DNA of 64,000 nucleotides, taken from Varibaculum vaginae (GTDB lineage Bacteria; Actinomycetota; Actinomycetes; Actinomycetales; Actinomycetaceae). Positions within the stretch are counted from its first letter, which is position 1. Every line of letters begins with the position of its first letter. Below the pieces are notes generated by a model. The model made no database searches, was not told the origin of the DNA, and saw only the letters and a list, made by a program, of their open reading frames with translations. The position numbers were made by a program, and so were the translations under genes. The stretch spans positions 1,059,774 through 1,123,773 of the forward strand of contig NZ_UWNY01000001.1 in the NCBI RefSeq assembly GCF_900604285.1, in the 5' to 3' direction. Positions 1 through 64,000 of the stretch are shown here, in pieces.

Positions 1-73
1 CCTGGAAGCTAAGCCCGGCAGCGCTGATGGTACTACGCCCCAACGAGCGCGGGAGAGTAAGACACCACCACAA
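1..73 (+). rRNA. rrf: 5S ribosomal RNA, 3' part only
   Basis: The first ~73 bases match the 3' half of bacterial 5S rRNA: the GGAAGCTAAGC segment, the GATGGTACT segment and a closing GGGAGAGTAAGACACCACC. The 5' half lies outside the window. It is the last gene of an rRNA operon reading into the window and is followed at once by a strong terminator. The exact 3' end is uncertain by a few bases. Confidence 0.9.
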
Positions 74-83
74 CCATTTCAAA

Positions 84-121
84 AGGAGGCCAAACCCCAA
101 AAAAAGGGGCTTGGCCTCCTT
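84..121 (+). terminator. rRNA operon terminator
   Basis: A long perfect hairpin. The arm AGGAGGCCAA plus CCCC pairs with GGGG plus TTGGCCTCCT around an A-rich loop. It sits directly after the 5S gene, as expected for an rRNA operon terminator. The T-run after the stem is poor. Confidence 0.85.
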
Positions 122-315
122 CATATAATAACTGCAGCTAGACGCGGATCGCAGATTCTAAACCACATAAAAGGCAATAACCACTAGCGGGGTCAGAACT
201 CAAGAAATCAAAGACAGGCAGAGTATAGAAGCGATTTGCTTTTGTACCCCGCCTTTTCCAATTTACTTTCAGGTAAGCATTTCGGGTACGGGCATTAACT
301 GCGGGTAGATAGACT
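122..315. other. spacer between rRNA operon and rnd
   Basis: About 190 bases between the rRNA terminator and the 3' end of the convergent rnd gene. I see no ORF with coding character, no tRNA and no convincing hairpin. Confidence 0.5.
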
Positions 316-1524
316 TTAGATTGTTATTTTTTTAACCCATTTGGTGCAAGTATCTTCAAATCTGGGGACAAAAATGTCTCTTTGCCAGGCTCTTGCTTTA
401 GCTACCTCTAATAGGGGTGTGCTGTTCCCGCGGGTTTCCCAATAGGCAGCCACTTGTCGGATGGCACTAGGAGAAAGCGCGAATTCTGCCCAAATCTGAT
501 TTTCCTGCGCCCAGGTGGATACAATACCTTTAAGCTGGCGGTAAAGCTCGGCCCGTGCGGGATCTATTTTTTCCCAGGTTGCAATAGAGGTTATTTCATG
601 CAACTTATGCTGTGGTGCTTTGCTCGGCAGCTGTTCGCTGGTTAAATCTTGCACTTTTTTTATTACCTGCCACCACAGTCGGCAGTTACGGCGCAGCTGG
701 CGGCGTTTCATAAAGGGACGTTGAGATAATTCTTGGTAACTACGGGGTGTTTGCAGGACTAAGTCAACGAGGTCGCTATTGGGTAGTACCCGGGAAGGGG
801 ATATATCACGACCCTTAGCGACCTGTTCACGTTGATAATAGAGTTCTCGTAATAAACCTAACTGCCGCGGGGACTTAGCTTTCCCAGCTCCCTTCAGATG
901 CCTCCAAGGATCGGTATCTGCCGGTCGGCGAATAGTTTCTAGGACATAGGAGAACTCTTGCTCTGCCCAAGTCATCCGGCCCGCTGCTTCCAGTTGCTTT
1001 TTGAGCACAATTGCTAGTTCTACCAGGTATTCCACATCGAGCGCAGCATAATCGAGCCAAGATTGTTTGAGGGGACGCAATGACCAGTTTTCGCGAGTAT
1101 GGTTCTTTGCCAGTTTTACCCCCAGCACTTGCTCAGTTACCGCTCCTAGTCCCACGTGTTCATAGCCCAATAATTTCGCCGCGATTTGGGTGTCAAACAG
1201 GTGGGGAGCTCGTAAGCCTGCCCACTCCATGCACTGTAAATCTTCTCTTGCTGCATGCAGTACCCAGGTGCTGTTTTTACAGGCAAGGCTAAAATCAGAT
1301 AAATCCGGTAAGGCTAGTGGGTCGAGTAACACCAGGGGAGCGCTTTGGCCCTTCGCCTGAATCAAATAGGCCTTGTCTTGGTAACGAATTCCACTGGCCC
1401 GTTCTGTATCAAAAGCTACGTATTGTCCAGGATCATGATATTCCCGCAGACAATCCCGGTATTGCTGTTTGGTATCGGTTAGAGGAATCGAGCCTTGACG
1501 AGGACGGTAAAGGGTCTCACTCAT
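316..1524 (-). CDS. rnd: Ribonuclease D-type 3'-5' exonuclease with HRDC domain
   Basis: 402 aa. A DEDD exonuclease domain occupies the N-terminal half. The D-T-E of motif ExoI lies in VAFDTERASG, the ExoII aspartate in HAAREDLQCM, and the ExoIII Y-x3-D in LDYAALDVEYL, so all four metal ligands are present. An HRDC-type helical region follows at about residues 220-300. The family trims 3' ends of stable RNAs such as tRNA precursors. The ATG overlaps the stop of the upstream DUF3000 gene by 4 bases, so the two are translationally coupled. This neighbour pair is common in actinobacteria. Confidence 0.93.
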   Translation of the reverse strand: MSETLYRPRQGSIPLTDTKQQYRDCLREYHDPGQYVAFDTERASGIRYQDKAYLIQAKGQSAPLVLLDPLALPDLSDFSLACKNSTWVLHAAREDLQCMEWAGLRAPHLFDTQIAAKLLGYEHVGLGAVTEQVLGVKLAKNHTRENWSLRPLKQSWLDYAALDVEYLVELAIVLKKQLEAAGRMTWAEQEFSYVLETIRRPADTDPWRHLKGAGKAKSPRQLGLLRELYYQREQVAKGRDISPSRVLPNSDLVDLVLQTPRSYQELSQRPFMKRRQLRRNCRLWWQVIKKVQDLTSEQLPSKAPQHKLHEITSIATWEKIDPARAELYRQLKGIVSTWAQENQIWAEFALSPSAIRQVAAYWETRGNSTPLLEVAKARAWQRDIFVPRFEDTCTKWVKKITI

Positions 1525-2096
1525 ACCAGTTTTACCTGTCCCAGCAGCGATATTCCGGCGCTAACTTCCACTGGGTGTCCCGATATCATAGCCAAAAGCC
1601 GCGAGATTGCTCCCGCATGGGGAGCCAGGTCATTTTCTAGGGGTGTCCAGGAAGCACGTAGCTCCATTTCTGCCGACTCTGAGCGTTTTTCTAACTCACC
1701 GAAGCTGGCGGAATGGGAGCGGGTAACCGATCCGGCAGCCTGGAAAAAACTGGCATCTGCCTGGGTCAAAAAATCGCTAAACCAAGACCAACAAACCTGG
1801 TCAGCCAGTGGTTCGGTGACTAAATCTACATCTACATGCGCACTTAGCATCGTTACTAGGCGAAAACGTCCCTGCCATCCAGGCTGCTCCTGGGGGTCAT
1901 AAAGAATCACGAGCCGCCCTGAACCCCCGCTATGGGAGTTCTCCTCCAAAGCGCCACAATCCATGCGAATTGCCGCAGAAAAAGGAGCAATTCCATGGGG
2001 AGCAGGAATCTCACTCACTTCCACATGAGAATCATAGGCGGCGTGGCGCAAGGTAAGCAGAGCATCGGTAAACTCTGCAGGCGTCTTCTGATTCAC
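1521..2096 (-). CDS. DUF3000 family protein
   Basis: 191 aa. It matches the actinobacterial DUF3000 family: an N-terminal IPAPHGIAPFSAAI segment, a central region with LVILYDPQEQPGWQGRFRLV, and a WSWFSDFL helix. No catalytic motif or membrane segment is visible and the function is unknown. The GTG at 2096 is the only plausible start before an upstream in-frame stop, but the purine-rich AAGGA lies immediately against it, so the start is not firm. It is the first gene of a two-gene operon with rnd (4-base overlap), suggesting a role linked to RNA metabolism; that is inference from context only. Confidence 0.85.
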   Translation of the reverse strand: MNQKTPAEFTDALLTLRHAAYDSHVEVSEIPAPHGIAPFSAAIRMDCGALEENSHSGGSGRLVILYDPQEQPGWQGRFRLVTMLSAHVDVDLVTEPLADQVCWSWFSDFLTQADASFFQAAGSVTRSHSASFGELEKRSESAEMELRASWTPLENDLAPHAGAISRLLAMISGHPVEVSAGISLLGQVKLV

Positions 2097-2276
2097 TCCT
2101 TCAGCGTAGGCAGGAAACTTCTGCTAAAGTCGCTGCCACGCCGATAACCAGTCGAGCAGTAACCCCAGAGATAGTAACTGTTCCTGGATAATCAGTCAGT
2201 CCTCTAATCAGCGCTTAGGAACGCTTCGTTTAGATTTGTATTAGAGATTCGGGGATTAAAATGCCCCTATTTCCGG

Positions 2277-4076
2277 TCAAATAGTGAACAATAGGGTGTC
2301 CTCACCTGCGATTTTTGAGGGCGGATTCTCTAGCTTTCCAAAGGTAAAGGAAAAGCAATTACCTTCTGGCATCTGCGTGAATAGGTCAGCGATATTACGG
2401 GAGAGGGGATGTAAGTTTACTATTACCTGAGCGTGCCTCGTTTTTAGAATTAGTAGTTTTCGCCGGCGCTGAAGATCAATAAAATCAGCAAAAACGCCCT
2501 CGCTGCGTAGCGAGATTAGATGTCGATACCAGGCGAATATCTTTTTGTTCTGGGACTGTGAGAGCTCCTGCCAGAGTAGCTTAGAATTTAGGAAAGTGGA
2601 AAGGTCTTGGGGGGAAGGTACCTCCACCTTGTCACCATAAATTTGCTCCCAATCATGGGAGGCGAACTCCTGTTTTCGTCCCTCATCGACTGCTTTACCA
2701 ATACTTTGATCCGCATAGTCGGTAAAGAACTGGAAACGCGAATGACTGCCCCATTCTTCGCCCTGGAACAGCATCGGAGTAAAAGGAGAAGCTAAAATTA
2801 AAGCGGCCTGACCAGCCAGGAGCTCGGGGGAAAGTTTTTCGCTGGGACGATCCCCTAAAGCCCGGTTGCCTATCTGATCGTGATTGGAAGTAAAGCCGAA
2901 GAAACGGTTACGGTTCATATCTGCCGGAACCGGAGCCCCCCAGTTTTTCCCTCGGAAACTTGAGTAAGTTCCGTTATGGTAAAAAACCTGCGAATATATC
3001 TTGCTCAAGGCTTCCGGATCAGAGAAATCCTGGTAGTACCCCTGGGTTTCTCCGGTAAAAGCTACGTGAATACCGTGGTGGATATCGTCATCCCATTGCC
3101 CGTCCATTCCGTATCCACCCTCATCAACGGCCGTAACCATTAGAGGATCGTTAAGATCAGATTCGGCCACTAAAGTTAACGGCCGGCACAACTCTTCCGA
3201 AAGATCATCAACTGCCTGCGAAAGCTCAGCCAAAAGATGTAGTTCAGAATCATCCTGGATTTCGTGCACTGCATCTAAACGCAGGCCATCAAACCCGTAA
3301 TCAGCAAGCAAAGCCACTGCCGCGCCAATTAAGAAATCTCGTACCGGGCCGCTATCGGAGCCATCGAGATTGTAGCCATCACCCCAGGGGGTTACATGGT
3401 TATTGGAAAAATACGGAGCAAACTGACTCAAATAGTTTCCGGAGGGACCCAAATGATTCAAAACCAAATCTTGGGCAACCGCAATTTCTAGCTTATGTGC
3501 CTCATCGATAAAAGCCACCAGATCTTCTGGGGTTCCATAGGGGTTAAAGAGGGCGTACAAACCCACCCCGTCATAGCCCCATCCACGCTCTCCCGGGAAA
3601 ACTGCGGTGGGCATTAGTTCGATTACCTCAACTCCCAAATCAGCAAGGTAGGGGAGTTTTTCTATGGCTGCCCGCAGGGTTCCTTGGGCAGTAAAAGTCC
3701 CTATATGCAGTTCGTACCAGACCCTCCCCAAAAGTTTTCCATCGGGTTGCCAGTTAGAACTCCGTTTAAGAGCAGCAATATCGGCAGTTTTTACCCACCG
3801 TTCACTACCGGGGACATACACGCGTGCCCTGGGATCAGGGAACGGACCGTTTCCTTCTACCTCAAAAGCATAGACGGTGCCGTTTGGCAGTGGCCGGGGA
3901 GCCAGCCACCACTGACCATGCTTAATCATTGGAGTTTTTCGAGGATTATCTGGTGAACCAACCAGCAGATTAACCTGCTCTTTGTCGGGAGCCCACAGGG
4001 GTACTCGCTCGCAGCCAGCGGTAAGCTCCCAGGGAGGAACCCCTTCGAAATCCCAGTCATAGGAATCTTGAATCAT
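2277..4076 (-). CDS. treZ: Malto-oligosyltrehalose trehalohydrolase
   Basis: 599 aa GH13 enzyme that cleaves the trehalosyl end from maltooligosyl-trehalose, releasing trehalose. An N-terminal beta-sandwich (about 1-100) is followed by the TIM barrel. Catalytic motifs are DGLRLDAVHEI (nucleophile Asp), LVAESDLND (acid Glu) and TSNHDQIGNRA (transition-state Asp). WGYDGVGLYA is typical of TreZ. The ATG follows the treY stop codon with no gap, reading TAA-ATG, so translation is probably coupled. It is the last gene of the glgX-treY-treZ operon. Confidence 0.95.
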   Translation of the reverse strand: MIQDSYDWDFEGVPPWELTAGCERVPLWAPDKEQVNLLVGSPDNPRKTPMIKHGQWWLAPRPLPNGTVYAFEVEGNGPFPDPRARVYVPGSERWVKTADIAALKRSSNWQPDGKLLGRVWYELHIGTFTAQGTLRAAIEKLPYLADLGVEVIELMPTAVFPGERGWGYDGVGLYALFNPYGTPEDLVAFIDEAHKLEIAVAQDLVLNHLGPSGNYLSQFAPYFSNNHVTPWGDGYNLDGSDSGPVRDFLIGAAVALLADYGFDGLRLDAVHEIQDDSELHLLAELSQAVDDLSEELCRPLTLVAESDLNDPLMVTAVDEGGYGMDGQWDDDIHHGIHVAFTGETQGYYQDFSDPEALSKIYSQVFYHNGTYSSFRGKNWGAPVPADMNRNRFFGFTSNHDQIGNRALGDRPSEKLSPELLAGQAALILASPFTPMLFQGEEWGSHSRFQFFTDYADQSIGKAVDEGRKQEFASHDWEQIYGDKVEVPSPQDLSTFLNSKLLWQELSQSQNKKIFAWYRHLISLRSEGVFADFIDLQRRRKLLILKTRHAQVIVNLHPLSRNIADLFTQMPEGNCFSFTFGKLENPPSKIAGEDTLLFTI

Positions 4077-6596
4077 TTATTCCACCCGCTCCAGTATCCG
4101 CGCGCCACGTCTGGCTAGAAGCTCCTCCAGACTCTGAAGTCCTCCCGAGAATACCTCATTGGAACAAATATCTTTCCAGGTGCCTTCTGGTAAAACCACG
4201 GTATGCTCTGGTCGGAAATCTCCTTGATAACGGGCGAGGACGCCGGCCAGACGCCGGGCGAGGGTTACGATTTGCGCTCCCTCGTTTTCGGTTCCCCGCG
4301 CAAAAGCTACCGCATAACCAGTAGAGAGGGCGAGAGCCTGATAGCTGGCAGTGGCAGAAACGAAACATTCGGGGCGGCGGCGGCGCAGCCTTAAAATTGC
4401 CGCTGTCAAGTTTAGCTTCAAAGCATCTATTGCATAGTCTCCAGCAGGATCTAGCCCTTCTTGGTCAAGCCTAGACAGTGCTTGTGCTAAAGCTGTGAAA
4501 TCTACCGGACGCCGATTATCCGGGTCTACCAGTGAGGTCTGGGTAATCTCTGAGCCTTGATAAACATCGGCAACTCCTGGCATGGTTAGTTGCAAGGCCT
4601 TATTAGCTACGATGGTGTAGCGGGTGGCTGGGTCGGTTTCGTTGTGCCAACGGGTAACAATCTCGACTACGTGCGGATCATCCAGAATCTTTTCTGCATA
4701 ATCCAGTAATTCATTTTCTCGAGCGAGATTTGGGGTCGTCCAGGTAGTCCAAGTTTTTTGTTCCCTAATCGCCTTGACTAGATAATTGCGCAGCCTGGAG
4801 GGTGGGATCGGGCCTTTATCATCCCAAGTACCGATAAGGGTCTGCCACAGCATATTTTCACTGCGGCCATCTAGGTCATTAGGACAATACGGTTGGGTCA
4901 CCGCCCGCAGGTCGGAAACTATTTCCGCCCACAGTGTGGGGTATTGGCTGATCACGGCCAGACGCATCCGTACGTCCTCGCAACGCTTGGTGTCATGGGT
5001 GGAGTTGGTGGTCATGGTAGCTGGCCAGTTGGCTTGAATATCACGGGCAAAGATATGCAGACTATCAGAAGAAATTCCGAATGCTTGCGGGTTAGAACCC
5101 ACTTCATTTAGGCACAGTAAGTGGGTCCAACGATAGAAAGTGGTATCTTCCACCCCTTTAGCCATAACCGCTCCGCAAACCTGCTGGAAGCGTACCAGAA
5201 ACTCTTTTCGATCCCGGTCTATTTCTTGTAAAGCAGCAGATCCAATTTCGTCCCCTAGTACCAGGGCAATGATCACTGCCATGCTGTCAGTATGTTCCGG
5301 TTCCAGCTGGCACAGTGCCCGTTTCCCGGCTGCTTCAACAATTTCTCGCGAGAGGGCGGGGGCGGGTTGCCCGCTAGTGACATAGACGCGGTAACAGGGC
5401 ATTTCAATAATCAGTTCCCGTAAACAATCGACTAGGTAACGGAAAGTGTAATCTCGTAAGCGGAAATCATTTTGACAGATATTCCACACTAGTTGCCCGA
5501 TACGCCTCAACTCCGCAGCTAGGGAGGTATCAATTATTTGTCCCTTGGCTTCGCGTTGCATTTGTGGATAGGAGGAGGGTGAATCTGCGGTTAAAGTTTG
5601 CATTAGGGTTCCCAGTGGTAGGGAAGCACGCGGGTCTATCTGCAAGGCGGTTAGCCGCCAGGAAGTGTCATAACCGGTAGTTCCGGCAATCTGCCAATCA
5701 CTAGGGAGTCGTTCAGCGTCCTCGAGAATCTTTTCCCCTGCGATCCAGGCGCCGCCGGTAGCCTCAGATAACCAGCTAAAATAACCGGCAGGGTCAGCCA
5801 ATCCGTCGGGGTGATCCACCCGGAATGCGTCAATGTATCCCTGGTCAAATAACTCCAGTAGTAAGGCGTGGGTAGAATCGAACACATCGCGATCCTCTAC
5901 CCGCAGCGCCGCCAGGGTATCTACATCAAAGAAACGGCGATAGTTGAGTTCTTCATCGGCCACTTTCCAATGTGCCAGGCGGTAATGTTGACGTTCCACC
6001 AAGACCTCTAAGGGCAAGGCTTCGGTACCGGCCGCTACCGGGAAATAGTGGTCATAGTAGCGTAGGATCCACTGTTTACCGCGTTCCGGCTCGGTAGGAA
6101 TCACCAGCTGCTCGAGTTTTAGTTCTTGATCAGCTAAAACTTGCCCAATCCGTTTACCAAGGATTGGCATGAGAATTGGCTGGTCAATATCAATATCGAA
6201 CCAGTGTGCATAGGGGGAATCTTTCCCCCTTTTTAGTACGGACCACATAGGGCGGTTAATCCATACCGGGGTCGGCACCGCCATATGATTAGGTACCACG
6301 TCAACTACAATTCCCAAGCCCGCCTGGTGGGCAGCAGTGGCCAATTTTTCAAACTGTTCGCGCCCCCCAAGGTCTTTAGAAATCTGTTTATGATCAACTA
6401 CGTCGTAGCCGTGCATGGAGCCGGGAACCGCTTGCAAAATGGGGGAAAGGAATAAATCAGTTATCCCCAGATTATGCCAATAGCCCAGGTGCTGCCGCGC
6501 TTGTTCGAAAGTGAATTCCGAATTGAGCTGGAGGCGATAGGTACTGATAGGAAGGTGTCTATCGCCTGCCGGCAGGTGGGGGTGTTGGCTTTTCAT
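4077..6596 (-). CDS. treY: Malto-oligosyltrehalose synthase
   Basis: 839 aa GH13 intramolecular transglucosidase that converts the reducing-end alpha-1,4 bond of maltooligosaccharides to alpha-1,1. It begins with the TreY signature STYRLQLNSEFTFEQA and has DVVPNHMA, DAFRVDHPDGLADP (nucleophile Asp), WIAGEKIL (acid Glu) and NSTHDTKRCEDVRMR. The C-terminal VADVYQGSEI and DPDNRRPVDF are also typical. The start ATG has GGAGA upstream. The gene lies 17 bases after the glgX stop and abuts treZ with zero spacing. Confidence 0.95.
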   Translation of the reverse strand: MKSQHPHLPAGDRHLPISTYRLQLNSEFTFEQARQHLGYWHNLGITDLFLSPILQAVPGSMHGYDVVDHKQISKDLGGREQFEKLATAAHQAGLGIVVDVVPNHMAVPTPVWINRPMWSVLKRGKDSPYAHWFDIDIDQPILMPILGKRIGQVLADQELKLEQLVIPTEPERGKQWILRYYDHYFPVAAGTEALPLEVLVERQHYRLAHWKVADEELNYRRFFDVDTLAALRVEDRDVFDSTHALLLELFDQGYIDAFRVDHPDGLADPAGYFSWLSEATGGAWIAGEKILEDAERLPSDWQIAGTTGYDTSWRLTALQIDPRASLPLGTLMQTLTADSPSSYPQMQREAKGQIIDTSLAAELRRIGQLVWNICQNDFRLRDYTFRYLVDCLRELIIEMPCYRVYVTSGQPAPALSREIVEAAGKRALCQLEPEHTDSMAVIIALVLGDEIGSAALQEIDRDRKEFLVRFQQVCGAVMAKGVEDTTFYRWTHLLCLNEVGSNPQAFGISSDSLHIFARDIQANWPATMTTNSTHDTKRCEDVRMRLAVISQYPTLWAEIVSDLRAVTQPYCPNDLDGRSENMLWQTLIGTWDDKGPIPPSRLRNYLVKAIREQKTWTTWTTPNLARENELLDYAEKILDDPHVVEIVTRWHNETDPATRYTIVANKALQLTMPGVADVYQGSEITQTSLVDPDNRRPVDFTALAQALSRLDQEGLDPAGDYAIDALKLNLTAAILRLRRRRPECFVSATASYQALALSTGYAVAFARGTENEGAQIVTLARRLAGVLARYQGDFRPEHTVVLPEGTWKDICSNEVFSGGLQSLEELLARRGARILERVE

Positions 6597-6613
6597 ACGG
6601 GGATCTCCTTTGA

Positions 6614-8746
6614 TTATTCCTCCGCTACTTCATGGATTAGCACCACTACCGAGCGATCTAGGATCTCTAGGTAGTCATTTTCACTGTACTCATTTTCGCT
6701 GTTAGGGTCATCCTCCATAGTGGAGATCGCGATCTTCCAACCTTTACCGTAACCTTGTGGGATCTGGAAGGTACAAGCCTGCGGATCGGCGTTAAAAAGC
6801 AAGAGGAAAGAATCATCCACAATGCGTTGTCCGCGAGAATTTGGTTCCCGGATGGCCTCCCCGTTTAGGAAAATCATTAAGGAGCGCGCTTCTTCGTTAT
6901 TCCAAGCTTCCTCGGTCATTTTTTGCCCATTGGGAGCGAACCACTCGATCTCACCTAGTTCGGACTGCCCGCCCCGCGAAGGAGCACCCGCAAAAAAACG
7001 GCGGCGGTGGAACACCGGATGTTCGTTGCGGAACTTAATCAAGTGTTTAGTAAAATCTAAAAGTTTAAGTCGGTAGTCATCCTCGTCAGCAGCTTCGAAT
7101 GACCAATCCATCCAGGAAAGTTCATTGTCTTGGCAGTAGGTGTTGTTGTTCCCTTTTTGGGTACGAGCTACCTCGTCTCCCATGAGTAGCATTGGTACTC
7201 CTTGGGATAGGAAGAGGGTAGTTAGGAAGTTCCGGTGCTGGCGTGCCCGTAGTTTATGAATCTGGGGGTCATCGGTGGGGCCTTCCACCCCGCAGTTCCA
7301 GGAGCGGTTATGAGACTCTCCGTCGCCTCCGCCCTCTCCGTTGGCCTCGTTGTGTTTCTCGTTATAGGAAACCAGGTCGTGCATAGTGAAGCCGTCATGG
7401 GCAGTTACAAAATTGATAGAAGCATTCGGTCGACGCCCGCTTTGTTCATACAAATCGGCGCTGCCGCAAAATCGAGAGGCGAACTCGGGTAAGGTGGCGT
7501 AGTTGCCGCGCCAAAAATCGCGAACCGTATCCCGATATTTGCCGTTCCATTCACTCCACATGGAGGGGAAACCACCCACCTGGTATCCGCCATCGCCTAC
7601 ATCCCAGGGCTCAGCGATTAGTTTCAGCTGCGAAAGTACCGGGTCTTGGTGAATGATATCGAAAAATGCTGATAGTTTGTCTACATCATGGAGTTCGCGC
7701 GCCAAGGTAGACGCCAGATCAAAGCGGAAGCCATCTACATGCATCTCAATTGCCCAATAGCGCAGAGAATCCATAATTAGTTGCAGCACTGCTGGCGACC
7801 GCATCAATAGAGAATTTCCGGTTCCGGTAGTGTCGAAATAATGCTCCTTATCGTCCTCTACTAGCCGGTAATAGGAAGCGTTATCCAAGCCTTTAAAAGA
7901 GAGAGTCGGTCCCATATGGTTACCTTCAGCAGTGTGGTTATATACCACGTCCAGGATTACTTCAATCCCCGCCTGGTGTAGGTTTTTCACCATTTGTTTG
8001 AACTCTTGAACTTGCCCATCAACTACTTCTTGAGAGCGGTATTCGGCATGGGGCGCGAAAAATCCGATGGTGTTGTATCCCCAATAATTCGATAGGCCAC
8101 GTTCTTGCAGGGTGGAGTCATTAACAAACTGGTGCACAGGCATCAGTTCGATAGCATTTACCCCTAGGTTCTTTAGATATTCGATAGTCGCTGGGTTGGC
8201 GATCCCCGCATAGGTGCCGCGTTCCCTTTCTGGAATCTGTTCGTTTAATTTAGTGAAGCCCTTTACATGTGCCTCATAAATAACCAATTTATGGAGGTCG
8301 TGTCCGGGCGGGCGATCATTTCCCCAATCGAAATAAGGGGTGGTGACTACCGAAACCGCCATATCGGGCAAGGAATCATCATGGTTGGCTTGGCTGGGGT
8401 CGTTCCAGTCGTAAGAGTACAAAGACTGTTTGGCCCCCACCACGCCATCGGTTGCTCGCGCATAGGGGTCAAGCAAAAACTTGTTGATGTCACAGCGGTG
8501 TCCTTGCTTTGGGTCGTAGGGTCCTTCCACGCGGAATCCGTACCGCTGTTCATCACGTAGTCCTGGAATATAACAATGCCATACATGGTGGTCCACTTCG
8601 CGTAGTTCGATGCGTTCTTCCCTGCCATCCTGAGCGATCAAACAAAGATAAACTTTGGTAGCTACCTCGCTGAATACTGCGAAATTTACCCCGGAACCGT
8701 CATAGGTGGCGCCGAGCGGATACGGTTTTCCTGGCCAAATTTCCAT
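6614..8746 (-). CDS. glgX: Glycogen debranching enzyme (isoamylase type)
   Basis: 710 aa. A CBM48-like N-terminal region (about 10-110) is followed by a GH13 isoamylase barrel. Motifs: DVVYNHTAEGN, DGFRFDLASTLAR (nucleophile Asp), LIAEPWDVG (acid Glu), VTAHDGFTMHDLVSYN (third Asp). GlgX/TreX removes alpha-1,6 branches and feeds linear maltooligosaccharides to TreY and TreZ. First gene of the operon. An imperfect palindrome lies upstream near 8774-8796. The ribosome binding site before the ATG is weak. Confidence 0.94.
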   Translation of the reverse strand: MEIWPGKPYPLGATYDGSGVNFAVFSEVATKVYLCLIAQDGREERIELREVDHHVWHCYIPGLRDEQRYGFRVEGPYDPKQGHRCDINKFLLDPYARATDGVVGAKQSLYSYDWNDPSQANHDDSLPDMAVSVVTTPYFDWGNDRPPGHDLHKLVIYEAHVKGFTKLNEQIPERERGTYAGIANPATIEYLKNLGVNAIELMPVHQFVNDSTLQERGLSNYWGYNTIGFFAPHAEYRSQEVVDGQVQEFKQMVKNLHQAGIEVILDVVYNHTAEGNHMGPTLSFKGLDNASYYRLVEDDKEHYFDTTGTGNSLLMRSPAVLQLIMDSLRYWAIEMHVDGFRFDLASTLARELHDVDKLSAFFDIIHQDPVLSQLKLIAEPWDVGDGGYQVGGFPSMWSEWNGKYRDTVRDFWRGNYATLPEFASRFCGSADLYEQSGRRPNASINFVTAHDGFTMHDLVSYNEKHNEANGEGGGDGESHNRSWNCGVEGPTDDPQIHKLRARQHRNFLTTLFLSQGVPMLLMGDEVARTQKGNNNTYCQDNELSWMDWSFEAADEDDYRLKLLDFTKHLIKFRNEHPVFHRRRFFAGAPSRGGQSELGEIEWFAPNGQKMTEEAWNNEEARSLMIFLNGEAIREPNSRGQRIVDDSFLLLFNADPQACTFQIPQGYGKGWKIAISTMEDDPNSENEYSENDYLEILDRSVVVLIHEVAEE

Positions 8747-8773
8747 GCTTCTAGGTTGTCATAAAACGCGTCA

Positions 8774-8796
8774 ATTAGCACTTACTCGTGCCTAAT
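8774..8796. promoter_or_regulatory. possible operator upstream of glgX
   Basis: Imperfect palindrome ATTAGCAC - 6 bases - GTGCCTAAT, 28 bases upstream of the glgX start and within the divergent glgX/8929 intergenic region. Its size and position suit a repressor site for the glgX-treYZ operon. No regulator gene is adjacent and the call rests on symmetry alone. Confidence 0.25.
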
Positions 8797-8928
8797 AACT
8801 TTTTCAGGGGTAATTCCCACATTCAAATATTGATTTGGTGGCCATATAAACTCGGTTCTATCCTCCAAGTTAGTCCCGGCTTTGCTACACTTTACAGGAA
8901 TTATCTATTTCGCTGAAAAGGATAAATA

Positions 8929-9594
8929 ATGGCCGATACTCCCACAAATCCGTTTCCTGCGGTTTCGCCGTTGCCGAATGCTTGGTCGCCAGATGCCGGC
9001 GGAGATCCTGTGTCTCCTTATCCACCCCAGGGAACTGTAAGCCCCATGCCTGGGGGATTTTATCCGGTAAATACCCCATATCCAGGATCTCCATTACCAG
9101 TGGAGATGCCCCAAGAGCAGAAAAGTTCTACCCCCATTATGATTGGCCTGATAGCCGGAGTTTTAGTGGTGGTTTTAGCAACTTTAGGATTCCTAGTTTG
9201 GTATATAACTGGGAATAACAAGGGTGCGGCGCAGAGCCCCGCTACTCCACAAACTACGACCCAAACCAGTACTATCACCAAAGAAGCGCAGCCGCAGCGG
9301 TCAGCACCTCCGGTTCGTACCCGGGAATCCTGGGCTCCTCCGGCGGGATTTGCCGCTTGTTCCGGTATGGGGGGCGCTGTTTTAGTTAATGGGGTTACTA
9401 GCTGCGATTTCGCTGAAAATGTCACTTCCGACTACTTTTCTTCTGGGGGATCATCTGTAATTCATGATGTTTACTCCCCGGTAACGGGAAAATATTACGA
9501 TATGAGCTGTTCTGGTGTAGGAACAGACTCTAGTGGGAATTCCTGGGCGCTGTGCACCGGCGGAAATGATGCCCAAGTATACATTCGTCGTTGA
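8929..9594 (+). CDS. Membrane-anchored hypothetical protein with proline-rich N-terminus
   Basis: 221 aa, family not recognised. Residues 1-60 are rich in proline, glycine and serine and should be cytoplasmic and disordered. One membrane helix follows at about 65-90 (IGLIAGVLVVVLATLGFLVW). After a Thr/Gln linker comes a small C-terminal domain with three cysteines that can pair (SCDFAEN, MSCSGVG, WALCTGG) and ends in AQVYIRR. The layout resembles the extracytoplasmic tails of actinobacterial signalling and envelope proteins. The start is supported by AAAAGGA ahead of the ATG. The next gene lies 22 bases on and is also membrane-anchored, so the two probably form an operon. Confidence 0.75.
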   Translation: MADTPTNPFPAVSPLPNAWSPDAGGDPVSPYPPQGTVSPMPGGFYPVNTPYPGSPLPVEMPQEQKSSTPIMIGLIAGVLVVVLATLGFLVWYITGNNKGAAQSPATPQTTTQTSTITKEAQPQRSAPPVRTRESWAPPAGFAACSGMGGAVLVNGVTSCDFAENVTSDYFSSGGSSVIHDVYSPVTGKYYDMSCSGVGTDSSGNSWALCTGGNDAQVYIRR

Positions 9595-9616
9595 GTATTC
9601 AGGGCAGTGACTTCTA

Positions 9617-10540
9617 ATGTTTGATCCGGAACCTCCCCAGCGCTGGCACTCCCTAAAAGTCGGTGTTGCGGCCGCTTTAACGGTTATTGCAGCAGCAATA
9701 TTAATTTTCGCCTTGGTAGTTTCGGTTCGTGCCTACATTAATTTGATTTCCCCTGCTAGCTCCCTGCCATCTGCTTCCTCTAAGCCCTCCGGTACCAGTA
9801 CTAACCCCCCGATGTCTGCAAATGCTGCCCCCACCAATAGTGCTGCCGCGGATACCGCCAGTAAAGAAAAAGATAAAATAGCGGCCGAGGTTTTACGGAT
9901 TGAACAAAGCAAGGGGGCGCAAGTTCAACTATCCTGGCTGGCAGGAGGGAAAATTCAAACAGTGGGAAGCCTACAAGATTTACCGGCTTGGTCTACTTCG
10001 AAAGTACCGCTGGCAATGGCAATCTATGCACAGGGGAAAGCTGATGCTAATAGCGCAAATATCAGTGCTGCTATCCGGGCTTCCGATAACGCAGCGGCCG
10101 AGGCATTATGGCAGGGGTTAGGCACATCTGATTCCCAGCGAGCGCAGGCGGTTACCGCGATTTTGCGGCAGGCCGGAGACGACCACACTACGGTTCCCGC
10201 TACCCGCTTGCGTAATGGTTTCACTATTTTTGGGCAAACTCAATGGACTACCACTGATCAGTTGCAATTTCTGCAAAACTTTAGTTCCTTGCCGGGGGCT
10301 GCGCAGCTAAAGTCCCATATGTATGCGGCCGATGGTAATCAACGTTGGGGGATAGGACGTCTGCCGAATTCTGCAGTTAAAGGAGGCTGGGGGCCGACTC
10401 TGAGTGGTGGTTACACTGCCCGGCAGATAGGTTGGTTCCAGACAGATGGGCGGGAAACTCCGATTGCGATTGCCGCGCAGGCAAGTTCTTTTGGAGCCGC
10501 AACCGCGGTGGTTGACGAAGTTGCCAGACTGTTCTACTAG
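9617..10540 (+). CDS. Membrane-anchored serine beta-lactamase/DD-peptidase-fold protein
   Basis: 307 aa. A membrane helix at about 15-40 and a Ser/Pro-rich linker (45-80) precede a domain with the penicillin-recognising enzyme motifs: S-T-S-K at 126-129 (SxxK), S-D-N at 156-158, and K-G-G at 255-257 in place of KTG. Spacing resembles class A beta-lactamase, but I see no Glu-x-x-Leu-Asn omega-loop motif, so efficient beta-lactam hydrolysis is doubtful. A cell-wall or penicillin-binding role outside the membrane is more likely. Probably co-transcribed with the upstream gene. Confidence 0.7.
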   Translation: MFDPEPPQRWHSLKVGVAAALTVIAAAILIFALVVSVRAYINLISPASSLPSASSKPSGTSTNPPMSANAAPTNSAAADTASKEKDKIAAEVLRIEQSKGAQVQLSWLAGGKIQTVGSLQDLPAWSTSKVPLAMAIYAQGKADANSANISAAIRASDNAAAEALWQGLGTSDSQRAQAVTAILRQAGDDHTTVPATRLRNGFTIFGQTQWTTTDQLQFLQNFSSLPGAAQLKSHMYAADGNQRWGIGRLPNSAVKGGWGPTLSGGYTARQIGWFQTDGRETPIAIAAQASSFGAATAVVDEVARLFY

Positions 10541-10543
10541 TTG

Positions 10544-10568
10544 ACTGCTACCAGTGGCTGCTAGCAGT
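10544..10568. terminator. hairpin between convergent genes
   Basis: Perfect ACTGCTA / TAGCAGT inverted repeat with an 11-base spacer, placed between the stops of the 9617 and 10571 genes. It could terminate both strands; there is no strong T-run. Confidence 0.4.
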
Positions 10569-10570
10569 TA

Positions 10571-11146
10571 TTAGATTTCTTCAAGATCAGTGAAATCACT
10601 GTCTGAATCTATAACTTCCTGCAAGCCCAACTCTGGATCTTTTAATAGAAGATCTTCAATAATCCCCCGTTTATCTTTATATTTATCTTTGTGAGCATTG
10701 AAAAAAACGAGAATCTTTTCAATCAATGCCAGCAGCTCCCCGGTGCGGGCAGCACTGGCGATCACTCCTTCCTTAGCCCGTTCCAGATGCCATAAAGCTA
10801 ATAACTCCGAAAACACCCAATTGGCATCCGCCTCTTCGACGGGTACTTTCTTTCCATGTAGAGCTTCTTGGAAATGTTCTTTGTAATCCGCGTCTAGCTC
10901 ATCTGCCAGGAAATCGAGAGTGTCGACTACTCCCTGATAAAGCCACAGAGAATCTTTAGGGGGAAAGATTAATAACGAGCCGTCATCTTCTCGTTGCCGG
11001 GAACGTAAATCACCAAAATCCCCGGCTATCAGCCGGTCGCGAAATTTTGTCACTGCCCGGCGTCTATTTCTCCAATTCCGGTCATCTTTAAACCCTTCAA
11101 GGGTTTTTACTCGGGTAGCCGCAGCATCTTTCGGCCAGTTCCCCAC
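10571..11146 (-). CDS. Hypothetical protein, possibly the C-terminal part of a longer product
   Basis: 191 aa from a GTG at 11146, family not recognised. It is charged and mostly helical, with an acidic tail (DSDSDFTDLEEI) and no membrane segment. The reading frame stays open upstream through 11269 with protein-like sequence (for example KKYYGSVQKLSLNFDDFVH) back to the TAG that ends the ADP-ribosylglycohydrolase gene, which is in the same frame. No ATG, GTG or TTG occurs in that 41-codon stretch. Either translation starts at an unusual codon or the two ORFs were once one gene split by a nonsense codon. Confidence 0.6.
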   Translation of the reverse strand: MGNWPKDAAATRVKTLEGFKDDRNWRNRRRAVTKFRDRLIAGDFGDLRSRQREDDGSLLIFPPKDSLWLYQGVVDTLDFLADELDADYKEHFQEALHGKKVPVEEADANWVFSELLALWHLERAKEGVIASAARTGELLALIEKILVFFNAHKDKYKDKRGIIEDLLLKDPELGLQEVIDSDSDFTDLEEI

Positions 11147-11269
11147 CCAGGTGGCATGGACAAAATCATCAAAGTTGAGAGAAAGTTTTTGTACGCTACC
11201 ATAGTATTTTTTAACTACCAGGAACTTGCAGGTTTCTATCCAAGTCAGGTCGCCACCGTAAAAAATCCG

Positions 11270-12124
11270 CTAGTTATTCGGCCACTCAAAACTGGTATCA
11301 AACCTTGCTTCATAAGAGGCAACGTACGCATGTAAGTCTTCGGGGAAATACCGGAGTGCTGATTGCGCCATAAACTTCATGCGTTCATCGATCCCGTAGC
11401 GGGTGGAATAGTATGCCCAGGCGATAGCGCCGGTGATTGCCCCCATCGTGTCTGCATCACCACCCAGCCAAATGGTATTGCGAATAGCGTCCTCGAAACT
11501 AATCGACTCCGTAAACGCCCTGACAGCTTGAGGTACCGTACCTTGGCAGGATTCATCAAAATGATAGTTAGCCTTGATTTCAGCGAGCGATTGCTTAAGA
11601 GGATAGAAATGCTCCGAAATATAGTATTCGATTTCCTGCTTGCTTCGGCTATTGCGCGCTAGGTAGATTGCCGCGGCCACTGCCTGTGCGCCTTTAATAC
11701 CTTCGGGGTGGTTGTGAGTGACTGCCGCACTTATTTCCGCAAATTTGAGGGCTTCCTCTAGGGTTTTCGCACATTCAGCGGCAGCCGATACCCGCATGGC
11801 GCTGCCATTTCCCCAGGAGTTGTAGGGGCAGGGATTATCTTCATCTAGCCAAGCTGCAAAACGGCCTCCGTAGTATCCCATCGGTTCGGGGAAGCGCCGC
11901 CCTATTTCCTGCATACGCTGCACCAGAAGCTGGGAGAGACGCTGCTCAGAGCGCTCGGAATCTTTAAGGTTTAGCCACCTCAAAAATGCCATTCCCTGAG
12001 CGATAGTCATTAAGGAGTCATCAGTGTAGTTGGTGCTATAGGGAAACAGTTCAAAATCACGGCGGTCTACCGGTGAGAACTCCCGGGTTGAGCCGATAAT
12101 ATCCCCAATAATCGCGCCAATCAT
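11270..12124 (-). CDS. ADP-ribosylglycohydrolase family protein
   Basis: 284 aa of the DraG/ARH type. It starts with the family signature GAIIGDIIGS and carries the metal-binding T-D-D-S at about 34-37. A second metal site lies in the C-terminal GGDADTMGAITGAIAWAYY. The family removes ADP-ribose from proteins or other acceptors using two Mg ions; the substrate here is unknown. The ATG has GAGGAAT upstream. The frame continues without shift past the TAG at 11270-11272 into the next ORF. Confidence 0.9.
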   Translation of the reverse strand: MIGAIIGDIIGSTREFSPVDRRDFELFPYSTNYTDDSLMTIAQGMAFLRWLNLKDSERSEQRLSQLLVQRMQEIGRRFPEPMGYYGGRFAAWLDEDNPCPYNSWGNGSAMRVSAAAECAKTLEEALKFAEISAAVTHNHPEGIKGAQAVAAAIYLARNSRSKQEIEYYISEHFYPLKQSLAEIKANYHFDESCQGTVPQAVRAFTESISFEDAIRNTIWLGGDADTMGAITGAIAWAYYSTRYGIDERMKFMAQSALRYFPEDLHAYVASYEARFDTSFEWPNN

Positions 12125-12253
12125 GACGATTCCTCCTGTAAGTGGATTACTGCTTTATTTACTATTATGTGCTCCTGTCGCAGATACCGGCAGTAAACTT
12201 CCGTTTTTTGTTAATTCGAGAGGTTAAGTTGACGATCCTGCATACTGTGTTCA

Positions 12254-12375
12254 GCGCTTAGCTATAGCTGCTGGAGCTAAGCGCGCTGTCTAGAGGATGC
12301 TGTCTTCCCGGTTTTTCAGATTTCCGGGTGGGAAAACGCGGAAACCTAGCGGCGATGCACCGGAGCTGCTAGCCG
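12254..12375 (+). ncRNA. structured 5' leader of the aminotransferase gene
   Basis: Two stems can be drawn in the ~140 bases before the aminotransferase start. One is a perfect 10-bp hairpin, GCGCTTAGCT (12254-12263) with AGCTAAGCGC (12275-12284). The other is an 8-bp stem, CTAGCGGC with GCTGCTAG, close to the start codon. A leader with several hairpins suggests an attenuator or riboswitch-like element. I could not match it to a known riboswitch consensus. Confidence 0.35.
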
Positions 12376-12382
12376 TCATAGA

Positions 12383-13546
12383 GTGGGAGCGATGCATTTT
12401 TCACAGCGAGTAAGCCTTTCGCAGCCCAACGCCATCACTGTGGCGGCGGGGGAAAGGCGCGCCCAGGGGCAGAAACTGGTAAATATCTCTGACTCGAATC
12501 CCACTCGGCATGGGCTGGGGGAAGCAGACATCCCCTACCAGGCGGATCCGCGCGGATCCCGCTCAGCCCGCCGCGCCCTCGCAGATTTTCTTTCCCAGAG
12601 GGACGGGCGCAGCGTCAATCCCGATAATCTGTATTTGCTTAGTTCCACTTCGCAAGGCTACTCCTGGCTGATGAAGCTGCTTTGCGATCCCGGCGAGGCA
12701 GTGCTGGCACCTACCCCTGGATATCCGCTGATAGAGGCTTTGGCTAACTTAGAAAATGTGCAGGTGGCGTCTTATAGTTTTGCTTGGCTAGGGCGAAACT
12801 GGGAACTAGATCCGTTTTCGCTACCAGCTGTTGGTGTTTCCCCGCGTCCACGAGCCCTAGTGGTTATCAATCCGGGTAACCCCACCGGCGCCTATTTAGA
12901 TAGGGGAGAGCGCCAGTTGGTGCAAAAATACTGCGCCGAAAATAATCTGCCCCTGATAGCCGATGAAGTGTTTTATGACTTTCCCATGGACGAGGCGCCG
13001 GAATCTCGAGCCCGACTGGCCGGTTGCCCCGAAATCCTCACTTTTGCTCTAGACGGTTTATCGAAGAATCTCTGTGCTCCTGGGGTGAAAATTGCTTGGC
13101 TGGAGGTATCGGGTCCGGAGGCGTTAGCGAAGGAGGCAAAAGCGCGGTTAGATATCATCGCGGATGCGTTCTTGCCGTTTAGTGATATTTTGGCCGCGCA
13201 CCTTCCTGGTTTCTTGGAAAAAATCCCGCGTCAGTTGGAGGAAACTCGCGGGCGCTGCGCCGACAACCTGGCCACGTTGCAAAGTTTAGTAGAGGAGGAC
13301 CCGGCCAGCCCGGTTACGGTGATGCACCCGCAAGGAGGCTGGAACGTGCTCTTGCGTTTTCCCTCCCATATTGACGAGGACGAGCTGGTGGAAAAACTAT
13401 TAAACGACTATGGAATTTATTGCCAGCCCGGCTACTTTTTTGACTTGCCCTTCAGTGGCACTATCAGCCTGTCCCTGCTGCTAGAGCCAGATTCTTTCCG
13501 AGAAAATGCCGCTAAAGTGCTGCGTTCCATCACGGCCTTGAGCTAG
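12383..13546 (+). CDS. PLP-dependent aminotransferase, class I/II
   Basis: 387 aa, fold type I. The NPGNPTG motif (substrate and PLP contact), the DEVFYDF aspartate for the pyridine nitrogen, and the PLP lysine in DGLSKNLCAPGVKIAW are all visible. It resembles the aspartate/tyrosine/PatB-like aminotransferase branch; the amino-acid substrate cannot be told. The GTG at 12383 and the ATG at 12392 are alternative starts and neither has a well-spaced ribosome binding site. The preceding leader is rich in hairpins. Confidence 0.88.
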   Translation: MGAMHFSQRVSLSQPNAITVAAGERRAQGQKLVNISDSNPTRHGLGEADIPYQADPRGSRSARRALADFLSQRDGRSVNPDNLYLLSSTSQGYSWLMKLLCDPGEAVLAPTPGYPLIEALANLENVQVASYSFAWLGRNWELDPFSLPAVGVSPRPRALVVINPGNPTGAYLDRGERQLVQKYCAENNLPLIADEVFYDFPMDEAPESRARLAGCPEILTFALDGLSKNLCAPGVKIAWLEVSGPEALAKEAKARLDIIADAFLPFSDILAAHLPGFLEKIPRQLEETRGRCADNLATLQSLVEEDPASPVTVMHPQGGWNVLLRFPSHIDEDELVEKLLNDYGIYCQPGYFFDLPFSGTISLSLLLEPDSFRENAAKVLRSITALS

Positions 13547-13609
13547 GGGAGCGACCGGTTTCTCGTCCTCTCCCAAGCGATTAGCGGGCGTATATTGATT
13601 AATTTTCAA

Positions 13610-13846
13610 TTACTCGAATGCTTCTAGGGCTTCTGGTTCCAGATCGCCACCAGCAACTAACTCCCGCGCTAATTTCTCTATTTCATCAGATAGGGAGATA
13701 CCGGCGGCGCTTGCCCAATCAAGTGCCAGATCAAGATCGGGGCCATCGTGGATTTCCAGCTCTATTAGGTTTTCTAGTAGGTCAGTGCGACCCGCCTTGC
13801 TAATGGTGGCAAGAACCATGTCCCAGGCGTCTAGGTACCCCATCAT
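13610..13846 (-). CDS. Small acidic hypothetical protein
   Basis: 78 aa, not recognised. It is acidic and predicted helical (DLLENLIELEIHDGPDLDLALDW), with no membrane segment or cysteine. An AAGGAG sits 8-9 bases before the ATG, which supports it as a real gene. It stands alone between the aminotransferase and the tetR gene. Confidence 0.6.
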   Translation of the reverse strand: MMGYLDAWDMVLATISKAGRTDLLENLIELEIHDGPDLDLALDWASAAGISLSDEIEKLARELVAGGDLEPEALEAFE

Positions 13847-14046
13847 TGGTGCTGCTCCTTAACATCGGGCGCGGTTAATAATCGTGTAGATTCTTAGCTA
13901 GATACGCACTTGTAGCTACTCTACAGCGGCCGCTCTCCTGACTGAGAAAAGTCCCGATAGTTTTAGCTTGACTGTTCGCTTAAAAGATTCTCGTCTCGCA
14001 GGGCTGGTAGCGACCGTTTGAGTTTCGCAAAGGTATTAGAGCCTAT

Positions 14047-14631
14047 TCAGCAAGTTTTTAGAGCTGGAATCACAATCGTGTCGATCAGGTTTACCAGTGT
14101 TTTAGCATCGGCCTCTCCGCGGGTGAGGATTTCTCCCATCAGGAGTACCAGCGGGAAACGGATGAAGTTTTCGTTAAGTACGCCCTCGTCTAAGCGTCCG
14201 GCTGCAACTTCCTGCTGGTAGAGCTGTTCGAGCAGTGCCAGACCCGGATGAGTGGTGGCGGAAGCAAAAATCGCTCTTGTCTCGGGGGTGAGTTCACTCA
14301 TTAAGGCGATAATGTTTGCCACGCCGACCGCTTGGGCACGGGCAGCTAAGGTACGTGCCGCTGCGTGTAACCCGGCTTCCAAACCTTGGTTGGTAGGAAT
14401 CTGAGAGATCAGCGGTTTTGCGACATCGAATAACGCGAAAATCACCATATGTGCGCGGCTAGGGAAACGGCGATACAGCACCGGTTTGCTGGTACGCGCC
14501 CGGCGTGCCACCCCCTCGAAGGTGACGCCCTGATAACCGCCTTCAGTAAACTCTGCCAGCACCGCTTCTGCGATCGCCTGTCGCAGTTCTTCGTTGCTGC
14601 GACGCGCTCGGCGTTCTTTCATTGGGGTCAT
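14047..14631 (-). CDS. TetR family transcriptional regulator
   Basis: 194 aa. The N-terminal helix-turn-helix (about 15-60: VTFEGVARRARTSKPVLYRRFPSRAHM) is typical of TetR. The variable C-terminal domain should bind a ligand. It is divergent from an ABC-2 exporter operon across a 106-base gap containing a 23-base palindrome, the expected arrangement for a repressor controlling both itself and the exporter. An alternative ATG lies three codons in. Confidence 0.92.
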   Translation of the reverse strand: MTPMKERRARRSNEELRQAIAEAVLAEFTEGGYQGVTFEGVARRARTSKPVLYRRFPSRAHMVIFALFDVAKPLISQIPTNQGLEAGLHAAARTLAARAQAVGVANIIALMSELTPETRAIFASATTHPGLALLEQLYQQEVAAGRLDEGVLNENFIRFPLVLLMGEILTRGEADAKTLVNLIDTIVIPALKTC

Positions 14632-14649
14632 ATTTATATTGTAACTTAG

Positions 14650-14672
14650 TTTAGATACGCTCCGTATCTAAA
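14650..14672. promoter_or_regulatory. TetR operator palindrome
   Basis: Perfect inverted repeat TTTAGATACG - CTC - CGTATCTAAA. It lies between the tetR start and the ABC genes, overlapping the expected -35 zone of the rightward promoter, whose TATAAT is at 14679-14684. Arm length and placement are typical of an autoregulating TetR site. Confidence 0.75.
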
Positions 14673-14678
14673 TGGGGT

Positions 14679-14684
14679 TATAAT
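14679..14684 (+). promoter_or_regulatory. -10 box of the ABC exporter operon
   Basis: Perfect TATAAT, about 54 bases before the ATPase start codon. The -35 hexamer is poor and lies within the palindrome, consistent with repression by bound TetR. Confidence 0.6.
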
Positions 14685-14737
14685 GATGCTCAGAAAGCAA
14701 CTTTTTGTGACTAAACGATGACCTGGAGGTGGTAGCG

Positions 14738-15502
14738 ATGCCTGCAGCGGTATCAATCAATTCCGTTTCCATGCGCTACGGCAAAAAACAAGCATTACGC
14801 GAGGTAAGCCTGAATATACCGGAAGCGAGTATTTTTGCGCTGATCGGCCCCTCGGGATGTGGGAAAACGACTTTAGTGAAAATCCTTATGGGGCTACTCA
14901 AACCCACCGCGGGCAGCGTAAATATCTTTGATGAGGGCGCGCCAAATTGCGTTAGCGCCAGGCAAACTGGCTATATGGCTCAGGCGGCTGCCCTATATCC
15001 GCTACTTACCGGCAGGGAGAATCTCGAGTTTTTTGGCAAACTCTATGGGCTGCGCGGCCAGCAACTAAAAGAGCGGATCAGCGTTATGGCGCAGTTAGTG
15101 CGCTTGAGCGAAGACTTAGATACCCAGACGCAAAACTATTCTGGAGGAATGCTGCAACGGCTTTCGCTGGCTGTCGCCCTCTTGCATAACCCGCGCCTGC
15201 TGGTACTAGATGAACCCACGATGGGAATCGACCCCCTGCTTCGCAGCGAAATCTGGAAGGAGCTGCGTTCCTTGGCTACCGCGGGGATTACCGTGCTAAT
15301 CACCACCCATGTGATGGATGAAGCCGAAAAATGCGACCAGCTCGCGATGATGCGCGATGGGCAGGTGCTTGCCGTAGGCGGCGCCTCAGAACTTATTAAG
15401 CGGGCGGGTACCTCTACCTTTGAGCAAGCATTCATAAAGTTTGCATCCGGTGAAGAAGCTGTGAGCAGCCCAGATACTAGCCGCCAGGAGGCCGTGAAAT
15501 GA
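14738..15502 (+). CDS. ABC transporter ATP-binding protein (drug-export type)
   Basis: 254 aa. Walker A GPSGCGKTT, ABC signature YSGGMLQRLS, Walker B LLVLDEPTMGID and the H-loop TTHVMDEAE are present. It belongs to the DrrA/CcmA-like branch that pairs with ABC-2 permeases. GGAGG at 14725-14729 is spaced 8 bases from the ATG at 14738, so I prefer this start to the upstream GTG at 14729. It overlaps the permease gene by 4 bases. Confidence 0.92.
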   Translation: MPAAVSINSVSMRYGKKQALREVSLNIPEASIFALIGPSGCGKTTLVKILMGLLKPTAGSVNIFDEGAPNCVSARQTGYMAQAAALYPLLTGRENLEFFGKLYGLRGQQLKERISVMAQLVRLSEDLDTQTQNYSGGMLQRLSLAVALLHNPRLLVLDEPTMGIDPLLRSEIWKELRSLATAGITVLITTHVMDEAEKCDQLAMMRDGQVLAVGGASELIKRAGTSTFEQAFIKFASGEEAVSSPDTSRQEAVK

Positions 15503-16626
15503 ACGCTTTTACCCTCGCCCAGCGGGTACTTTCCGGTCTGCGTCACGACCGCCGCACCATGGCGCTAGTACTGGTCGCCCCACTGCTGATACTGGGACTG
15601 CTGTACCTGATCCTGACCGGTGCCGGATCCACCTGCATAGTAGCGGTAGGAAACGCGCCGCAAGGCTTTGTAAAAACTCTGGAAAATAGCGACAAAGTAG
15701 ATATCGCCGTCACCAATTTGAAGGGTGATGATTGGAAGGAGCCAGCAGCGGACGCTCCCGCCGCCACTAATGCCCAGTTACGTGCCGCCGTTACCGAAGA
15801 GGGCGCCCTCGCCGCGGTTAATGTAGGTAGTGACCTGTCGAAAATAGATATTTATCTAGACGGCACTTCCGCTGCAGACGCGGCAAAAGTACAGGCAGCG
15901 ATCGCCTCCGCCTTACAGGAGGAGACCCAACAAGCCATAAAAGACCGGCTGTCTGCCCTACCTATCCACTTGCCTGCCGGAGCGATCGCCAGCCCGGAAG
16001 TCAGCACCAACTATGTTTACGGGCAGGAGGACGCTAGTATTTTCGATTCCTATGGAGCAGCCCTGGTGGGGCTGATCGTGTTTTTCCTGGTGTTCCTGAT
16101 TGCCGGAATTAACTTTCTAACCGAACGTACTTCCGGCACGTTGGGGCGAATGCTGGCAACCCCCATTAGGCGCTGGGAGATTGTAGCTGGCTACACGCTT
16201 GGCTTTTCCCTGTTGGCGCTGATCCAGACGGTGCTAGTTACCCTATTTGTTATTTACGTAATCGGCATGAAGGTAGTGGGCAGCATCTGGCTGGTGCTGC
16301 TAATAAACGCCCTTACTGCCCTGTGTGCACTCACCATGGGGATTCTTATTTCCAACTTGGCGTCCAGCGAATTTCAGATGGTGCAATTTATCCCCATCGT
16401 GGTAATTCCCCAGATTTTCTTATGCGGTATCTTTTCCCTTAATCCGGTGTGGGATGCAATCGGTCATGCCGTGCCGCTGTACTACACGGCGAACGCGCTG
16501 CAAGGGGTAATTATTCGAGGTAGCGGAATCAGTGACATTTGGCTGCCTATCCTGGTGTTGTCGGGATTTTCCCTGGTGTTTATCTCAGCCAATATCGCGG
16601 TATTGCGTCGCCGGCGAGCCTGGTGA
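15499..16626 (+). CDS. ABC-2 type permease
   Basis: 375 aa. One N-terminal helix (about 22-42) is followed by a ~130-residue extracytoplasmic segment and five C-terminal helices (about 185-370). Segments such as LTERTSGTLGRMLATPIRRWEIVAGY are characteristic of ABC2_membrane proteins (DrrB/YhfE-like). It works with the preceding ATPase to expel an unknown hydrophobic compound. ATGA overlap with the upstream gene; regulated by the divergent TetR by inference. Confidence 0.9.
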   Translation: MNAFTLAQRVLSGLRHDRRTMALVLVAPLLILGLLYLILTGAGSTCIVAVGNAPQGFVKTLENSDKVDIAVTNLKGDDWKEPAADAPAATNAQLRAAVTEEGALAAVNVGSDLSKIDIYLDGTSAADAAKVQAAIASALQEETQQAIKDRLSALPIHLPAGAIASPEVSTNYVYGQEDASIFDSYGAALVGLIVFFLVFLIAGINFLTERTSGTLGRMLATPIRRWEIVAGYTLGFSLLALIQTVLVTLFVIYVIGMKVVGSIWLVLLINALTALCALTMGILISNLASSEFQMVQFIPIVVIPQIFLCGIFSLNPVWDAIGHAVPLYYTANALQGVIIRGSGISDIWLPILVLSGFSLVFISANIAVLRRRRAW

Positions 16627-16887
16627 AACCCTGAAATCCAGTGGGGTGTAACTCGTCCGGACGCGGTATACCCAAAACTGCAGATGACTGCCGAGAATCA
16701 TAAACCCACATGGTCCGATATCGATAGCCGGAGTTCTGGGGTCTTTAAAAATCTTGGTCGCAAAGCAACCGCAGCTACCATAATTCTGCCAAAAGAGTTG
16801 CGGAAGATATCTTCCGGCTAAGATTCCCGCCCGGTATCTTTACAATTACGGCAAAAAGATCCGCATCGAGATCTAATATAAATGCCA
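16627..16887. other. spacer before the retron
   Basis: No coding ORF seen. It contains a perfect 16-base palindrome CGGAAGATATCTTCCG at 16801-16816. A possible -10 box (TAATAT, 16873-16878) lies just upstream of the retron RNA. No attachment-site sequence was recognised, so the left boundary of the retron element is not visible. Confidence 0.4.
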
Positions 16888-17075
16888 GGGTTGAAAGGAG
16901 AGAGTCACCGACGGCTCTAGTGATGAAGGCTCGCGATTCGCGTGCCTCTGTCAATCAGGACAGTAGGGGATTACCCTGCCATTGGTTCACAGATTGACAT
17001 GGAATTTGACACGTCGTGGCAAAAGAAAGCCCTAGGCTCACAGTAGATCGTTACGGAACTCCCTCCCTTCAACCC
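16888..17075 (+). ncRNA. retron msr-msd non-coding RNA region
   Basis: A 17-base a1 sequence GGGTTGAAAGGAGAGAG (16888-16904) is complementary at 15 of 17 positions to a2 CTCCCTCCCTTCAACCC (17059-17075), which ends five bases before the RT reading frame. Enclosed hairpins include GGC-CGCG/CGCG-GCC at 16928-16946 and an 8-bp stem TGTCAATC/GATTGACA (16949-16956, 16992-16999) around a C/G-rich inner stem. Flanking a1/a2 repeats, internal stem-loops and an adjoining RT are the layout of a retron RNA. The branching guanosine is not identified. Confidence 0.7.
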
Positions 17076-17079
17076 GATA

Positions 17080-18284
17080 GTGAAACCAGCAAAAGTCGCG
17101 CCCGCGCAGATTAACTCGCTTAGGCATCTTCTGCGTTTGCCTAACCTAGAGAATCCAGAAGAATCGATTTTATATCCCTCTGCACATGTAGCAATCAGCA
17201 GCCACAATACGGCAGAAATCTGGCTCGATCACGATAAAACTACCCCGCTGCGCAAAGTACCGTTGTACTACAAGTATCGAAGTGTCCCAAAGCATTCTGG
17301 TGGCAGGCGGATATTGTCGGAACCAAGTTCCAGTTTGAAAAGTTTACAGAGATGGATACTGCGGCATTGCTTCACCGACGATATGGTTTCACCTGCCGCC
17401 TATGCGTATCGCCCAGGGCGTTCAATTGAAGACTGTGCCGCCGTACATATAGGCGCTAAATGGGCTTCTCAAGTTCGATCTCAAAGATTTCTTTGGGGGA
17501 ATTTCCGAGGCTCGAGTATATGAACTCTTTAAAGCTATTGGATATAAAGAGCTTGTCGCGTTTGAACTAGCGCGTCTGACGACTTTTCTGCCGGATAAGA
17601 ATCTAGGACGTAATATTCAGGCACTTATATAACGAAAAGTTCGAAATAACCCCGGCGGCGCGGAACTACACAAAGCTCGAATTATCAATAGATAGCAGCG
17701 ATGGTCCCTACCCGAGGTATCGAGACAGCGCGGGGAAGATCATTCGCGGAGTGCTTCCGCAAGGAGCCCCTACCTCGGGGATTATCGCCAATATTTGTGC
17801 GGGTGAACTCGATAAAGAGCTTGCGTCTTTAGCCCTGTGTAACGGTTTAAGATATTCGCGGTACTGTGATTATTTATTTTTCTCCCCGTGCCCTGATCAT
17901 GAACATTTTGACCGCGGTTTCGCAGGTTTAATGATCCGTGACGTCAATCGAGCCGTACTAAAACATGGTTTTCGGATAAACCAAGGCAAAACCAGGGTAG
18001 TACCACCTGGGTCTAAGAAGCTGATTTTGGGTCTGCAAGTGGACGATAGCGTTCGTCTGGATACCGCGTTTAAGAAAAATATTGACTACCACATACGCGG
18101 AATTGCTAAATTTGGGCTCCAGCAACACGTGGCGCACGCTAAAGGCACCCCGCCCCCAGTATTGAGTTTCCTAAACCATCTGCAAGGATTAATCGCTTTT
18201 GCGAAAGGAATCGAGCATTGGTACGGGGAAACACGGGAAACAAACTTGAGAAGGGCATTATCGATTGGTGAAGTAACGCAATAA
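17080..18284 (+). pseudogene. retron-type reverse transcriptase, frameshifted and catalytically mutated
   Basis: Reading across frames gives a full-length retron RT. It has YRSVPKHSGGRRI and LKSLQRWIL near the N-terminus, then LKFDLKDFFGGISEARVYELF (first catalytic Asp), VLPQGAPTSGIIAN, and a motif reading RYSRYCDYLFFS where YADD is expected. One frameshift lies in the GGG at 17462-17464 and a second near 17620. The catalytic motif is Y-C-D-Y, so the second Asp is also lost. An active RT is therefore very unlikely. No accessory effector gene is adjacent. Confidence 0.88.
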
Positions 18285-18380
18285 TTCCCGCGTTGCTTTC
18301 CGAAGACCGCTGCGACAACTACACGTGATCCCGATTTTGGTAGAAGCTCAATAAATTTGGCAATAACCGCAAAAATCCTA

Positions 18381-18428
18381 CTGGCGAGGGCGAACGCGCA
18401 GCCCGCGTTCGCTGCCTTCCCGCGCCAG
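18381..18428. repeat. 48-base nested hairpin repeat, copy 1
   Basis: Outer stem CTGGCGAGGG/CCCGCGCCAG and inner stem GCGAACGCG/CGCGTTCGC (perfect) form a nested palindrome. A near-identical copy is at 27724-27771. Both copies lie close to a fragment of the tmRNA 3' end, so the hairpin probably marks an element end. Confidence 0.7.
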
Positions 18429-18436
18429 CCCTTAAA

Positions 18437-18461
18437 GGTTCGATTCCCCGCGGCTCCACTA
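18437..18461 (+). other. tmRNA 3'-end fragment (att-like site), inverted
   Basis: 25 bases, GGTTCGATTCCCCGCGGCTC plus CACTA, identical to the 3' end of the ssrA gene at 28802-28826 but on the opposite strand. The rest of ssrA is absent, so this is not a gene. Phages and islands that integrate in ssrA duplicate exactly this segment, so it reads as an attachment-site remnant that was inverted or belongs to the retron element. Confidence 0.75.
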
Positions 18462-18519
18462 CGAGCACACTGAATTGATACAATTGCGCAAAACTTGAAT
18501 TTGTTGAGGATAAGGTTTT

Positions 18520-18772
18520 ATGAATAATAAATACGAAAGCGTAAGAAAATTTTTATTATATCCAGATAATATTGATGACTTTTGGGAAAGTAATGTTTTA
18601 ATTTGGATTGATTGGAGAGAAGAATGCGAATCTGTAATCAATTACTTTAATAGTGAAATAGGAAATCTTATAGAAGTAGATTTTATAAAAAATAATAAAA
18701 ATATGGTGATGACATAAAATTAAAATACAGAGCTAAAGAAATAGTTATTCCTTAAATCTTTTCGTGCAAGGT
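18520..18772 (+). pseudogene. Small AT-rich hypothetical protein, frameshifted
   Basis: An ORF of 65 codons begins MNNKYESVRKFLLYPDNIDD with GAGGATAAGG upstream. Its frame ends at 18717, but the neighbouring frame continues with plausible protein, YGDDIKLKYRAKEIVIP, to a stop near 18756. A one-base slip in the A-rich run near 18690-18705 would explain this. Composition is far more AT-rich than the core genes. Family not recognised; the acidic, aromatic-rich make-up recalls small immunity proteins, which is speculation. Confidence 0.5.
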
Positions 18773-18941
18773 TCTTCGCCTTCCGTGCTTCTTTTACATC
18801 CGCACCGAAGCTTTCAAATCCAGGGCAGTCTTTAACTTTTGCCATTTAGCATCACCCACATACATTCTATATTTCATAGATTGTCCGTGGAATGATGCCA
18901 TATGCAGTTTTCTTAAACTTTATAATTCATATTTCTGTGAA

Positions 18942-20306
18942 CTAATCAGAATTCGGAAATGTCAATAGCGTCTTACATCCATGTGGCACTACGTTTTCGA
19001 TTTGCATTGTGCCTTTATGTGCCGCCACAATCTGCTGAACAATCAAAAGCCCCAATCCATGCCGCAAGTCCAGACGCTCATCTATACTTTCCATGTAGTG
19101 CGGCTTTTCTTCTAGCTCTTGTCGCTTTTCAGGAGACAGACCTACTCCGTTATCTGCAACAGAGAGCGTAAGACCATCATGTGCATTTTCCAGATCAAGC
19201 CGAATTTCGCAGCCTCCTGGATTATGTTTGATGCTGTTCTGCACAAGGTTGTTGATTGCCCGTGAAATCAAGCGGGCATCACATTCCAGCCTGGCATTTT
19301 CTACTTCTGGCGCAAGTTCAATTTCAACCGTATAGGCATCCGAAATCCCGGAATTGAGCAGTTCCGCCACATAGGAACGAAGGAGTTTGGACAGGCGTAT
19401 TTTCTCCTTGTGAAGCGGCTGTATTTCATATTCCAGTTGAGACACTAAATTCAAATCCTGCACGAGTTCTTTGATTTTGGCGCTTTGCTTTTGCACGATC
19501 ACAGCCTGCTCTTTTACCCCCTCACTGGCTATTTTGTCTGCGGCGATCCGGTCTGCATAGCCCATAATCATAGAAAGCGGAGTTCGGATGTCATGAGAGA
19601 CCCCGCTGATCCAGTTGGCTCTGGCTTCGTTTTGCCTGCTTAATATCAGAGAGGCTTTATTTACGCTGTTCGCAATTTCGGATAACTCTCTATCAATATG
19701 GAGAGAAACGGGTTTGCCATCGGCCAATGTTTCAATGGCATCTACAATCGGTTCCGTGTTCTGGATGATCCTGCGTTTTGAAAAATAGTAGGCCAAAAAC
19801 AGGCACAGCACATCCATGCCCAACGTTCCTATCACATAGAGAGGAATTTTCTGAATAGTCTCCATGGAATAGTAGTTGCTGGTGAGCTTCATATAGCTAT
19901 TCTTTGGATACCCTAAAACTAACAATCCATCCTCTGTACTCCAGACAAAAACAGGATAATTCTCCAGATAGCCTTTGGAAAATAAAGCTACCTCTTGAAT
20001 GCTGTAATGTTGCGGCACTTCTTGTGGCACATCGAGCCGCCAGAAGCATTCGCCCGTTGACGTTAGATACATGGCCCAGATATTGTACTGGCGCAATTTC
20101 TGCTCTGCGTAATCGGGCAAACCTTCTGTGGTAGCCGCAGTAGAGGTCAGCTCAAGCATGGCGCGCGGGGACGCTTCTCCGTAATCCTCTGAAACTGTGT
20201 GATAGAAAGTCACGCCATACAGAACGACATTGACAATTACCAGGATCAAAAGAAATGCAGCGAAAGACGCCAAGTGCTTTGAAATATAGGTTCCAAAAGA
20301 TTTCAA
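18942..20306 (-). CDS. Sensor histidine kinase, lantibiotic-response type
   Basis: 454 aa. Two membrane helices (about 12-32 and 155-175) flank an extracytoplasmic sensor of ~120 residues. The H-box is GVSHDIRTPLSMIMGYAD, the N-box is INNLVQNSIKHNP, and ADNGVGLSPEK and HGLGLLIVQQI form the G boxes. This branch (SpaK/NisK-like EnvZ/PhoR relatives) controls peptide-antibiotic immunity transporters. The start is a TTG with AAGGAAGTG upstream. It follows the response-regulator stop by four bases. Sequence character is Firmicutes-like, suggesting transfer. Confidence 0.9.
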   Translation of the reverse strand: MKSFGTYISKHLASFAAFLLILVIVNVVLYGVTFYHTVSEDYGEASPRAMLELTSTAATTEGLPDYAEQKLRQYNIWAMYLTSTGECFWRLDVPQEVPQHYSIQEVALFSKGYLENYPVFVWSTEDGLLVLGYPKNSYMKLTSNYYSMETIQKIPLYVIGTLGMDVLCLFLAYYFSKRRIIQNTEPIVDAIETLADGKPVSLHIDRELSEIANSVNKASLILSRQNEARANWISGVSHDIRTPLSMIMGYADRIAADKIASEGVKEQAVIVQKQSAKIKELVQDLNLVSQLEYEIQPLHKEKIRLSKLLRSYVAELLNSGISDAYTVEIELAPEVENARLECDARLISRAINNLVQNSIKHNPGGCEIRLDLENAHDGLTLSVADNGVGLSPEKRQELEEKPHYMESIDERLDLRHGLGLLIVQQIVAAHKGTMQIENVVPHGCKTLLTFPNSD

Positions 20307-20310
20307 GGCG

Positions 20311-21012
20311 TCACTTCCTTGTAATCAGTTTATAACCCAGCCCCTTGATCGTAATCAGGGAAACGGGCTTTGAGGGATCGGCTTCAATTTTTTCCCGAAT
20401 CCGCCGTACATGGGCATTCAGGCTATTTTCATAGCCGAAAGGATTGTCGCCCCATAATGCTTCACAAAGAGCGTCAACCGTAACGATCTTTCCCTCGTTG
20501 CGGGCCAGCGTTCCCAGCAGGGTATGCTCTTTTGCGGTCAGGGGGATAATCTCGCCGCCCTTGTTGACCTCTGCCCGGCTAAAATCAATCGTACATCCAT
20601 CCAGGAAAACCCGCGGGCTGTCCTCTTTATAAGTTCGGCGCAAAATCGCATAGACACGCAGTAATAGCTCCTGCGGCATAAACGGCTTTGAAATATAATC
20701 GTCTGCTCCAAGGCCAAGACCGGCCAACTTGTCTGCTGCTTCGTCTTTTGCGGTCAGAAAGATGATTGGCACATTTGTAAAAGTGCGGAGCTGCTTCATC
20801 AGGGAAAAGCCGTCCCCATCTGGCAGCATGACATCCAAAACCATCAAGTCGGGTTTTTCTTTTTCTGCCGCTATTATAGCCTCTTTTACCGTTGCGGCAG
20901 TAAGTACCGTTTCAAAACCAGCATCGCTTAAAATATCGGATACCATTTTCAGCAAATCTGGCTCATCGTCTACAAGCAAGAGCTTCTTCCGATGCAGAAA
21001 AGAGTTGTCCAT
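20311..21012 (-). CDS. OmpR/PhoB-family response regulator
   Basis: 233 aa. Receiver domain with acidic pair DDEPD, phospho-acceptor Asp in DLMVLDVMLPDGDG, Thr in FLTAKDE and Lys in YISKPF. The C-terminal winged helix contains NSLNAHVRRIREKIE. I place the start at 21012, with GGAGG seven bases upstream, although the frame is open further. First gene of a two-gene operon with the kinase and divergent from the ABC cassette it probably controls. Confidence 0.92.
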   Translation of the reverse strand: MDNSFLHRKKLLLVDDEPDLLKMVSDILSDAGFETVLTAATVKEAIIAAEKEKPDLMVLDVMLPDGDGFSLMKQLRTFTNVPIIFLTAKDEAADKLAGLGLGADDYISKPFMPQELLLRVYAILRRTYKEDSPRVFLDGCTIDFSRAEVNKGGEIIPLTAKEHTLLGTLARNEGKIVTVDALCEALWGDNPFGYENSLNAHVRRIREKIEADPSKPVSLITIKGLGYKLITRK

Positions 21013-21074
21013 AGCGTCACCTCCCGAAAGTATTATAAAAAAGGATTTAAAGTCTGCGGAGGGCATCCTCAAAA

Positions 21075-21092
21075 AGTAAGGTAAAAGTAAGG
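21075..21092. promoter_or_regulatory. direct repeat, likely response-regulator site
   Basis: Two AGTAAGG copies (21075-21081 and 21086-21092) spaced 11 bases start to start, one helical turn, between the divergent regulator and ABC operons. Tandem half-sites at this spacing are usual for OmpR-family regulators. Confidence 0.5.
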
Positions 21093-21129
21093 ACGGGAGA
21101 ATGTAGATGTCAGGTTGAACTTGTACCGT

Positions 21130-21154
21130 AGAAGCATCGAAAGGAGATGCTTCT
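21130..21154 (+). promoter_or_regulatory. stem-loop presenting the ribosome binding site
   Basis: Perfect 9-bp stem AGAAGCATC / GATGCTTCT with a 7-base loop GAAAGGA that holds the Shine-Dalgarno purines. The start codon ATG follows the stem with no gap. Folding would place the SD in the loop and block or set its spacing, suggesting translational tuning of the ATPase. Confidence 0.6.
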
Positions 21155-21919
21155 ATGGACTACATCATTACAACGGAACATTTGACCAAGAAATATAAGA
21201 ACTTCACTTCGGTCAATCATGTTTCGCTTCATATTCGCAAGGGCAGCATTTATGGTTTTCTTGGCCCGAACGGGGCAGGCAAATCCACTACCATGAAAAT
21301 GCTGTTGGGGTTGACCGCTCCCACAAAAGGCAGCTTTACCATTGATGGGAAACAGTTTCCGCAGGATCGGATTGCCATTCTCAAAGAGATCGGCTCTTTC
21401 ATCGAAGCGCCATCTTTCTACGCAAATCTCACCGGGCGGGAAAATCTTGACATTATCCGCCGCATTTTGGGACTGCCGAAAGCTGATGTGGAAGATGCTC
21501 TGGAACTGGTAGGGCTGACCGAGTTTGGCGACCGGCTGGCAAAACAGTATTCGCTGGGAATGAAGCAACGCTTGGGCCTTGCCGGGGCGCTCTTGGGGCG
21601 TCCGCCGATTCTGATTCTGGACGAACCCACAAACGGTCTTGACCCGTCTGGTATCCACGAAATCCGCAATCTGGTAAAATCCTTGCCCAGCCTTTACGAC
21701 TGCACGGTGCTGATCTCGTCCCATATGCTGTCTGAAATCGAATTGATTGCAGATGACATTGGGATTCTCAACCACGGGCGGCTGCTGTTTGAGGGAAGCA
21801 TGAATGATCTGCGTCAATACGCCCTGCAATCCGGCTTCGCTGCGGACAATCTGGAAGATGTGTTCCTTTCTATGGTTGAGAAAGATAACAGGGACAGAAA
21901 GCAGAGGGCAAAATTATGA
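21155..21919 (+). CDS. ABC transporter ATP-binding protein, lantibiotic-immunity type
   Basis: 254 aa. Walker A GPNGAGKST, signature YSLGMKQRLGLAGALLG, Walker B ILILDEPTNGLDPSG and H-loop SSHMLSEIE. This set, with SLGMKQRL in place of SGGQ, is typical of LanF/BcrA-like ATPases. With the two following permeases it forms a LanFEG-type unit, which in the known systems removes lantibiotics from the membrane. It overlaps the next gene by 4 bases. No lantibiotic precursor or modification gene is visible nearby. Confidence 0.88.
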   Translation: MDYIITTEHLTKKYKNFTSVNHVSLHIRKGSIYGFLGPNGAGKSTTMKMLLGLTAPTKGSFTIDGKQFPQDRIAILKEIGSFIEAPSFYANLTGRENLDIIRRILGLPKADVEDALELVGLTEFGDRLAKQYSLGMKQRLGLAGALLGRPPILILDEPTNGLDPSGIHEIRNLVKSLPSLYDCTVLISSHMLSEIELIADDIGILNHGRLLFEGSMNDLRQYALQSGFAADNLEDVFLSMVEKDNRDRKQRAKL

Positions 21920-22641
21920 AAACGCTGGCAATCGAACTTCGGAAAGAAAAGCGAACCGGCGTGATTCCCGTGCTGCTGGCCGTTGGTGTCTTGGGAGCCG
22001 CCTACGCATTTGTCAATTTCATTGTGCGGAAAGACATACTTCTGAATCTGCCGCTTGCCCCGATGGATGTCTTGTTGACCCAGCTCTACGGCATGATTAT
22101 GGTGCTGAATCTGTTCGGTATCGTAATTGCTACCTGCATGATCTACAACATGGAATTTAAGGGAAGTGCCGTAAAGAAGATGTATATGCTTCCCGTCAGC
22201 GTCCCGGCCATGTATCTGTGCAAATTTCTGATTCTGACGGTCATGTTTTTGATTGCAATCGTGCTGCAAAACCTGGCACTTGCACAGATCGGAATGACGG
22301 ACTTGCCGAATGGAGCATTTGAGATGGGTACTCTGGTACGCTTTGCCGGATACTCTTTTCTCACATCCATGCCGGTACTGTCGTTTATGCTGCTGATTTC
22401 CTCGCGCTTTGAAAATATGTGGGTGCCGCTTGGAATTGGTGTTGCCGGTTTTCTGAGTGCTATGGCCCTTGCAAATTCGGGGCTGACGCTTTTGCTGGTG
22501 CATCCTTTTGTGATTATTCTGAAACCAGCAGTAGCCAAGAGCGCCCAGCCTGATTCGACGGTTGCCCTTGTCGCTTTGGTGGAAACACTGTTGTTCCTTG
22601 CTGTGGGCTTGTGGCTGGCGAAGTACAGACGCTACGAGTAA
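21916..22641 (+). CDS. ABC-2 permease of lantibiotic-immunity type, first subunit
   Basis: 241 aa with six predicted membrane helices. A short cytoplasmic N-terminus (MKTLAIELRKEKRTG) and the loop MEFKGSAVKKMYMLPVSVPAMYLCK are characteristic of LanE/LanG-like permeases. It starts inside the ATPase gene (ATGA overlap). A large antisense ORF covers it but lacks any family character. Base composition (~50% GC) and codon choice are Firmicutes-like. Confidence 0.82.
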   Translation: MKTLAIELRKEKRTGVIPVLLAVGVLGAAYAFVNFIVRKDILLNLPLAPMDVLLTQLYGMIMVLNLFGIVIATCMIYNMEFKGSAVKKMYMLPVSVPAMYLCKFLILTVMFLIAIVLQNLALAQIGMTDLPNGAFEMGTLVRFAGYSFLTSMPVLSFMLLISSRFENMWVPLGIGVAGFLSAMALANSGLTLLLVHPFVIILKPAVAKSAQPDSTVALVALVETLLFLAVGLWLAKYRRYE

Positions 22642-22657
22642 GGAGGGATAATAAGAA

Positions 22658-23428
22658 ATGAGCTTTTTGGATTTACTCAAAATCGAGTTTATGAAAGTAA
22701 AACGCTCCAAAATCGTACCCCTGATTTTCATTGCACCTTTATTGGTGGTGGTTTTCGGGGTTGCGAATTTGAGCAACTACTTTACACCGGAATACACCAA
22801 TGCGTGGCCTGCCATGTTTATTCAAAGTGCGCTTGTTTACGCCTACTATCTGCTTCCATTCAGCATGATCGTGGTTTGCGTGATGATCGCAGGACGAGAA
22901 ACAGGAAATAACGGGATTCTGAAAATGCTGGCGCTACCGGTCAGCCGCTGCGCATTATCCATTGCCAAATTCTGTGTGCTTACCTTTTATCTGTTTATGG
23001 AGATGGTGGTGTTTCTTGTCGTATTTGTAATCGCTGGGCTGATTGCGACACAGACAATGGGAGTAACAGAAACCCTGCCGATCCTATATCTTCTGAAATG
23101 GTGCTTGGCGCTGTTTCTGACTATGCTGCCGTGCATTGCGGCTATGTGGGCCATCACTGTGCTGTTTGAAAAACCGCTTCTTTCTGTGGGATTAAATCTG
23201 CTGCTTGTGATTCCCGGTGTATTGGTTGCGAATACGCCGCTGTGGATCGCCTACCCGTACTGTTACAGCGGTTATCTCGTTTCCTGCTCTCTCCATGACT
23301 TTACAGCAGAAACTTCCGACGCCGCTTTTTCGTTTTCGGTGTTTCCGTTCCTGCCGTGCGCGATTGTAGTGTTCGGCCTGTTTATCGCGCTGGCTGTCAC
23401 CCAATTTGGGAAAAAAGAAATGAGATAA
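22658..23428 (+). CDS. ABC-2 permease of lantibiotic-immunity type, second subunit
   Basis: 256 aa with six predicted membrane helices. It begins MSFLDLLKIEFMKVKRSKIV, the usual N-terminal amphipathic lead of these permeases, and carries GRETGNNGILKMLALPVSRCALSIAK after helix 2. AAGGAGGG lies upstream of the ATG. It completes an ATPase plus two-permease unit. Confidence 0.82.
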   Translation: MSFLDLLKIEFMKVKRSKIVPLIFIAPLLVVVFGVANLSNYFTPEYTNAWPAMFIQSALVYAYYLLPFSMIVVCVMIAGRETGNNGILKMLALPVSRCALSIAKFCVLTFYLFMEMVVFLVVFVIAGLIATQTMGVTETLPILYLLKWCLALFLTMLPCIAAMWAITVLFEKPLLSVGLNLLLVIPGVLVANTPLWIAYPYCYSGYLVSCSLHDFTAETSDAAFSFSVFPFLPCAIVVFGLFIALAVTQFGKKEMR

Positions 23429-23432
23429 AACT

Positions 23433-23729
23433 ATGGAAAAGAAAAAACTTCAACCAGTTAGTATCGCTGCGCTCATTGTGAGCATCATACCGCTGGCGGC
23501 TCTTGCCCCATCGCTTCTGCACCTTTCGCTGTCGGATGGAGTCCGAACCGCTTGGACCGGAGCCAATATCGCTTTTGTCCTGCTGGGTCTGATTCTTTCG
23601 GTGGTATGTGTGCGGAGCAGGGAAAGCCGCAGCATAATCAATATTGTATCAACTGCAATCAGCGTTTTTTGGCTGCTGCTGATGGTGGGAACTGTCGCAC
23701 TTGCCATGTTCCTTACTTTCGTTCAGTGA
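23433..23729 (+). CDS. Small membrane protein downstream of the ABC cassette
   Basis: 98 aa with three hydrophobic helices (about 10-30, 43-62, 70-95). Family not recognised. It lies four bases after the second permease stop, so it is part of the same transcript and may assist the transporter or be an immunity accessory; that is inference. Confidence 0.65.
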   Translation: MEKKKLQPVSIAALIVSIIPLAALAPSLLHLSLSDGVRTAWTGANIAFVLLGLILSVVCVRSRESRSIINIVSTAISVFWLLLMVGTVALAMFLTFVQ

Positions 23730-23739
23730 AGAAACAGTT

Positions 23740-24230
23740 ATGCGTAGAGTTGGGAAATTTATTGGATGATGCCTGATCGCGGTTTCTTTGCTGGCTTGTA
23801 CTGCCTGCTCCGGCCTCGATAGGTTAAGTGATAACCTAAAAGACGGAGCAGAGCAGTTGAGCGATGATGCGGTGATTGGGAAAAGCAACGCTCTTGTCAC
23901 CCCATATCAGTCCTTTGAGGGCAGCCGGACTTCGGACAACGATGCTTTTCTGTCCACCTATGACGCTTCTGTAACTGGAGTTAATGGACAGGATATTTTC
24001 GTTGTAGACACCGACCTCAAAGAAAATGAGTGCCGTGAATAGTGATCCGATACCAGTTTGATTCCCTCGACGGAGAATGTCAGCTCATTTACATCTCACC
24101 GGATTTAGAGGAACAAGTGCTTTCTGAATCTGCCAGAGGAAATGTTACTGTTCAGCTTCAAGAAGGCGCAAACTACATCGGGATTACCGGCACATATTAT
24201 TCAGGCACGATCCAGGTTACCGTGGAATAA
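23740..24230 (+). pseudogene. Lipoprotein with an in-frame stop and a frameshift
   Basis: From the ATG at 23740 the frame reads MRRVGKFIG, then TGA (23767-23769), then CLIAVSLLACTACSG, a lipoprotein signal with lipobox. A TGG to TGA change would account for the break. The mature part runs to a TAG at 24040, and a second frame from 24042 continues with IRYQFDSLDGECQLIYISP to 24230. Read across both breaks it is an exported lipoprotein of about 160 residues, co-oriented with the ABC cassette. Function unknown. Confidence 0.7.
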
Positions 24231-24243
24231 GCGACAGAATGAT

Positions 24244-24603
24244 ATGAAGCGAATGCTGATAGTAGACGACAACACGGAATTTCTGGAAACCCTGTCAACC
24301 GTGCTATCCAGTGATTTTGATACGATTACGGCCACAGGCGTCAAGGACGCATGGAATATTCTTCAAGCAATTACCGTAGATGCAATATGTTCCGATTTCA
24401 ATATGAAAGCTGGCACAGGATTGGATTTGCTTGAAGATATTCGTCAAAAAGGAATCTCTGTTCCTTTCCTGCTTATGTCTAGCAACGACGATTCCCTGCT
24501 TGAAACGCAGACAAAATTTTATGGCGGCGTTTTCTGCTGTAAAACAGATTGTGATTTGATTGCAAAAATAAAGGCACTAAATAAATCTATCTTCTTCATG
24601 TAA
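24244..24603 (+). CDS. Single-domain response regulator
   Basis: 119 aa receiver domain only. Acidic pair in LIVDDNTEF, phospho-acceptor Asp in AICSDFNMKAG, Ser in LLMSSNDD and Lys in CCKTDCD. No output domain follows before the stop, so it is either a stand-alone CheY/Spo0F-like regulator or a truncated one. The start chosen is the ATG just before KRMLIVDDN; the open frame upstream overlaps the lipoprotein remnant. Confidence 0.75.
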   Translation: MKRMLIVDDNTEFLETLSTVLSSDFDTITATGVKDAWNILQAITVDAICSDFNMKAGTGLDLLEDIRQKGISVPFLLMSSNDDSLLETQTKFYGGVFCCKTDCDLIAKIKALNKSIFFM

Positions 24604-24624
24604 AAAATAAAGGAAACTATAGTT

Positions 24625-24852
24625 GACGAGAAGTCTTTTTATGACCTATATGCTTATGTTAGTAAATTGGAAAGTATAACTCATGCAGAATTAAGAGATT
24701 TATATTTTATTCAAAATCAAGTAATGAGGCATATTGTTTACCACTTTGATCAAAATGATATGAGTGAAATTCTAAACTTTCCGACAGAATACTGGAAGTA
24801 TATTGACCTTTTAGATCATGCTATAAATAATATTTGTTCTATTGTTATATAG
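24625..24852 (+). pseudogene. AT-rich hypothetical ORF, probable 3' remnant
   Basis: The frame is open from just after the 24603 gene and reads DEKSFYDLYAYVSKLESITHAELRDLYFIQNQ to a stop at 24852. No ATG or GTG occurs upstream; the only candidate start is a TTG at 24667 without a ribosome binding site. It looks like the tail of a longer AT-rich gene. Not recognised. Confidence 0.4.
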
Positions 24853-24877
24853 TTAACTCCCAGTTTGTCGAGGTAAT

Positions 24878-24914
24878 ACTTTTTAACGATAGCCTTAAGC
24901 TATCGTTAAAAAGT
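24878..24914. repeat. 16-bp perfect inverted repeat
   Basis: Arms ACTTTTTAACGATAGC and GCTATCGTTAAAAAGT around a 5-base centre. It lies between the Firmicutes-like cassette and the GC-rich GH3 fragment. It could be a bidirectional terminator or the scar of a mobile element. Confidence 0.65.
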
Positions 24915-24992
24915 TCATGGATATGTTCCTAAATACGAACGTAGCTACTTGACATACTTAGTGTTCACTCGTTTCATGTGGAAATATGAGCA

Positions 24993-25975
24993 GTGTCTGA
25001 AGGCGGAGGTTCGTCCAAGGTCGACCCGCTGTACACCGTCGACCCGGCTCCGGGCATGGAGGACGTGCTCAAGGAGATGGGCTCGGAAGCCAAGGTCAAC
25101 CTGGTTGTCGTTGTCAACGACCTGTCCAACCTGGACGAGGCCAAGGCGGCCGCCAAGGAAGCCGATCTGGTTGTTCTGATGGCTGGCCTGGTGGCCACCG
25201 AGGGCGCTGACATGAAGAACGCCAACATGTTCAACGACCAGAACAAGATGCTCGACGAGCTGCTTGGCCTCAACGACAAGACCGTCGTTGTGATGAAGGA
25301 CTCCGCTCCCGTGCTCATGCCTTGGCAGGACAAGGCCCCGACCATCCTTGAGGTTTGGAACCAGGGCACTGAGGACGGCCACGTCGTCGCCGATCTTCTC
25401 TTCGGCCGCATCAACCCGTCCGGCAAGGTTTCGACCACCTACCCGGCTCGCGAAGAGGACACCATCTACTCCAACCATCCCGAGCGCCACCCAGGCGTGG
25501 AAGAGGATGCCGGCTACCCGGTTATTTGCTACTCCGAGGGTTGAATATGGGCTACCGCTGGTGGCAGTCGCAGGGCATCAAGCCGCTGTTCGCTTTCGGG
25601 CACGGCCTGTCCTACACCACCTTCGAGCTCAGCGATGTTGCGGTAGACACGAAGAAGCTCACCGACGCCCCCGTCACCGTGACCGCCAAGGTGACCAACA
25701 CCGGCGATCGTGCTGGCGCTGAGGTCGTCCAGGTCTACCTGGGCATCCCCGAGGACGGTCAGCCGCCGAAGCGTCTGGTTGGTTTCCAGAAGGTTCAGCT
25801 CGAGCCCGGCGAGAGCAAGACCGCGACCATCGTCATCGACCCGGCCGCCACCAACCACCCGTTCGGTGTCTGGTGCAAGGCTGCGGAAGATTTCGTTATC
25901 CGCGATGGCGAATACAAGGTTTACGTGGGCACCTCCAGCGAGGACACCCCGTTCATCAAAACCATCACGCGCTAA
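24993..25975 (+). pseudogene. Beta-glucosidase (GH3) C-terminal fragment, truncated and frameshifted
   Basis: The first ORF (to 25544) reads as the GH3 C-terminal alpha/beta domain: EGGGSSKVDPLYTVDP, LVVLMAGLVATEGADM, WNQGTEDGHVVADLLFGRINPSGK. The second (from 25526) continues with NMGYRWWQSQGIKPLFAFGHGLSYTTFE and the fibronectin-III-like domain. The frames would join if one T were restored at about 25541. The N-terminal catalytic domain is missing altogether, and similarity begins abruptly near 24997. The high GC and lack of AT codons contrast with the flanks and recall Bifidobacterium. Confidence 0.85.
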
Positions 25976-25988
25976 GCTCGCGTTAATC

Positions 25989-26016
25989 GGAGGAGCACCT
26001 TTATGGGTGCTCCTCC
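25989..26016 (+). terminator. terminator after the GH3 fragment
   Basis: GGAGGAGCACC / GGGTGCTCCTCC stem with a 5-base loop, followed by TTTTAT. Strong intrinsic terminator. Confidence 0.88.
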
Positions 26017-26070
26017 TTTTATGTTTCCGGGAGATCCGCTTCCCTTTTAATAACAACGCGGTTGTCTAGA

Positions 26071-26667
26071 ATGACTGTTGTGACTACCTCTCGTGATTCT
26101 TCGGTTTTGGTGTTGGTTGATCTACAGAACGATTTTCTTCCCGGTGGATCGCTCGGCACTAAGATGGGCAATGTTGCTGCCGCCGCCGTCGCGGACTATG
26201 TGCGCGAGCATGGCAATGACTACGCCTACATCGTGGCTACCAAAGACTGGCACATCGACCCGGGCACGCACTTCTCGGATAACCCGGATTTCGTGGACTC
26301 CTGGCCCCCGCACTGCGTGAAGAGCACCACGGGCGCTGACTTTGGCCCCCAGATCGACGCATCTGAGGTTGACGAGGTCTTTTACAAGGGCGAATACGAG
26401 GCCGCCTACTCTGGCTTCGAGGGCCACGCATCTTCGGGCGAAACGATGTCAGCATGGCTTAAGGATCGCAACATCACCCACCTGGACGTGGTCGGCATCG
26501 CCACGGATCACTGCGTGCGGGCAACCGCCCTGGATGCCCTTGACGACGGCTTCACCGTGACGGTATTCGCGGACAAGACCGCCCCGGTCTCCCAAGAACG
26601 AGCGGCAGAATCGCTGAGGGAAATTGAAGCCGCGGGCGGAAGGGTGCGAGAAAAAGTCCCGGCTTAA
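26071..26667 (+). CDS. pncA: Nicotinamidase (isochorismatase superfamily)
   Basis: 198 aa from the ATG at 26071; a TTG three codons upstream is an alternative. The catalytic triad is visible: Asp in LVDLQNDFLPGG, Lys in ATKDWHID, Cys in ATDHCVRATALDA. Metal-binding residues lie in DWHIDPGTH. The enzyme deaminates nicotinamide to nicotinate, the substrate of the pncB product encoded 3 kb downstream. The ribosome binding site is weak. GC-rich codon use matches the GH3 fragment upstream rather than the core genes, so it may have arrived with it. Confidence 0.9.
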   Translation: MTVVTTSRDSSVLVLVDLQNDFLPGGSLGTKMGNVAAAAVADYVREHGNDYAYIVATKDWHIDPGTHFSDNPDFVDSWPPHCVKSTTGADFGPQIDASEVDEVFYKGEYEAAYSGFEGHASSGETMSAWLKDRNITHLDVVGIATDHCVRATALDALDDGFTVTVFADKTAPVSQERAAESLREIEAAGGRVREKVPA

Positions 26668-26741
26668 AGGCCTGCCACGACACCACGCTGCGTACGCTCC
26701 AGGAGGGTTATTTTGTTCCATGCGTTTTATTCATAGTGTGT

Positions 26742-26993
26742 CTACATCCGCAACACGAGAACTGTTTTTTGTTCTGGTAATACTTTGTAGACCAGATGGT
26801 GTTGGATATTGATTCTTCGTGAATAGTAGCCGGATAGGTTTCCGACAAGCTTTTCGTAGCGTGGCGGATTAGTGAATGGATCTTGAGCTAAAACGTTTAA
26901 TGGTTTTTGTGTTTTTGGTTTAAGACCGCTACTGGCAAGTTTTTTGGCGTCTTTTTGTGCGGCTTTTGAGTAGACGATTTTCCAGTTACTCAC
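26742..26993 (-). CDS. yoeB: Txe/YoeB-type mRNA endonuclease toxin
   Basis: 83 aa of the RelE superfamily. The C-terminal RRINIQHHLVYKV core is the YoeB/Txe signature, with the catalytic region around His-His-x3-Tyr and the final VLVLRM. Toxins of this family cleave mRNA at the ribosome. It overlaps the antitoxin gene by 4 bases, the usual order with antitoxin first. It lies within the accessory region. Confidence 0.93.
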   Translation of the reverse strand: MSNWKIVYSKAAQKDAKKLASSGLKPKTQKPLNVLAQDPFTNPPRYEKLVGNLSGYYSRRINIQHHLVYKVLPEQKTVLVLRM

Positions 26994-27232
26994 CAGTCCA
27001 GCCTATTGCTAGCAGCTTCAATACCTTCTTGGTCGGCCTCGATGACCGATTGGCTCATACCTGGGATCGAGTTTAGGTAAAGGGTTTCTTGGATTGCGCT
27101 CCAATCGTCTTCACCTATTAATACTGCGTTGCCACGTTTGCCGGTGATGGTGATGGTTTGAGATTCTTCGTTGGCTTGATCTACGAGTCGGTATAGGTTG
27201 GCTCGGGCTTTGGTGACACTTATGGCAGTCAT
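26990..27232 (-). CDS. yefM: Phd/YefM family antitoxin
   Basis: 80 aa. The N-terminal AISVTKARANLYRLVDQANEE is the Phd/YefM DNA-binding fold, and ITGKRGNAVLIGEDDWSAIQETLYL is the family core. It neutralises the following YoeB toxin and should repress its own promoter; a palindromic site lies 20 bases upstream. Confidence 0.93.
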   Translation of the reverse strand: MTAISVTKARANLYRLVDQANEESQTITITGKRGNAVLIGEDDWSAIQETLYLNSIPGMSQSVIEADQEGIEAASNRLDW

Positions 27233-27252
27233 TTTTCTTCCTTCTTTAGCTA

Positions 27253-27268
27253 GTACGGTTTAACGTAC
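27253..27268. promoter_or_regulatory. possible YefM operator
   Basis: Palindrome with arms GTACG and CGTAC around GTTTAA, upstream of yefM. YefM-type operators contain TGTAC half-sites, so this fits autoregulation. Confidence 0.45.
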
Positions 27269-27304
27269 ATGAATGAGCATAGCTGTAATTTAGGTGAAAA
27301 ATAA

Positions 27305-27328
27305 CCACCTGTTTTCAGGTGGGTTTTG
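27305..27328 (+). terminator. intrinsic terminator
   Basis: CCACCTG - TTTT - CAGGTGG followed by GTTTT. A short, strong hairpin on the plus strand with no obvious gene ending here. It may protect the element end from read-through. Confidence 0.6.
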
Positions 27329-27529
27329 GGTATTAACCCATAAACAAGCCTATTTTCGCCCATTGGTGGATAGAAATACTTTTTGGCGCTTGTTTATCGG
27401 AACCTTCCGTCAGCCTAGGAATCTGACAAACTGTGCCGAGCCAGCGACGTTTCCAACAGTTAACCAGCACAGCCACCTAAATCGATAAAACAACCCCGAC
27501 AAGGCAAAACGCCAGGTTTTAGGGCATAA

Positions 27530-27673
27530 AAATAGGACGCTCACTTTGTATCAAAATGAGCGTCCTAATGGTGCAGGTAATCCCTGACGGGATTACGCAC
27601 TATTTCCTCACTCTCACTAACAAGCAAACTTGCTTGCCGTTCGAGTTCGTCATGGTGGAGCCGCGGGGAATCG
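27530..27673. repeat. 144-bp direct repeat, left copy (att-type)
   Basis: About 97% identical (roughly 4 differences) to 28679-28822. It contains three inverted repeats: AGGACGCTCA/TGAGCGTCCT, GGTAATCCC/GGGATTAC and CAAGCAA/TTGCTTG. It ends in the tmRNA 3'-end core GGAGCCGCGGGGAATCG. In this copy the strand complementary to the core reads ...CTCCACCA, so the native CCA end is kept. Confidence 0.85.
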
Positions 27674-27723
27674 GCGGTGCTGCGCACCAGCAAGGGTTTT
27701 CGGAGCACAGCCTCCAAAAATCA

Positions 27724-27771
27724 CTGGCGCGGGCGAACGCTCAGCCCGCGTTCGCGACCTTCCCGCGCCTG
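27724..27771. repeat. 48-base nested hairpin repeat, copy 2
   Basis: Near-identical to 18381-18428: outer stem CTGGCGCGGG/CCCGCGCCTG and inner stem GCGAACGC/GCGTTCGC. It lies 50 bases inside the left end of the mini-element. Confidence 0.7.
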
Positions 27772-28094
27772 CTGGATTGGCTTGGTATCTAATGCCTGTG
27801 TTTGTTGTTCTGGTTCTACAAATTCTGTTTTCAGTATGCTAAACGTATACCGTGTAATGGTAAGTTAATTTGCGGTTAGAGGAGAGTAGAAAACGAAAGG
27901 AGGGTGCGGTTGCAGGACTACAGATAAAACTGACCTGGGGAACCTGTTAGCCCTAGCCGGTCTACTACTTGCCTTGTGGGATCACTTCCATAAAGACGAA
28001 AACTAGCCGGTAAGGTCTGGCGGGGTCGAAATAGAAAGTAGCTACTTCGACCCCGCCTAGGTCAGATTCTACCAGCCAACACCGCTAAAGAAAC

Positions 28095-28283
28095 ATGAAT
28101 CGAAAAAAGTTTAAGGGACATCTCGGAACCTTAGGGTGTCTTATCGCTATTGGTGGCGCTAACTTAGCCATCACTGACCTGCAGGCTGCCACCTGGAAGA
28201 CGGTAACCATGTGGGTTATTTGGGTCATCGCCATGGGAGTATGTCTATATGATCTGAGCGCTGGAGGTAAAGGCGATGAATGA
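28095..28283 (+). CDS. Small two-helix membrane protein
   Basis: 62 aa, not recognised. A basic N-terminus (MNRKKFKGH) is followed by two hydrophobic helices (about 10-30 and 37-55) and a short GGKGDE tail. It overlaps the helix-turn-helix gene by 8 bases, which supports both as real. Cargo of the mini-element. Confidence 0.55.
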   Translation: MNRKKFKGHLGTLGCLIAIGGANLAITDLQAATWKTVTMWVIWVIAMGVCLYDLSAGGKGDE

Positions 28284-28482
28284 GACTTTCTTGGCGTTGC
28301 GTGATGTAGCGCGCCTAATCGGTGTCACTCGCGGTACGGCGGCATCTTATAAAGCTAAGGGGATGCTTCCAGCCCCTGACGTAGTGATTGGTCTTGACGA
28401 CCGGGCGGTCGCTGGGTGGCGTAGGGAAGCAATCGTTAAATGGAATGAGGGGCGTCCTGGGAAAGGCAACCATAGTCGATAG
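28276..28482 (+). CDS. Helix-turn-helix protein, excisionase/AlpA-like
   Basis: 68 aa. Residues 5-30 (FLALRDVARLIGVTRGTAASYKAKGMLP) form a MerR/AlpA-type helix-turn-helix, followed by DVVIGLDDRAVAGWRREAIVKWNEGRPGKG, the pattern of small actinobacterial excisionases. Such proteins direct excision of integrated elements or regulate them. It sits in a mini-element beside an ssrA attachment site. Confidence 0.7.
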   Translation: MNETFLALRDVARLIGVTRGTAASYKAKGMLPAPDVVIGLDDRAVAGWRREAIVKWNEGRPGKGNHSR

Positions 28483-28678
28483 ATAGCGTTTTTGGGTATG
28501 CGAAACCACTCCTTCCGGGTGACGGTTCGGCATGTTTTTCTTCCATAGGATGGGTGGGAGTTGATATCTACCCGAGCGATGCTGTTAATCAGTAACAAAA
28601 GCGGGTGATTTTTGGGTCAAGAGAACAACGAAAAAGCGATATTGATGCCCAACTGATACGTTCGAGTGGAGGAAAATA
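28483..28678. other. spacer inside the mini-element
   Basis: No ORF with coding character and no strong hairpin, apart from short complementary segments near 28500-28530. The right direct repeat begins at 28679. Confidence 0.4.
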
Positions 28679-28822
28679 AAATAGGACGCTCACTTTGTAT
28701 CAAAATGAGCGTCCTAGTGGTGCTGGTAATCCCTGACGGGATTACGCACTATTTCCTCACTCTCACTAACAAGCAAACTTGCTTGCCGTTCGAGCTCGTC
28801 ATAGTGGAGCCGCGGGGAATCG
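28679..28822. repeat. 144-bp direct repeat, right copy (att-type)
   Basis: Right partner of 27530-27673. Its last ~20 bases are the 3' end of ssrA itself. Read on the ssrA strand the end is ...GGCTCCACTA, so CCA has become CTA in this copy. Confidence 0.85.
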
Positions 28823-29180
28823 AACCCCGGTCCAACTGGTACTCCTGCATTCTTCTCCGTGCGCAGTTTGCCTGAGCTTTTTCTCAGCCTGAATCTACTT
28901 GGCAAACTAGAGATTCTATAGGCTCAGTCACTGTAAAGTGTCGCTGCAATCCCATTGACGAAAACTGCAGCCAGTGGCTCCTGAAAAACGACGCCAGGAA
29001 CCGAGGTAGAAGCACCCTCGGAGCTGACGGACTTTTAAAGGCTCTGCTTAAGCAGCTAGAGCGAAGTCAGTGCGGTTATGTTTAGCACTTATTGTTTTGT
29101 GAAGGACGTTAGCGAGATGACTCCACATTCTCGGCACGCTTCTCTGCAACCAATACCAGCTGTCGAAACCGATCGACCCC
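28802..29180 (-). ncRNA. ssrA: transfer-messenger RNA
   Basis: The 5' end GGGGTCGATCGGTTTCGACAG (first base 29180) pairs with the 3' CGGCTCC to form the tRNA-like acceptor, and the T-arm GGTTCGATTCC lies near the 3' end. The tag ORF (29048-29113, minus strand) starts with GCT-AAC after the pseudoknot region and ends RTDFALAA-stop, the typical proteolysis tag. It rescues stalled ribosomes. The encoded 3' end is ACTA, not ACCA, so CCA must be repaired or added after transcription. The gene is the target of at least one integration event. Confidence 0.95.
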
Positions 29181-29200
29181 TATTAAGTTAAAAAAACAAC

Positions 29201-29249
29201 CGGCGCGAACGCCGTCTTTCATTCTCAAAGATTTTTCCCTAATAGTCAA
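29201..29249 (-). promoter_or_regulatory. ssrA promoter and leader hairpin
   Basis: On the minus strand, TTGACT (29249-29244) and GAGAAT (29226-29221) are spaced 17 bases, a reasonable sigma-70-type promoter. The predicted leader then contains CGGCG-TTCG-CGCCG (29214-29201) followed by a T-run, which looks like an intrinsic terminator about 20 bases before the mature tmRNA 5' end. Confidence 0.45.
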
Positions 29250-29350
29250 TACTTACGGTGACACTTTCCGTTTCGCGCTCAGCAAATATCTGTGTTAGCA
29301 CCTATTAAAACCTTAGGTATGCAAACATTTTTGCCTTATTAGCCGCTAAG

Positions 29351-29674
29351 ATGGGGGATATGCAAATGCGTAACGGCTTATCAGATCCAGACGGCGTACA
29401 AAGAGAGGGCGGCCTAGGAGTTCTGGAGCGTCCAGAAACTCGCCGCCAAGAACCCGGTGACAAAGACCGTTACGCGCATTATGTCTCGGCGCACCGCTTG
29501 GCGGCTTCACGCCTTACCGGACAGCCGGTAGTGGCTCTTTGTGGCAAGGTGTGGGTACCCACTCGCGAGGTGCGAAATCATCCGATCTGCCCCCGTTGCG
29601 TAGAAATTAAAAAGGAAATGGATGCCTCCGGTGGACCCGACTGGCCATTCCGCACCCCGGGGGGACCGCGTTAA
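29351..29674 (+). CDS. DUF3039 family protein
   Basis: 107 aa. It matches the actinobacterial DUF3039 family: RYAHYVSAHRLAASRLTGQPVVALCGKVWVP, then HPICPRCVEIKKEM. The Cys residues (ALCGK and CPRC) probably bind zinc. Function unknown; soluble. Start may be the ATG at 29351 or at 29360. Confidence 0.85.
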   Translation: MGDMQMRNGLSDPDGVQREGGLGVLERPETRRQEPGDKDRYAHYVSAHRLAASRLTGQPVVALCGKVWVPTREVRNHPICPRCVEIKKEMDASGGPDWPFRTPGGPR

Positions 29675-29724
29675 AACTGACTTGACCAGGTGAAATTACC
29701 CAGCAAAACTATCTTTTTTTCAAT

Positions 29725-29770
29725 AGGGAGCGGCTGCAGCTTATAGCTAGCTAACTGGTAGCCGCTCCCT
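29725..29770. terminator. bidirectional terminator between DUF3039 and pncB
   Basis: Perfect 11-bp stem AGGGAGCGGCT / AGCCGCTCCCT with a 24-base loop between two convergent genes. T-rich sequence lies on both sides. Confidence 0.7.
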
Positions 29771-29803
29771 AATCGTTTTAGTTAACTGTCCAATAAAAAT
29801 CTT

Positions 29804-31198
29804 CTAGCGACGAGGATCTGGATTGTCGCTAGGAGCCTCGACCTCGTCCTCGCGATCGGTTAGATCGACAATTTCGGTAGGAATCGCTGCTTCCCCTGCT
29901 GAAAGCCGCCAGCCCTGGTAGGGGAGTTCGTTACGTGCCTGTAAGTGATGGTTTTGAGCATCTTGCAAAGCCTGTTTACCTACGTAACGCGAATTGGGTT
30001 GCCCGTCGGTAACTAGATCAACTAAAAGCGGGCGGGCATTGCGGCGCGCGAACTCGGCCTGCGCCTGCTCGGCATTATCTGCTACTACCACCAGTTCTGC
30101 ATTGGCGTATCCGTCCTCGCCGCGGGCGCGGCCTGCGAACTTGCGTCCCCCCAAAGTGGATTTAGAGATAGAGCGTTTCGCCACATCGTGAATGGAGCCA
30201 TCCTCATTGACCCGCTGCACCAGTTTGTAAACTAAGGCGGCAGTCGGAATTCCGGAACCAGTTACCATTTTGGTGCCCACTCCATAGGAATCAACTGGAG
30301 CGGCACCGAGGGCGGCAATCGCGTATTCGTCCAGGTCATTGGTGACTGTAATCTTGGTGCTTTGTGCGTCCAAAGAATCTAGCAAAGCCCTAACTTTGAA
30401 AGCTTCGGCTACCAGGTCTCCCGAATCTAAACGGACGCATCCCAGTTCTCCGCCAGCTTCCCGTGCCAGTTTTACCCCGCGCTTTACCGCCCGCGGAACA
30501 TCAAAGGTGTCTACTAGTAAGGTAGTGCCCGGTCCTAGGTTAGCCAGTTGCGCCCGGAAGGCGTCCTCTTCGCTGTCGTGAATCAAAGTGAACGAGTGTG
30601 CGGCCGTCCCGATAGTAGGGATTCCGTAACGTTTGCCAGCTTCTAGGCAGGAAGTTCCCTTAAAACCGGCAATATAGGAGGCGCGCGCGGCAGAAACCGC
30701 ACTGCGTTCATGGGTGCGCCGCGCTCCCATATCTACACACGGCCTTCCGTGGGCGGCGATAGTCATCCGCGAGGCCGCGCTGGCGACCGCGCAGTCATGA
30801 TTAAGGATCGACAGTAGCAGTGTTTCTAGTAAAACACATTCCGCAAAACTACCTTCAACCTGTAGTAGGGGAGAGGATTCAAAATAACATTCCCCCTCGG
30901 TGTAGCCGCGAATACTACCCTTAAATTTATAAGTTTTTAGGAAGTCAAGGCAGTCGTCGCTAACTATCTTTTCTCGGGAAAGATAGTCGATTTCATCAGC
31001 TGAAAATTCGAAACGTTCGAGAGCCTCGATAATACGGGCATTGCCGGCCATCACCCCGAAACGACGGGCTGGCGGCAGTCGGCGACCAAATAGTTCAAAA
31101 ATGGCACCCCGATTCCAAGTGCCAGACTGCAGGGCGGCATCCACCATGGTCAGTTCATACATGTCCGTTAACAAAGCGGTGTTTACTGAAGAACTCAT
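29804..31198 (-). CDS. pncB: Nicotinate phosphoribosyltransferase
   Basis: 464 aa. The N-terminal ALLTDMYELTMVDAALQSG and the central GFKGTSCLEAGKRYGIPTIGTAAHSFTLIH are family hallmarks; GTAAHS holds the His that is autophosphorylated in NAPRTases. LVDTFDVPRAVKRGVKLAREAG and LDSGDL bind the phosphoribose. The enzyme makes nicotinate mononucleotide and so follows the pncA product in NAD salvage. Acidic C-terminal tail. Divergent from clpS. Confidence 0.95.
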   Translation of the reverse strand: MSSSVNTALLTDMYELTMVDAALQSGTWNRGAIFELFGRRLPPARRFGVMAGNARIIEALERFEFSADEIDYLSREKIVSDDCLDFLKTYKFKGSIRGYTEGECYFESSPLLQVEGSFAECVLLETLLLSILNHDCAVASAASRMTIAAHGRPCVDMGARRTHERSAVSAARASYIAGFKGTSCLEAGKRYGIPTIGTAAHSFTLIHDSEEDAFRAQLANLGPGTTLLVDTFDVPRAVKRGVKLAREAGGELGCVRLDSGDLVAEAFKVRALLDSLDAQSTKITVTNDLDEYAIAALGAAPVDSYGVGTKMVTGSGIPTAALVYKLVQRVNEDGSIHDVAKRSISKSTLGGRKFAGRARGEDGYANAELVVVADNAEQAQAEFARRNARPLLVDLVTDGQPNSRYVGKQALQDAQNHHLQARNELPYQGWRLSAGEAAIPTEIVDLTDREDEVEAPSDNPDPRR

Positions 31199-31340
31199 AT
31201 TTTCAGCATACTCAAAAATAGCTAATATTCCAGTTTTCGACTCGCGGGCGAAAACAAAATTTGGTAGGTAAATACCCGCCTAAAGAAAATCATCTTCCAA
31301 AACCCCCCATTCTGTGCATCCTTTTTAATACCCTGAATGT

Positions 31341-31637
31341 ATGGTTAATCATCTGGTTTCCGGTTCGGGGACTCCTTCATACTCGGGAAGTGCCTGTCGG
31401 CGGCAATGGCGGGTCACCATCTCGCGAGATCCAGTTAACCAGCCGCGATATGTGGAAAGGGTTTTAGCTCACCAGTTTTCCATGTCCAGCGAAAAAGCGC
31501 GGCGTACTCGACTTGAAATCTTTAACCAGGGGCAAACTGAAGTAGCCTCGGGTACCCGCGAGAGAATGGAAGCCCTGGTGCAGGCGCTACACAGTTATGG
31601 TTTATGCGCCACCCTTGACAGGTCGGACGCAAAATGA
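31341..31637 (+). CDS. clpS: ATP-dependent Clp protease adaptor ClpS
   Basis: 98 aa. The core WRVTISRDPVNQPRYVERVLAHQFSMSSEKARRTRLEIFNQGQ is the ClpS fold, ending with GTRERMEALVQALHSYGLCATLD. It delivers N-end-rule substrates to ClpC/ClpA. The usual DDPVN reads RDPVN, and VHxxG reads IFNQG, a divergent but recognisable set. It overlaps the DUF2017 gene by 4 bases, a conserved actinobacterial pair. Confidence 0.88.
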   Translation: MVNHLVSGSGTPSYSGSACRRQWRVTISRDPVNQPRYVERVLAHQFSMSSEKARRTRLEIFNQGQTEVASGTRERMEALVQALHSYGLCATLDRSDAK

Positions 31638-32227
31638 ACGCTTTCCGTCCCGTTCCCGGGGGATGGGAATGTTCGATTGGGGAAGTTGAGCGCAGCCTCT
31701 TCTTAAAAGCGATTTCCGAAGTGCGTACCTTGCTTGACCCTCCGATATTACCTTTTGAAATCACTACTATGCTCGGAGAGGATGATCATGAGGAATCGGG
31801 CGCCGATATTCATCTCCCGAATGCTTCTCTAGATCGGCTCTTGCCTCCAGGATCAGTTGATGAGGAAACCGCGCAAACTATGCGGGATCTGACTGATTCC
31901 CAACTGCGCACTCAAAAATATGAACGGCTAGACCGTCTCTATCAGCTTCTTTCCGATCAGTCCGGTTCAGTGCTGGTCGTAAAAAGCGGAGAAGAATGGG
32001 ATTGGCTTGGCGGTATAAACGATGTGCGTCTGGCCATATCTGGCAAACTTGAACCCGAAGATTTATGGGTTGATTCTCAGACCAATGGAGAAACGTCTGC
32101 GCAGTTAAAACCCAAAACAGGGAATGAACAATTTGAGAAAGTCCTGGTTATTTCCTTCTATAAATGGCTCTCCGGGTGGCAAGATTCACTCTTGCAAGCG
32201 ATAGATAGCTGGCCGCAGCCTAGCTAG
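31634..32227 (+). CDS. DUF2017 family protein
   Basis: 197 aa. It matches the actinobacterial DUF2017 family found beside clpS: the opening FRPVPGGWECSIGEVERSLFLKAISEVRTLL and the ending WLGGINDVRLAISGKL ... FEKVLVISFYKWLSGWQDSLL. Function unknown, soluble. Translationally coupled to clpS. The next gene, murI, follows in 10 bases. Confidence 0.85.
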   Translation: MNAFRPVPGGWECSIGEVERSLFLKAISEVRTLLDPPILPFEITTMLGEDDHEESGADIHLPNASLDRLLPPGSVDEETAQTMRDLTDSQLRTQKYERLDRLYQLLSDQSGSVLVVKSGEEWDWLGGINDVRLAISGKLEPEDLWVDSQTNGETSAQLKPKTGNEQFEKVLVISFYKWLSGWQDSLLQAIDSWPQPS

Positions 32228-32236
32228 GCTATTTTT

Positions 32237-33052
32237 GTGAGTAACGAATCCGCTATCGGTATTTTCGACTCGGGAGTCGGTGGGCTAACGGTTGCGCGCG
32301 CAGTTTTAGATGTGTTGCCCCGCGAAGAGATCCGTTACGTGGGGGATACTGCCCACACCCCCTACGGGGAAAAGGATCTCGACACTGTGCGTCGTTATTC
32401 CCTATCCATTATGGATTCCCTGGTGGAATCGGGAGTGAAAATGCTGGTCATAGCTTGCAATACTGCCTCGTGTGCAGTACTGGATGAAGCGCGGTTTCGC
32501 TACCAGGGTCAGCAGGGGATTCCGGTAGTGGAAGTGGTGCAGCCGGCAGTTGAAAATGCAGTTACCCGTTCTCGTAACGGTAAAATTGGGGTAATCGGTA
32601 CCAGAGCTACGATTGACTCCCAGGTTTACCAGCGTAAACTCTCTGGGATGGGGGCGGAAGTTTTCACTCAAGCTTGTCCGCGTTTTGTAGAGTTTGCCGA
32701 GGAAGGTATTACTGCCTCTCCGGAATTATTCGATGTCACTGAAGAATATTTAACTCCCCTAAAAGCCGCGGGAATAGATACGTTAGTGCTCGGTTGTACT
32801 CACTATCCGCTGCTAGTCGGGCCGATTTCTTATTTCATGGGAGAAAACGTATCCCTGATTTCATCATCGTCGGCAGCAGCACGAAAAGTCTATGGGGAAT
32901 TGGTAAAGGCTAAAATGCTACGTCCTTTCGGGGTTGAAAAAGCTGATCACCATTTTATTTGTACCGAAGCTAAAAATAGTTTTACCGCTCTTGCCTCCCG
33001 GATAATGGGGGCAAATTTTAACGGAATCAAAGAGGAGTGCATTACAAACTAA
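32237..33052 (+). CDS. murI: Glutamate racemase
   Basis: 271 aa. Catalytic cysteines lie in VIACNTASCAVLDEA and LGCTHYPLL; the substrate-binding IGIFDSGVGGLTVARAV and VRYVGDTAHTPYGEK-like segments are present. It supplies D-glutamate for peptidoglycan. GTG start. It is in an operon with DUF2017 and the MBL hydrolase, whose start overlaps the murI stop. Confidence 0.95.
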   Translation: MSNESAIGIFDSGVGGLTVARAVLDVLPREEIRYVGDTAHTPYGEKDLDTVRRYSLSIMDSLVESGVKMLVIACNTASCAVLDEARFRYQGQQGIPVVEVVQPAVENAVTRSRNGKIGVIGTRATIDSQVYQRKLSGMGAEVFTQACPRFVEFAEEGITASPELFDVTEEYLTPLKAAGIDTLVLGCTHYPLLVGPISYFMGENVSLISSSSAAARKVYGELVKAKMLRPFGVEKADHHFICTEAKNSFTALASRIMGANFNGIKEECITN

Positions 33053-33837
33053 TGATGGTCACAGTAGTAGGGGTAACTGGCTCCATGTCCGGACCGACCT
33101 CCCCGGCTTCCTGCTACCTAGTGCAGGCGGAAGGAACCGATGCTCTCGGGCTACCCCACACCTACTCGGTAGTTTTTGATTTAGGGCCAGGGTCTTTCGG
33201 ACAGCTTTGGAACTATACGGATCCCACGAAACTAGATGCAGTGGTACTCTCGCATCTGCACGCCGATCACTGTTCAGATATTGTTTCTATGCAGGTGCAT
33301 CGACGTTGGCATCCAGGCGGTTCTCTCGGGCCTATCCCGGTCTACGCACCCAAGGGGGTCAAAGACCGGGTGCGTGGCTTGGACGGTTTTAGTCCCCGCG
33401 ATGACTTCAGTGGTGAATTCGATTTTCATCATATTAAGCAGGGACGAGCATTTACTGTTGGTCCTTTGCAGATTAAGCCTTTTGCGGCCTGGCATTCAGT
33501 TCCTGCGTTTTCTTTCCGGGTAGAAGGCCCCGGTAAAAATGGTCAGGCAGTCTTCACTTACTCGGGGGATTCAGATGAGTGCGATACTTTAGTGCAGGCT
33601 GCTGCGAACTCTGATCTGTTTTTTTCCGAATGTGGTTTTACCAGTGATGACGAGGTTCGTGGGATTCATATGTCGGGGGATCGTGCCGGGCGGGTTGCCC
33701 AAAACTCGGGAACTAAGAAACTGGTACTTACCCATATTCAACCTTGGACCGACCCCGAAGTTCCGCTTCAGGAAGCAAAAACTACCTGGCGAGGGGAACT
33801 GGAAATCGCCCGTTCCGGGATGCAGTTCGAGCTTTAG
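33052..33837 (+). CDS. Metallo-beta-lactamase fold hydrolase
   Basis: About 261 aa from the ATG overlapping the murI stop (TAATG). The zinc-binding motif SHLHADHCSD is intact, with further ligands in TYSGDSDECDTL (Asp) and THIQPWTD (His) and a His in AAWHSVPAFSF. It resembles the RNase Z/phosphorylase-like MBL proteins found after murI in actinobacteria; the substrate is unknown. Confidence 0.88.
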   Translation: MMVTVVGVTGSMSGPTSPASCYLVQAEGTDALGLPHTYSVVFDLGPGSFGQLWNYTDPTKLDAVVLSHLHADHCSDIVSMQVHRRWHPGGSLGPIPVYAPKGVKDRVRGLDGFSPRDDFSGEFDFHHIKQGRAFTVGPLQIKPFAAWHSVPAFSFRVEGPGKNGQAVFTYSGDSDECDTLVQAAANSDLFFSECGFTSDDEVRGIHMSGDRAGRVAQNSGTKKLVLTHIQPWTDPEVPLQEAKTTWRGELEIARSGMQFEL

Positions 33838-33861
33838 TAGACCATTCAATCAGAGGCGTCA

Positions 33862-34521
33862 TTAGGGGCGTGCCTGTGCGGGAGTAACGCGTCCTCCTAG
33901 CTTGATAGTGGCCGCAATCGCGGGGGCAAGGGCGCGGAAAGCTTTGCCCCGATGTGACAGAGCGTTCTTTTCCTCTGGGCTCAGTTCTGCGTTAGTGCGC
34001 TGTTGCCCTTCAGCAAGGAAAATTGGGTCGTAACCAAAGCCGCTTTCACCTCGCGGAGCTTTAAGTATCATCCCGTTCATCTTCCCGAGGCAGTGCCGCT
34101 CTAAACCTGCTGGCGACACTAGCACCGCCGCACACACAAAGCTGGCTCTCCGGTTCTCTTCGGGAACGTCACGAAGCTGGTTCAGCAATAACTGCAGGTT
34201 TGCGTGATCATTCCCATGGTGTCCGCACCAGCGTGCCGAGAAAATTCCCGGTGCTCCTCCCATAATGTCCACGCATAGTCCCGAGTCATCCGCAACTGTG
34301 GGTATCCCGGTTCTTTGCGCCACTAAACGTGCCTTAATCAGGGCATTTTCAGTAAAACTCACCCCGTCCTCGCATGGTTCTTCGATTCCAAGGCCTTCGG
34401 CTCCCACGATCATTTCCGGATAAAAATCAGGGATTAGAGGGGAGAGAATATCGGATAGTTCACGCACTTTATGGGGATTATGGGTGGCAAGAATCAACCG
34501 GACAGTAGGAGGTATCTTCAT
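33862..34521 (-). CDS. rdgB: Non-canonical purine NTP pyrophosphatase
   Basis: 219 aa. [13 protein letters not shown] at the N-terminus, [21 protein letters not shown] in the middle and [10 protein letters not shown] plus [11 protein letters not shown] near the end are the HAM1/RdgB signature. It hydrolyses dITP and XTP to keep the nucleotide pool clean. It overlaps rph by 4 bases, a common actinobacterial operon. Confidence 0.95.
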
Positions 34522-35252
34522 GAAAGTGTCTCCGTCTGGAGAGCTGAAATCTCTTTAATTCCTTTGTCTGCTAGTTTCAGTAGCTCATCCAACTGGGAGC
34601 GGTCGAAAGTTTGTCCTTCGGCGGTTCCTTGGATTTCCACAAACTTGCCTGAGCCGGTTGCTACGATGTTCATATCTACATCGGCACGTGAATCCTCTTC
34701 GTAAGGTAAATCTAACAGCGCGTTTCCCTCGATAAAACCTACCGAAACCGCGCACAGGGAATCAGCAAGCACCTTACCGGGGCTTATCCATCCCTTTTCT
34801 TGTCCCACTTTAATCGCATCTACCAGGGCAACATATGCACCGGTAATCGAGGTAGTGCGGGTACCGCCGTCAGCACTGAGCACATCACAGTCCAGCACGA
34901 TGGTGTTTTCTCCCAAGGCGCTCATATCTACAATCGAGCGCAGCGAGCGGCCGATTAACCGGGAGATTTCGTGCGTTCGGCCTCCGATTTTTCCGCGTAC
35001 AGATTCGCGTCCTGAACGGGTTGCGGTGGCACGCGGGAGCATCGCATACTCGGCAGTCACCCATCCTAGACCGGAATCTTGCCGCCAACGGGGCACTCCC
35101 TGAGTTAGGGAAGCATTGCAGAGTACACGGGTATTTCCGCAGTCAATCAACACAGAGCCTTCGGCCTGCTGTGCCCAGTTACGGGTGATTTTTAACGGGC
35201 GCATCTGGTCAAAAGCGCGTCCATCGGCGCGCACAAATTTTTCACTACTCAC
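34518..35252 (-). CDS. rph: Ribonuclease PH
   Basis: 244 aa. [29 protein letters not shown] begins the family and [28 protein letters not shown] binds RNA. TVVLDCDV-like and [17 protein letters not shown] contain the phosphate- and metal-binding residues. It trims tRNA 3' ends by phosphorolysis. First gene of the rph-rdgB pair. Confidence 0.95.
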
Positions 35253-35452
35253 GATGCCGATTATATGATGAGGCTCAACTTAGGCGACATTTAAGCACGT
35301 AAATCAACCTTCGCCGCAAATTTTGCCGCCTCCTTTTATTAATTTGTTTATACGCTAAGTTAAAGGGGTTTATCAGGGAAAATAACATTTGGATGGTTAG
35401 GTAAAAATGAATATGGATGCTACCGAGGCCTAAAGCCGATAGGTTAGAGGAC

Positions 35453-36472
35453 ATGGATACTCCTGCGCTTTCCCGTTTTCGCCTCGATCTGGATACTGGG
35501 TGTCGCCAGTTTGTAAACGTCCCCAGTCTCTTACGCGAGGGCGCCACGGAAGTAGTTGCGGTCGCTGATCGTCGCCGGGTGTTGCTGCCGCTTACGAAGG
35601 GAGTTAGTGCGGGGCCCGAAATGGCTGCTTCGCGTTCTCATGTAGATGCCCCCGCAGGTAGCGGACGTCTTTATCGCCTGGGCAGCGCGGAACGACAAAT
35701 GTTAGGACAAATTGAGTCCTGGGACGAGCGCTATCAAGCAGGTAAAGCCTGGTATCTGGGCAGAGATGGCGCTACTAGCCGGGTTGCCCTATTTGTTAGT
35801 GACCATGAACTGGCGGGAATCGCCGAACATACCACCACCTCTCTGGGTTTAATCCCGCTGCGTCAAGTAGGGGCATTTCTAGGGGGAGAGGATGCAGCTA
35901 TCGCCACCCATGCGGTTTGCCTCGCGGTCTGGCATGGTGATACCAGCTATTGTTCCCGTTGTGCCACCCCACTCAGTGTCGCTGCCAGCGGTTGGGAGCT
36001 GCATTGCCCAGAATGCTCGAATATCTTCTACCCGCGTCAAGACCCCTCGGTTATCGTGGCTATCAGGGATGACTCTGATCGTTTGTTATTGGCGCACAAC
36101 ACTGCTTGGGAGAGTAATTTTTACTCCTTGATTGCCGGATATCTGGAAGTCGGGGAGTCTTTAGAGGCAGCTGTACAGCGCGAAATTGCGGAAGAAGTCG
36201 GACTGGAAGTCGAGGAAGTGCGTTACCTGACCTCCCAGCCATGGCCGTATCCTCGTTCGTTAATGCTGGGTTTTTTTGCTCGTTCTCACAGCCCTTATTT
36301 TATATTGGATGAAACCGAGATTGACCGTGCTATGTGGGTAACGAGAACCGAGTTTATGCAGCTAGTGGTGGGAAAAGAAATTAGTCCTCCCGGGCCGGCC
36401 ACTATTGCCGCCAATCTGATCGAAAGGTGGCTGGGACAGCCAATCGTTCGTCCCGAAGACCGTAACCTTTAA
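35453..36472 (+). CDS. nudC: NAD(H) pyrophosphatase / NAD-cap hydrolase
   Basis: 339 aa from the ATG at 35453 with GAGG just upstream; an earlier start (35417) is possible. A zinc ribbon (CSRC ... CPEC) precedes the Nudix box GYLEVGESLEAAVQREIAEE, and the SQPWPYPRSLML motif that defines NudC follows. It splits NADH and can remove NAD caps from RNA. It abuts uvrD2 by 11 bases. Confidence 0.93.
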   Translation: MDTPALSRFRLDLDTGCRQFVNVPSLLREGATEVVAVADRRRVLLPLTKGVSAGPEMAASRSHVDAPAGSGRLYRLGSAERQMLGQIESWDERYQAGKAWYLGRDGATSRVALFVSDHELAGIAEHTTTSLGLIPLRQVGAFLGGEDAAIATHAVCLAVWHGDTSYCSRCATPLSVAASGWELHCPECSNIFYPRQDPSVIVAIRDDSDRLLLAHNTAWESNFYSLIAGYLEVGESLEAAVQREIAEEVGLEVEEVRYLTSQPWPYPRSLMLGFFARSHSPYFILDETEIDRAMWVTRTEFMQLVVGKEISPPGPATIAANLIERWLGQPIVRPEDRNL

Positions 36473-36482
36473 GGTAAGTAAT

Positions 36483-38528
36483 GTGGAGCAGGCAGAAGAA
36501 TTACTGAAATATTTAGATCCTGATCAGGCCAGTGCTGCGCAGGCTTTGCGTGGACCGGTATGTATCAGAGCGGGGGCAGGTACTGGCAAAACCCGGGCAA
36601 TTACCTATCGCATTGCCTATGGGGTGCGCAGTGGTATCTATATACCTACTTCGGTATTGGCAGTTACTTTCACTGTCAGGGCGGCCTCGGAAATGGCGGC
36701 AAGGCTACGCATCCTGGGAGTCGAAGGAGTGCAGGCACGCACCTTCCACTCGGCAGCTTTACGTCAACTGAGATATTTTTGGCCCACTGCCATCGGGGGC
36801 GAGTTACCAAAAATCATGAAAACAAAATCTTCCCTGATAGCGGCGGTAGCTTCGCGTCTGGGATTGCCTCATGATCGAGCCGCTTTACGCGACTATGCGG
36901 CAGCTATCGAAATGGCCGCGGTGAGCATGGTTGAACCCGACAACTATGGTAAGTGGGCAAAAGGAGGCGGTCAGCAACCTCCAGCGGGAATATCAACTTA
37001 TGATATGGCAGATATTATGCGCGGATACGCCGAGGCTAAACGGGAACGTTCTGTTATAGATTTTGAGGATGTGCTCGCTTTGACCTGCGGGATGATTGAG
37101 GAACGTCCGGATATAGCCGGACAGATTCGCTCTCAATATCGTTTCTTTGTAGTTGATGAGTATCAAGATATTTCTCCCCTGCAAAAGCATCTGCTAGACC
37201 TGTGGCTGGGGCCGGGGAATCGGGATCTTTGCGTAGTCGGGGACGCGGCACAAACCATTTATTCTTTTGCGGGAGCGAGCCCTCAGTATTTAAGCAACTT
37301 TGCCCAGGAGTATCCCGGGGCGCAGGTGGTGACCCTTTCTCGGGATTATCGTTCTACTCCACAGATAGTGTCTTTAGCTAATGGCATCGTTACCCGCGAT
37401 AAAGAAACCAAGAAGCAGTCAGTACGACTCACTTCCATGCGTGAATCCGGGAAAGCGGTGCATTTTGCTCGCTACCCAGATGATGAGGCCGAAGCATGTG
37501 CGATTGCAAAAATGATTAAAGAACGAATTGCGGCTGGTACCCGCCCTAGCGAAATCGCGGTACTGTTTCGCACTAATGCGCAATCTAGCCAATTCGAGGC
37601 AGCGTTGGCGCATCTGGAAGTGAAATATTGCGTGCGCGGAGCAGAAGGGTTCTTTAAACTTCCTGAAGTTTCTGCCCTGGTAAAACAGGCAAACGCGCTG
37701 GCTCAGCGGGGAGCCAAAGGAGATATTGGAGAAATCGTTAGTGAACTAGCCCGTCCTCTGGGGTGGTCAGTACAGCCTCCAGCTACTCAGGGGGCGATCC
37801 TAGAACGTTGGGAGTCTCTTAATACCCTGGTAGAACAGGCACAATTGAAACAGGCTGCGGGATTATCCTTAATCTCTTTAGTGCGCGAGTGGCAAGAGTT
37901 GGCCGAGGCGCAACTAGACCCTTCGGGTGGGGGAGTTACCTTGGCTTCTATTCATTCGGCAAAAGGCTTGGAATGGAAAACTGTTTTTTTGGCGGGGGTT
38001 AGTGAGGGGTTGCTGCCAATTGCCCAAGCTAAATCTCCTAAGGACTTGGCAGAAGAACGCCGTCTTGCCTATGTGGCAATTACCCGAGCTCGTGATGAAC
38101 TCTTGGTTAGTTATGGGGAGAAACGATCCCTAGATCGTAAAGCTACCCGTACTTGTTCACGGTTCTTCTCTCCATTTTGGCCCCGAAAGTCTGAGGCCGC
38201 GAAAACTGCGCGCACCCCCAGCGTGCGCGGGGAAACTAAGCGTTTCTTACTGGAGGCCAGCCGGGAAGAACAAGAACTTTTTGAGTATTTGCGGCACTGG
38301 CGACTAGAAGTTGCTAACGGGCTGGATAAACCGGCCTATACGGTGTTTTCGGATACTACTTTGCGCGATATTGCCACCGTAGCTCCCAAAAATCTCAAGC
38401 AGCTTTCATTACTGAGAGGGATAGGGCCGGTAAAGCTAGAAAAGTTTGGAGCCGCAATTTTGAGAATCATCGACGGGGCGGATCCGGTACAGGTAGCTGC
38501 GGATAACTTGCAGATTTTAGAAAATTAG
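36483..38528 (+). CDS. uvrD2: ATP-dependent DNA helicase UvrD2
   Basis: 681 aa superfamily 1 helicase. Walker A AGAGTGKTRAIT, motif II VDEYQDIS, motif III GDAAQTIYSFAGA, motif IV LSRDYRSTPQIV, motif V ASIHSAKGLEWKTVF and motif VI YVAITRARDEL are all present. A C-terminal HRDC domain (about 590-670) identifies UvrD2. The four-cysteine linker known in mycobacterial UvrD2 is not seen; only one Cys lies between helicase and HRDC. GTG start. The gene ends overlapping the convergent ThiF-like gene by 4 bases. Confidence 0.92.
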   Translation: MEQAEELLKYLDPDQASAAQALRGPVCIRAGAGTGKTRAITYRIAYGVRSGIYIPTSVLAVTFTVRAASEMAARLRILGVEGVQARTFHSAALRQLRYFWPTAIGGELPKIMKTKSSLIAAVASRLGLPHDRAALRDYAAAIEMAAVSMVEPDNYGKWAKGGGQQPPAGISTYDMADIMRGYAEAKRERSVIDFEDVLALTCGMIEERPDIAGQIRSQYRFFVVDEYQDISPLQKHLLDLWLGPGNRDLCVVGDAAQTIYSFAGASPQYLSNFAQEYPGAQVVTLSRDYRSTPQIVSLANGIVTRDKETKKQSVRLTSMRESGKAVHFARYPDDEAEACAIAKMIKERIAAGTRPSEIAVLFRTNAQSSQFEAALAHLEVKYCVRGAEGFFKLPEVSALVKQANALAQRGAKGDIGEIVSELARPLGWSVQPPATQGAILERWESLNTLVEQAQLKQAAGLSLISLVREWQELAEAQLDPSGGGVTLASIHSAKGLEWKTVFLAGVSEGLLPIAQAKSPKDLAEERRLAYVAITRARDELLVSYGEKRSLDRKATRTCSRFFSPFWPRKSEAAKTARTPSVRGETKRFLLEASREEQELFEYLRHWRLEVANGLDKPAYTVFSDTTLRDIATVAPKNLKQLSLLRGIGPVKLEKFGAAILRIIDGADPVQVAADNLQILEN

Positions 38529-39478
38529 AGGCTTACGCAACCACATTGGGGATGGGGCTGCCATTGACGCACCTGGGGTAAGGGGTCGGCAGGATTGAAA
38601 ACCCAAGAGGCTCCCACCAAGGAGACTGGCAGACCAGCTAGGTAGCTTAATATCTCTCGAACTGCAAAAGCAGTGGCGTATTCAGATAAAGAAGTATCTG
38701 CCATTACCGGATCGGTGCAGGCCAGTTGGGCAGCAATCTGCGGCCATTCCGGATCGGCATCGCGTTTTGCTAAATGTTGACAGTGTAGGCAGCAGGTGCG
38801 TCCCGGAATGAACAGGGGGCCTACCTCGATTTCAGTTTCCCGTTTGATAATTGGAAGGTGGGGAAGTCCCTGCTTGATACAGGCTTTTGTCCAGGTTGGG
38901 TTCGTAAGGTAGGAACAGATGGCGATTTCCAAGGTGACCGGCCGGTTAAGTAGCTGCCTATTCACTCCTAGCACCAAGGGGGCAACATCCTGGCGAACTG
39001 CTCCTAACTGCTCATCGCTATAGACGCAAAGGTCACGGGTTTTTACTTGCTCCCGATCTCGCAGAATCAAAGATTTTATACCGCAGGCTACTAGTTTACG
39101 GGATAAGGTGATTCCTAAAGGACCCAATCCGTTGACTCCGATGAGGGCTTCTTTACGGGCTTTGATCGGCGCATCCGATCCGTATAGGTGGAAGGCACAA
39201 GCGCAGTCCCCATCCATTATCTGATGCTTCGCGGTTAAACCCCCATCAGAGAGCATTTTTAGGATATCGTTGATCTCTTTTTTATTGCCGGGGAAACGAC
39301 GCTCTAGGTGGGAGTTGTACCAACTTTGTTTCTCAAATAACCATTTCAGGATAGCGATATGGGCTGGGCTTAATCCTTTTACGAGGAATCCGTTACGTTC
39401 GCCGGTACCAAACTGGGCTTTTCCTCCAGAGCGCAGCAACATTACTGAACCGTTTATTAGTCGCATAAAAATAAGCAT
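38525..39478 (-). CDS. ThiF/E1-like protein, function uncertain
   Basis: 317 aa. A nucleotide-binding Rossmann core (GVNGLGPLGITLSRKLVACGIKSLILRDREQV) with CCLHC and CGC near the C-terminus, as in E1-like ThiF/MoeB/TOMM cyclodehydratase proteins. The N-terminal 110 residues form a separate domain. The catalytic adenylation residues are not all clear, so this may be a degenerate E1-like protein. It is convergent with uvrD2, an arrangement shared by other actinobacteria. Confidence 0.7.
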   Translation of the reverse strand: MLIFMRLINGSVMLLRSGGKAQFGTGERNGFLVKGLSPAHIAILKWLFEKQSWYNSHLERRFPGNKKEINDILKMLSDGGLTAKHQIMDGDCACAFHLYGSDAPIKARKEALIGVNGLGPLGITLSRKLVACGIKSLILRDREQVKTRDLCVYSDEQLGAVRQDVAPLVLGVNRQLLNRPVTLEIAICSYLTNPTWTKACIKQGLPHLPIIKRETEIEVGPLFIPGRTCCLHCQHLAKRDADPEWPQIAAQLACTDPVMADTSLSEYATAFAVREILSYLAGLPVSLVGASWVFNPADPLPQVRQWQPHPQCGCVSL

Positions 39479-39576
39479 CCCAGGGTGTCTCTGGTATCAC
39501 TAGAGCGATTTTAGATCTGTGGATAACCTATTATAAAAACTTGTTTACCTGCCGCTTTGTTGGGTAATCGTTTCCA

Positions 39577-41169
39577 TTATGGTTCATCTGAGGTAGATGA
39601 ATCTGGGTTGAAGTCCTCGGGGGGAAATTTCTTTTCTTCACCGTGGTCTTGATTGCCCATCAGTTGATCTCCTTGAGAATCAACTTCTGGCGTTAATCCT
39701 TTTGCCCAACCTAAAGTGCCGGAAAGTAAAGAATCTAAATCCTGATCTACCTGGTCTTTTACTGGTTCTTCTCCGCTTTGGGTCGCAAAGTTTTCCGGGT
39801 TAGCTAAATCTTGCAAGGTAGGAATCATATCTGGATGTGACCAGAGCAGGTCTCGTTTTCCCATTCCTTGCTGGCTAAGCATTGCTGACCATAGATTTGC
39901 AGCCTGCCGAGAATACTTGGGGCTAAGCTCCATTCCAATCAGCGGTTTTAAAACTTTTTCAATTGGGGAAGTAGTTGCGCGCCGCCTGCGCATCAACTCG
40001 CGCAACTGTATAACGTGCGCCAGATTGGGCATGCATGCCCTGGTGGAAACTTCATCTACCCAACCTTCAATAAGTGCCAACACGGTTTGTAAATCTTCCA
40101 TTGCTTGACGCTGGGTAGTAGTTTCGTCAGCGGCAAAAATATTGGCAGATATTCCGATTCCCAGGTTCGAGGGGTCGAAGTTACCGAGCGGGAAACCAAT
40201 CGCACCTTCTCCCTCTCCAAATTGTTCTTGGAGTCGATCTTGTAGATTTCTTACCGAACGATCAATAGCCTCCCCATCGACACGAATCTCTTGTGCATAG
40301 CGACCAATAAGCTGCGACAACTTGTGGCGTAGCCAAGGTACAGAGTGGAATAAGCGCGCATGAGCCGCCTCCCGCACCGCAAGATATTGACTGACCTCGG
40401 ATGCAGAAATATCTAAATCCTTAGCAAAGGCTGTGATATTTACCGGCACTAACCCCATGATTTTTTCTTTCGCCAGGGGAATCCCAATATCGGTTGAGCC
40501 AAAAGCCGCTTGTGCTATTTGTCCCATGGCCTGTCCGATCTGTACCGCGAATAGTCCAGCTGCCAAATTTTTTAATAAAGAATCGGGATCCATGGGGCCG
40601 ATAATCTGCCCGATGCCCGGGATGGCGGCAGAAGCCTTCATCTCTTCACGATCAATGCCCTGGCGTTCGAGCTGTTCCCCAAGAGCCTCGGTAAATGCGC
40701 GCACTACGTTAGTAATCACCGGCTCGGTAAGGCGTTGCCATGCTGGTAACGTTGCCTGAATCCATTCTTTAGGGGTCCAGGCAACTCGAGTGGTGGCAGT
40801 CGGGCTCAAAGTTGTAACCGTGTCAAGCCATAAATCTGCCACTGAAAGTTGTTCGCGAATCCTTTGGGCTTGGGCGGCGCTGGTGGGGATACTACTGGGG
40901 AGACGAGAATAAGCCACTTCCATAGCTGCCTGCCAGTTTACGGCACCTTCCCGAGGGGAAAAGAAATGCTTTAGCTGGTTGACAGGATTGGAGGTACCAG
41001 TGAAGAAGGGAAATGGAATAGTACCTCCCGCAAGTTTTTCGGGGTCGATGCCCTGATTTTGTAGTTGGCGATAGGCGTCCTCTGCAGCCTCTTCTCCCAG
41101 CATCTGCTTAAGCAGCTGGAACCATTCCGGTCGCTGCTCGTCACCGCGGTGTTCCTCCAAGTGCTGCAC
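39577..41169 (-). CDS. DUF2342 family zinc-metalloprotease-like protein
   Basis: 530 aa. It matches the actinobacterial DUF2342 family: LSVADLWLDTVTTLSP, TPKEWIQATLPAWQRLTEPV, VREAAHARLFHSVPWLRHKL and RRRRATTSPIEKVLKPLIGMEL. The family is annotated as zinc-dependent metalloprotease or F420-associated hydrolase; the active site is not established. Here VEGWVDEV replaces the His-containing motif I expected, so activity is uncertain. Acidic Gln/Asp-rich C-terminal tail. GTG start. Divergent from the PDZ protease gene. Confidence 0.8.
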   Translation of the reverse strand: MQHLEEHRGDEQRPEWFQLLKQMLGEEAAEDAYRQLQNQGIDPEKLAGGTIPFPFFTGTSNPVNQLKHFFSPREGAVNWQAAMEVAYSRLPSSIPTSAAQAQRIREQLSVADLWLDTVTTLSPTATTRVAWTPKEWIQATLPAWQRLTEPVITNVVRAFTEALGEQLERQGIDREEMKASAAIPGIGQIIGPMDPDSLLKNLAAGLFAVQIGQAMGQIAQAAFGSTDIGIPLAKEKIMGLVPVNITAFAKDLDISASEVSQYLAVREAAHARLFHSVPWLRHKLSQLIGRYAQEIRVDGEAIDRSVRNLQDRLQEQFGEGEGAIGFPLGNFDPSNLGIGISANIFAADETTTQRQAMEDLQTVLALIEGWVDEVSTRACMPNLAHVIQLRELMRRRRATTSPIEKVLKPLIGMELSPKYSRQAANLWSAMLSQQGMGKRDLLWSHPDMIPTLQDLANPENFATQSGEEPVKDQVDQDLDSLLSGTLGWAKGLTPEVDSQGDQLMGNQDHGEEKKFPPEDFNPDSSTSDEP

Positions 41170-41286
41170 ACCCCCTGAAAATTGACTACTGTCTTTAAGG
41201 GTATCGGTATTGCTGGCTGAGGACTAGGTGGCAGTGCGAGTTTCGCCTTGGGCGGAGCATAATTGAGACCTAAAGAAGGAGAATTT

Positions 41287-42378
41287 GTGGCCAGGAAGCA
41301 GTCAAAAAAATCTCGCCTACAGGGAAAAATCGGAACAGCCCTGATGGCTTTATCTTTGCTTGGTTTCCTGATTCTTGGTTTCGCTATTCGTGCCCCCTTC
41401 ATAATCGAATCCCCTGGCCCAACCTTTGATGTTCTCGGTTCCCAGTCGGGGCAAGGGCAGATTATCAAAGTCGAGGGGGCGAAAACCTATCCCACCAAAG
41501 GTCAACTGCGGATGGTGACGGTTTCGATGCGGGGAGGCCCGGGAACCCATGTGAGCTACGTGGAAGTGTTGCTGGCAAAAATGCGTTCTTTTACCGAGGT
41601 TTTACCAGAATCTGCGGTTTATCCGAAAGGGGCGACTGAGAAACAGGTAGAACAGGTTTCTCAAGCGCAGATGGAGGACTCACAGCTTAGTGCGAAAGTG
41701 GCGGCACTTAGCGAACTGGGGTACAAGGTTCCGGCAAGATTCAAAGTAACCGGGATAGCTGAGGACTCCGATTTCTCGGGCAAATTGAAAGAAAATGACG
41801 TGTTACAGACGGTCACTTACCGAGGGAAAACTCGGCAACTAAACCTGGCTAACTCACTTTTTGATGTTTTAGAACAGGCTCCGCCGGGAAGCTCGCTGAC
41901 CTTCAGCGTTCGCCGGGCAGGCCAAAATCTCTCTATCAGTGGGAAAACCCGCAAACCTAATGATGGCCGTCAGGGATCCCAATTGGGAATTTTCTTGAAC
42001 CCCCAGGCGAAACTGCCGGTAGATATCAAAATCGCGTTGCAGGAAGTGGGAGGGCCGTCGGCGGGAACTATGTTTGCCCTGGGAATTATTGACCGCATGA
42101 GCGAGTCCTCTTTGACTGGCGGGAAAGAGATAGCGGGAACTGGAGCTATTTCCTACGGGGGACAGGTGCTGGAGATTTCCGGAATTCCCCAAAAAATGGC
42201 GGGTGCCAAGAAGGATGGCGCACACTGGTTTTTATTGCCTAAAGCGAATTGTTATGAGGTGCAACCCATGTCGGGAATCCGAGCGGTTCCGGTGGAAAAT
42301 CTGCATCAGGCGCGCCAGGTAAGTGCGCAAATCGCCGCTAATCAGCTGGAGAAGCTTCCGTGTTGTCCGGCTCGCTAG
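41287..42378 (+). CDS. PDZ domain Lon-like (S16) membrane protease
   Basis: 363 aa from the GTG at 41287, with AGAAGGAG upstream; a longer TTG start is less likely. One N-terminal membrane helix (about 20-40), a PDZ domain (about 130-225) and a C-terminal Lon-type domain. The catalytic Ser lies in GGPSAGTMFALGI and the Lys in GIPQKMAGAKKDGA. It resembles YlbL/PDZ-S16 proteins facing the outside. The gene ends inside the PPA1309 gene, overlapping tail to tail by 41 bases. Confidence 0.9.
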   Translation: MARKQSKKSRLQGKIGTALMALSLLGFLILGFAIRAPFIIESPGPTFDVLGSQSGQGQIIKVEGAKTYPTKGQLRMVTVSMRGGPGTHVSYVEVLLAKMRSFTEVLPESAVYPKGATEKQVEQVSQAQMEDSQLSAKVAALSELGYKVPARFKVTGIAEDSDFSGKLKENDVLQTVTYRGKTRQLNLANSLFDVLEQAPPGSSLTFSVRRAGQNLSISGKTRKPNDGRQGSQLGIFLNPQAKLPVDIKIALQEVGGPSAGTMFALGIIDRMSESSLTGGKEIAGTGAISYGGQVLEISGIPQKMAGAKKDGAHWFLLPKANCYEVQPMSGIRAVPVENLHQARQVSAQIAANQLEKLPCCPAR

Positions 42379-42955
42379 CCAGTTCCGCTAATTCCGCGTC
42401 ACTGACCAGCATGGCTTTTAGTACCTCTAAAAGCTCGGGGACAATCTTTTCCCCTTGCGCCACCATCTCATCGCTATCTTCGGCACGGGCACGGCTCGCG
42501 CACCAGGTGTTGCCATCGCGGGTAGCCCCGGCCACGATTCGTACATCCTGGCGGGAGGGATGAGAAAGCAAAAACTTTTCACGCTCGCTGGGGTCTGTAG
42601 GGGCTTCAGAGTCAGCTTGTGGAGAAACCAGGAAACGTTCCATAGAGACCGCGACTCCCGCCACATCCTCGCCAAAAACTAAATGTCCTAAAGTGTCCAT
42701 TAAATCGCTTGGGGGCAGGTGATCTTGGAGGACTGCAGTGAGGTGGAGTGGGTTTTCGGATAATGCTGCCTGCAGTTGCTTAGCTTGGGTCGGTTCCATT
42801 TCCGCTTCTAGCTGCGGGAAAATCGACTGGGTGTAAACCAAGGCGAAAAGGCTAGGGGTCTTATCCCATCCCAGTTGAGCTACGTCTTTTTCTAAAGAGG
42901 AAACCGCTAGTCGCAGCGATAGCTGTGCGGCAGATAAATCCGGTGAAGTACTCAT
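42338..42955 (-). CDS. PPA1309 family protein
   Basis: 205 aa. It belongs to the PPA1309 family of actinobacteria: an acidic, soluble protein with VAQLGWDKTPSLFALVYTQSI, FGEDVAGVAVSMERFLV and DVRIVAGATRDGNTWCASR. Function unknown. It is always found beside the UPF0182 gene, as here (divergent, ~120 bases apart). Tail overlaps the PDZ protease gene. Confidence 0.85.
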   Translation of the reverse strand: MSTSPDLSAAQLSLRLAVSSLEKDVAQLGWDKTPSLFALVYTQSIFPQLEAEMEPTQAKQLQAALSENPLHLTAVLQDHLPPSDLMDTLGHLVFGEDVAGVAVSMERFLVSPQADSEAPTDPSEREKFLLSHPSRQDVRIVAGATRDGNTWCASRARAEDSDEMVAQGEKIVPELLEVLKAMLVSDAELAELASEPDNTEASPAD

Positions 42956-43074
42956 GGTGTTATGTTGCCATCTTCTGCAGAGTAGCGGCTAGTTTAACTC
43001 TTTGGGGGTGAGTAAAAACCCTAAACGTGAAAGAATGCCTAGAGGCAGATATAGAGAAAAACCCGGAGGGGCTC

Positions 43075-46000
43075 GTGAGTAACGATCTATTTGGAAATCT
43101 TGGCTTTGGCGGCGGTAAAGGCGGTGGCTTCCGCGGCTTTCCTGGCGGATTCGGAGCCGGTAGGGGCGGCGGAAATAGCCGTGGCGGCTCTACCGGAAGC
43201 GAGGGCGAGGGGCGTGTGCCCTTGCCGCAAATTAAGTTGAAGAAACCGGGGCCGCTGGCTATCGCTATTGGCGTAATCGTGGCGCTAGTGATTTTATTAC
43301 TGGTGGCTTCACGAGTATGGACGGAGATTCTCTGGTATCGCCAGACCGGCTATTTGCGGGTACTGCTTACTCAGTGGATTGCGGCGGGGGGCATGTTTGT
43401 TGCATCTTTCCTTCTCGCCTGGGTGATTGTGGCGTTAAACTTGCAGATTGCGTACCGTAATCGGCCGGAGATGGGTACTATCACAGCCTCTATTCGGTCG
43501 TATCGCACCACTCTTACCCGGCGTCGTCGGGGAATCCTTTGGGGGATTCCTGCCTTAATCGCTTTATTCCTGGCAACGGGAATGGCGGCTAGTTGGCGTC
43601 AGGTGCTGGTAGCGATTACCGGAGGCTCCTTCGGGAAAAAAGACCCTCAGTTTGGTTTCGATGTTTCTTTCTTTGTGTTCCGTCTGCCGCTAATCGATAT
43701 GGCGGTAACTTTCCTGCTTACTTTGTTGGGAATTTCTTTGGTGGCCTGCTTGATTGCATACTACCTACTGGGTTCGATGACAGTAACTCCCAAAGCGAAA
43801 GCTACTAAGCCCGCGCGTATTCATATGGGTATCTTGTTGGCGATTTCTTCGGTGATGGTAGGGGTTACCTATTTCGTTGACCGCTGGACCATGGTTTATG
43901 GGCAAAATTCGCCTACTGATGGAGCCATGTATACCGATGTGCACGCGATTATTCCGGCTCGCACGATTTTGGCGGTTATTGCTCTGATAGTGGCAGCACT
44001 ATTCGTATTTGCATCCTTTAGAGGTGGCTGGTATTTGCCGGCAGCGGGCATTGCGGTAACCGTGGTTTCTGCCCTGGTGATTGGGGCGGGCTACCCGTTT
44101 ATTATTCAACAGTTCCGGGTACGTCCTAATGAGCGAGAATTAGAAAGCCAATATATTGACCGGAACATTAAGGCTACTTTGGATGCGTTCGGAATGAAGG
44201 ATTTGGATCTGATTTCCTATGATCAGGTTACTAATGAAGCCAGTGCTAATCAGCTGCGTCAGGATGCAGATTCCACCCAACAGATTCGTTTATTAGATCC
44301 CGAGGTAATATCTCCCGCGGTGCGGCAGATGAAACAGTCACGTCCTTACTATTCATTCCCAGATCAGTTCGCGGTTGACCGCTATAACTTTCCAGATAAA
44401 GACGGGAAGATGGAAAAGCGGGACACCGTGATTGCGGTGCGCGATATTAACTTGAACGGTTTGGCTAATTCCCAACGTAACTGGGTAAATGACCATACGG
44501 TTTACACTCACGGTTTCGGGGTAGTGGCTGCCTACGGTAATCAGGTAACTTCCGAGGGTTTGCCTTCCTATTGGGAATCTTCCCTGTCAGCTAAGGAATA
44601 TGGAGAAATTGGCGATTACGAGAAACGGATCTACTTCTCGCAGGCCTCCCCACTGTATTCCATTGTGGGTGCCCCCAAGGGCTCGGATCCTAAAGAACTG
44701 GATTACCAGGATGCTAAGAATAACCAGCAGGTTTATACCACTTTCGATGGTAATGGTGGTCCCCAAGTTGGAAACTTCTTGAACAAGGTGCTCTATGCCT
44801 TGAAATTCCGCTCTACTGACCTGTTCTTCTCTGACCAGATCAACGCTAACTCCCAGATTCTCTATGACCGTGATCCAGCGCTGCGGGTAGCCAAAGTAGC
44901 TCCCTATCTAACCCTGGATTCGCGGGTTTATCCTGCGATTGTGGACATGGATGGCAAGAAGGGCGCCAAGAAACGGCTGGTGTGGATCGTGGATGCCTAT
45001 ACCACTACCGATTCCTATCCCTATTCCCAGCACATTAACCTCACGGATGCCACCGCAGATACCGCAACCGCTAAAACCGCCCAGTTCGCGGTGCAAAATA
45101 ATGTTAACTATATGCGCAACTCGGTTAAAGCCGTGGTGGATGCATATGACGGTTCGGTTCAGCTGTATCAGTGGGACAAACAGGACCCGATTTTACAAGC
45201 CTGGCAAAAAATTTACCCCGGTCAGATCAAACCACTTTCAGAGATTAGCGGGGATCTGATGAGTCACTTGCGCTACCCCGAGGACTACTTCAAAGCCCAG
45301 CGCTCGTTGCTAGCTAACTATCACGTCACCAACCCTTCCGAGTTCTATACTGGCGGTGACCAGTGGAAACTTTCTGAAGATCCCACAGCTACCTCGCGTG
45401 ATTTGGAGGGCTCAGGTAAGCTGCAGCCTCCCTATTACCTGACGATGAAGATGCCTACCGGTAAGAACACCGATCAGGGGAGTGCCGAGTTCTCCTTGAC
45501 TTCGGTGTTTATTCCTGGTGGCGAGGGCCGGCGCGCAGCTATGGCCGGCTTCCTGGCGGTGGATTCCGAAACTGGCAATGAGAAAGGTAAAGTCCGGAAA
45601 GGCTACGGCAAGATGAGGCTTTTAGCCTTGCCTTCGGACACCACTGTTCCCGGTCCTGGGCAGGTGCAAAACACCTTCAACTCGGATCCGGAGGTCAACC
45701 GGGAGCTAAACTTGCAAGACCAGCAAGGATCCCGAGTTATTCGCGGTAACCTGCTGACTTTGCCAGTAGGGGGCGGGCTACTCTACGTACAACCGGTTTA
45801 TGTACAATCTACCGGTACCACCCAGTATCCGCAGTTGAGAAGCGTATTGGTTGGCTTTGGTGACAAGGTCGGGTTCGCACCTACCCTTAAAGAAGCCTTG
45901 GATCAGGTCTTTGGGGGAGATTCCGGGGCGGTTACTGCCTCCAATGATGGCAATAAGAATGCCTCAGAGAGTAACGATAAGCATGCCAAGGGAGCAGAAA

Positions 46001-46185
46001 AGGCTCCTAATGCGCAAGAGAAACTAAACTCTGCACTGCAGGATGCTAAGAAAGCAATGGCGGATGCGAATGCCGCGATGAAGGCAGGGGACTGGACGAA
46101 GTACGGTGAAGCTCAAAAGTCCCTAGATGACGCGATTTCTCGGGCGGTTTCCGCCCAAGATGAGGGCGCCAAGACGGCGAAGTAA
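43075..46185 (+). CDS. UPF0182 family membrane protein
   Basis: About 1036 aa from the GTG at 43075 with GGAGG upstream; a GTG at 43027 is possible. A Gly-rich N-terminus is followed by seven membrane helices (about 60-335) and a large soluble domain with the UPF0182 sequences VRPNERELESQYIDRNIKATLDAFG and RLVWIVDAYTTTDSYPYSQ. The C-terminal ~80 residues are charged and Ala/Lys-rich, likely coiled. Function unknown despite wide actinobacterial conservation. Confidence 0.92.
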   Translation: MSNDLFGNLGFGGGKGGGFRGFPGGFGAGRGGGNSRGGSTGSEGEGRVPLPQIKLKKPGPLAIAIGVIVALVILLLVASRVWTEILWYRQTGYLRVLLTQWIAAGGMFVASFLLAWVIVALNLQIAYRNRPEMGTITASIRSYRTTLTRRRRGILWGIPALIALFLATGMAASWRQVLVAITGGSFGKKDPQFGFDVSFFVFRLPLIDMAVTFLLTLLGISLVACLIAYYLLGSMTVTPKAKATKPARIHMGILLAISSVMVGVTYFVDRWTMVYGQNSPTDGAMYTDVHAIIPARTILAVIALIVAALFVFASFRGGWYLPAAGIAVTVVSALVIGAGYPFIIQQFRVRPNERELESQYIDRNIKATLDAFGMKDLDLISYDQVTNEASANQLRQDADSTQQIRLLDPEVISPAVRQMKQSRPYYSFPDQFAVDRYNFPDKDGKMEKRDTVIAVRDINLNGLANSQRNWVNDHTVYTHGFGVVAAYGNQVTSEGLPSYWESSLSAKEYGEIGDYEKRIYFSQASPLYSIVGAPKGSDPKELDYQDAKNNQQVYTTFDGNGGPQVGNFLNKVLYALKFRSTDLFFSDQINANSQILYDRDPALRVAKVAPYLTLDSRVYPAIVDMDGKKGAKKRLVWIVDAYTTTDSYPYSQHINLTDATADTATAKTAQFAVQNNVNYMRNSVKAVVDAYDGSVQLYQWDKQDPILQAWQKIYPGQIKPLSEISGDLMSHLRYPEDYFKAQRSLLANYHVTNPSEFYTGGDQWKLSEDPTATSRDLEGSGKLQPPYYLTMKMPTGKNTDQGSAEFSLTSVFIPGGEGRRAAMAGFLAVDSETGNEKGKVRKGYGKMRLLALPSDTTVPGPGQVQNTFNSDPEVNRELNLQDQQGSRVIRGNLLTLPVGGGLLYVQPVYVQSTGTTQYPQLRSVLVGFGDKVGFAPTLKEALDQVFGGDSGAVTASNDGNKNASESNDKHAKGAEKAPNAQEKLNSALQDAKKAMADANAAMKAGDWTKYGEAQKSLDDAISRAVSAQDEGAKTAK

Positions 46186-46209
46186 CCGTTAGCAGTGTAA
46201 ACGCCATAG

Positions 46210-46255
46210 CTTAGGGGCTAGGACGCCAGGTAAAACTGGCAGCCTAGCCTCTAAG
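46210..46255. terminator. terminator between UPF0182 and ilvA
   Basis: Two-part hairpin: outer stem CTTAGGGGCTAGG / CCTAGCCTCTAAG (one wobble) and inner GCCAG / CTGGC. It lies between the convergent stops. Confidence 0.65.
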
Positions 46256-46320
46256 TATTGGGTTTCGGTAGCTGCGGAGCTACTCCTCGCTAGCGGTTAT
46301 CTATCGCAAGCTGGCTGTAA

Positions 46321-47568
46321 CTACACCAAAATCTTGAATATCTGCGAGGAAGGATCTATCTCTTGCACCTGCAGGGGAGAGGCCGCCATCCGACGCCGCA
46401 GCCCCTTAATGTCGGTGGGATCTGGGAGTTCAATCCCCACCAAAGCCGGTCCGGTGTCCCGGTTATTCTTCTTGGTGTACTGGAAGTAAATAATGTCTTC
46501 ACCTTCGCTAAGCACATCATTTAGGAATGAACGCAAAGCCCCTGGCTCCTGGTTGAAAGTCACCAAAAAATAGTGACGCAAACCTTCGTAACGTCCGGAT
46601 CGCTCGGTTACTTCCGCGTAGCGCGACAGATCATTATTTCCACCCGAAACCAGGCAGACCACGGAGCCATTGGGGATTTGCGGCAAGAAGTTACGTGCCG
46701 CCGCCGAAGCTAAGGCTCCGGCAGGCTCGGCAATTACTCCCTCGGAATGGTAGAGGTCGAGCATCTCGGTACAAACCGCGCCCTCGGGAACTACCACAAT
46801 GTCATCGACCAGGTCCCGCACAATCTGATAGGTCAAATCCCCAGCTCTGCCGACAGCAGTACCATCTACGAAGGAATCTACCCGATCCAGGGAAACCGGA
46901 TTCCCGGCCTCCAATGCTGCTTTCATTGAGGCTGCGCCGGCAGATTCCACCCCCACGATCCGGATTCCGGGGCGATGAGCTTTGAGCCAAGTGGCCATGC
47001 CAGCGATCAATCCGCCGCCACCCACCGGAATCAAAATCATATCGGTATCTTCTGGCAGCTGGGAATCTAAATCCACTGCGATACTGCCTTGACCAGCAAT
47101 TGTGTAGGGGTCATCATAGGGGTGTACATAGACTTTTCCCCCATCTTTAGCCGCCTCCCCGGCCACCCGATTGGCTTCATCAAAGTCCCCAGCTACGATC
47201 ACCGGCTCTACCCATTCACCGCCGATAGTGGCGATGCGTTTGCGTTTTTGCCGCGGAGTGGAGGCTGGTAAGAAAATCGTGCCCTTTATTCCTAGGTGTG
47301 CACAGGCATAGGCGACTCCCTGGGCGTGGTTACCCGCCGAAGCACATACCACCCCGGCCGCGCGCTCGTCCTCATCCATAGCTGCCATGCGCACATAGGC
47401 GCCCCGTACTTTAAAGGAGCGGCAAATCTGTAGATCTTCACGTTTTAAATAAACCGGACGTCCAACTTCCTGGCTTAAACGCTCACTTTTTTGTAGCGGA
47501 GTTTTCGTAGCTACCTTGGCTAGTACCCCGGCAGCTACCTCTATATCTTTTGCGGTAACTGTGGTCAT
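46321..47568 (-). CDS. ilvA: Threonine ammonia-lyase (biosynthetic)
   Basis: 415 aa, PLP fold type II. The PLP lysine lies in RSFKVRGAYVR, the Gly-rich phosphate loop in VGGGGLIAGMA, and CASAGNHAQGVAYAC is the substrate loop. The C-terminal ~80 residues are a single ACT-like regulatory domain, so it is the short form with weaker isoleucine control. It makes 2-oxobutanoate for isoleucine. No attenuator is visible upstream. Confidence 0.93.
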   Translation of the reverse strand: MTTVTAKDIEVAAGVLAKVATKTPLQKSERLSQEVGRPVYLKREDLQICRSFKVRGAYVRMAAMDEDERAAGVVCASAGNHAQGVAYACAHLGIKGTIFLPASTPRQKRKRIATIGGEWVEPVIVAGDFDEANRVAGEAAKDGGKVYVHPYDDPYTIAGQGSIAVDLDSQLPEDTDMILIPVGGGGLIAGMATWLKAHRPGIRIVGVESAGAASMKAALEAGNPVSLDRVDSFVDGTAVGRAGDLTYQIVRDLVDDIVVVPEGAVCTEMLDLYHSEGVIAEPAGALASAAARNFLPQIPNGSVVCLVSGGNNDLSRYAEVTERSGRYEGLRHYFLVTFNQEPGALRSFLNDVLSEGEDIIYFQYTKKNNRDTGPALVGIELPDPTDIKGLRRRMAASPLQVQEIDPSSQIFKILV

Positions 47569-47673
47569 TGCTCCTCCTAAAATCGATAGTTAATAACCTA
47601 TCGGGATTTTTCTGACGGGTGCGTCGCCCTTTCGGTATCTGGTATCTAAAGCTTGATGGATTAGGCTAAAGGT

Positions 47674-48300
47674 ATGACGAATAACCTGAAAGATCCGTTA
47701 GTGTGGATCGATTGCGAAATGACTGGCCTGGATTTAGAGCAGGATTGCCTGGTAGAGGTGTCAGTGATTATCACCGATGGGCAAACCAATATCGTAGACG
47801 AGGGGATCGATCTGCTGATTAAACCTAAAGCGGGCGCCCTAGAACACATGGGGGATTTTGTGCGGCAGATGCACACCAAGTCCGGTTTGCTGAAAGAACT
47901 GGAATCTCCGGAGGCACTCGATTTGGCAGAGGCCGAAAAACAGGTTTTGGAATATATCAAACGGTTTGTGCCAGGGCAGGGACAGGCGCTTTTAGCCGGT
48001 AACTCGGTAGGTACTGATAAGCAGTTCCTGGAAAAGGAAATGCCACAGGTAATCTCACATTTACATTACCGTATAGTGGATGTTTCTTCTGTGAAAGAAC
48101 TGGCAAAACGTTGGTATCCACGCGCCTTCTACCATGCGCCCGAAAAGCATGGGGGACACCGCGCCCTCGCCGATATTCGCGAATCCATCCAAGAGTTGCG
48201 TTATTACCGCAAGGTGCTCTGGCCGGCCGGGGAAGGACCTTCTAGCGAGGAATGTGAGGCAGCCGCAAAAGAGATTCTGGCGCAAGGACTGGGTGCCTAG
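47674..48300 (+). CDS. orn: Oligoribonuclease
   Basis: 208 aa DEDDh exonuclease. WIDCEMTGLD holds the first two acidic residues, LLAGNSVGTDKQFLEKEMP the third, and HRALADIRESIQELRYYR the His and last Asp. It degrades two- to five-nucleotide RNA and pGpG to mononucleotides. ATG start. Confidence 0.95.
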   Translation: MTNNLKDPLVWIDCEMTGLDLEQDCLVEVSVIITDGQTNIVDEGIDLLIKPKAGALEHMGDFVRQMHTKSGLLKELESPEALDLAEAEKQVLEYIKRFVPGQGQALLAGNSVGTDKQFLEKEMPQVISHLHYRIVDVSSVKELAKRWYPRAFYHAPEKHGGHRALADIRESIQELRYYRKVLWPAGEGPSSEECEAAAKEILAQGLGA

Positions 48301-48379
48301 CCGAATTCGGGGCTAAGTATCTTAAATACTGGACACTTGTAAGCTTTAAAAATCCAGGATTTAACTGCCACAAATTTTG

Positions 48380-48400
48380 CAGGTAAACCATGTTTACCTG
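48380..48400 (-). terminator. hairpin downstream of tRNA-Arg
   Basis: Perfect CAGGTAAAC - CAT - GTTTACCTG stem just after the tRNA gene, followed on the minus strand by CAAAATTTG. Probable tRNA terminator. Confidence 0.6.
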
Positions 48401-48405
48401 TATCT

Positions 48406-48481
48406 TGGCGCCCCCGACAGGAATCGAACCTGCAACCTCGGGATTAGAAGGCCCTTGCTCTATCCTTTGAGCTACGGGGGC
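48406..48481 (-). tRNA. tRNA-Arg (anticodon UCU)
   Basis: 76 bases on the minus strand. Acceptor GCCCCCG/CGGGGGC, D-arm TAGCTC...GAGC, anticodon loop CTTCTAA (UCU), T-arm CAGGTTCGATTCCTG and encoded CCA. The anticodon stem is weak: position 31-39 is C-T and 27-43 is A-G, leaving three standard pairs. The function as an AGA/AGG decoder is inferred from the anticodon. Confidence 0.93.
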
Positions 48482-48637
48482 TGGTTGTCCCTCAAGTTTA
48501 TCGAGAAATCCCCCGGGTGCTAATTCCTTGTCCCCAGGGGCAGATAATCCTCCTTTTCCCTGGTGGCATGGATTTATTTTTAGAAAATCCTGCTATTGCT
48601 TTGCAACATGGTGAGGTAAGCAACACTAGGAGGAATC

Positions 48638-49309
48638 ATGAGCAAAGCAAATATCGAGGTTACCTTTACCGGCTGGGTAGCAACTGCCCCTACTTTTCAC
48701 CGTCCCGACCCGACTAAACCCGAAAAGGCGCTCAGTACCTTCCGGGTTATGCATACCCCTTTTTCCCGCGATAATCAGGGTAATTGGCAAAAAGGTGAGT
48801 CGCTCGCGGTTCGGGTAAAAGTTTGGGGGTGGGGTGCGCACTATGTGTCCCGCTCGATTCGGGTGGGGGATCCGATTATCGCTTGTGGACGTTTGATCCG
48901 CTCTAAATGGCAGGATAAAGAGCAGGTTACTCACTATGGGTTAGAGCTAACGACCTCTTCTCTGGGGCATGACCTGACTATGGGGGAGTCTAACTTTGTG
49001 CGGATGGTAGGTGCGCTGCCTAAAAGGGGAAATTACACTTCCCCGGGAAATGAAAGTACCACTTCACTAACTGATCCCGAAGGTGAGTTTGAGACCTCTC
49101 CGACAACAGAGTCTGCGCAGGCCTCACCGGTGGGGGTAGAGGGTAAAGTGGTAACTGATCCTTCCACCGGCGAAATCATTCCTGCCGAGGCAAAAAGCGT
49201 CCTGGGGAATAACGTATCTACCTCCTCGGAAGAAAATGCTACAGAGCCTATCCTCGACCCGGAAGGGGAATATATTTTAGAGACCACTTTTAGCGGAGAA
49301 GCCCTCTAG
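48638..49309 (+). CDS. ssb: Single-stranded DNA-binding protein, second copy type
   Basis: 223 aa. The OB-fold occupies residues 1-115 (NIEVTFTGWVATAPTF, FRVMHTPFSRD, VRVKVWGWGAHYVSRSIRVGDPIIACGRL). The remainder is acidic and disordered and lacks the DDDIPF tip of the main replicative SSB, so it is probably a paralogue used in recombination or competence. AGGAGG precedes the ATG. Confidence 0.88.
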   Translation: MSKANIEVTFTGWVATAPTFHRPDPTKPEKALSTFRVMHTPFSRDNQGNWQKGESLAVRVKVWGWGAHYVSRSIRVGDPIIACGRLIRSKWQDKEQVTHYGLELTTSSLGHDLTMGESNFVRMVGALPKRGNYTSPGNESTTSLTDPEGEFETSPTTESAQASPVGVEGKVVTDPSTGEIIPAEAKSVLGNNVSTSSEENATEPILDPEGEYILETTFSGEAL

Positions 49310-49389
49310 TCGCGCGGGGGTTCGCTTTGCGTTTTTAACTCCACTATTCTGGGTATTAGAACAATACCGTCTGGCAGAAAGTGGCAGCA

Positions 49390-51072
49390 GTGGCAGAATT
49401 CATTTACCAAATGATCCACACCCGCAAGTCTCTAGGTGACAAGGTCATTTTGGATGATGTAACTATGGCTTTTCTCCCGGGAGCCAAAATCGGCATGGTC
49501 GGCCCTAATGGTGCCGGTAAGTCCTCGATCCTCAAAATTATGGCCGGTCTTGATGAGCCCTCCAACGGGGAGGCGCGGCTTTCGCCCGGCTATACCGTAG
49601 GAATCTTGATGCAAGAGCCGGAATTAGACGATAACCTCACGGTCAAGGAGAACGTAGAGCAAGGGGTCGGTCCGTTAAAGGCAAAACTTGACCGCTTCAA
49701 CGAGATCTCCGCGCAAATGGCGGATCCGGATGCGGACTTTGATGCTCTAATGGAGGAAATGGGGACTCTGCAGGCAGAGATTGACGCTGCCGATGGCTGG
49801 GACGTTGATTCGCAACTAGAACAGGCGATGGACGCCTTGCGCTGCCCGCCCCCGGAAACTCCGGTGTCGGTGCTTTCTGGTGGGGAGCGTCGTCGCGTCG
49901 CCCTCTGCCAGCTGCTGCTAAAAGCCCCTGACCTGTTGCTACTGGATGAGCCTACTAACCATTTGGATGCGGAATCTATCCTCTGGTTGGAAAAGCATCT
50001 ACATACCTATAAGGGAGCGGTTATCGCCATTACCCACGACCGTTATTTCTTGGATCATGTGGCGGAATGGATTGCGGAAGTCGATCGTGGGCGTTTGTAC
50101 CCTTACGAGGGCAACTATTCAACGTATCTGGAAAAGAAACGGGAACGCCTGGAAATCCAGGGACGCAAGGACGCAAAACTAGCCAAGCGCTTGAAAGAAG
50201 AACTGCAATGGGTGCGTTCGTCAGCAAAGGGACGGCAAGCTAAATCTAAGGCTCGTTTGCAGCGCTACGAAGAAATGCAGGCAGAGGCAAAACGCGCCAA
50301 GAAATTGGACTTTGAAGAAATCCAGATTCCGCCCGGGCCCCGTCTGGGAACTGTGGTGTTGCGTGCCGAGAACCTTTGTAAAGGGTTTGGTGATCGTGAA
50401 CTGATCAAGGATCTTTCCTTCAATCTACCTCCGAACGGAATCGTGGGGATTATTGGCCCCAACGGGGTCGGGAAAACCACTTTGTTCAAGACGATCGTGG
50501 GGCTAGAGGAACTAGATTCGGGCACTCTCGATATTGGGGAGACCGTAAAAGTCAGCTATGTAGATCAAAACCGGGCTGGCATTGATCCCCATAAGACCCT
50601 TTGGGAAGTGGTATCCGACGGTCTGGACTTCTTGGACGTGGGGGGAGTAACGATTCCTTCGCGTGCCTATGTGGCTTCCTTTGGTTTTAAAGGTCCGGAT
50701 CAGCAAAAACCGGCCGGAGTGCTCTCTGGTGGGGAGCGCAACCGTTTGAACCTGGCGCTGACCTTAAAGCAGGGCGGAAACTTATTACTGCTGGACGAGC
50801 CCACGAACGACCTCGACGTAGAAACCTTGGCCAGCCTGGAAAATGCGCTCCTAGAATTCCCAGGTTGCGCCGTGGTAATTACCCACGATCGCTGGTTCCT
50901 TGACCGGGTTGCCACCCATATTCTGGCCTGGGAGGGAACTGAAGAAAATCCGGCGAACTGGTATTGGTTCGAGGGTAACTTCGAATCCTACGAAAAGAAT
51001 AAAGTTGATCGCTTGGGTGCGGAGGCTGCGCGTCCGCACCGGGTAACTCACCGCCGTTTACGCCGCTCTTAG
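49390..51072 (+). CDS. ettA: Energy-dependent translational throttle protein EttA
   Basis: About 560 aa, ABC-F type with two ATPase domains. Walker A GPNGAGKSS and GPNGVGKTT; signatures LSGGERRRVALC and LSGGERNRLNLA; Walker B LLLLDEPTNHLD and LLLLDEPTNDLD. The region between the domains holds the arm and the YLEKKRERLEIQGRKDAKLAKRL linker. It binds the ribosomal E site and regulates the first elongation steps. Start GTG at 49390 (49381 possible). Confidence 0.94.
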   Translation: MAEFIYQMIHTRKSLGDKVILDDVTMAFLPGAKIGMVGPNGAGKSSILKIMAGLDEPSNGEARLSPGYTVGILMQEPELDDNLTVKENVEQGVGPLKAKLDRFNEISAQMADPDADFDALMEEMGTLQAEIDAADGWDVDSQLEQAMDALRCPPPETPVSVLSGGERRRVALCQLLLKAPDLLLLDEPTNHLDAESILWLEKHLHTYKGAVIAITHDRYFLDHVAEWIAEVDRGRLYPYEGNYSTYLEKKRERLEIQGRKDAKLAKRLKEELQWVRSSAKGRQAKSKARLQRYEEMQAEAKRAKKLDFEEIQIPPGPRLGTVVLRAENLCKGFGDRELIKDLSFNLPPNGIVGIIGPNGVGKTTLFKTIVGLEELDSGTLDIGETVKVSYVDQNRAGIDPHKTLWEVVSDGLDFLDVGGVTIPSRAYVASFGFKGPDQQKPAGVLSGGERNRLNLALTLKQGGNLLLLDEPTNDLDVETLASLENALLEFPGCAVVITHDRWFLDRVATHILAWEGTEENPANWYWFEGNFESYEKNKVDRLGAEAARPHRVTHRRLRRS

Positions 51073-51119
51073 CGGATGCAAAACCGTCGATAAAAGGCCT
51101 ACAAGAACAGGGGTAGCAA

Positions 51120-53297
51120 ATGAGCGAGAGCCAAGATCAGTTGCAAGAACTGGCAAGCGCCTATGGGGTTGCCATTGACTACTGGGATTATTCCGGGGTG
51201 CACCGTATAGTTTCCGATGAAACTTTGCGTGCAGTCCTCAGAGCTATGGATATCGACGCCGATACGCCAGCGCAGGTAGCAGCCTCGCTAAAAATGGTTG
51301 AGGAGCGTCCCTGGCGGCGGGTGCTGCCCGAATGTGTCGTTACCCGCAATGATGATAATTATTGGGTGCGGGTACACGTACCGCACGGTAAATCCGTAAG
51401 CGTGACTATGCATTTTGAGGAGGGCGGCTCCTGGGATTTGCCCCAACTAGATGTGTTGGTGGCTCCCCGCGAAATTAACGGGGTACTAACCGGGGAGGCA
51501 ACTTTCAATATTCCCCCGGGGCAACCTTTGGGCTGGCACCGATTGACTGCCCAGGTCGAGGGGGATGAACGCCCCTATACCTGCCCGGTAGCGGTTACTC
51601 CGGCTCGGTTGGGGATGCCTAATTTGCGTGATGGGCGTGCCTGGGGGGCAATGAGCCAGTTCTATGCGAACCCTTCGCGGGAGTCCTGGGGGATTGGGGA
51701 TGCGGCAGATTTGGCTACTATCTGTAAGTGGACGGCCTCCAAGGGGGCAGATTTTTTACTGATCAACCCGGTGCATGCGTCGCAGGTATCTTTCCCCTTG
51801 GAAAACTCTCCTTACTTACCCTGTTCGCGTCGTTTTTGGAATCCGATCTATATTCGTCCCGAAGCGATTTTAGAGTACAAGAGACTTTCAGATAGGAAAC
51901 GTAGAAAAATTGCGGAACTACGGGGTAAAGCGCAGTCATCGCTCAGGGAAGCAGTTTCGGCTGATCATCCGGGAGTTTCCGGGGCTGGTGCCCAATTTTT
52001 TAGTGGTGATTTAATTAAACGCGACCCCGTGTGGAAGCATAAACTGCGCGCTTTAGAAATCATTTATCAGGTTCCCCGCTCGCAGGAACGTGAAGCCGAC
52101 TACCAGCAGTTTCTGGAAGAACAGGGATCGGCTTTGGAACAGTTTGCCACCTGGTGCGCTTTAACCGAAAAATACGGTTTAGAGCTGCCTGAAAAATGGC
52201 AAACCCCAGATAGCCCTCAGTTTGAAAAATCCGGCGGCAAACTGCGGCAGCGGCGCGATTTCTTTAAATGGTTGCAATGGCTCTGCTACCGGCAGCTGCG
52301 GCAGGCACAACAGGTAGCCCTGGATGCGGGCATGAAGATTGGGGTCATGCACGACTTGGCGGTGGGGGTACACCAATTGGGAGCTGACCACTGGAGCAAC
52401 CCGGAAGTTTATGCACACGGGATTTCGGTGGGTGCCCCTGCAGATATGTATAACCAGTTGGGGCAGAATTGGACGCAGCCACCCTGGCGTCCGGATCGCC
52501 TGGAACAGCAGGCCTATGAGCCCCTGCGGCGTACGGTAGCAGCGGCCGCTAAAATGGGGGGCGCGCTGCGCATCGACCATATTATGGGGCTGTTGCGTCT
52601 GTGGTGGATTCCCGAAGGAATGCTGCCGAAAGATGGCACCTATGTGCGCTACAACCACCAAGCGATGGTGGGGGTGCTGCTGCTAGAGGCATACCGGAAC
52701 AACCTGGTGGTAGTGGGCGAAGATTTAGGTACCGTGGAGCCTTGGGTGCGCGACTACCTACGTTATCGGGGGATTCTGGGTACCGGGGTGCTGTTCTTTG
52801 AATTCGATGCGCCTGACCATTTAGTGCCGCCCGCAGATTATCGAAGCGAACAACTGGCAGCGGTTAATACCCATGATATGCCGCCAGTGGCTGGCTATCT
52901 TACCGGCGAGGACCTGCGGATACGCGAATCGTTGGATCTTTTGGATTCTACTCCTGAGGAAGCGGAGGGTAATCAGGAACGGGTTTTTGGGGCAGTGCGT
53001 CGCGCGCTGATTGAACATGCGGGTCTAGCTGAGGATGAACGCGATATGGGCGAGATTATCCGCGCTCTGTATCGTTATGTAGCTGCTACCCCGGCCCAGC
53101 TGGTGGTGTTGACCCTGGCAGATGCGGTACAAGAACAGCTCACCGAAAATCAGCCGGGTACCGAGTTTGAATACCCGAATTGGTGTGTTCCTTTGCGTGA
53201 TCAAGAGGGAAACACCCGCTTCTTAGAGGATGTTACCGCTGACCAGTTCGCTAATCAGCTTTTGGAGATGCTAGAGGAAGCAGTTCACCCCGCCTAG
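51120..53297 (+). CDS. malQ: 4-alpha-glucanotransferase
   Basis: 725 aa GH77. Catalytic Asp in ALRIDHIMGLLRLWWIP, Glu in VVVGEDLGTVEPW, third Asp in VNTHDMPPVAGY. It disproportionates maltooligosaccharides, feeding both glycogen turnover and the trehalose route seen at 2-9 kb. An N-terminal ~160-residue extension with a beta-sandwich look precedes the barrel, as in actinobacterial MalQ. Confidence 0.94.
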   Translation: MSESQDQLQELASAYGVAIDYWDYSGVHRIVSDETLRAVLRAMDIDADTPAQVAASLKMVEERPWRRVLPECVVTRNDDNYWVRVHVPHGKSVSVTMHFEEGGSWDLPQLDVLVAPREINGVLTGEATFNIPPGQPLGWHRLTAQVEGDERPYTCPVAVTPARLGMPNLRDGRAWGAMSQFYANPSRESWGIGDAADLATICKWTASKGADFLLINPVHASQVSFPLENSPYLPCSRRFWNPIYIRPEAILEYKRLSDRKRRKIAELRGKAQSSLREAVSADHPGVSGAGAQFFSGDLIKRDPVWKHKLRALEIIYQVPRSQEREADYQQFLEEQGSALEQFATWCALTEKYGLELPEKWQTPDSPQFEKSGGKLRQRRDFFKWLQWLCYRQLRQAQQVALDAGMKIGVMHDLAVGVHQLGADHWSNPEVYAHGISVGAPADMYNQLGQNWTQPPWRPDRLEQQAYEPLRRTVAAAAKMGGALRIDHIMGLLRLWWIPEGMLPKDGTYVRYNHQAMVGVLLLEAYRNNLVVVGEDLGTVEPWVRDYLRYRGILGTGVLFFEFDAPDHLVPPADYRSEQLAAVNTHDMPPVAGYLTGEDLRIRESLDLLDSTPEEAEGNQERVFGAVRRALIEHAGLAEDERDMGEIIRALYRYVAATPAQLVVLTLADAVQEQLTENQPGTEFEYPNWCVPLRDQEGNTRFLEDVTADQFANQLLEMLEEAVHPA

Positions 53298-53323
53298 GGT
53301 ATTCCGGCTATGTGCTCCGGCAG

Positions 53324-54016
53324 TTAGCAGGCGTTTTCTTCGCAAAGATAGGGCAGTAGTTCTTGCAAACTGTCGGCGACCAGGTCGGCTCCTGCTTCCG
53401 CTAGTGCCGCGCGTTTTTGGCTGGTGGTAACCGCGTAGATTCTGCCGGCTCCAGCCTTGCGCGCCGAGATAACTCCACTGGTGGTATCTTCGATGACGAT
53501 GCAGGAGGACGCAGGTAGACCCAGGGTTTTCGCTCCCACCAGGTAGGGTTCCGGTGCGGGTTTGCCGGCACGGATGTCTTCTTGGCTAATCACTTTTAGA
53601 CTAGCCGGGGCGTCTAGTAGCTGGGCGGACAACTGCGCCCACTGTCTCCACGCGGAAGTAACTAAACATTTCGGCATCTTTAGCTGCATGATTTCGCGGG
53701 CTCCAGCAAAAATACGTGGGGGATCGCGGCGAATATCAACATAAGAGCGAGCTTCTAACCCCAGTTTTTCGGGGTCGAGGCCGGACCAGGGACCGGGTTC
53801 GCTTTGGAATACTTCCGGTCCGGGGCGCCCCTTAAAGATCTCCATCTCGGATGCTGCTACCTGCCATCCTTTGGCGGTAAACATTCTGCGGTAGGCGGCT
53901 AGGTGCGTGTGTTCGGAGTCGATTAGGGTGCCGTCCAGATCCAGCAGTAGACCTTTGAATATGCTTTGAGGTCGCTGTTTCGGGGTGAGGGTGCTGTAGC
54001 AGGTTTTTATGGTCAT
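53324..54016 (-). CDS. HAD hydrolase, beta-phosphoglucomutase-like
   Basis: 230 aa. Motif I LLDLDGTLIDSEH, a cap domain (about 25-90), motif II CLVTSAWRQW, and motifs III/IV KPAPEPYLVGAKTLG and CIVIEDTTSGVISARKAGAG. It resembles the HAD-IA beta-phosphoglucomutase group; substrate is not determined. Convergent with malQ, which fits a sugar-phosphate role. Confidence 0.85.
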   Translation of the reverse strand: MTIKTCYSTLTPKQRPQSIFKGLLLDLDGTLIDSEHTHLAAYRRMFTAKGWQVAASEMEIFKGRPGPEVFQSEPGPWSGLDPEKLGLEARSYVDIRRDPPRIFAGAREIMQLKMPKCLVTSAWRQWAQLSAQLLDAPASLKVISQEDIRAGKPAPEPYLVGAKTLGLPASSCIVIEDTTSGVISARKAGAGRIYAVTTSQKRAALAEAGADLVADSLQELLPYLCEENAC

Positions 54017-54141
54017 CTTGTTGTTTTTGGTGTTATCGTATTTTGTGTTTTTGCGTGCGGCAGGTATCTACATTTGGCTGCGGTAGTGGGCGTGAAAATT
54101 GCTCGGTAGTGCTTTTGCCGGGCAGGGAACCGGAATAGCAG

Positions 54142-54387
54142 CTAACGCAGCTTTTCTATGTCAGCTGCAAGTTCATCGGCGACCGGCCCCACCACTACTT
54201 GAATGCAGCGGCCGGTTTTTACTACCCCAAAGGCTCCGCCAGCAGCTAGCACTTCCTCGTCTACCTTTAGCGGGTCTTTTACCTCTACCCGCAGACGGGT
54301 AATACAGGGTTCAATCTCAGTGATATTTTCGGTTCCCCCCAGCCCTACTAGCAACTGTTTTACCTGTTCCAAGCGATCCTCCCGCAC
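54142..54387 (-). CDS. Stand-alone PTS EIIB domain, glucose family
   Basis: 81 aa. The phosphorylatable cysteine lies in ITEIEPCITRLRVEV, the hallmark of the glucose/sucrose EIIB family; AFGVVKTGRCIQVVVGP follows. It would pass phosphate from EIIA to an EIIC permease encoded elsewhere, since no other PTS gene is in the window. Confidence 0.88.
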   Translation of the reverse strand: MREDRLEQVKQLLVGLGGTENITEIEPCITRLRVEVKDPLKVDEEVLAAGGAFGVVKTGRCIQVVVGPVADELAADIEKLR

Positions 54388-54572
54388 AAAAACTTCTAAG
54401 AATAACCGTCAATAGTGAGATTACCATCAATCTGCAAAAGCTTAGAGTAAAGCCTGGTGGGGTGGTTTAAATCATGGTGATTGGGAAAAAAAGTCCCTAG
54501 GGCGTTCTACAGCATTGATGATAGGATCATTAAGTAAAAGTCATGAGTAACAGCAAGTTACGGGAAGGCCTT

Positions 54573-57500
54573 ATGCTTAACTTAAATAATAAACCGGGAA
54601 CTTTGTTAGCGGTGGAATCTGGCGGAGCGGTGCGCAAGACTGTCAGTTTCCTCAAAAGAGCGGTGGTTATCGCCTTGTTTTGCGCGCTGGGATTTACCCT
54701 ATCTGCCCCCACGCTAGTGCAGGCAGAGGATCTGCAGGAGGGGACGCTGGCGGGGCAACCAAGCACTAATGTGCAGCCAGTCAACACCGCAGACCCTGCA
54801 GAGCTTAAAACCAGCGCAGCATTGGAAAATAAAGCAGCTACTAAGGCGAATACCCGTTCAAGTGATGGCCTAGAGATCAGCCCGGAGTATGTTGAGCGGG
54901 CTGTAGGTGCCGGAGAAGTAAAAGCACCGACAATTAACAAAGTGTTTTACGATGCCACAACTATTTCCGGCGGTAAGGTACACAAAGTTAGAGTTAAAGT
55001 TGGTAAAAATTGGGTAACTGAAATAGCAACAGTTCATGTAACATTAAAAGCTAAAGACGGCACTGTTAAAGCCAATCTTTCCGTTACCCCTAAAAGTGGA
55101 AACACCTGGAAAGTAGATCTACCTGCTGGAAAAAAAGTTGAAGAAGGAGATACAGTTACTGTTTATCAACAACTAGGTGAAGATACATCACCGGAAGTAA
55201 CTGCAAATGCTCAGCCATCAAAAGCATTAGAGAATAAAGACAAATTGCAGATGCCCTCCGGTGAAATCTGGATTGAACTAACGAGCTCCAGCCTTGTAAC
55301 TGAAGATGAGCAAGCAGAAGCTATTGAAATGTTTAAGAAGGTAAACACAGAAATAGCTGGGGATATTGAATCCGTTAAGTTTTCTATCAATGGCACTGAA
55401 CATGCTTACTATGAAGTGACCTATACCGATAAATCAACCTCCGGAAAAATTGAAGCTACGAAACTTAAAATCAAAGAGGTAAAGGAATACTCTGCTGCTC
55501 CGACAATACAAAAAGTCCAGGTAACAGACGGACAGATCATCGTTACACTTGAAAAAGAGGTTTCCTCAGGTACGAAGTATTATTTTATCAGTGATTTTAA
55601 GGATGGGGAGGACAAGAATTTTAACCCAGGTGGAAAATGTAAAGTGGACAAATCTACTGTAAAAGAGATGTCTCAAGCAGTATCCGTTGACGGCACAAAA
55701 GTTACTTTCTCAATCAAGGATAACGATTTAAAACTCGCAAGAGAGTTCGGTATCACCGTCAAAGAGCCACATAAATTCCGTTCTTGCGCGAAGTCTGATC
55801 CGGTACCAACAGTCCCCGCCAAAGTTGAGGTAAGAGATCCTCACAAATTAACGAAGGCGGATAAGACTGCCATCGATAAAGCTATTAGAGAAGCCAATAC
55901 AAAGAACGGCGTATCTAAACTCCCCGATGGAACTGGACTTAGTGTTGGAGGCGTGCCTGCAATTATTGAATTTGATAACGCTGGAAACGTTACAATAATA
56001 AGCCCTAATGATGTGGAGGGTTCTCGGGTAAATGGCAAGTGGGTATTAGCACAGAATGACGATGGAACTTATAAAGTAAAGAGTGGATCCAAAGTTTTTA
56101 AAATCCCTGCCAAAGATCTGGTGAAAAATATTGCACCGAAATCTCCTGCGATTGCGGTAGATACGGGTAAGGGTGAAGTAACTATTACCCCGCCAGCTTA
56201 TGAAAATCCCGGTGATGATACCGACTTGGCGTCCTACACCTTTACCTATACGGACGCTTCTGGTGCTAAGCAAACTGGCATGGTTACAAGGACTGTGGAT
56301 GGTGTCGGCAAAACCACATGGTCATCAGATGACGCAACCGTTGATGCAAATACTGGTGTGATTACTCTGAAAGTTGAGGACATCGAAGTCGGTGGCACCG
56401 TTAAAGCAACCGCAAAAGATAATGGCGGATTAATTCCTGAAGAAAAACCGCTTGATTCAGAGCCGGCTAACAAGAAGCTCGAAACTGCCACTGTTAGCTA
56501 CGACCGCAACGGCGGCAAAGGCGAAATGACGGGTAAGACCGTAAATAAAGGCGCTGAATATGAGATTCTAGCCAATGCTTTTACGGCTCCGGAAAACGAG
56601 AAATTTAAGACCTGGCAGATTGGCACTACCGAACATAAGGCCAAAGATAAAATCAGAGTTAAGGAAAACACCACTATCAAAGCCATTTGGCAAGACATCG
56701 AGGTGAAGGTTTCCTATAGCCCTAATGGTGGCAGTGGCAATATGGATTCTGCGACCATGAAAAAGGGTAGTAAGTACACGGTGTTGCCTAACGGTTTTAC
56801 TGCTCCTGATGACACTCAAGAGTTTGATACCTGGGAAATCGATGGCAATAAAGTTGCCGCGGGTAAAGAAATCGTTGTCACCAAGGATACGGTCGTGAAG
56901 GCTGTTTGGAAGAAGATTCCGGTGAAGGTTTCTTACGACGGTAATGGTGGTAAGGGGACTATGGAGGGCAAGACCCTGGACAAGGGCAGTAAATATACCC
57001 TGCTTGAAAGTAGCTTCAAGGCTCCGGATGACACTCAAGAGTTTGATACCTGGGAAATCGATGGCAATAAAGTTGCCGCGGGTAAAGAAATCGTTGTTAA
57101 CAAAGACACCGTGGTGAAGGCTGTTTGGAAGAAGATTCAGGTGAAGGTTTCTTACGACGGTAATGGTGGTAAGGGGACTATGGAGGGTAAGACCCTGGAC
57201 AAGGGCAGTAAATATACCCTGCTTGAAAGTAGCTTCAAGGCTCCGGATGACACTCAAGAGTTTGATACCTGGGAAATCGATGGCAATAAAGTTGCCGCGG
57301 GTAAAGAAATCGTTGTCACCAAGGATACGGTCGTGAAGGCTGTTTGGAAGAAGATTCAGGTGAAGGTTTCTTACGACGGTAATGGTGGTAAGGGGACTAT
57401 GGAGACTAAGACTGTTGATAAGGGTAGTACTTATAAACTGTTAGCTAGTGCTTTTACTGCTCCTGAGAATAAAGAATTCTCCGGATGGGAAGTAAACGGG

Positions 57501-57779
57501 CACACCTACAAAGTGGGCGACAGTATCACCGTTAATGGTGACGTAACGGTTAAAGCCCTCTGGAAGAACAAGCCGGCCCCTTCGTCGACAACTCCGGGGA
57601 ATCAAAAACCTGGAAACCAGGCGAAACCACAGCCGAAACCGCAAGCACAGAACCCAGCTGCAGCCGGGAAGCTGTCACAGACCGGTGCCGATGGAATTTA
57701 TTCCCTATATGCCTCGCTGTTGCTGCTAGCAACCGGTGGGCTATTTGTAATCAGTCGTCGGCAGCGTAATCAGCGCTAA
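54573..57779 (+). CDS. Cell-wall surface protein with InlB-type B repeats
   Basis: About 1068 aa from the ATG at 54573 with GGGAAGG upstream (54543 is an alternative). A signal peptide (h-region AVVIALFCALGFTLS, cleavage after VQA) precedes a large unique domain and five ~70-residue beta-grasp repeats (InlB B / Listeria-Bacteroides type) with VSYDGNGGKGTM and W-x-I-D. The C-terminus has a Pro/Lys/Gln-rich spacer, the sorting signal LSQTG, a membrane helix and RRQRNQR, so a sortase substrate with non-standard LSQTG. Three repeats are nearly identical at DNA level. Confidence 0.85.
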   Translation: MLNLNNKPGTLLAVESGGAVRKTVSFLKRAVVIALFCALGFTLSAPTLVQAEDLQEGTLAGQPSTNVQPVNTADPAELKTSAALENKAATKANTRSSDGLEISPEYVERAVGAGEVKAPTINKVFYDATTISGGKVHKVRVKVGKNWVTEIATVHVTLKAKDGTVKANLSVTPKSGNTWKVDLPAGKKVEEGDTVTVYQQLGEDTSPEVTANAQPSKALENKDKLQMPSGEIWIELTSSSLVTEDEQAEAIEMFKKVNTEIAGDIESVKFSINGTEHAYYEVTYTDKSTSGKIEATKLKIKEVKEYSAAPTIQKVQVTDGQIIVTLEKEVSSGTKYYFISDFKDGEDKNFNPGGKCKVDKSTVKEMSQAVSVDGTKVTFSIKDNDLKLAREFGITVKEPHKFRSCAKSDPVPTVPAKVEVRDPHKLTKADKTAIDKAIREANTKNGVSKLPDGTGLSVGGVPAIIEFDNAGNVTIISPNDVEGSRVNGKWVLAQNDDGTYKVKSGSKVFKIPAKDLVKNIAPKSPAIAVDTGKGEVTITPPAYENPGDDTDLASYTFTYTDASGAKQTGMVTRTVDGVGKTTWSSDDATVDANTGVITLKVEDIEVGGTVKATAKDNGGLIPEEKPLDSEPANKKLETATVSYDRNGGKGEMTGKTVNKGAEYEILANAFTAPENEKFKTWQIGTTEHKAKDKIRVKENTTIKAIWQDIEVKVSYSPNGGSGNMDSATMKKGSKYTVLPNGFTAPDDTQEFDTWEIDGNKVAAGKEIVVTKDTVVKAVWKKIPVKVSYDGNGGKGTMEGKTLDKGSKYTLLESSFKAPDDTQEFDTWEIDGNKVAAGKEIVVNKDTVVKAVWKKIQVKVSYDGNGGKGTMEGKTLDKGSKYTLLESSFKAPDDTQEFDTWEIDGNKVAAGKEIVVTKDTVVKAVWKKIQVKVSYDGNGGKGTMETKTVDKGSTYKLLASAFTAPENKEFSGWEVNGHTYKVGDSITVNGDVTVKALWKNKPAPSSTTPGNQKPGNQAKPQPKPQAQNPAAAGKLSQTGADGIYSLYASLLLLATGGLFVISRRQRNQR
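56922..57578 (+). repeat. 219-bp tandem repeats in the wall protein
   Basis: Units start near 56922, 57141 and 57360, each 219 bases (73 codons). The first two differ by only a few bases; a more diverged unit precedes them. They encode the InlB-type repeats and provide a substrate for repeat-number change by slippage or recombination. Confidence 0.85.
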
Positions 57780-57808
57780 TCCCAGCGAAACTAAATAACT
57801 AAATACCT

Positions 57809-57850
57809 AAAGGCCGTTCATAAGCATCCCCTGCTTATGAGCGGCCTTTA
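57809..57850 (+). terminator. terminator after the wall protein
   Basis: AAAGGCCG(T)TCATAAGCA / TGCTTATGA(G)CGGCCTTT: a long stem with one mismatch and a short TCCCC loop, followed by TTTAGTT. Strong intrinsic terminator. Confidence 0.9.
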
Positions 57851-58119
57851 GTTCTCCCCTAGGTATTATCGAGGAGTAGAAAAAGCAAAGTTTTTCGAGC
57901 GAGTATGATAAAAATACGTAGCTCAACATGGTCGACTATCTAACCGTCTCTAACTATGGACGAGTTAAATTCATATTTCTTGACGGGAGCATACTGAAAA
58001 TAGACGGGAAAATAACGAATACTGCAGGCCTGATTGATAGCATTGTGGCGTTGGGTATTTTTTTAAACAATTTCTTAAATCCACAAAAAATTTTTTAACC
58101 TTCTACAAGAAGAAAAAAG
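57851..58119. other. intergenic region upstream of the adhesin pseudogene
   Basis: AT-rich, no ORF. A T-tract palindrome (AAAAAATTTTTT) lies at 58085-58096, shortly before the pseudogene start. No promoter can be assigned with confidence. Confidence 0.4.
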
Positions 58120-60147
58120 ATGAAATCATTAGTAAAAAAGACAACTAATCTATTGATAGCCACATTAATAACATTTGGCTTAATGACTGGCACTACCCAG
58201 TGCTTTTGCTGATGATACCGTCGCAACAGATCAAAATGCTGCACTAGAGAAAAATAATAAAACCGCCACGAAAGTCGATGATGAGTTAACAACAAATATT
58301 TCCCTGTCATTCCCAGGTAAGGAAGACGTAATGGCCCAGGATGTAGTATTTGTGCTGGATAAGAGTGGCGCAAGTTATGCTACTGGAATAGATGCTAAAG
58401 CACAACAGTTTTTAACTGATATCAAGCAGCAGGCAGACGAAAAAGGTTTAAACATCAAAGTAGGTATTGTTAATTTTTATTATGCCGGCAAAGTTCATCA
58501 AGAGCTTACTGATGTGGTGAAAAACTATGATGATATACAGAATAAATTAAAAGAGTCTGTACTTGGATTTGGTACAAATATGCATGCTGGTCTTTGGCAG
58601 CGAAGAAAATGCTGGATGAAGATGCCACGGTTACTGCTAAGAACAAACATATAATTTTAATTAGTGATGGGGCTACGTATCTTTATTCAAAAAATAATGA
58701 TTATAAAACAGCATACACACGTTCCTTTAATCCGAACAAGCAAAAAGATCCAAGTAAATATGGTGATAAGCGAGATTTTCAAGGTGGTATTTGGGAATAT
58801 CAAAGCCGCGAATACAATCTGAAAAATGACTGGAAAAAGTTTGAAGGTACTGATGTGAACTTCATCTTCTCATATGCTATGGGTGATGCTTGGCCGTGGG
58901 ATACCAATAAACCGGAAAACCAGGATAAACCTAAGCCAAATATTAACTACCTTGGACAATACCTCGATTACTATCGTGAGTAAGAGAAGGATCCTGTGGC
59001 GAATTGGGCACAATATGACTATGCTTATAATTCCTTTTCTCGTAGAAAAGGCGGCGGAACAAAAGGTATAGTTGTGCCGATTGAACATAATGCTCCAGCA
59101 AATATCGACATTGCGTTCATTAAAGCTGATGACGTTTTCCAGGAGATGGTAAACGCTGGATACCAAATGAACGTGTAGTACAAGAACAAGGCAGACTTTG
59201 ATGGCTCTCTATTCCTGAAGTACCTCGCGCGTAAATCCAATAATGGTGAACTTAATACCGATTTTGAGCAGCTTAAGAAGGAAGTACTCGAAAAAGTAGC
59301 AACTGGCTCAACGGTTGTCGACTATATAGGAAAAGATTTTGACTTCGTCAATAACGATAAAGAATTGAGCCTCAAGGTTGCTAATGACACCTTAAACGCT
59401 GAAAAAATTACTGACACAACTCTTGGTAAAGACGATGCTCACTTTGGTTTTGGCAAAAAGACCGGCGGCACCTATCGCTTTGAGCTGATCTACAAGAAGG
59501 CAGATGCTCAAGATAGCAACAAAGAAAAGCTCATCTTGAAGATCAACGAGACGGTGTATCCAAAAATGGCGGTAGCGCTCAACTACCAGGAAGAGCTGGT
59601 AAACGTGCCTGCCCAAGCTGGTACTCACATCCTTAATACCAACGAGAGTGCAACTTTGAAGCCAGTGGATGCCAATGGTAAAGAGGGTGATGCAGTATCA
59701 TTCCCAGTTCCCCAAGTGGAATACGTTGCAAAGGATACGAACAGCACGGTCACCTTCATGAACAGCGCGGAGAAATATGCATTCGTTAAGGTCGAGACTG
59801 GTAAGGCTATTGATACCGATGCCTTGACTGACCAATCCATGCCGCACGATCCAATGAAGGCTGGTTCTGCCTTCAAAGAGTGGAATACAAGGGAAGATGG
59901 TACGGGTACCGCATTTACCGGGGATACTACCGTAAATAGTGATATCACTGTATATGCTATTTACACGAATAACCCTAAGTCGGTACCGGGAAAAGAGATT
60001 CCAAATGCTCCTGTAAAGAAGTCTGCTGCACTTCCTAAGACAGGTGCATCACTCACGCTTCCGGTATCGCTAACTGCATTAGGACTTGTGATTACAGGTC
60101 TGGGAATCCTCATGAAAAAGAGGGCGAGGGAAGAAAACAATAAGTAG
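58120..60147 (+). pseudogene. vWA-domain LPXTG adhesin, multiply broken
   Basis: Read across frames: signal peptide (MKSLVKKTTNLLIATLITFG...AFA/DD), a von Willebrand A domain with VVFVLDKSGAS (degenerate MIDAS) and KHIILISDGAT, then a beta-grasp C-terminal region, and a standard anchor AALPKTG, membrane helix and KKRAREENNK. Breaks: a one-base gain in CCC within the signal peptide (~58198), a one-base loss in a T-run at ~58590, an in-frame TAA at 58981-58983 and TAG at 59176-59178. The rest of the C-terminal ORF is open. Similar to fimbrial-tip or pilus-like adhesins. Confidence 0.85.
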
Positions 60148-60264
60148 GAAGTATTTGCTTTTAAGCGAAGTCTCCCAGGCATTGCGGACGTATTGCGTCG
60201 CCGCCGATTTTGCCGGAGTTTTCTCCTAGGTATCCCTGCAAGATTTATTGAGGGGTAGCGAAAA

Positions 60265-60292
60265 ATGCGAAAGTAAGGACATACTTTCGCAT
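60265..60292. repeat. 11-bp perfect inverted repeat
   Basis: ATGCGAAAGTA - AGGACA - TACTTTCGCAT, with a second AGGACATA about 20 bases downstream. Between the adhesin pseudogene and ogt. Could be a regulator site, terminator or insertion-element scar. Confidence 0.55.
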
Positions 60293-60420
60293 AATTGTGT
60301 CAAAATCAGGACATAACCGCTAAGGGTACACTTTTTGCGTCTCTATGGTTTTAGAAAAAGACTATTTAGACCGGCATGGAGCACTTTTCGGGCAGTTAAG
60401 CGAGTGCGTTAGGAGGGGGT

Positions 60421-60999
60421 TTGCGGAAGCAGGATGCGGATACCTATATCCACTTCTATGATTCCCCGCTGGGCGAGCTGGTAATGTCCAGCGATGGCAG
60501 CGCGCTGATTGGGTTAGGTCTAGTATCACAGCAGGCTGCGGGCACCCGCCCTCAGGAAAAATCTTTGCCGATATTCCAAGAAACCGTGTGCTGGTTAGAT
60601 ACGTATTTTCGAGGACGCGCACCCTCGTTTACCCCAAAGCTAAAGCTCTCGGGCTCGGACTTTCAGAAACGGGTTTGCGAAATCATGCTTACCATCCCGT
60701 TTGGGGAAACCGTTACCTATGGGGAAATCGCTGCCCGGATCGCGTGGGAGCGAGGGATTCCACGCATGTCCGCGCAGGCAGTTGGGGGAGCAGTAGGGGC
60801 GAATCCGATTCTGTTAATTGTTCCTTGTCACCGGGTAATTGGTGCAGGCGGCAACCTCACCGGCTATGGTGCCGGAATGGAGAGAAAAATCCAGCTGCTG
60901 AAACTAGAAAAAGTCGATATGACGAATCTGGTCATGCCAAAGAAAAAGTCGGGACCAATGAAACAGCCGTTACCAAGGAAGCTGCATCCTTATTCCTAA
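60421..60999 (+). CDS. ogt: Methylated-DNA-protein-cysteine methyltransferase
   Basis: 192 aa. The acceptor cysteine lies in LIVPCHRVIGAGG; FQKRVCEIMLTIPFGETVTYGEIA and RMSAQAVGGAVGANPILL are the DNA-binding and active-site segments. It repairs O6-methylguanine. TTG start with GGAGGGGG immediately upstream. The C-terminus has a short Lys/Pro-rich extension. Confidence 0.92.
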   Translation: MRKQDADTYIHFYDSPLGELVMSSDGSALIGLGLVSQQAAGTRPQEKSLPIFQETVCWLDTYFRGRAPSFTPKLKLSGSDFQKRVCEIMLTIPFGETVTYGEIAARIAWERGIPRMSAQAVGGAVGANPILLIVPCHRVIGAGGNLTGYGAGMERKIQLLKLEKVDMTNLVMPKKKSGPMKQPLPRKLHPYS

Positions 61000-61082
61000 G
61001 CTAAATAGGTGTTGAGTAATTTTAATGAACTTGTTAGGGTGGCCTTTGTTAGTTAGTCCTTACTGAAAATAAGCGAGTTGTA

Positions 61083-64000
61083 GTGAAACAAGAACTTAAC
61101 CCCGTACGGAAAGTATTGGCCCTGTTGCTGACATTCTTCCTGGTGTTTGCAGGGGCGATTATGGATGGCGCTAAGGCATCTGCATTAGAAAGTTCCTCGC
61201 AGATAACAATAAAAGCAAAAAATAAAATAGATTCAACAATTGCTGCCAACCAAGATGGATTAGTGGACGTTTTAGTTACGTTCCAAGATGATGCCCCGGA
61301 TAGAAGGCTGGGGGAAGCCAAACGCTTGTTAGGCTCCGAAGCTTCTCCGGCGGCTATCTCGTTAAAAGCAGCACAGCTGCGTGCGCAAGCAGCGCAAAAA
61401 TCAGCACAGGCGTTCTTAGCCGATAATCCTAAAGTTAAAAAATATGAGTCTTTAGAGATAGCCAATACTATCCGGGTAGTAGGTAAACAAGAAATATTGC
61501 AAGGGCTAGCAAAGCTCTCACCGGTGGTGAGCATCACTCCAAATAGAATGGCGCAAATGATTGTGCCGGCTAAAACCAGTCAAGCCGTAGGAGGGAGTTC
61601 TCGTAGTGCGGACATTAACCCAGAAGAAGAAATAGAAGCCAATTTACGGGCCATTCGCGTTAATAAAGTTTGGACAGAAAAAAACATTACCGGTTCCGGA
61701 ATTACTGTTGGTCTAATTGATCAAGGGGTCGATTATCAACATCCCGCATTGCGCAGTCACTTTCGCGGCTTCGATGCCAAGACAGGAAAGTTTATTTTAA
61801 AGGGAAACTACATAGATTTTGTAGGCAGCGGAAAAACAGACAGTCATGGGACTCACGTTGCGGGAATCATGGTGGGATCCGAGACGCGTAAAACGGGTAA
61901 TGAAACAGTTGAAGTGAATCGAATCGGAGTAGCTCCTGGGGCAAAATTTATTGCTGCCCGTGCTTTCCGTGATGGGGTAGGTGGAAGTAACGCCAATATT
62001 ATCAAGGCGTGCCAGTGGATGCTTGCGCCGGGAGGGGACAGCGCGAAAGCCCCTCGGATTATTAATCAAAGCTGGTCGGATGGAAGTAATAAAGCGGATC
62101 CATGGCTGGAAGAAGTATCTAAAACTATTCGTGAAGCTGGGATTTTGAATGTTTTTAGTGCTGGAAATAACGGGGCAGTAAAAGCGGCTCCTGGTTCGGT
62201 AGATAATCCTGGTTCTATGCCGGGGGTGCTAAGCGTGGGAGCCGTTAATAACACTGGGATACTGGCAGACTTTTCCCGTCGCGGGCCAAGCCAATGGAAA
62301 AATGCGGGAATAAAACCCGATTTGGTTGCTCCTGGGGTGCAGATTCGCTCGGCTTTACCGGGAGGAAAATATGCCTCCTGGGATGGCACCAGCGGAGCTG
62401 CTCCCCACGTATCGGGTTTAGCAGCCTTGGTTTTACAAGCTAATCCCCAGCTATCGGTAAATGAGTTAGAAGCTATTTTGAAATCTAATACTCGTAAGGG
62501 AACTGATGATGAATATCCACAAACCCCAAACTATGGGTATGGGTATGGAGTGATAGATGCGTATGATGCTGTGCAATCAGCTCTACAAAAAGCAGGAAAA
62601 ATTCCGGCCGGCGAAAAACTTGGGAGCCTCAGTGGTACGGTGAGTGCCGCAACTACAGTAAATACCAAGCTACCGGCGATAATACAGCTACCTAAACGGG
62701 CGTATATAAGTCGAAAACTACCCGTGTTAGTCAATCTGCAAGAGCCAAATAAATGTAGAAGTATTTCGTTATTACTCATCAAAGACGGAGAAGAAGTAGC
62801 TCAAGAAAAACTGGCTATAAGCAGTACTAACAATGAAAAATCCTACGAAATTTCCCTACCTGCGGAAAAAATAACAGCACCGGGAAATTACGAAGTTAAA
62901 GTTCAAGTAGAGACTACCAGCAATAAAATTTATGAAACCTCCAAAGCCTCGGTGCAGGTGCAGGCGGCAATCCTTCCGGGTAGCTACTTTAATGATTTTG
63001 AAAAGTTATCGACTGGAATAGATATGGAAGGAGATTTCCGGGTATCCACCGTAAATTTGCAGACAGATCCCCGTCCGGTCACCGGAGAAAGAATTTTGGG
63101 GCTTAATCCCAATCAGCATGGTATGGGTACAGCGGAACAGTCAACCTTCCAACTGCCCAGAATTGATCTAACTAAGGTAGTGCCCAGCGATAAGGTGGAG
63201 CTAGTCTTCCAAGAAAATGCTAGTTGGGCTGGCGGGGTAATTGGTTTCCAAGCTGTTAGTGTCCCTAAAGCACCTGGCGAAAAAGCAGAAGGGGTATTTA
63301 ACTATCCCACCGAGCTAAAACAAGAAGGATGGGTAGAGCGGCGTGTCGATCTTTCAAAATTTGCGGGTAAAACCATCGATTTATTTGCTTTCAGCCTTAA
63401 TAAGGGGGGAGTAAGTGGAGACGGTTGGTCGATTGACAACCTTTCTTTGCTTTTAAATGGGAAAGGAGAAAGTGCTAATACCGATCCCGTTCCACACACA
63501 GATTTACAGTTGAATCTGAAAGGTGAAGATTCTTCGGGATACGAAGCACTCGCAGCAGCAATTGAAATACCGCAGCTAGGGTTAAAACTTTTAGCAGATG
63601 AAAAAAGCGGAAAATATAGTATCCCTAAGATTCCTGCCGGAACATATGATGTCTATATTGGGCATTCAGGATACGCAACGCAAAAACATTCGGTCAAGGT
63701 GCATCCGGATAAAGATCTCAAACTAGATGTGATTCTTGAAAAAGAAAAACCTGGTGGCGCGGAAGAACCGGAAATAGAAAATTCGCAAAATTCAGTTCCT
63801 CCCGCAGACAAACAAGTTGGTCGCCGGGAGGTAGCATATGACAATAATAATCCGTTAGCCGGAGGGATCTTACATTCAAAGGTAGGTCGAGGAGTCGCGA
63901 TAGATGTTAACGGAGGAGAGCGCACTCAGCTGCGAAAAGTTCACATTTTTGGAGCGGGAAATAATCCTTACCTGCAAGCAGGGCAAATGAGATTATCTGT
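61083..64000 (+). CDS. Secreted subtilisin-family (S8) serine protease, partial at window end
   Basis: 972 codons are seen and the gene runs past base 64000. The GTG at 61083 opens with a signal peptide (KVLALLLTFFLVFAGAIMDG...ASA). A pro-domain follows (about 40-155), then the S8 domain with Asp213 in LIDQGVD, His255 in DSHGTHVAGIM, the SAGNNG oxyanion Asn and Ser437 in DGTSGAAPHVSG. Beta-sandwich domains follow from about residue 500: one with SYFNDFEKLSTGIDMEGD and GWSIDNLSLLL, then a carboxypeptidase-regulatory-like segment (AGTYDVYIGHSGY). It probably ends in a wall or adhesive region outside the window. Confidence 0.9.
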   Translation, partial: MKQELNPVRKVLALLLTFFLVFAGAIMDGAKASALESSSQITIKAKNKIDSTIAANQDGLVDVLVTFQDDAPDRRLGEAKRLLGSEASPAAISLKAAQLRAQAAQKSAQAFLADNPKVKKYESLEIANTIRVVGKQEILQGLAKLSPVVSITPNRMAQMIVPAKTSQAVGGSSRSADINPEEEIEANLRAIRVNKVWTEKNITGSGITVGLIDQGVDYQHPALRSHFRGFDAKTGKFILKGNYIDFVGSGKTDSHGTHVAGIMVGSETRKTGNETVEVNRIGVAPGAKFIAARAFRDGVGGSNANIIKACQWMLAPGGDSAKAPRIINQSWSDGSNKADPWLEEVSKTIREAGILNVFSAGNNGAVKAAPGSVDNPGSMPGVLSVGAVNNTGILADFSRRGPSQWKNAGIKPDLVAPGVQIRSALPGGKYASWDGTSGAAPHVSGLAALVLQANPQLSVNELEAILKSNTRKGTDDEYPQTPNYGYGYGVIDAYDAVQSALQKAGKIPAGEKLGSLSGTVSAATTVNTKLPAIIQLPKRAYISRKLPVLVNLQEPNKCRSISLLLIKDGEEVAQEKLAISSTNNEKSYEISLPAEKITAPGNYEVKVQVETTSNKIYETSKASVQVQAAILPGSYFNDFEKLSTGIDMEGDFRVSTVNLQTDPRPVTGERILGLNPNQHGMGTAEQSTFQLPRIDLTKVVPSDKVELVFQENASWAGGVIGFQAVSVPKAPGEKAEGVFNYPTELKQEGWVERRVDLSKFAGKTIDLFAFSLNKGGVSGDGWSIDNLSLLLNGKGESANTDPVPHTDLQLNLKGEDSSGYEALAAAIEIPQLGLKLLADEKSGKYSIPKIPAGTYDVYIGHSGYATQKHSVKVHPDKDLKLDVILEKEKPGGAEEPEIENSQNSVPPADKQVGRREVAYDNNNPLAGGILHSKVGRGVAIDVNGGERTQLRKVHIFGAGNNPYLQAGQMRLS

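Follow-up and report, generated by a model that had tools for sequence, protein, structure and literature searches.

CIMEs (cis-mobilizable elements), as defined for the ICESt1/3 family (PMC5704250), derive from an ICE or IME, are flanked by attL and attR, have lost their integration and transfer genes, are mobilized in cis by a related element and lie in tandem (accreted) with an island at the same gene end. Genomic islands at tRNA and tmRNA genes, of the Islander type (PMC4383910), insert at the 3′ end of the gene, which is restored while a displaced fragment is left at the far end, and carry their own tyrosine integrase. Phage satellites (PICI and PICMI) are small, depend on other elements and encode an Xis/AlpA-type HTH protein; PICIs carry an integrase together with packaging and replication genes. 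We analyzed a locus with likenesses to each of these in a 64,000-nucleotide stretch (the window) of the 2.0-Mb genome of Varibaculum vaginae, using one genome per species for comparison (213 family genomes, and five same-genus genomes for synteny).

Boundaries and contents of a 1.15-kb mini-element at ssrA

The integration target, the ssrA tmRNA gene, is located at positions 28804–29180 on the minus strand (ARAGORN; Rfam RF00023, E = 5.8e-60), and the right-hand repeat therefore holds the last 19 bp of the tmRNA. The direct repeats of 144 bp that the original prediction placed around a 1.15-kb unit at this 3′ end are 145 bp each (27529–27673 and 28678–28822) and 97% identical, far above chance, with four differences (27568/28717, 27575/28724, 27646/28795 and 27654/28803). 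Each repeat consists of ~19 bp of the tmRNA 3′ end and 126 bp of sequence 3′ of ssrA, and the length of the mini-element between repeat-matched ends is 1,149 bp. Sequence comparison confirmed that both repeats end in the tmRNA core. The proximal core, CGATTCCCCGCGGCTCCA, is the terminal part of the tmRNA (28805–28822, minus strand), and the distal core (27656–27673, minus strand) is an exact 18-bp copy of it, so that attL and attR are kept as direct tmRNA cores within the 145-bp repeats. Joining 27673 to 28823 in silico removes the mini-element and yields an intact tmRNA that ARAGORN still recognizes; insertion at the 3′ end, a restored gene and a displaced fragment are thus all found, as in tmRNA islands. 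A search of the genome revealed only two near-full-length copies of the repeat, both in the window. The body of the mini-element has no match in the other 212 of the 213 family genomes and no DNA match in the plasmid and phage databases. The mini-element is a discrete insertion.

The contents also agree with the original prediction. There is no integrase between the repeats, only small ORFs, and no PF00589 match within or near the mini-element: it lacks the integration and transfer genes that CIMEs have lost, and the tyrosine integrase that tmRNA islands carry. The ORF of a 62-aa hydrophobic membrane peptide (28095–28283, plus strand) overlaps by 8 nt that of a 68-aa excisionase-like HTH protein (28276–28482, plus strand). 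The HTH protein matches the profiles PHROG 597 (E = 6e-15) and PHROG 66 (excisionase, E = 9e-5). Its AlphaFold model (pLDDT 87) resembles MerR-type winged helices, and its Foldseek matches include the RdfS excisionase and Pukovnik Xis, none of them below E = 0.001. Fold and profiles thus agree weakly with the excisionase (RDF) family of small winged-helix proteins encoded beside integrases; relatives of the protein adjoin integrases, whereas the copy in the window does not. It probably belongs to an excisionase-like family. A second hydrophobic peptide frame, which has no start codon (27908–28003, plus strand; sequence and tblastn), has probably decayed, and a 39-nt near-palindromic hairpin, 82% self-complementary (28019–28057), also occurs elsewhere in the genus.

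Relatives of the HTH protein are found beside integrases at both ssrA and tRNA-Ala. Within the genus, tRNA-Ala integrases precede a membrane peptide whose frame overlaps that of an Xis 44–48% identical to the one in the mini-element, and further relatives occur in actinobacterial prophage contigs. In one same-genus genome (G004) an integrase lies directly 3′ of ssrA and is 55–57% identical to the integrases behind tRNA-Ala(CGC); in a MAG labelled Actinomycetaceae, ssrA is followed by a broken integrase and then by a peptide overlapping Xis. Many IMG/VR contigs, like the integrase elements of the genus, share the layout of a peptide overlapping xis. The pair in the mini-element is oriented towards ssrA, opposite to most relatives, and a second G004 pair, at tRNA-Ala(CGC), is oriented likewise. 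Small membrane peptide genes overlap the starts of Xis-like genes across actinobacterial integrative elements (loci L137, L138, L144, L149, L150 and L163).

Just inside the distal core we found 100 of the 114 bp of a conserved three-hairpin arm (27673–27772, plus strand; structure z = −4.5), with 96% identity to the arms of ssrA and tRNA-Ala islands throughout the genus and without the inner 14 bp present in full copies. Genomes of the genus have 2–7 copies of the arm each. Complete arms adjoin a displaced core whose type is that of the local target, tRNA-Ala(TGC), (CGC) or (GGC), and the arm in the window does the same at ssrA. An integrase lies immediately behind the arm in G003, and the integrase-bearing relatives share arm, Xis and membrane peptide with the mini-element. 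Gene-free units of ~185 bp, made of a terminator, an inverted T-arm and the three-hairpin arm, lie at tRNA-Ala(TGC) in G004 (L087) and at tRNA-Ala(CGC) in G005 (L088), with the 3′ end of the host tRNA itself directly repeated on either side. A 34-kb island at tRNA-Ala(TGC) in G003 (C1:2109434-2143871) carries an integrase at its far end, where a core of the tRNA-Ala(CGC) type adjoins the arm, possibly a case of target switching.

Comparison with the five same-genus genomes revealed conservation of the left flank, up to ~18337, and of everything right of 29271. The stretch between the reverse transcriptase gene of this flank and ssrA varies by species (46 kb in G003, 15 kb in G004, ~7 kb in G001 and G005), and the presence of different inserts beside ssrA in every species marks ssrA as an insertion hotspot in the genus. 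The insert in the window is a 9.2-kb island (18459–27655; synteny and Pfam) followed by the 1.15-kb mini-element. The larger island encodes an ABC transporter, a two-component system, a YefM-YoeB-like pair and an isochorismatase (Pfam), and no integrase was found in it. Its far end is a shortened three-hairpin arm that ends in an inverted tmRNA-type core (18380–18458, plus strand; sequence comparison). Such an inverted core joined to the arm was observed at the far end of ssrA islands in the window (18437–18461), G001 (C5:13310), G002 (C8:18906) and G003 (C1:922995); the inverted T-arm site of G001 is otherwise intact, with just a 20-bp footprint left. The inverted core beside the arm (at 18441, and in G001, G002 and G003) may represent a second att site or the product of integration into a decoy T-arm. 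The native left flank holds a reverse transcriptase gene (16753–18337, plus strand; PF00078; 91–92% to G002, G003 and G004) that is broken here (17080–18284); its position near ssrA is kept in G002–G004. A link to a retron ncRNA was rejected, as the reverse transcriptase belongs to a native flank common to relatives and, in G003, is separated from the arm by ~2 kb.

A terminator and a structured module behind tRNA and tmRNA genes

The original prediction described three nested inverted repeats within the direct repeats as possible recombinase or excisionase arm sites. The inverted repeats exist (middle part z = −5.2), but their assignment as arms is contradicted, as the outer one is a terminator and the inner part is a module that also occurs at many tRNA and tmRNA ends with no visible island. 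They are probably the ssrA terminator and a structured module of ~84 bp, and an island arm is more plausibly represented by the 114-bp three-hairpin stretch inside the distal core. The outermost hairpin (28682–28716, minus strand; distal copy at 27533–27567, minus strand, by sequence comparison) has copies in other genera, 92–98% identical, that immediately follow tRNA-Ala, tRNA-Gly and tmRNA genes, which identifies it as a terminator. The module separates terminator and tmRNA by an 84-bp insertion: G002 reads CTCC-AC-CACTAGGACGC, whereas the window reads CTCC-AC-[84 bp]-CACTAGGACGC. In the distal repeat the same 84-bp insert precedes CATTAGGACGC, which is the flank of G005. The proximal module (28720–28805, minus strand), whose first two nucleotides are the tmRNA end AC, scores 87.7 bits (R1) and 88.8 bits (R2) with an RNA fold z of −5.2; the distal module (27571–27656, minus strand) scores 87 bits (R1) and 86.6 bits (R2) with z = −5.0.

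Alignments of modules were built from 12 copies, then 36 distinct and then 80 distinct copies. In the set of 80, each of the 29 pairs shows compensatory changes and 92.2% of cells are paired. Covariation scores 0.652, versus 0.211 in shuffles and ~0.07 in slid structures; these figures are tilted towards the model, to which the alignment was fitted. The module of the window, folded as a single sequence with no alignment, gave the same stems, and in an independent shuffle test of the first helix 77/108 pairs were found versus 59 expected, a value reached in 0/20,000 shuffles. The module had no covariance-model match in Rfam 15. A hammerhead ribozyme was rejected: the module core GATGAGTCC...GGACGACGAAA is similar, but the invariant CUGAUGA is absent and there is no Rfam match.

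The module family occurs in 24 of the 213 family genomes (9/36 genera), and in one genome of another family it lies in tandem behind tRNA-Pro. About a third (27/82) of the distinct module places lie directly against the 3′ end of a tRNA or tmRNA gene, in most cases sharing its last two nucleotides, and 11 more follow another module; many of the tRNA and tmRNA ends concerned have no visible island. Behind tRNA-Val, five species have one to four full or partial modules and a sixth has only a hairpin remnant. Besides the two copies in the window, modules were recorded at G000:C5:304885-305228, at 18 places in G024 and at G260:C94:3261-3426. Five G024 loci (L222, L223, L224, L225 and L232) contain divergent module pairs, spaced by ~50 bp and without a neighboring tRNA, several in near-identical copies, and look like a miniature element made of two modules.

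We regard the module family as a candidate new family of RNAs or mobile elements; the module itself could act as a specialized terminator or trailer RNA, or be an insertion unit of folded DNA. Only tentatively, we suggest that this trailer half of the repeat belongs to an undescribed family of structured units of ~84–95 nt that would insert precisely behind the discriminator base and first C of a tRNA or tmRNA gene, stack in tandem (0 to 4 at tRNA-Val in one genus) and spread between genera. Such a unit would be a miniature element specific for tRNA ends, either mobile or a trailer RNA, and islands would carry it as part of their att ends. The literature searched, mainly open-access, describes no structured module at tRNA ends beyond a Methanopyrus palindrome. 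The module may be new.

Origin of the mini-element

We consider the mini-element to be a non-autonomous, CIME-type island at ssrA, derived from an element with a tyrosine integrase targeting tRNA-Ala and tmRNA genes and lying in tandem with the larger island, with a probability of roughly 0.7. The exact tmRNA core at both ends, the intact tmRNA after removal and a body unique among 213 genomes support this reading. Further support comes from the ssrA integrase of G004 and its kinship to tRNA-Ala(CGC) integrases, the peptide and Xis pairs at tRNA-Ala and in the MAG, the arms next to displaced cores at three tRNA-Ala genes and ssrA, the differing ssrA inserts of the other species and the gene-free units of G004 and G005. 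The ancestor would have been a tyrosine-integrase element aiming at tRNA-Ala and tmRNA 3′ ends. On the ssrA side its remnant would have retained the core, module and terminator, and on the far side the core and the 114-bp arm; the membrane-peptide/excisionase pair would have been kept while integrase and cargo were lost. The 145-bp repeats would be the matching ssrA-side ends of two tandem islands, each supplying ssrA with a trailer and terminator, and an integrase arriving with another ssrA element could still excise the mini-element. We infer both the origin by deletion and the order in which the islands arrived. Several points count against a CIME-type origin: no strain with an integrase-bearing parental form of the mini-element was found, the peptide and xis pair is oriented unlike that of most relatives, the arm is short of its inner 14 bp, and the 126 bp past the core are more than is usual for a shared att end. 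Homologous recombination between the repeats could also have contributed to the present form of the locus.

A trailer of this length inside the repeat would instead suit a tandem duplication in place, of the ssrA end together with its trailer, the gap having later been filled by unrelated DNA, and tandem modules are common behind tRNA genes. However, the interior begins with an island arm exactly at the core, its gene pair is typical of integrase elements and the flanks of the two repeats match different relatives, one G002 (CACTAGG) and the other G005 (CATTAGG), which together make a duplication distinctly improbable. A mobile system based on RNA or ssDNA, with arm and module as its ends, might have assembled the mini-element in place of a tyrosine integrase; strong module covariation, precise module insertion after the tRNA end and the arm structure (z = −4.5) fit such a system, but no candidate enzyme was found and the islands are already explained by integrases and Xis, so we consider it highly improbable.

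The original prediction proposed a satellite mobilized by a larger ssrA-targeting element. A functional satellite that keeps an excisionase and the two att sites, and that is excised and moved by whatever integrase such an element brings into the cell, would account for the intact Xis-like gene with its membrane-peptide partner and for the perfect 18-bp cores, and an ssrA-type integrase does exist in the same genus. The window genome, however, was found to contain no integrase of the ssrA/tRNA-Ala clade that could act as helper, and its sole non-Xer tyrosine integrase found (C6:1181511) is 21% identical to the ssrA-type enzyme. The mini-element is moreover present in a single copy, its body has no relative in the family genomes or the phage and plasmid databases, and one peptide frame lacks a start. 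A helper-mobilized satellite is thus possible but gained no support from these searches, and we judge it unlikely.

Comparison with described systems

Under the CIME-type reading, the mini-element (1.15 kb), like the ~185-bp units in relatives, is a very small example of tmRNA and tRNA islands decaying or becoming dependent on others, in which an excisionase was retained after integrase loss. The structured module is the larger prize, as a covarying marker of tRNA ends in at least 10 genera; since empty and filled module sites exist at the same genes, its mode of insertion and effect on tRNA maturation are directly testable. The module resembles the structured RNAs of Rfam in its compensatory base changes and differs from them in belonging to no Rfam 15 family.

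With CIMEs of the ICESt1/3 family the mini-element shares its flanking att sites, absence of integration genes and tandem position at one gene end; it differs in its size of just 1.15 kb, in the excisionase-like gene that it keeps and in its location at ssrA in an actinomycete, and cis-mobilization is putative in its case. Islander-type islands are matched in the restored tmRNA 3′ end and the displaced fragment, whereas the mini-element has no integrase and its multi-hairpin arm is common to different targets. Phage satellites are matched in small size, dependence on others and an Xis/AlpA-type HTH protein; unlike them, the mini-element encodes neither an integrase nor replication or packaging genes.
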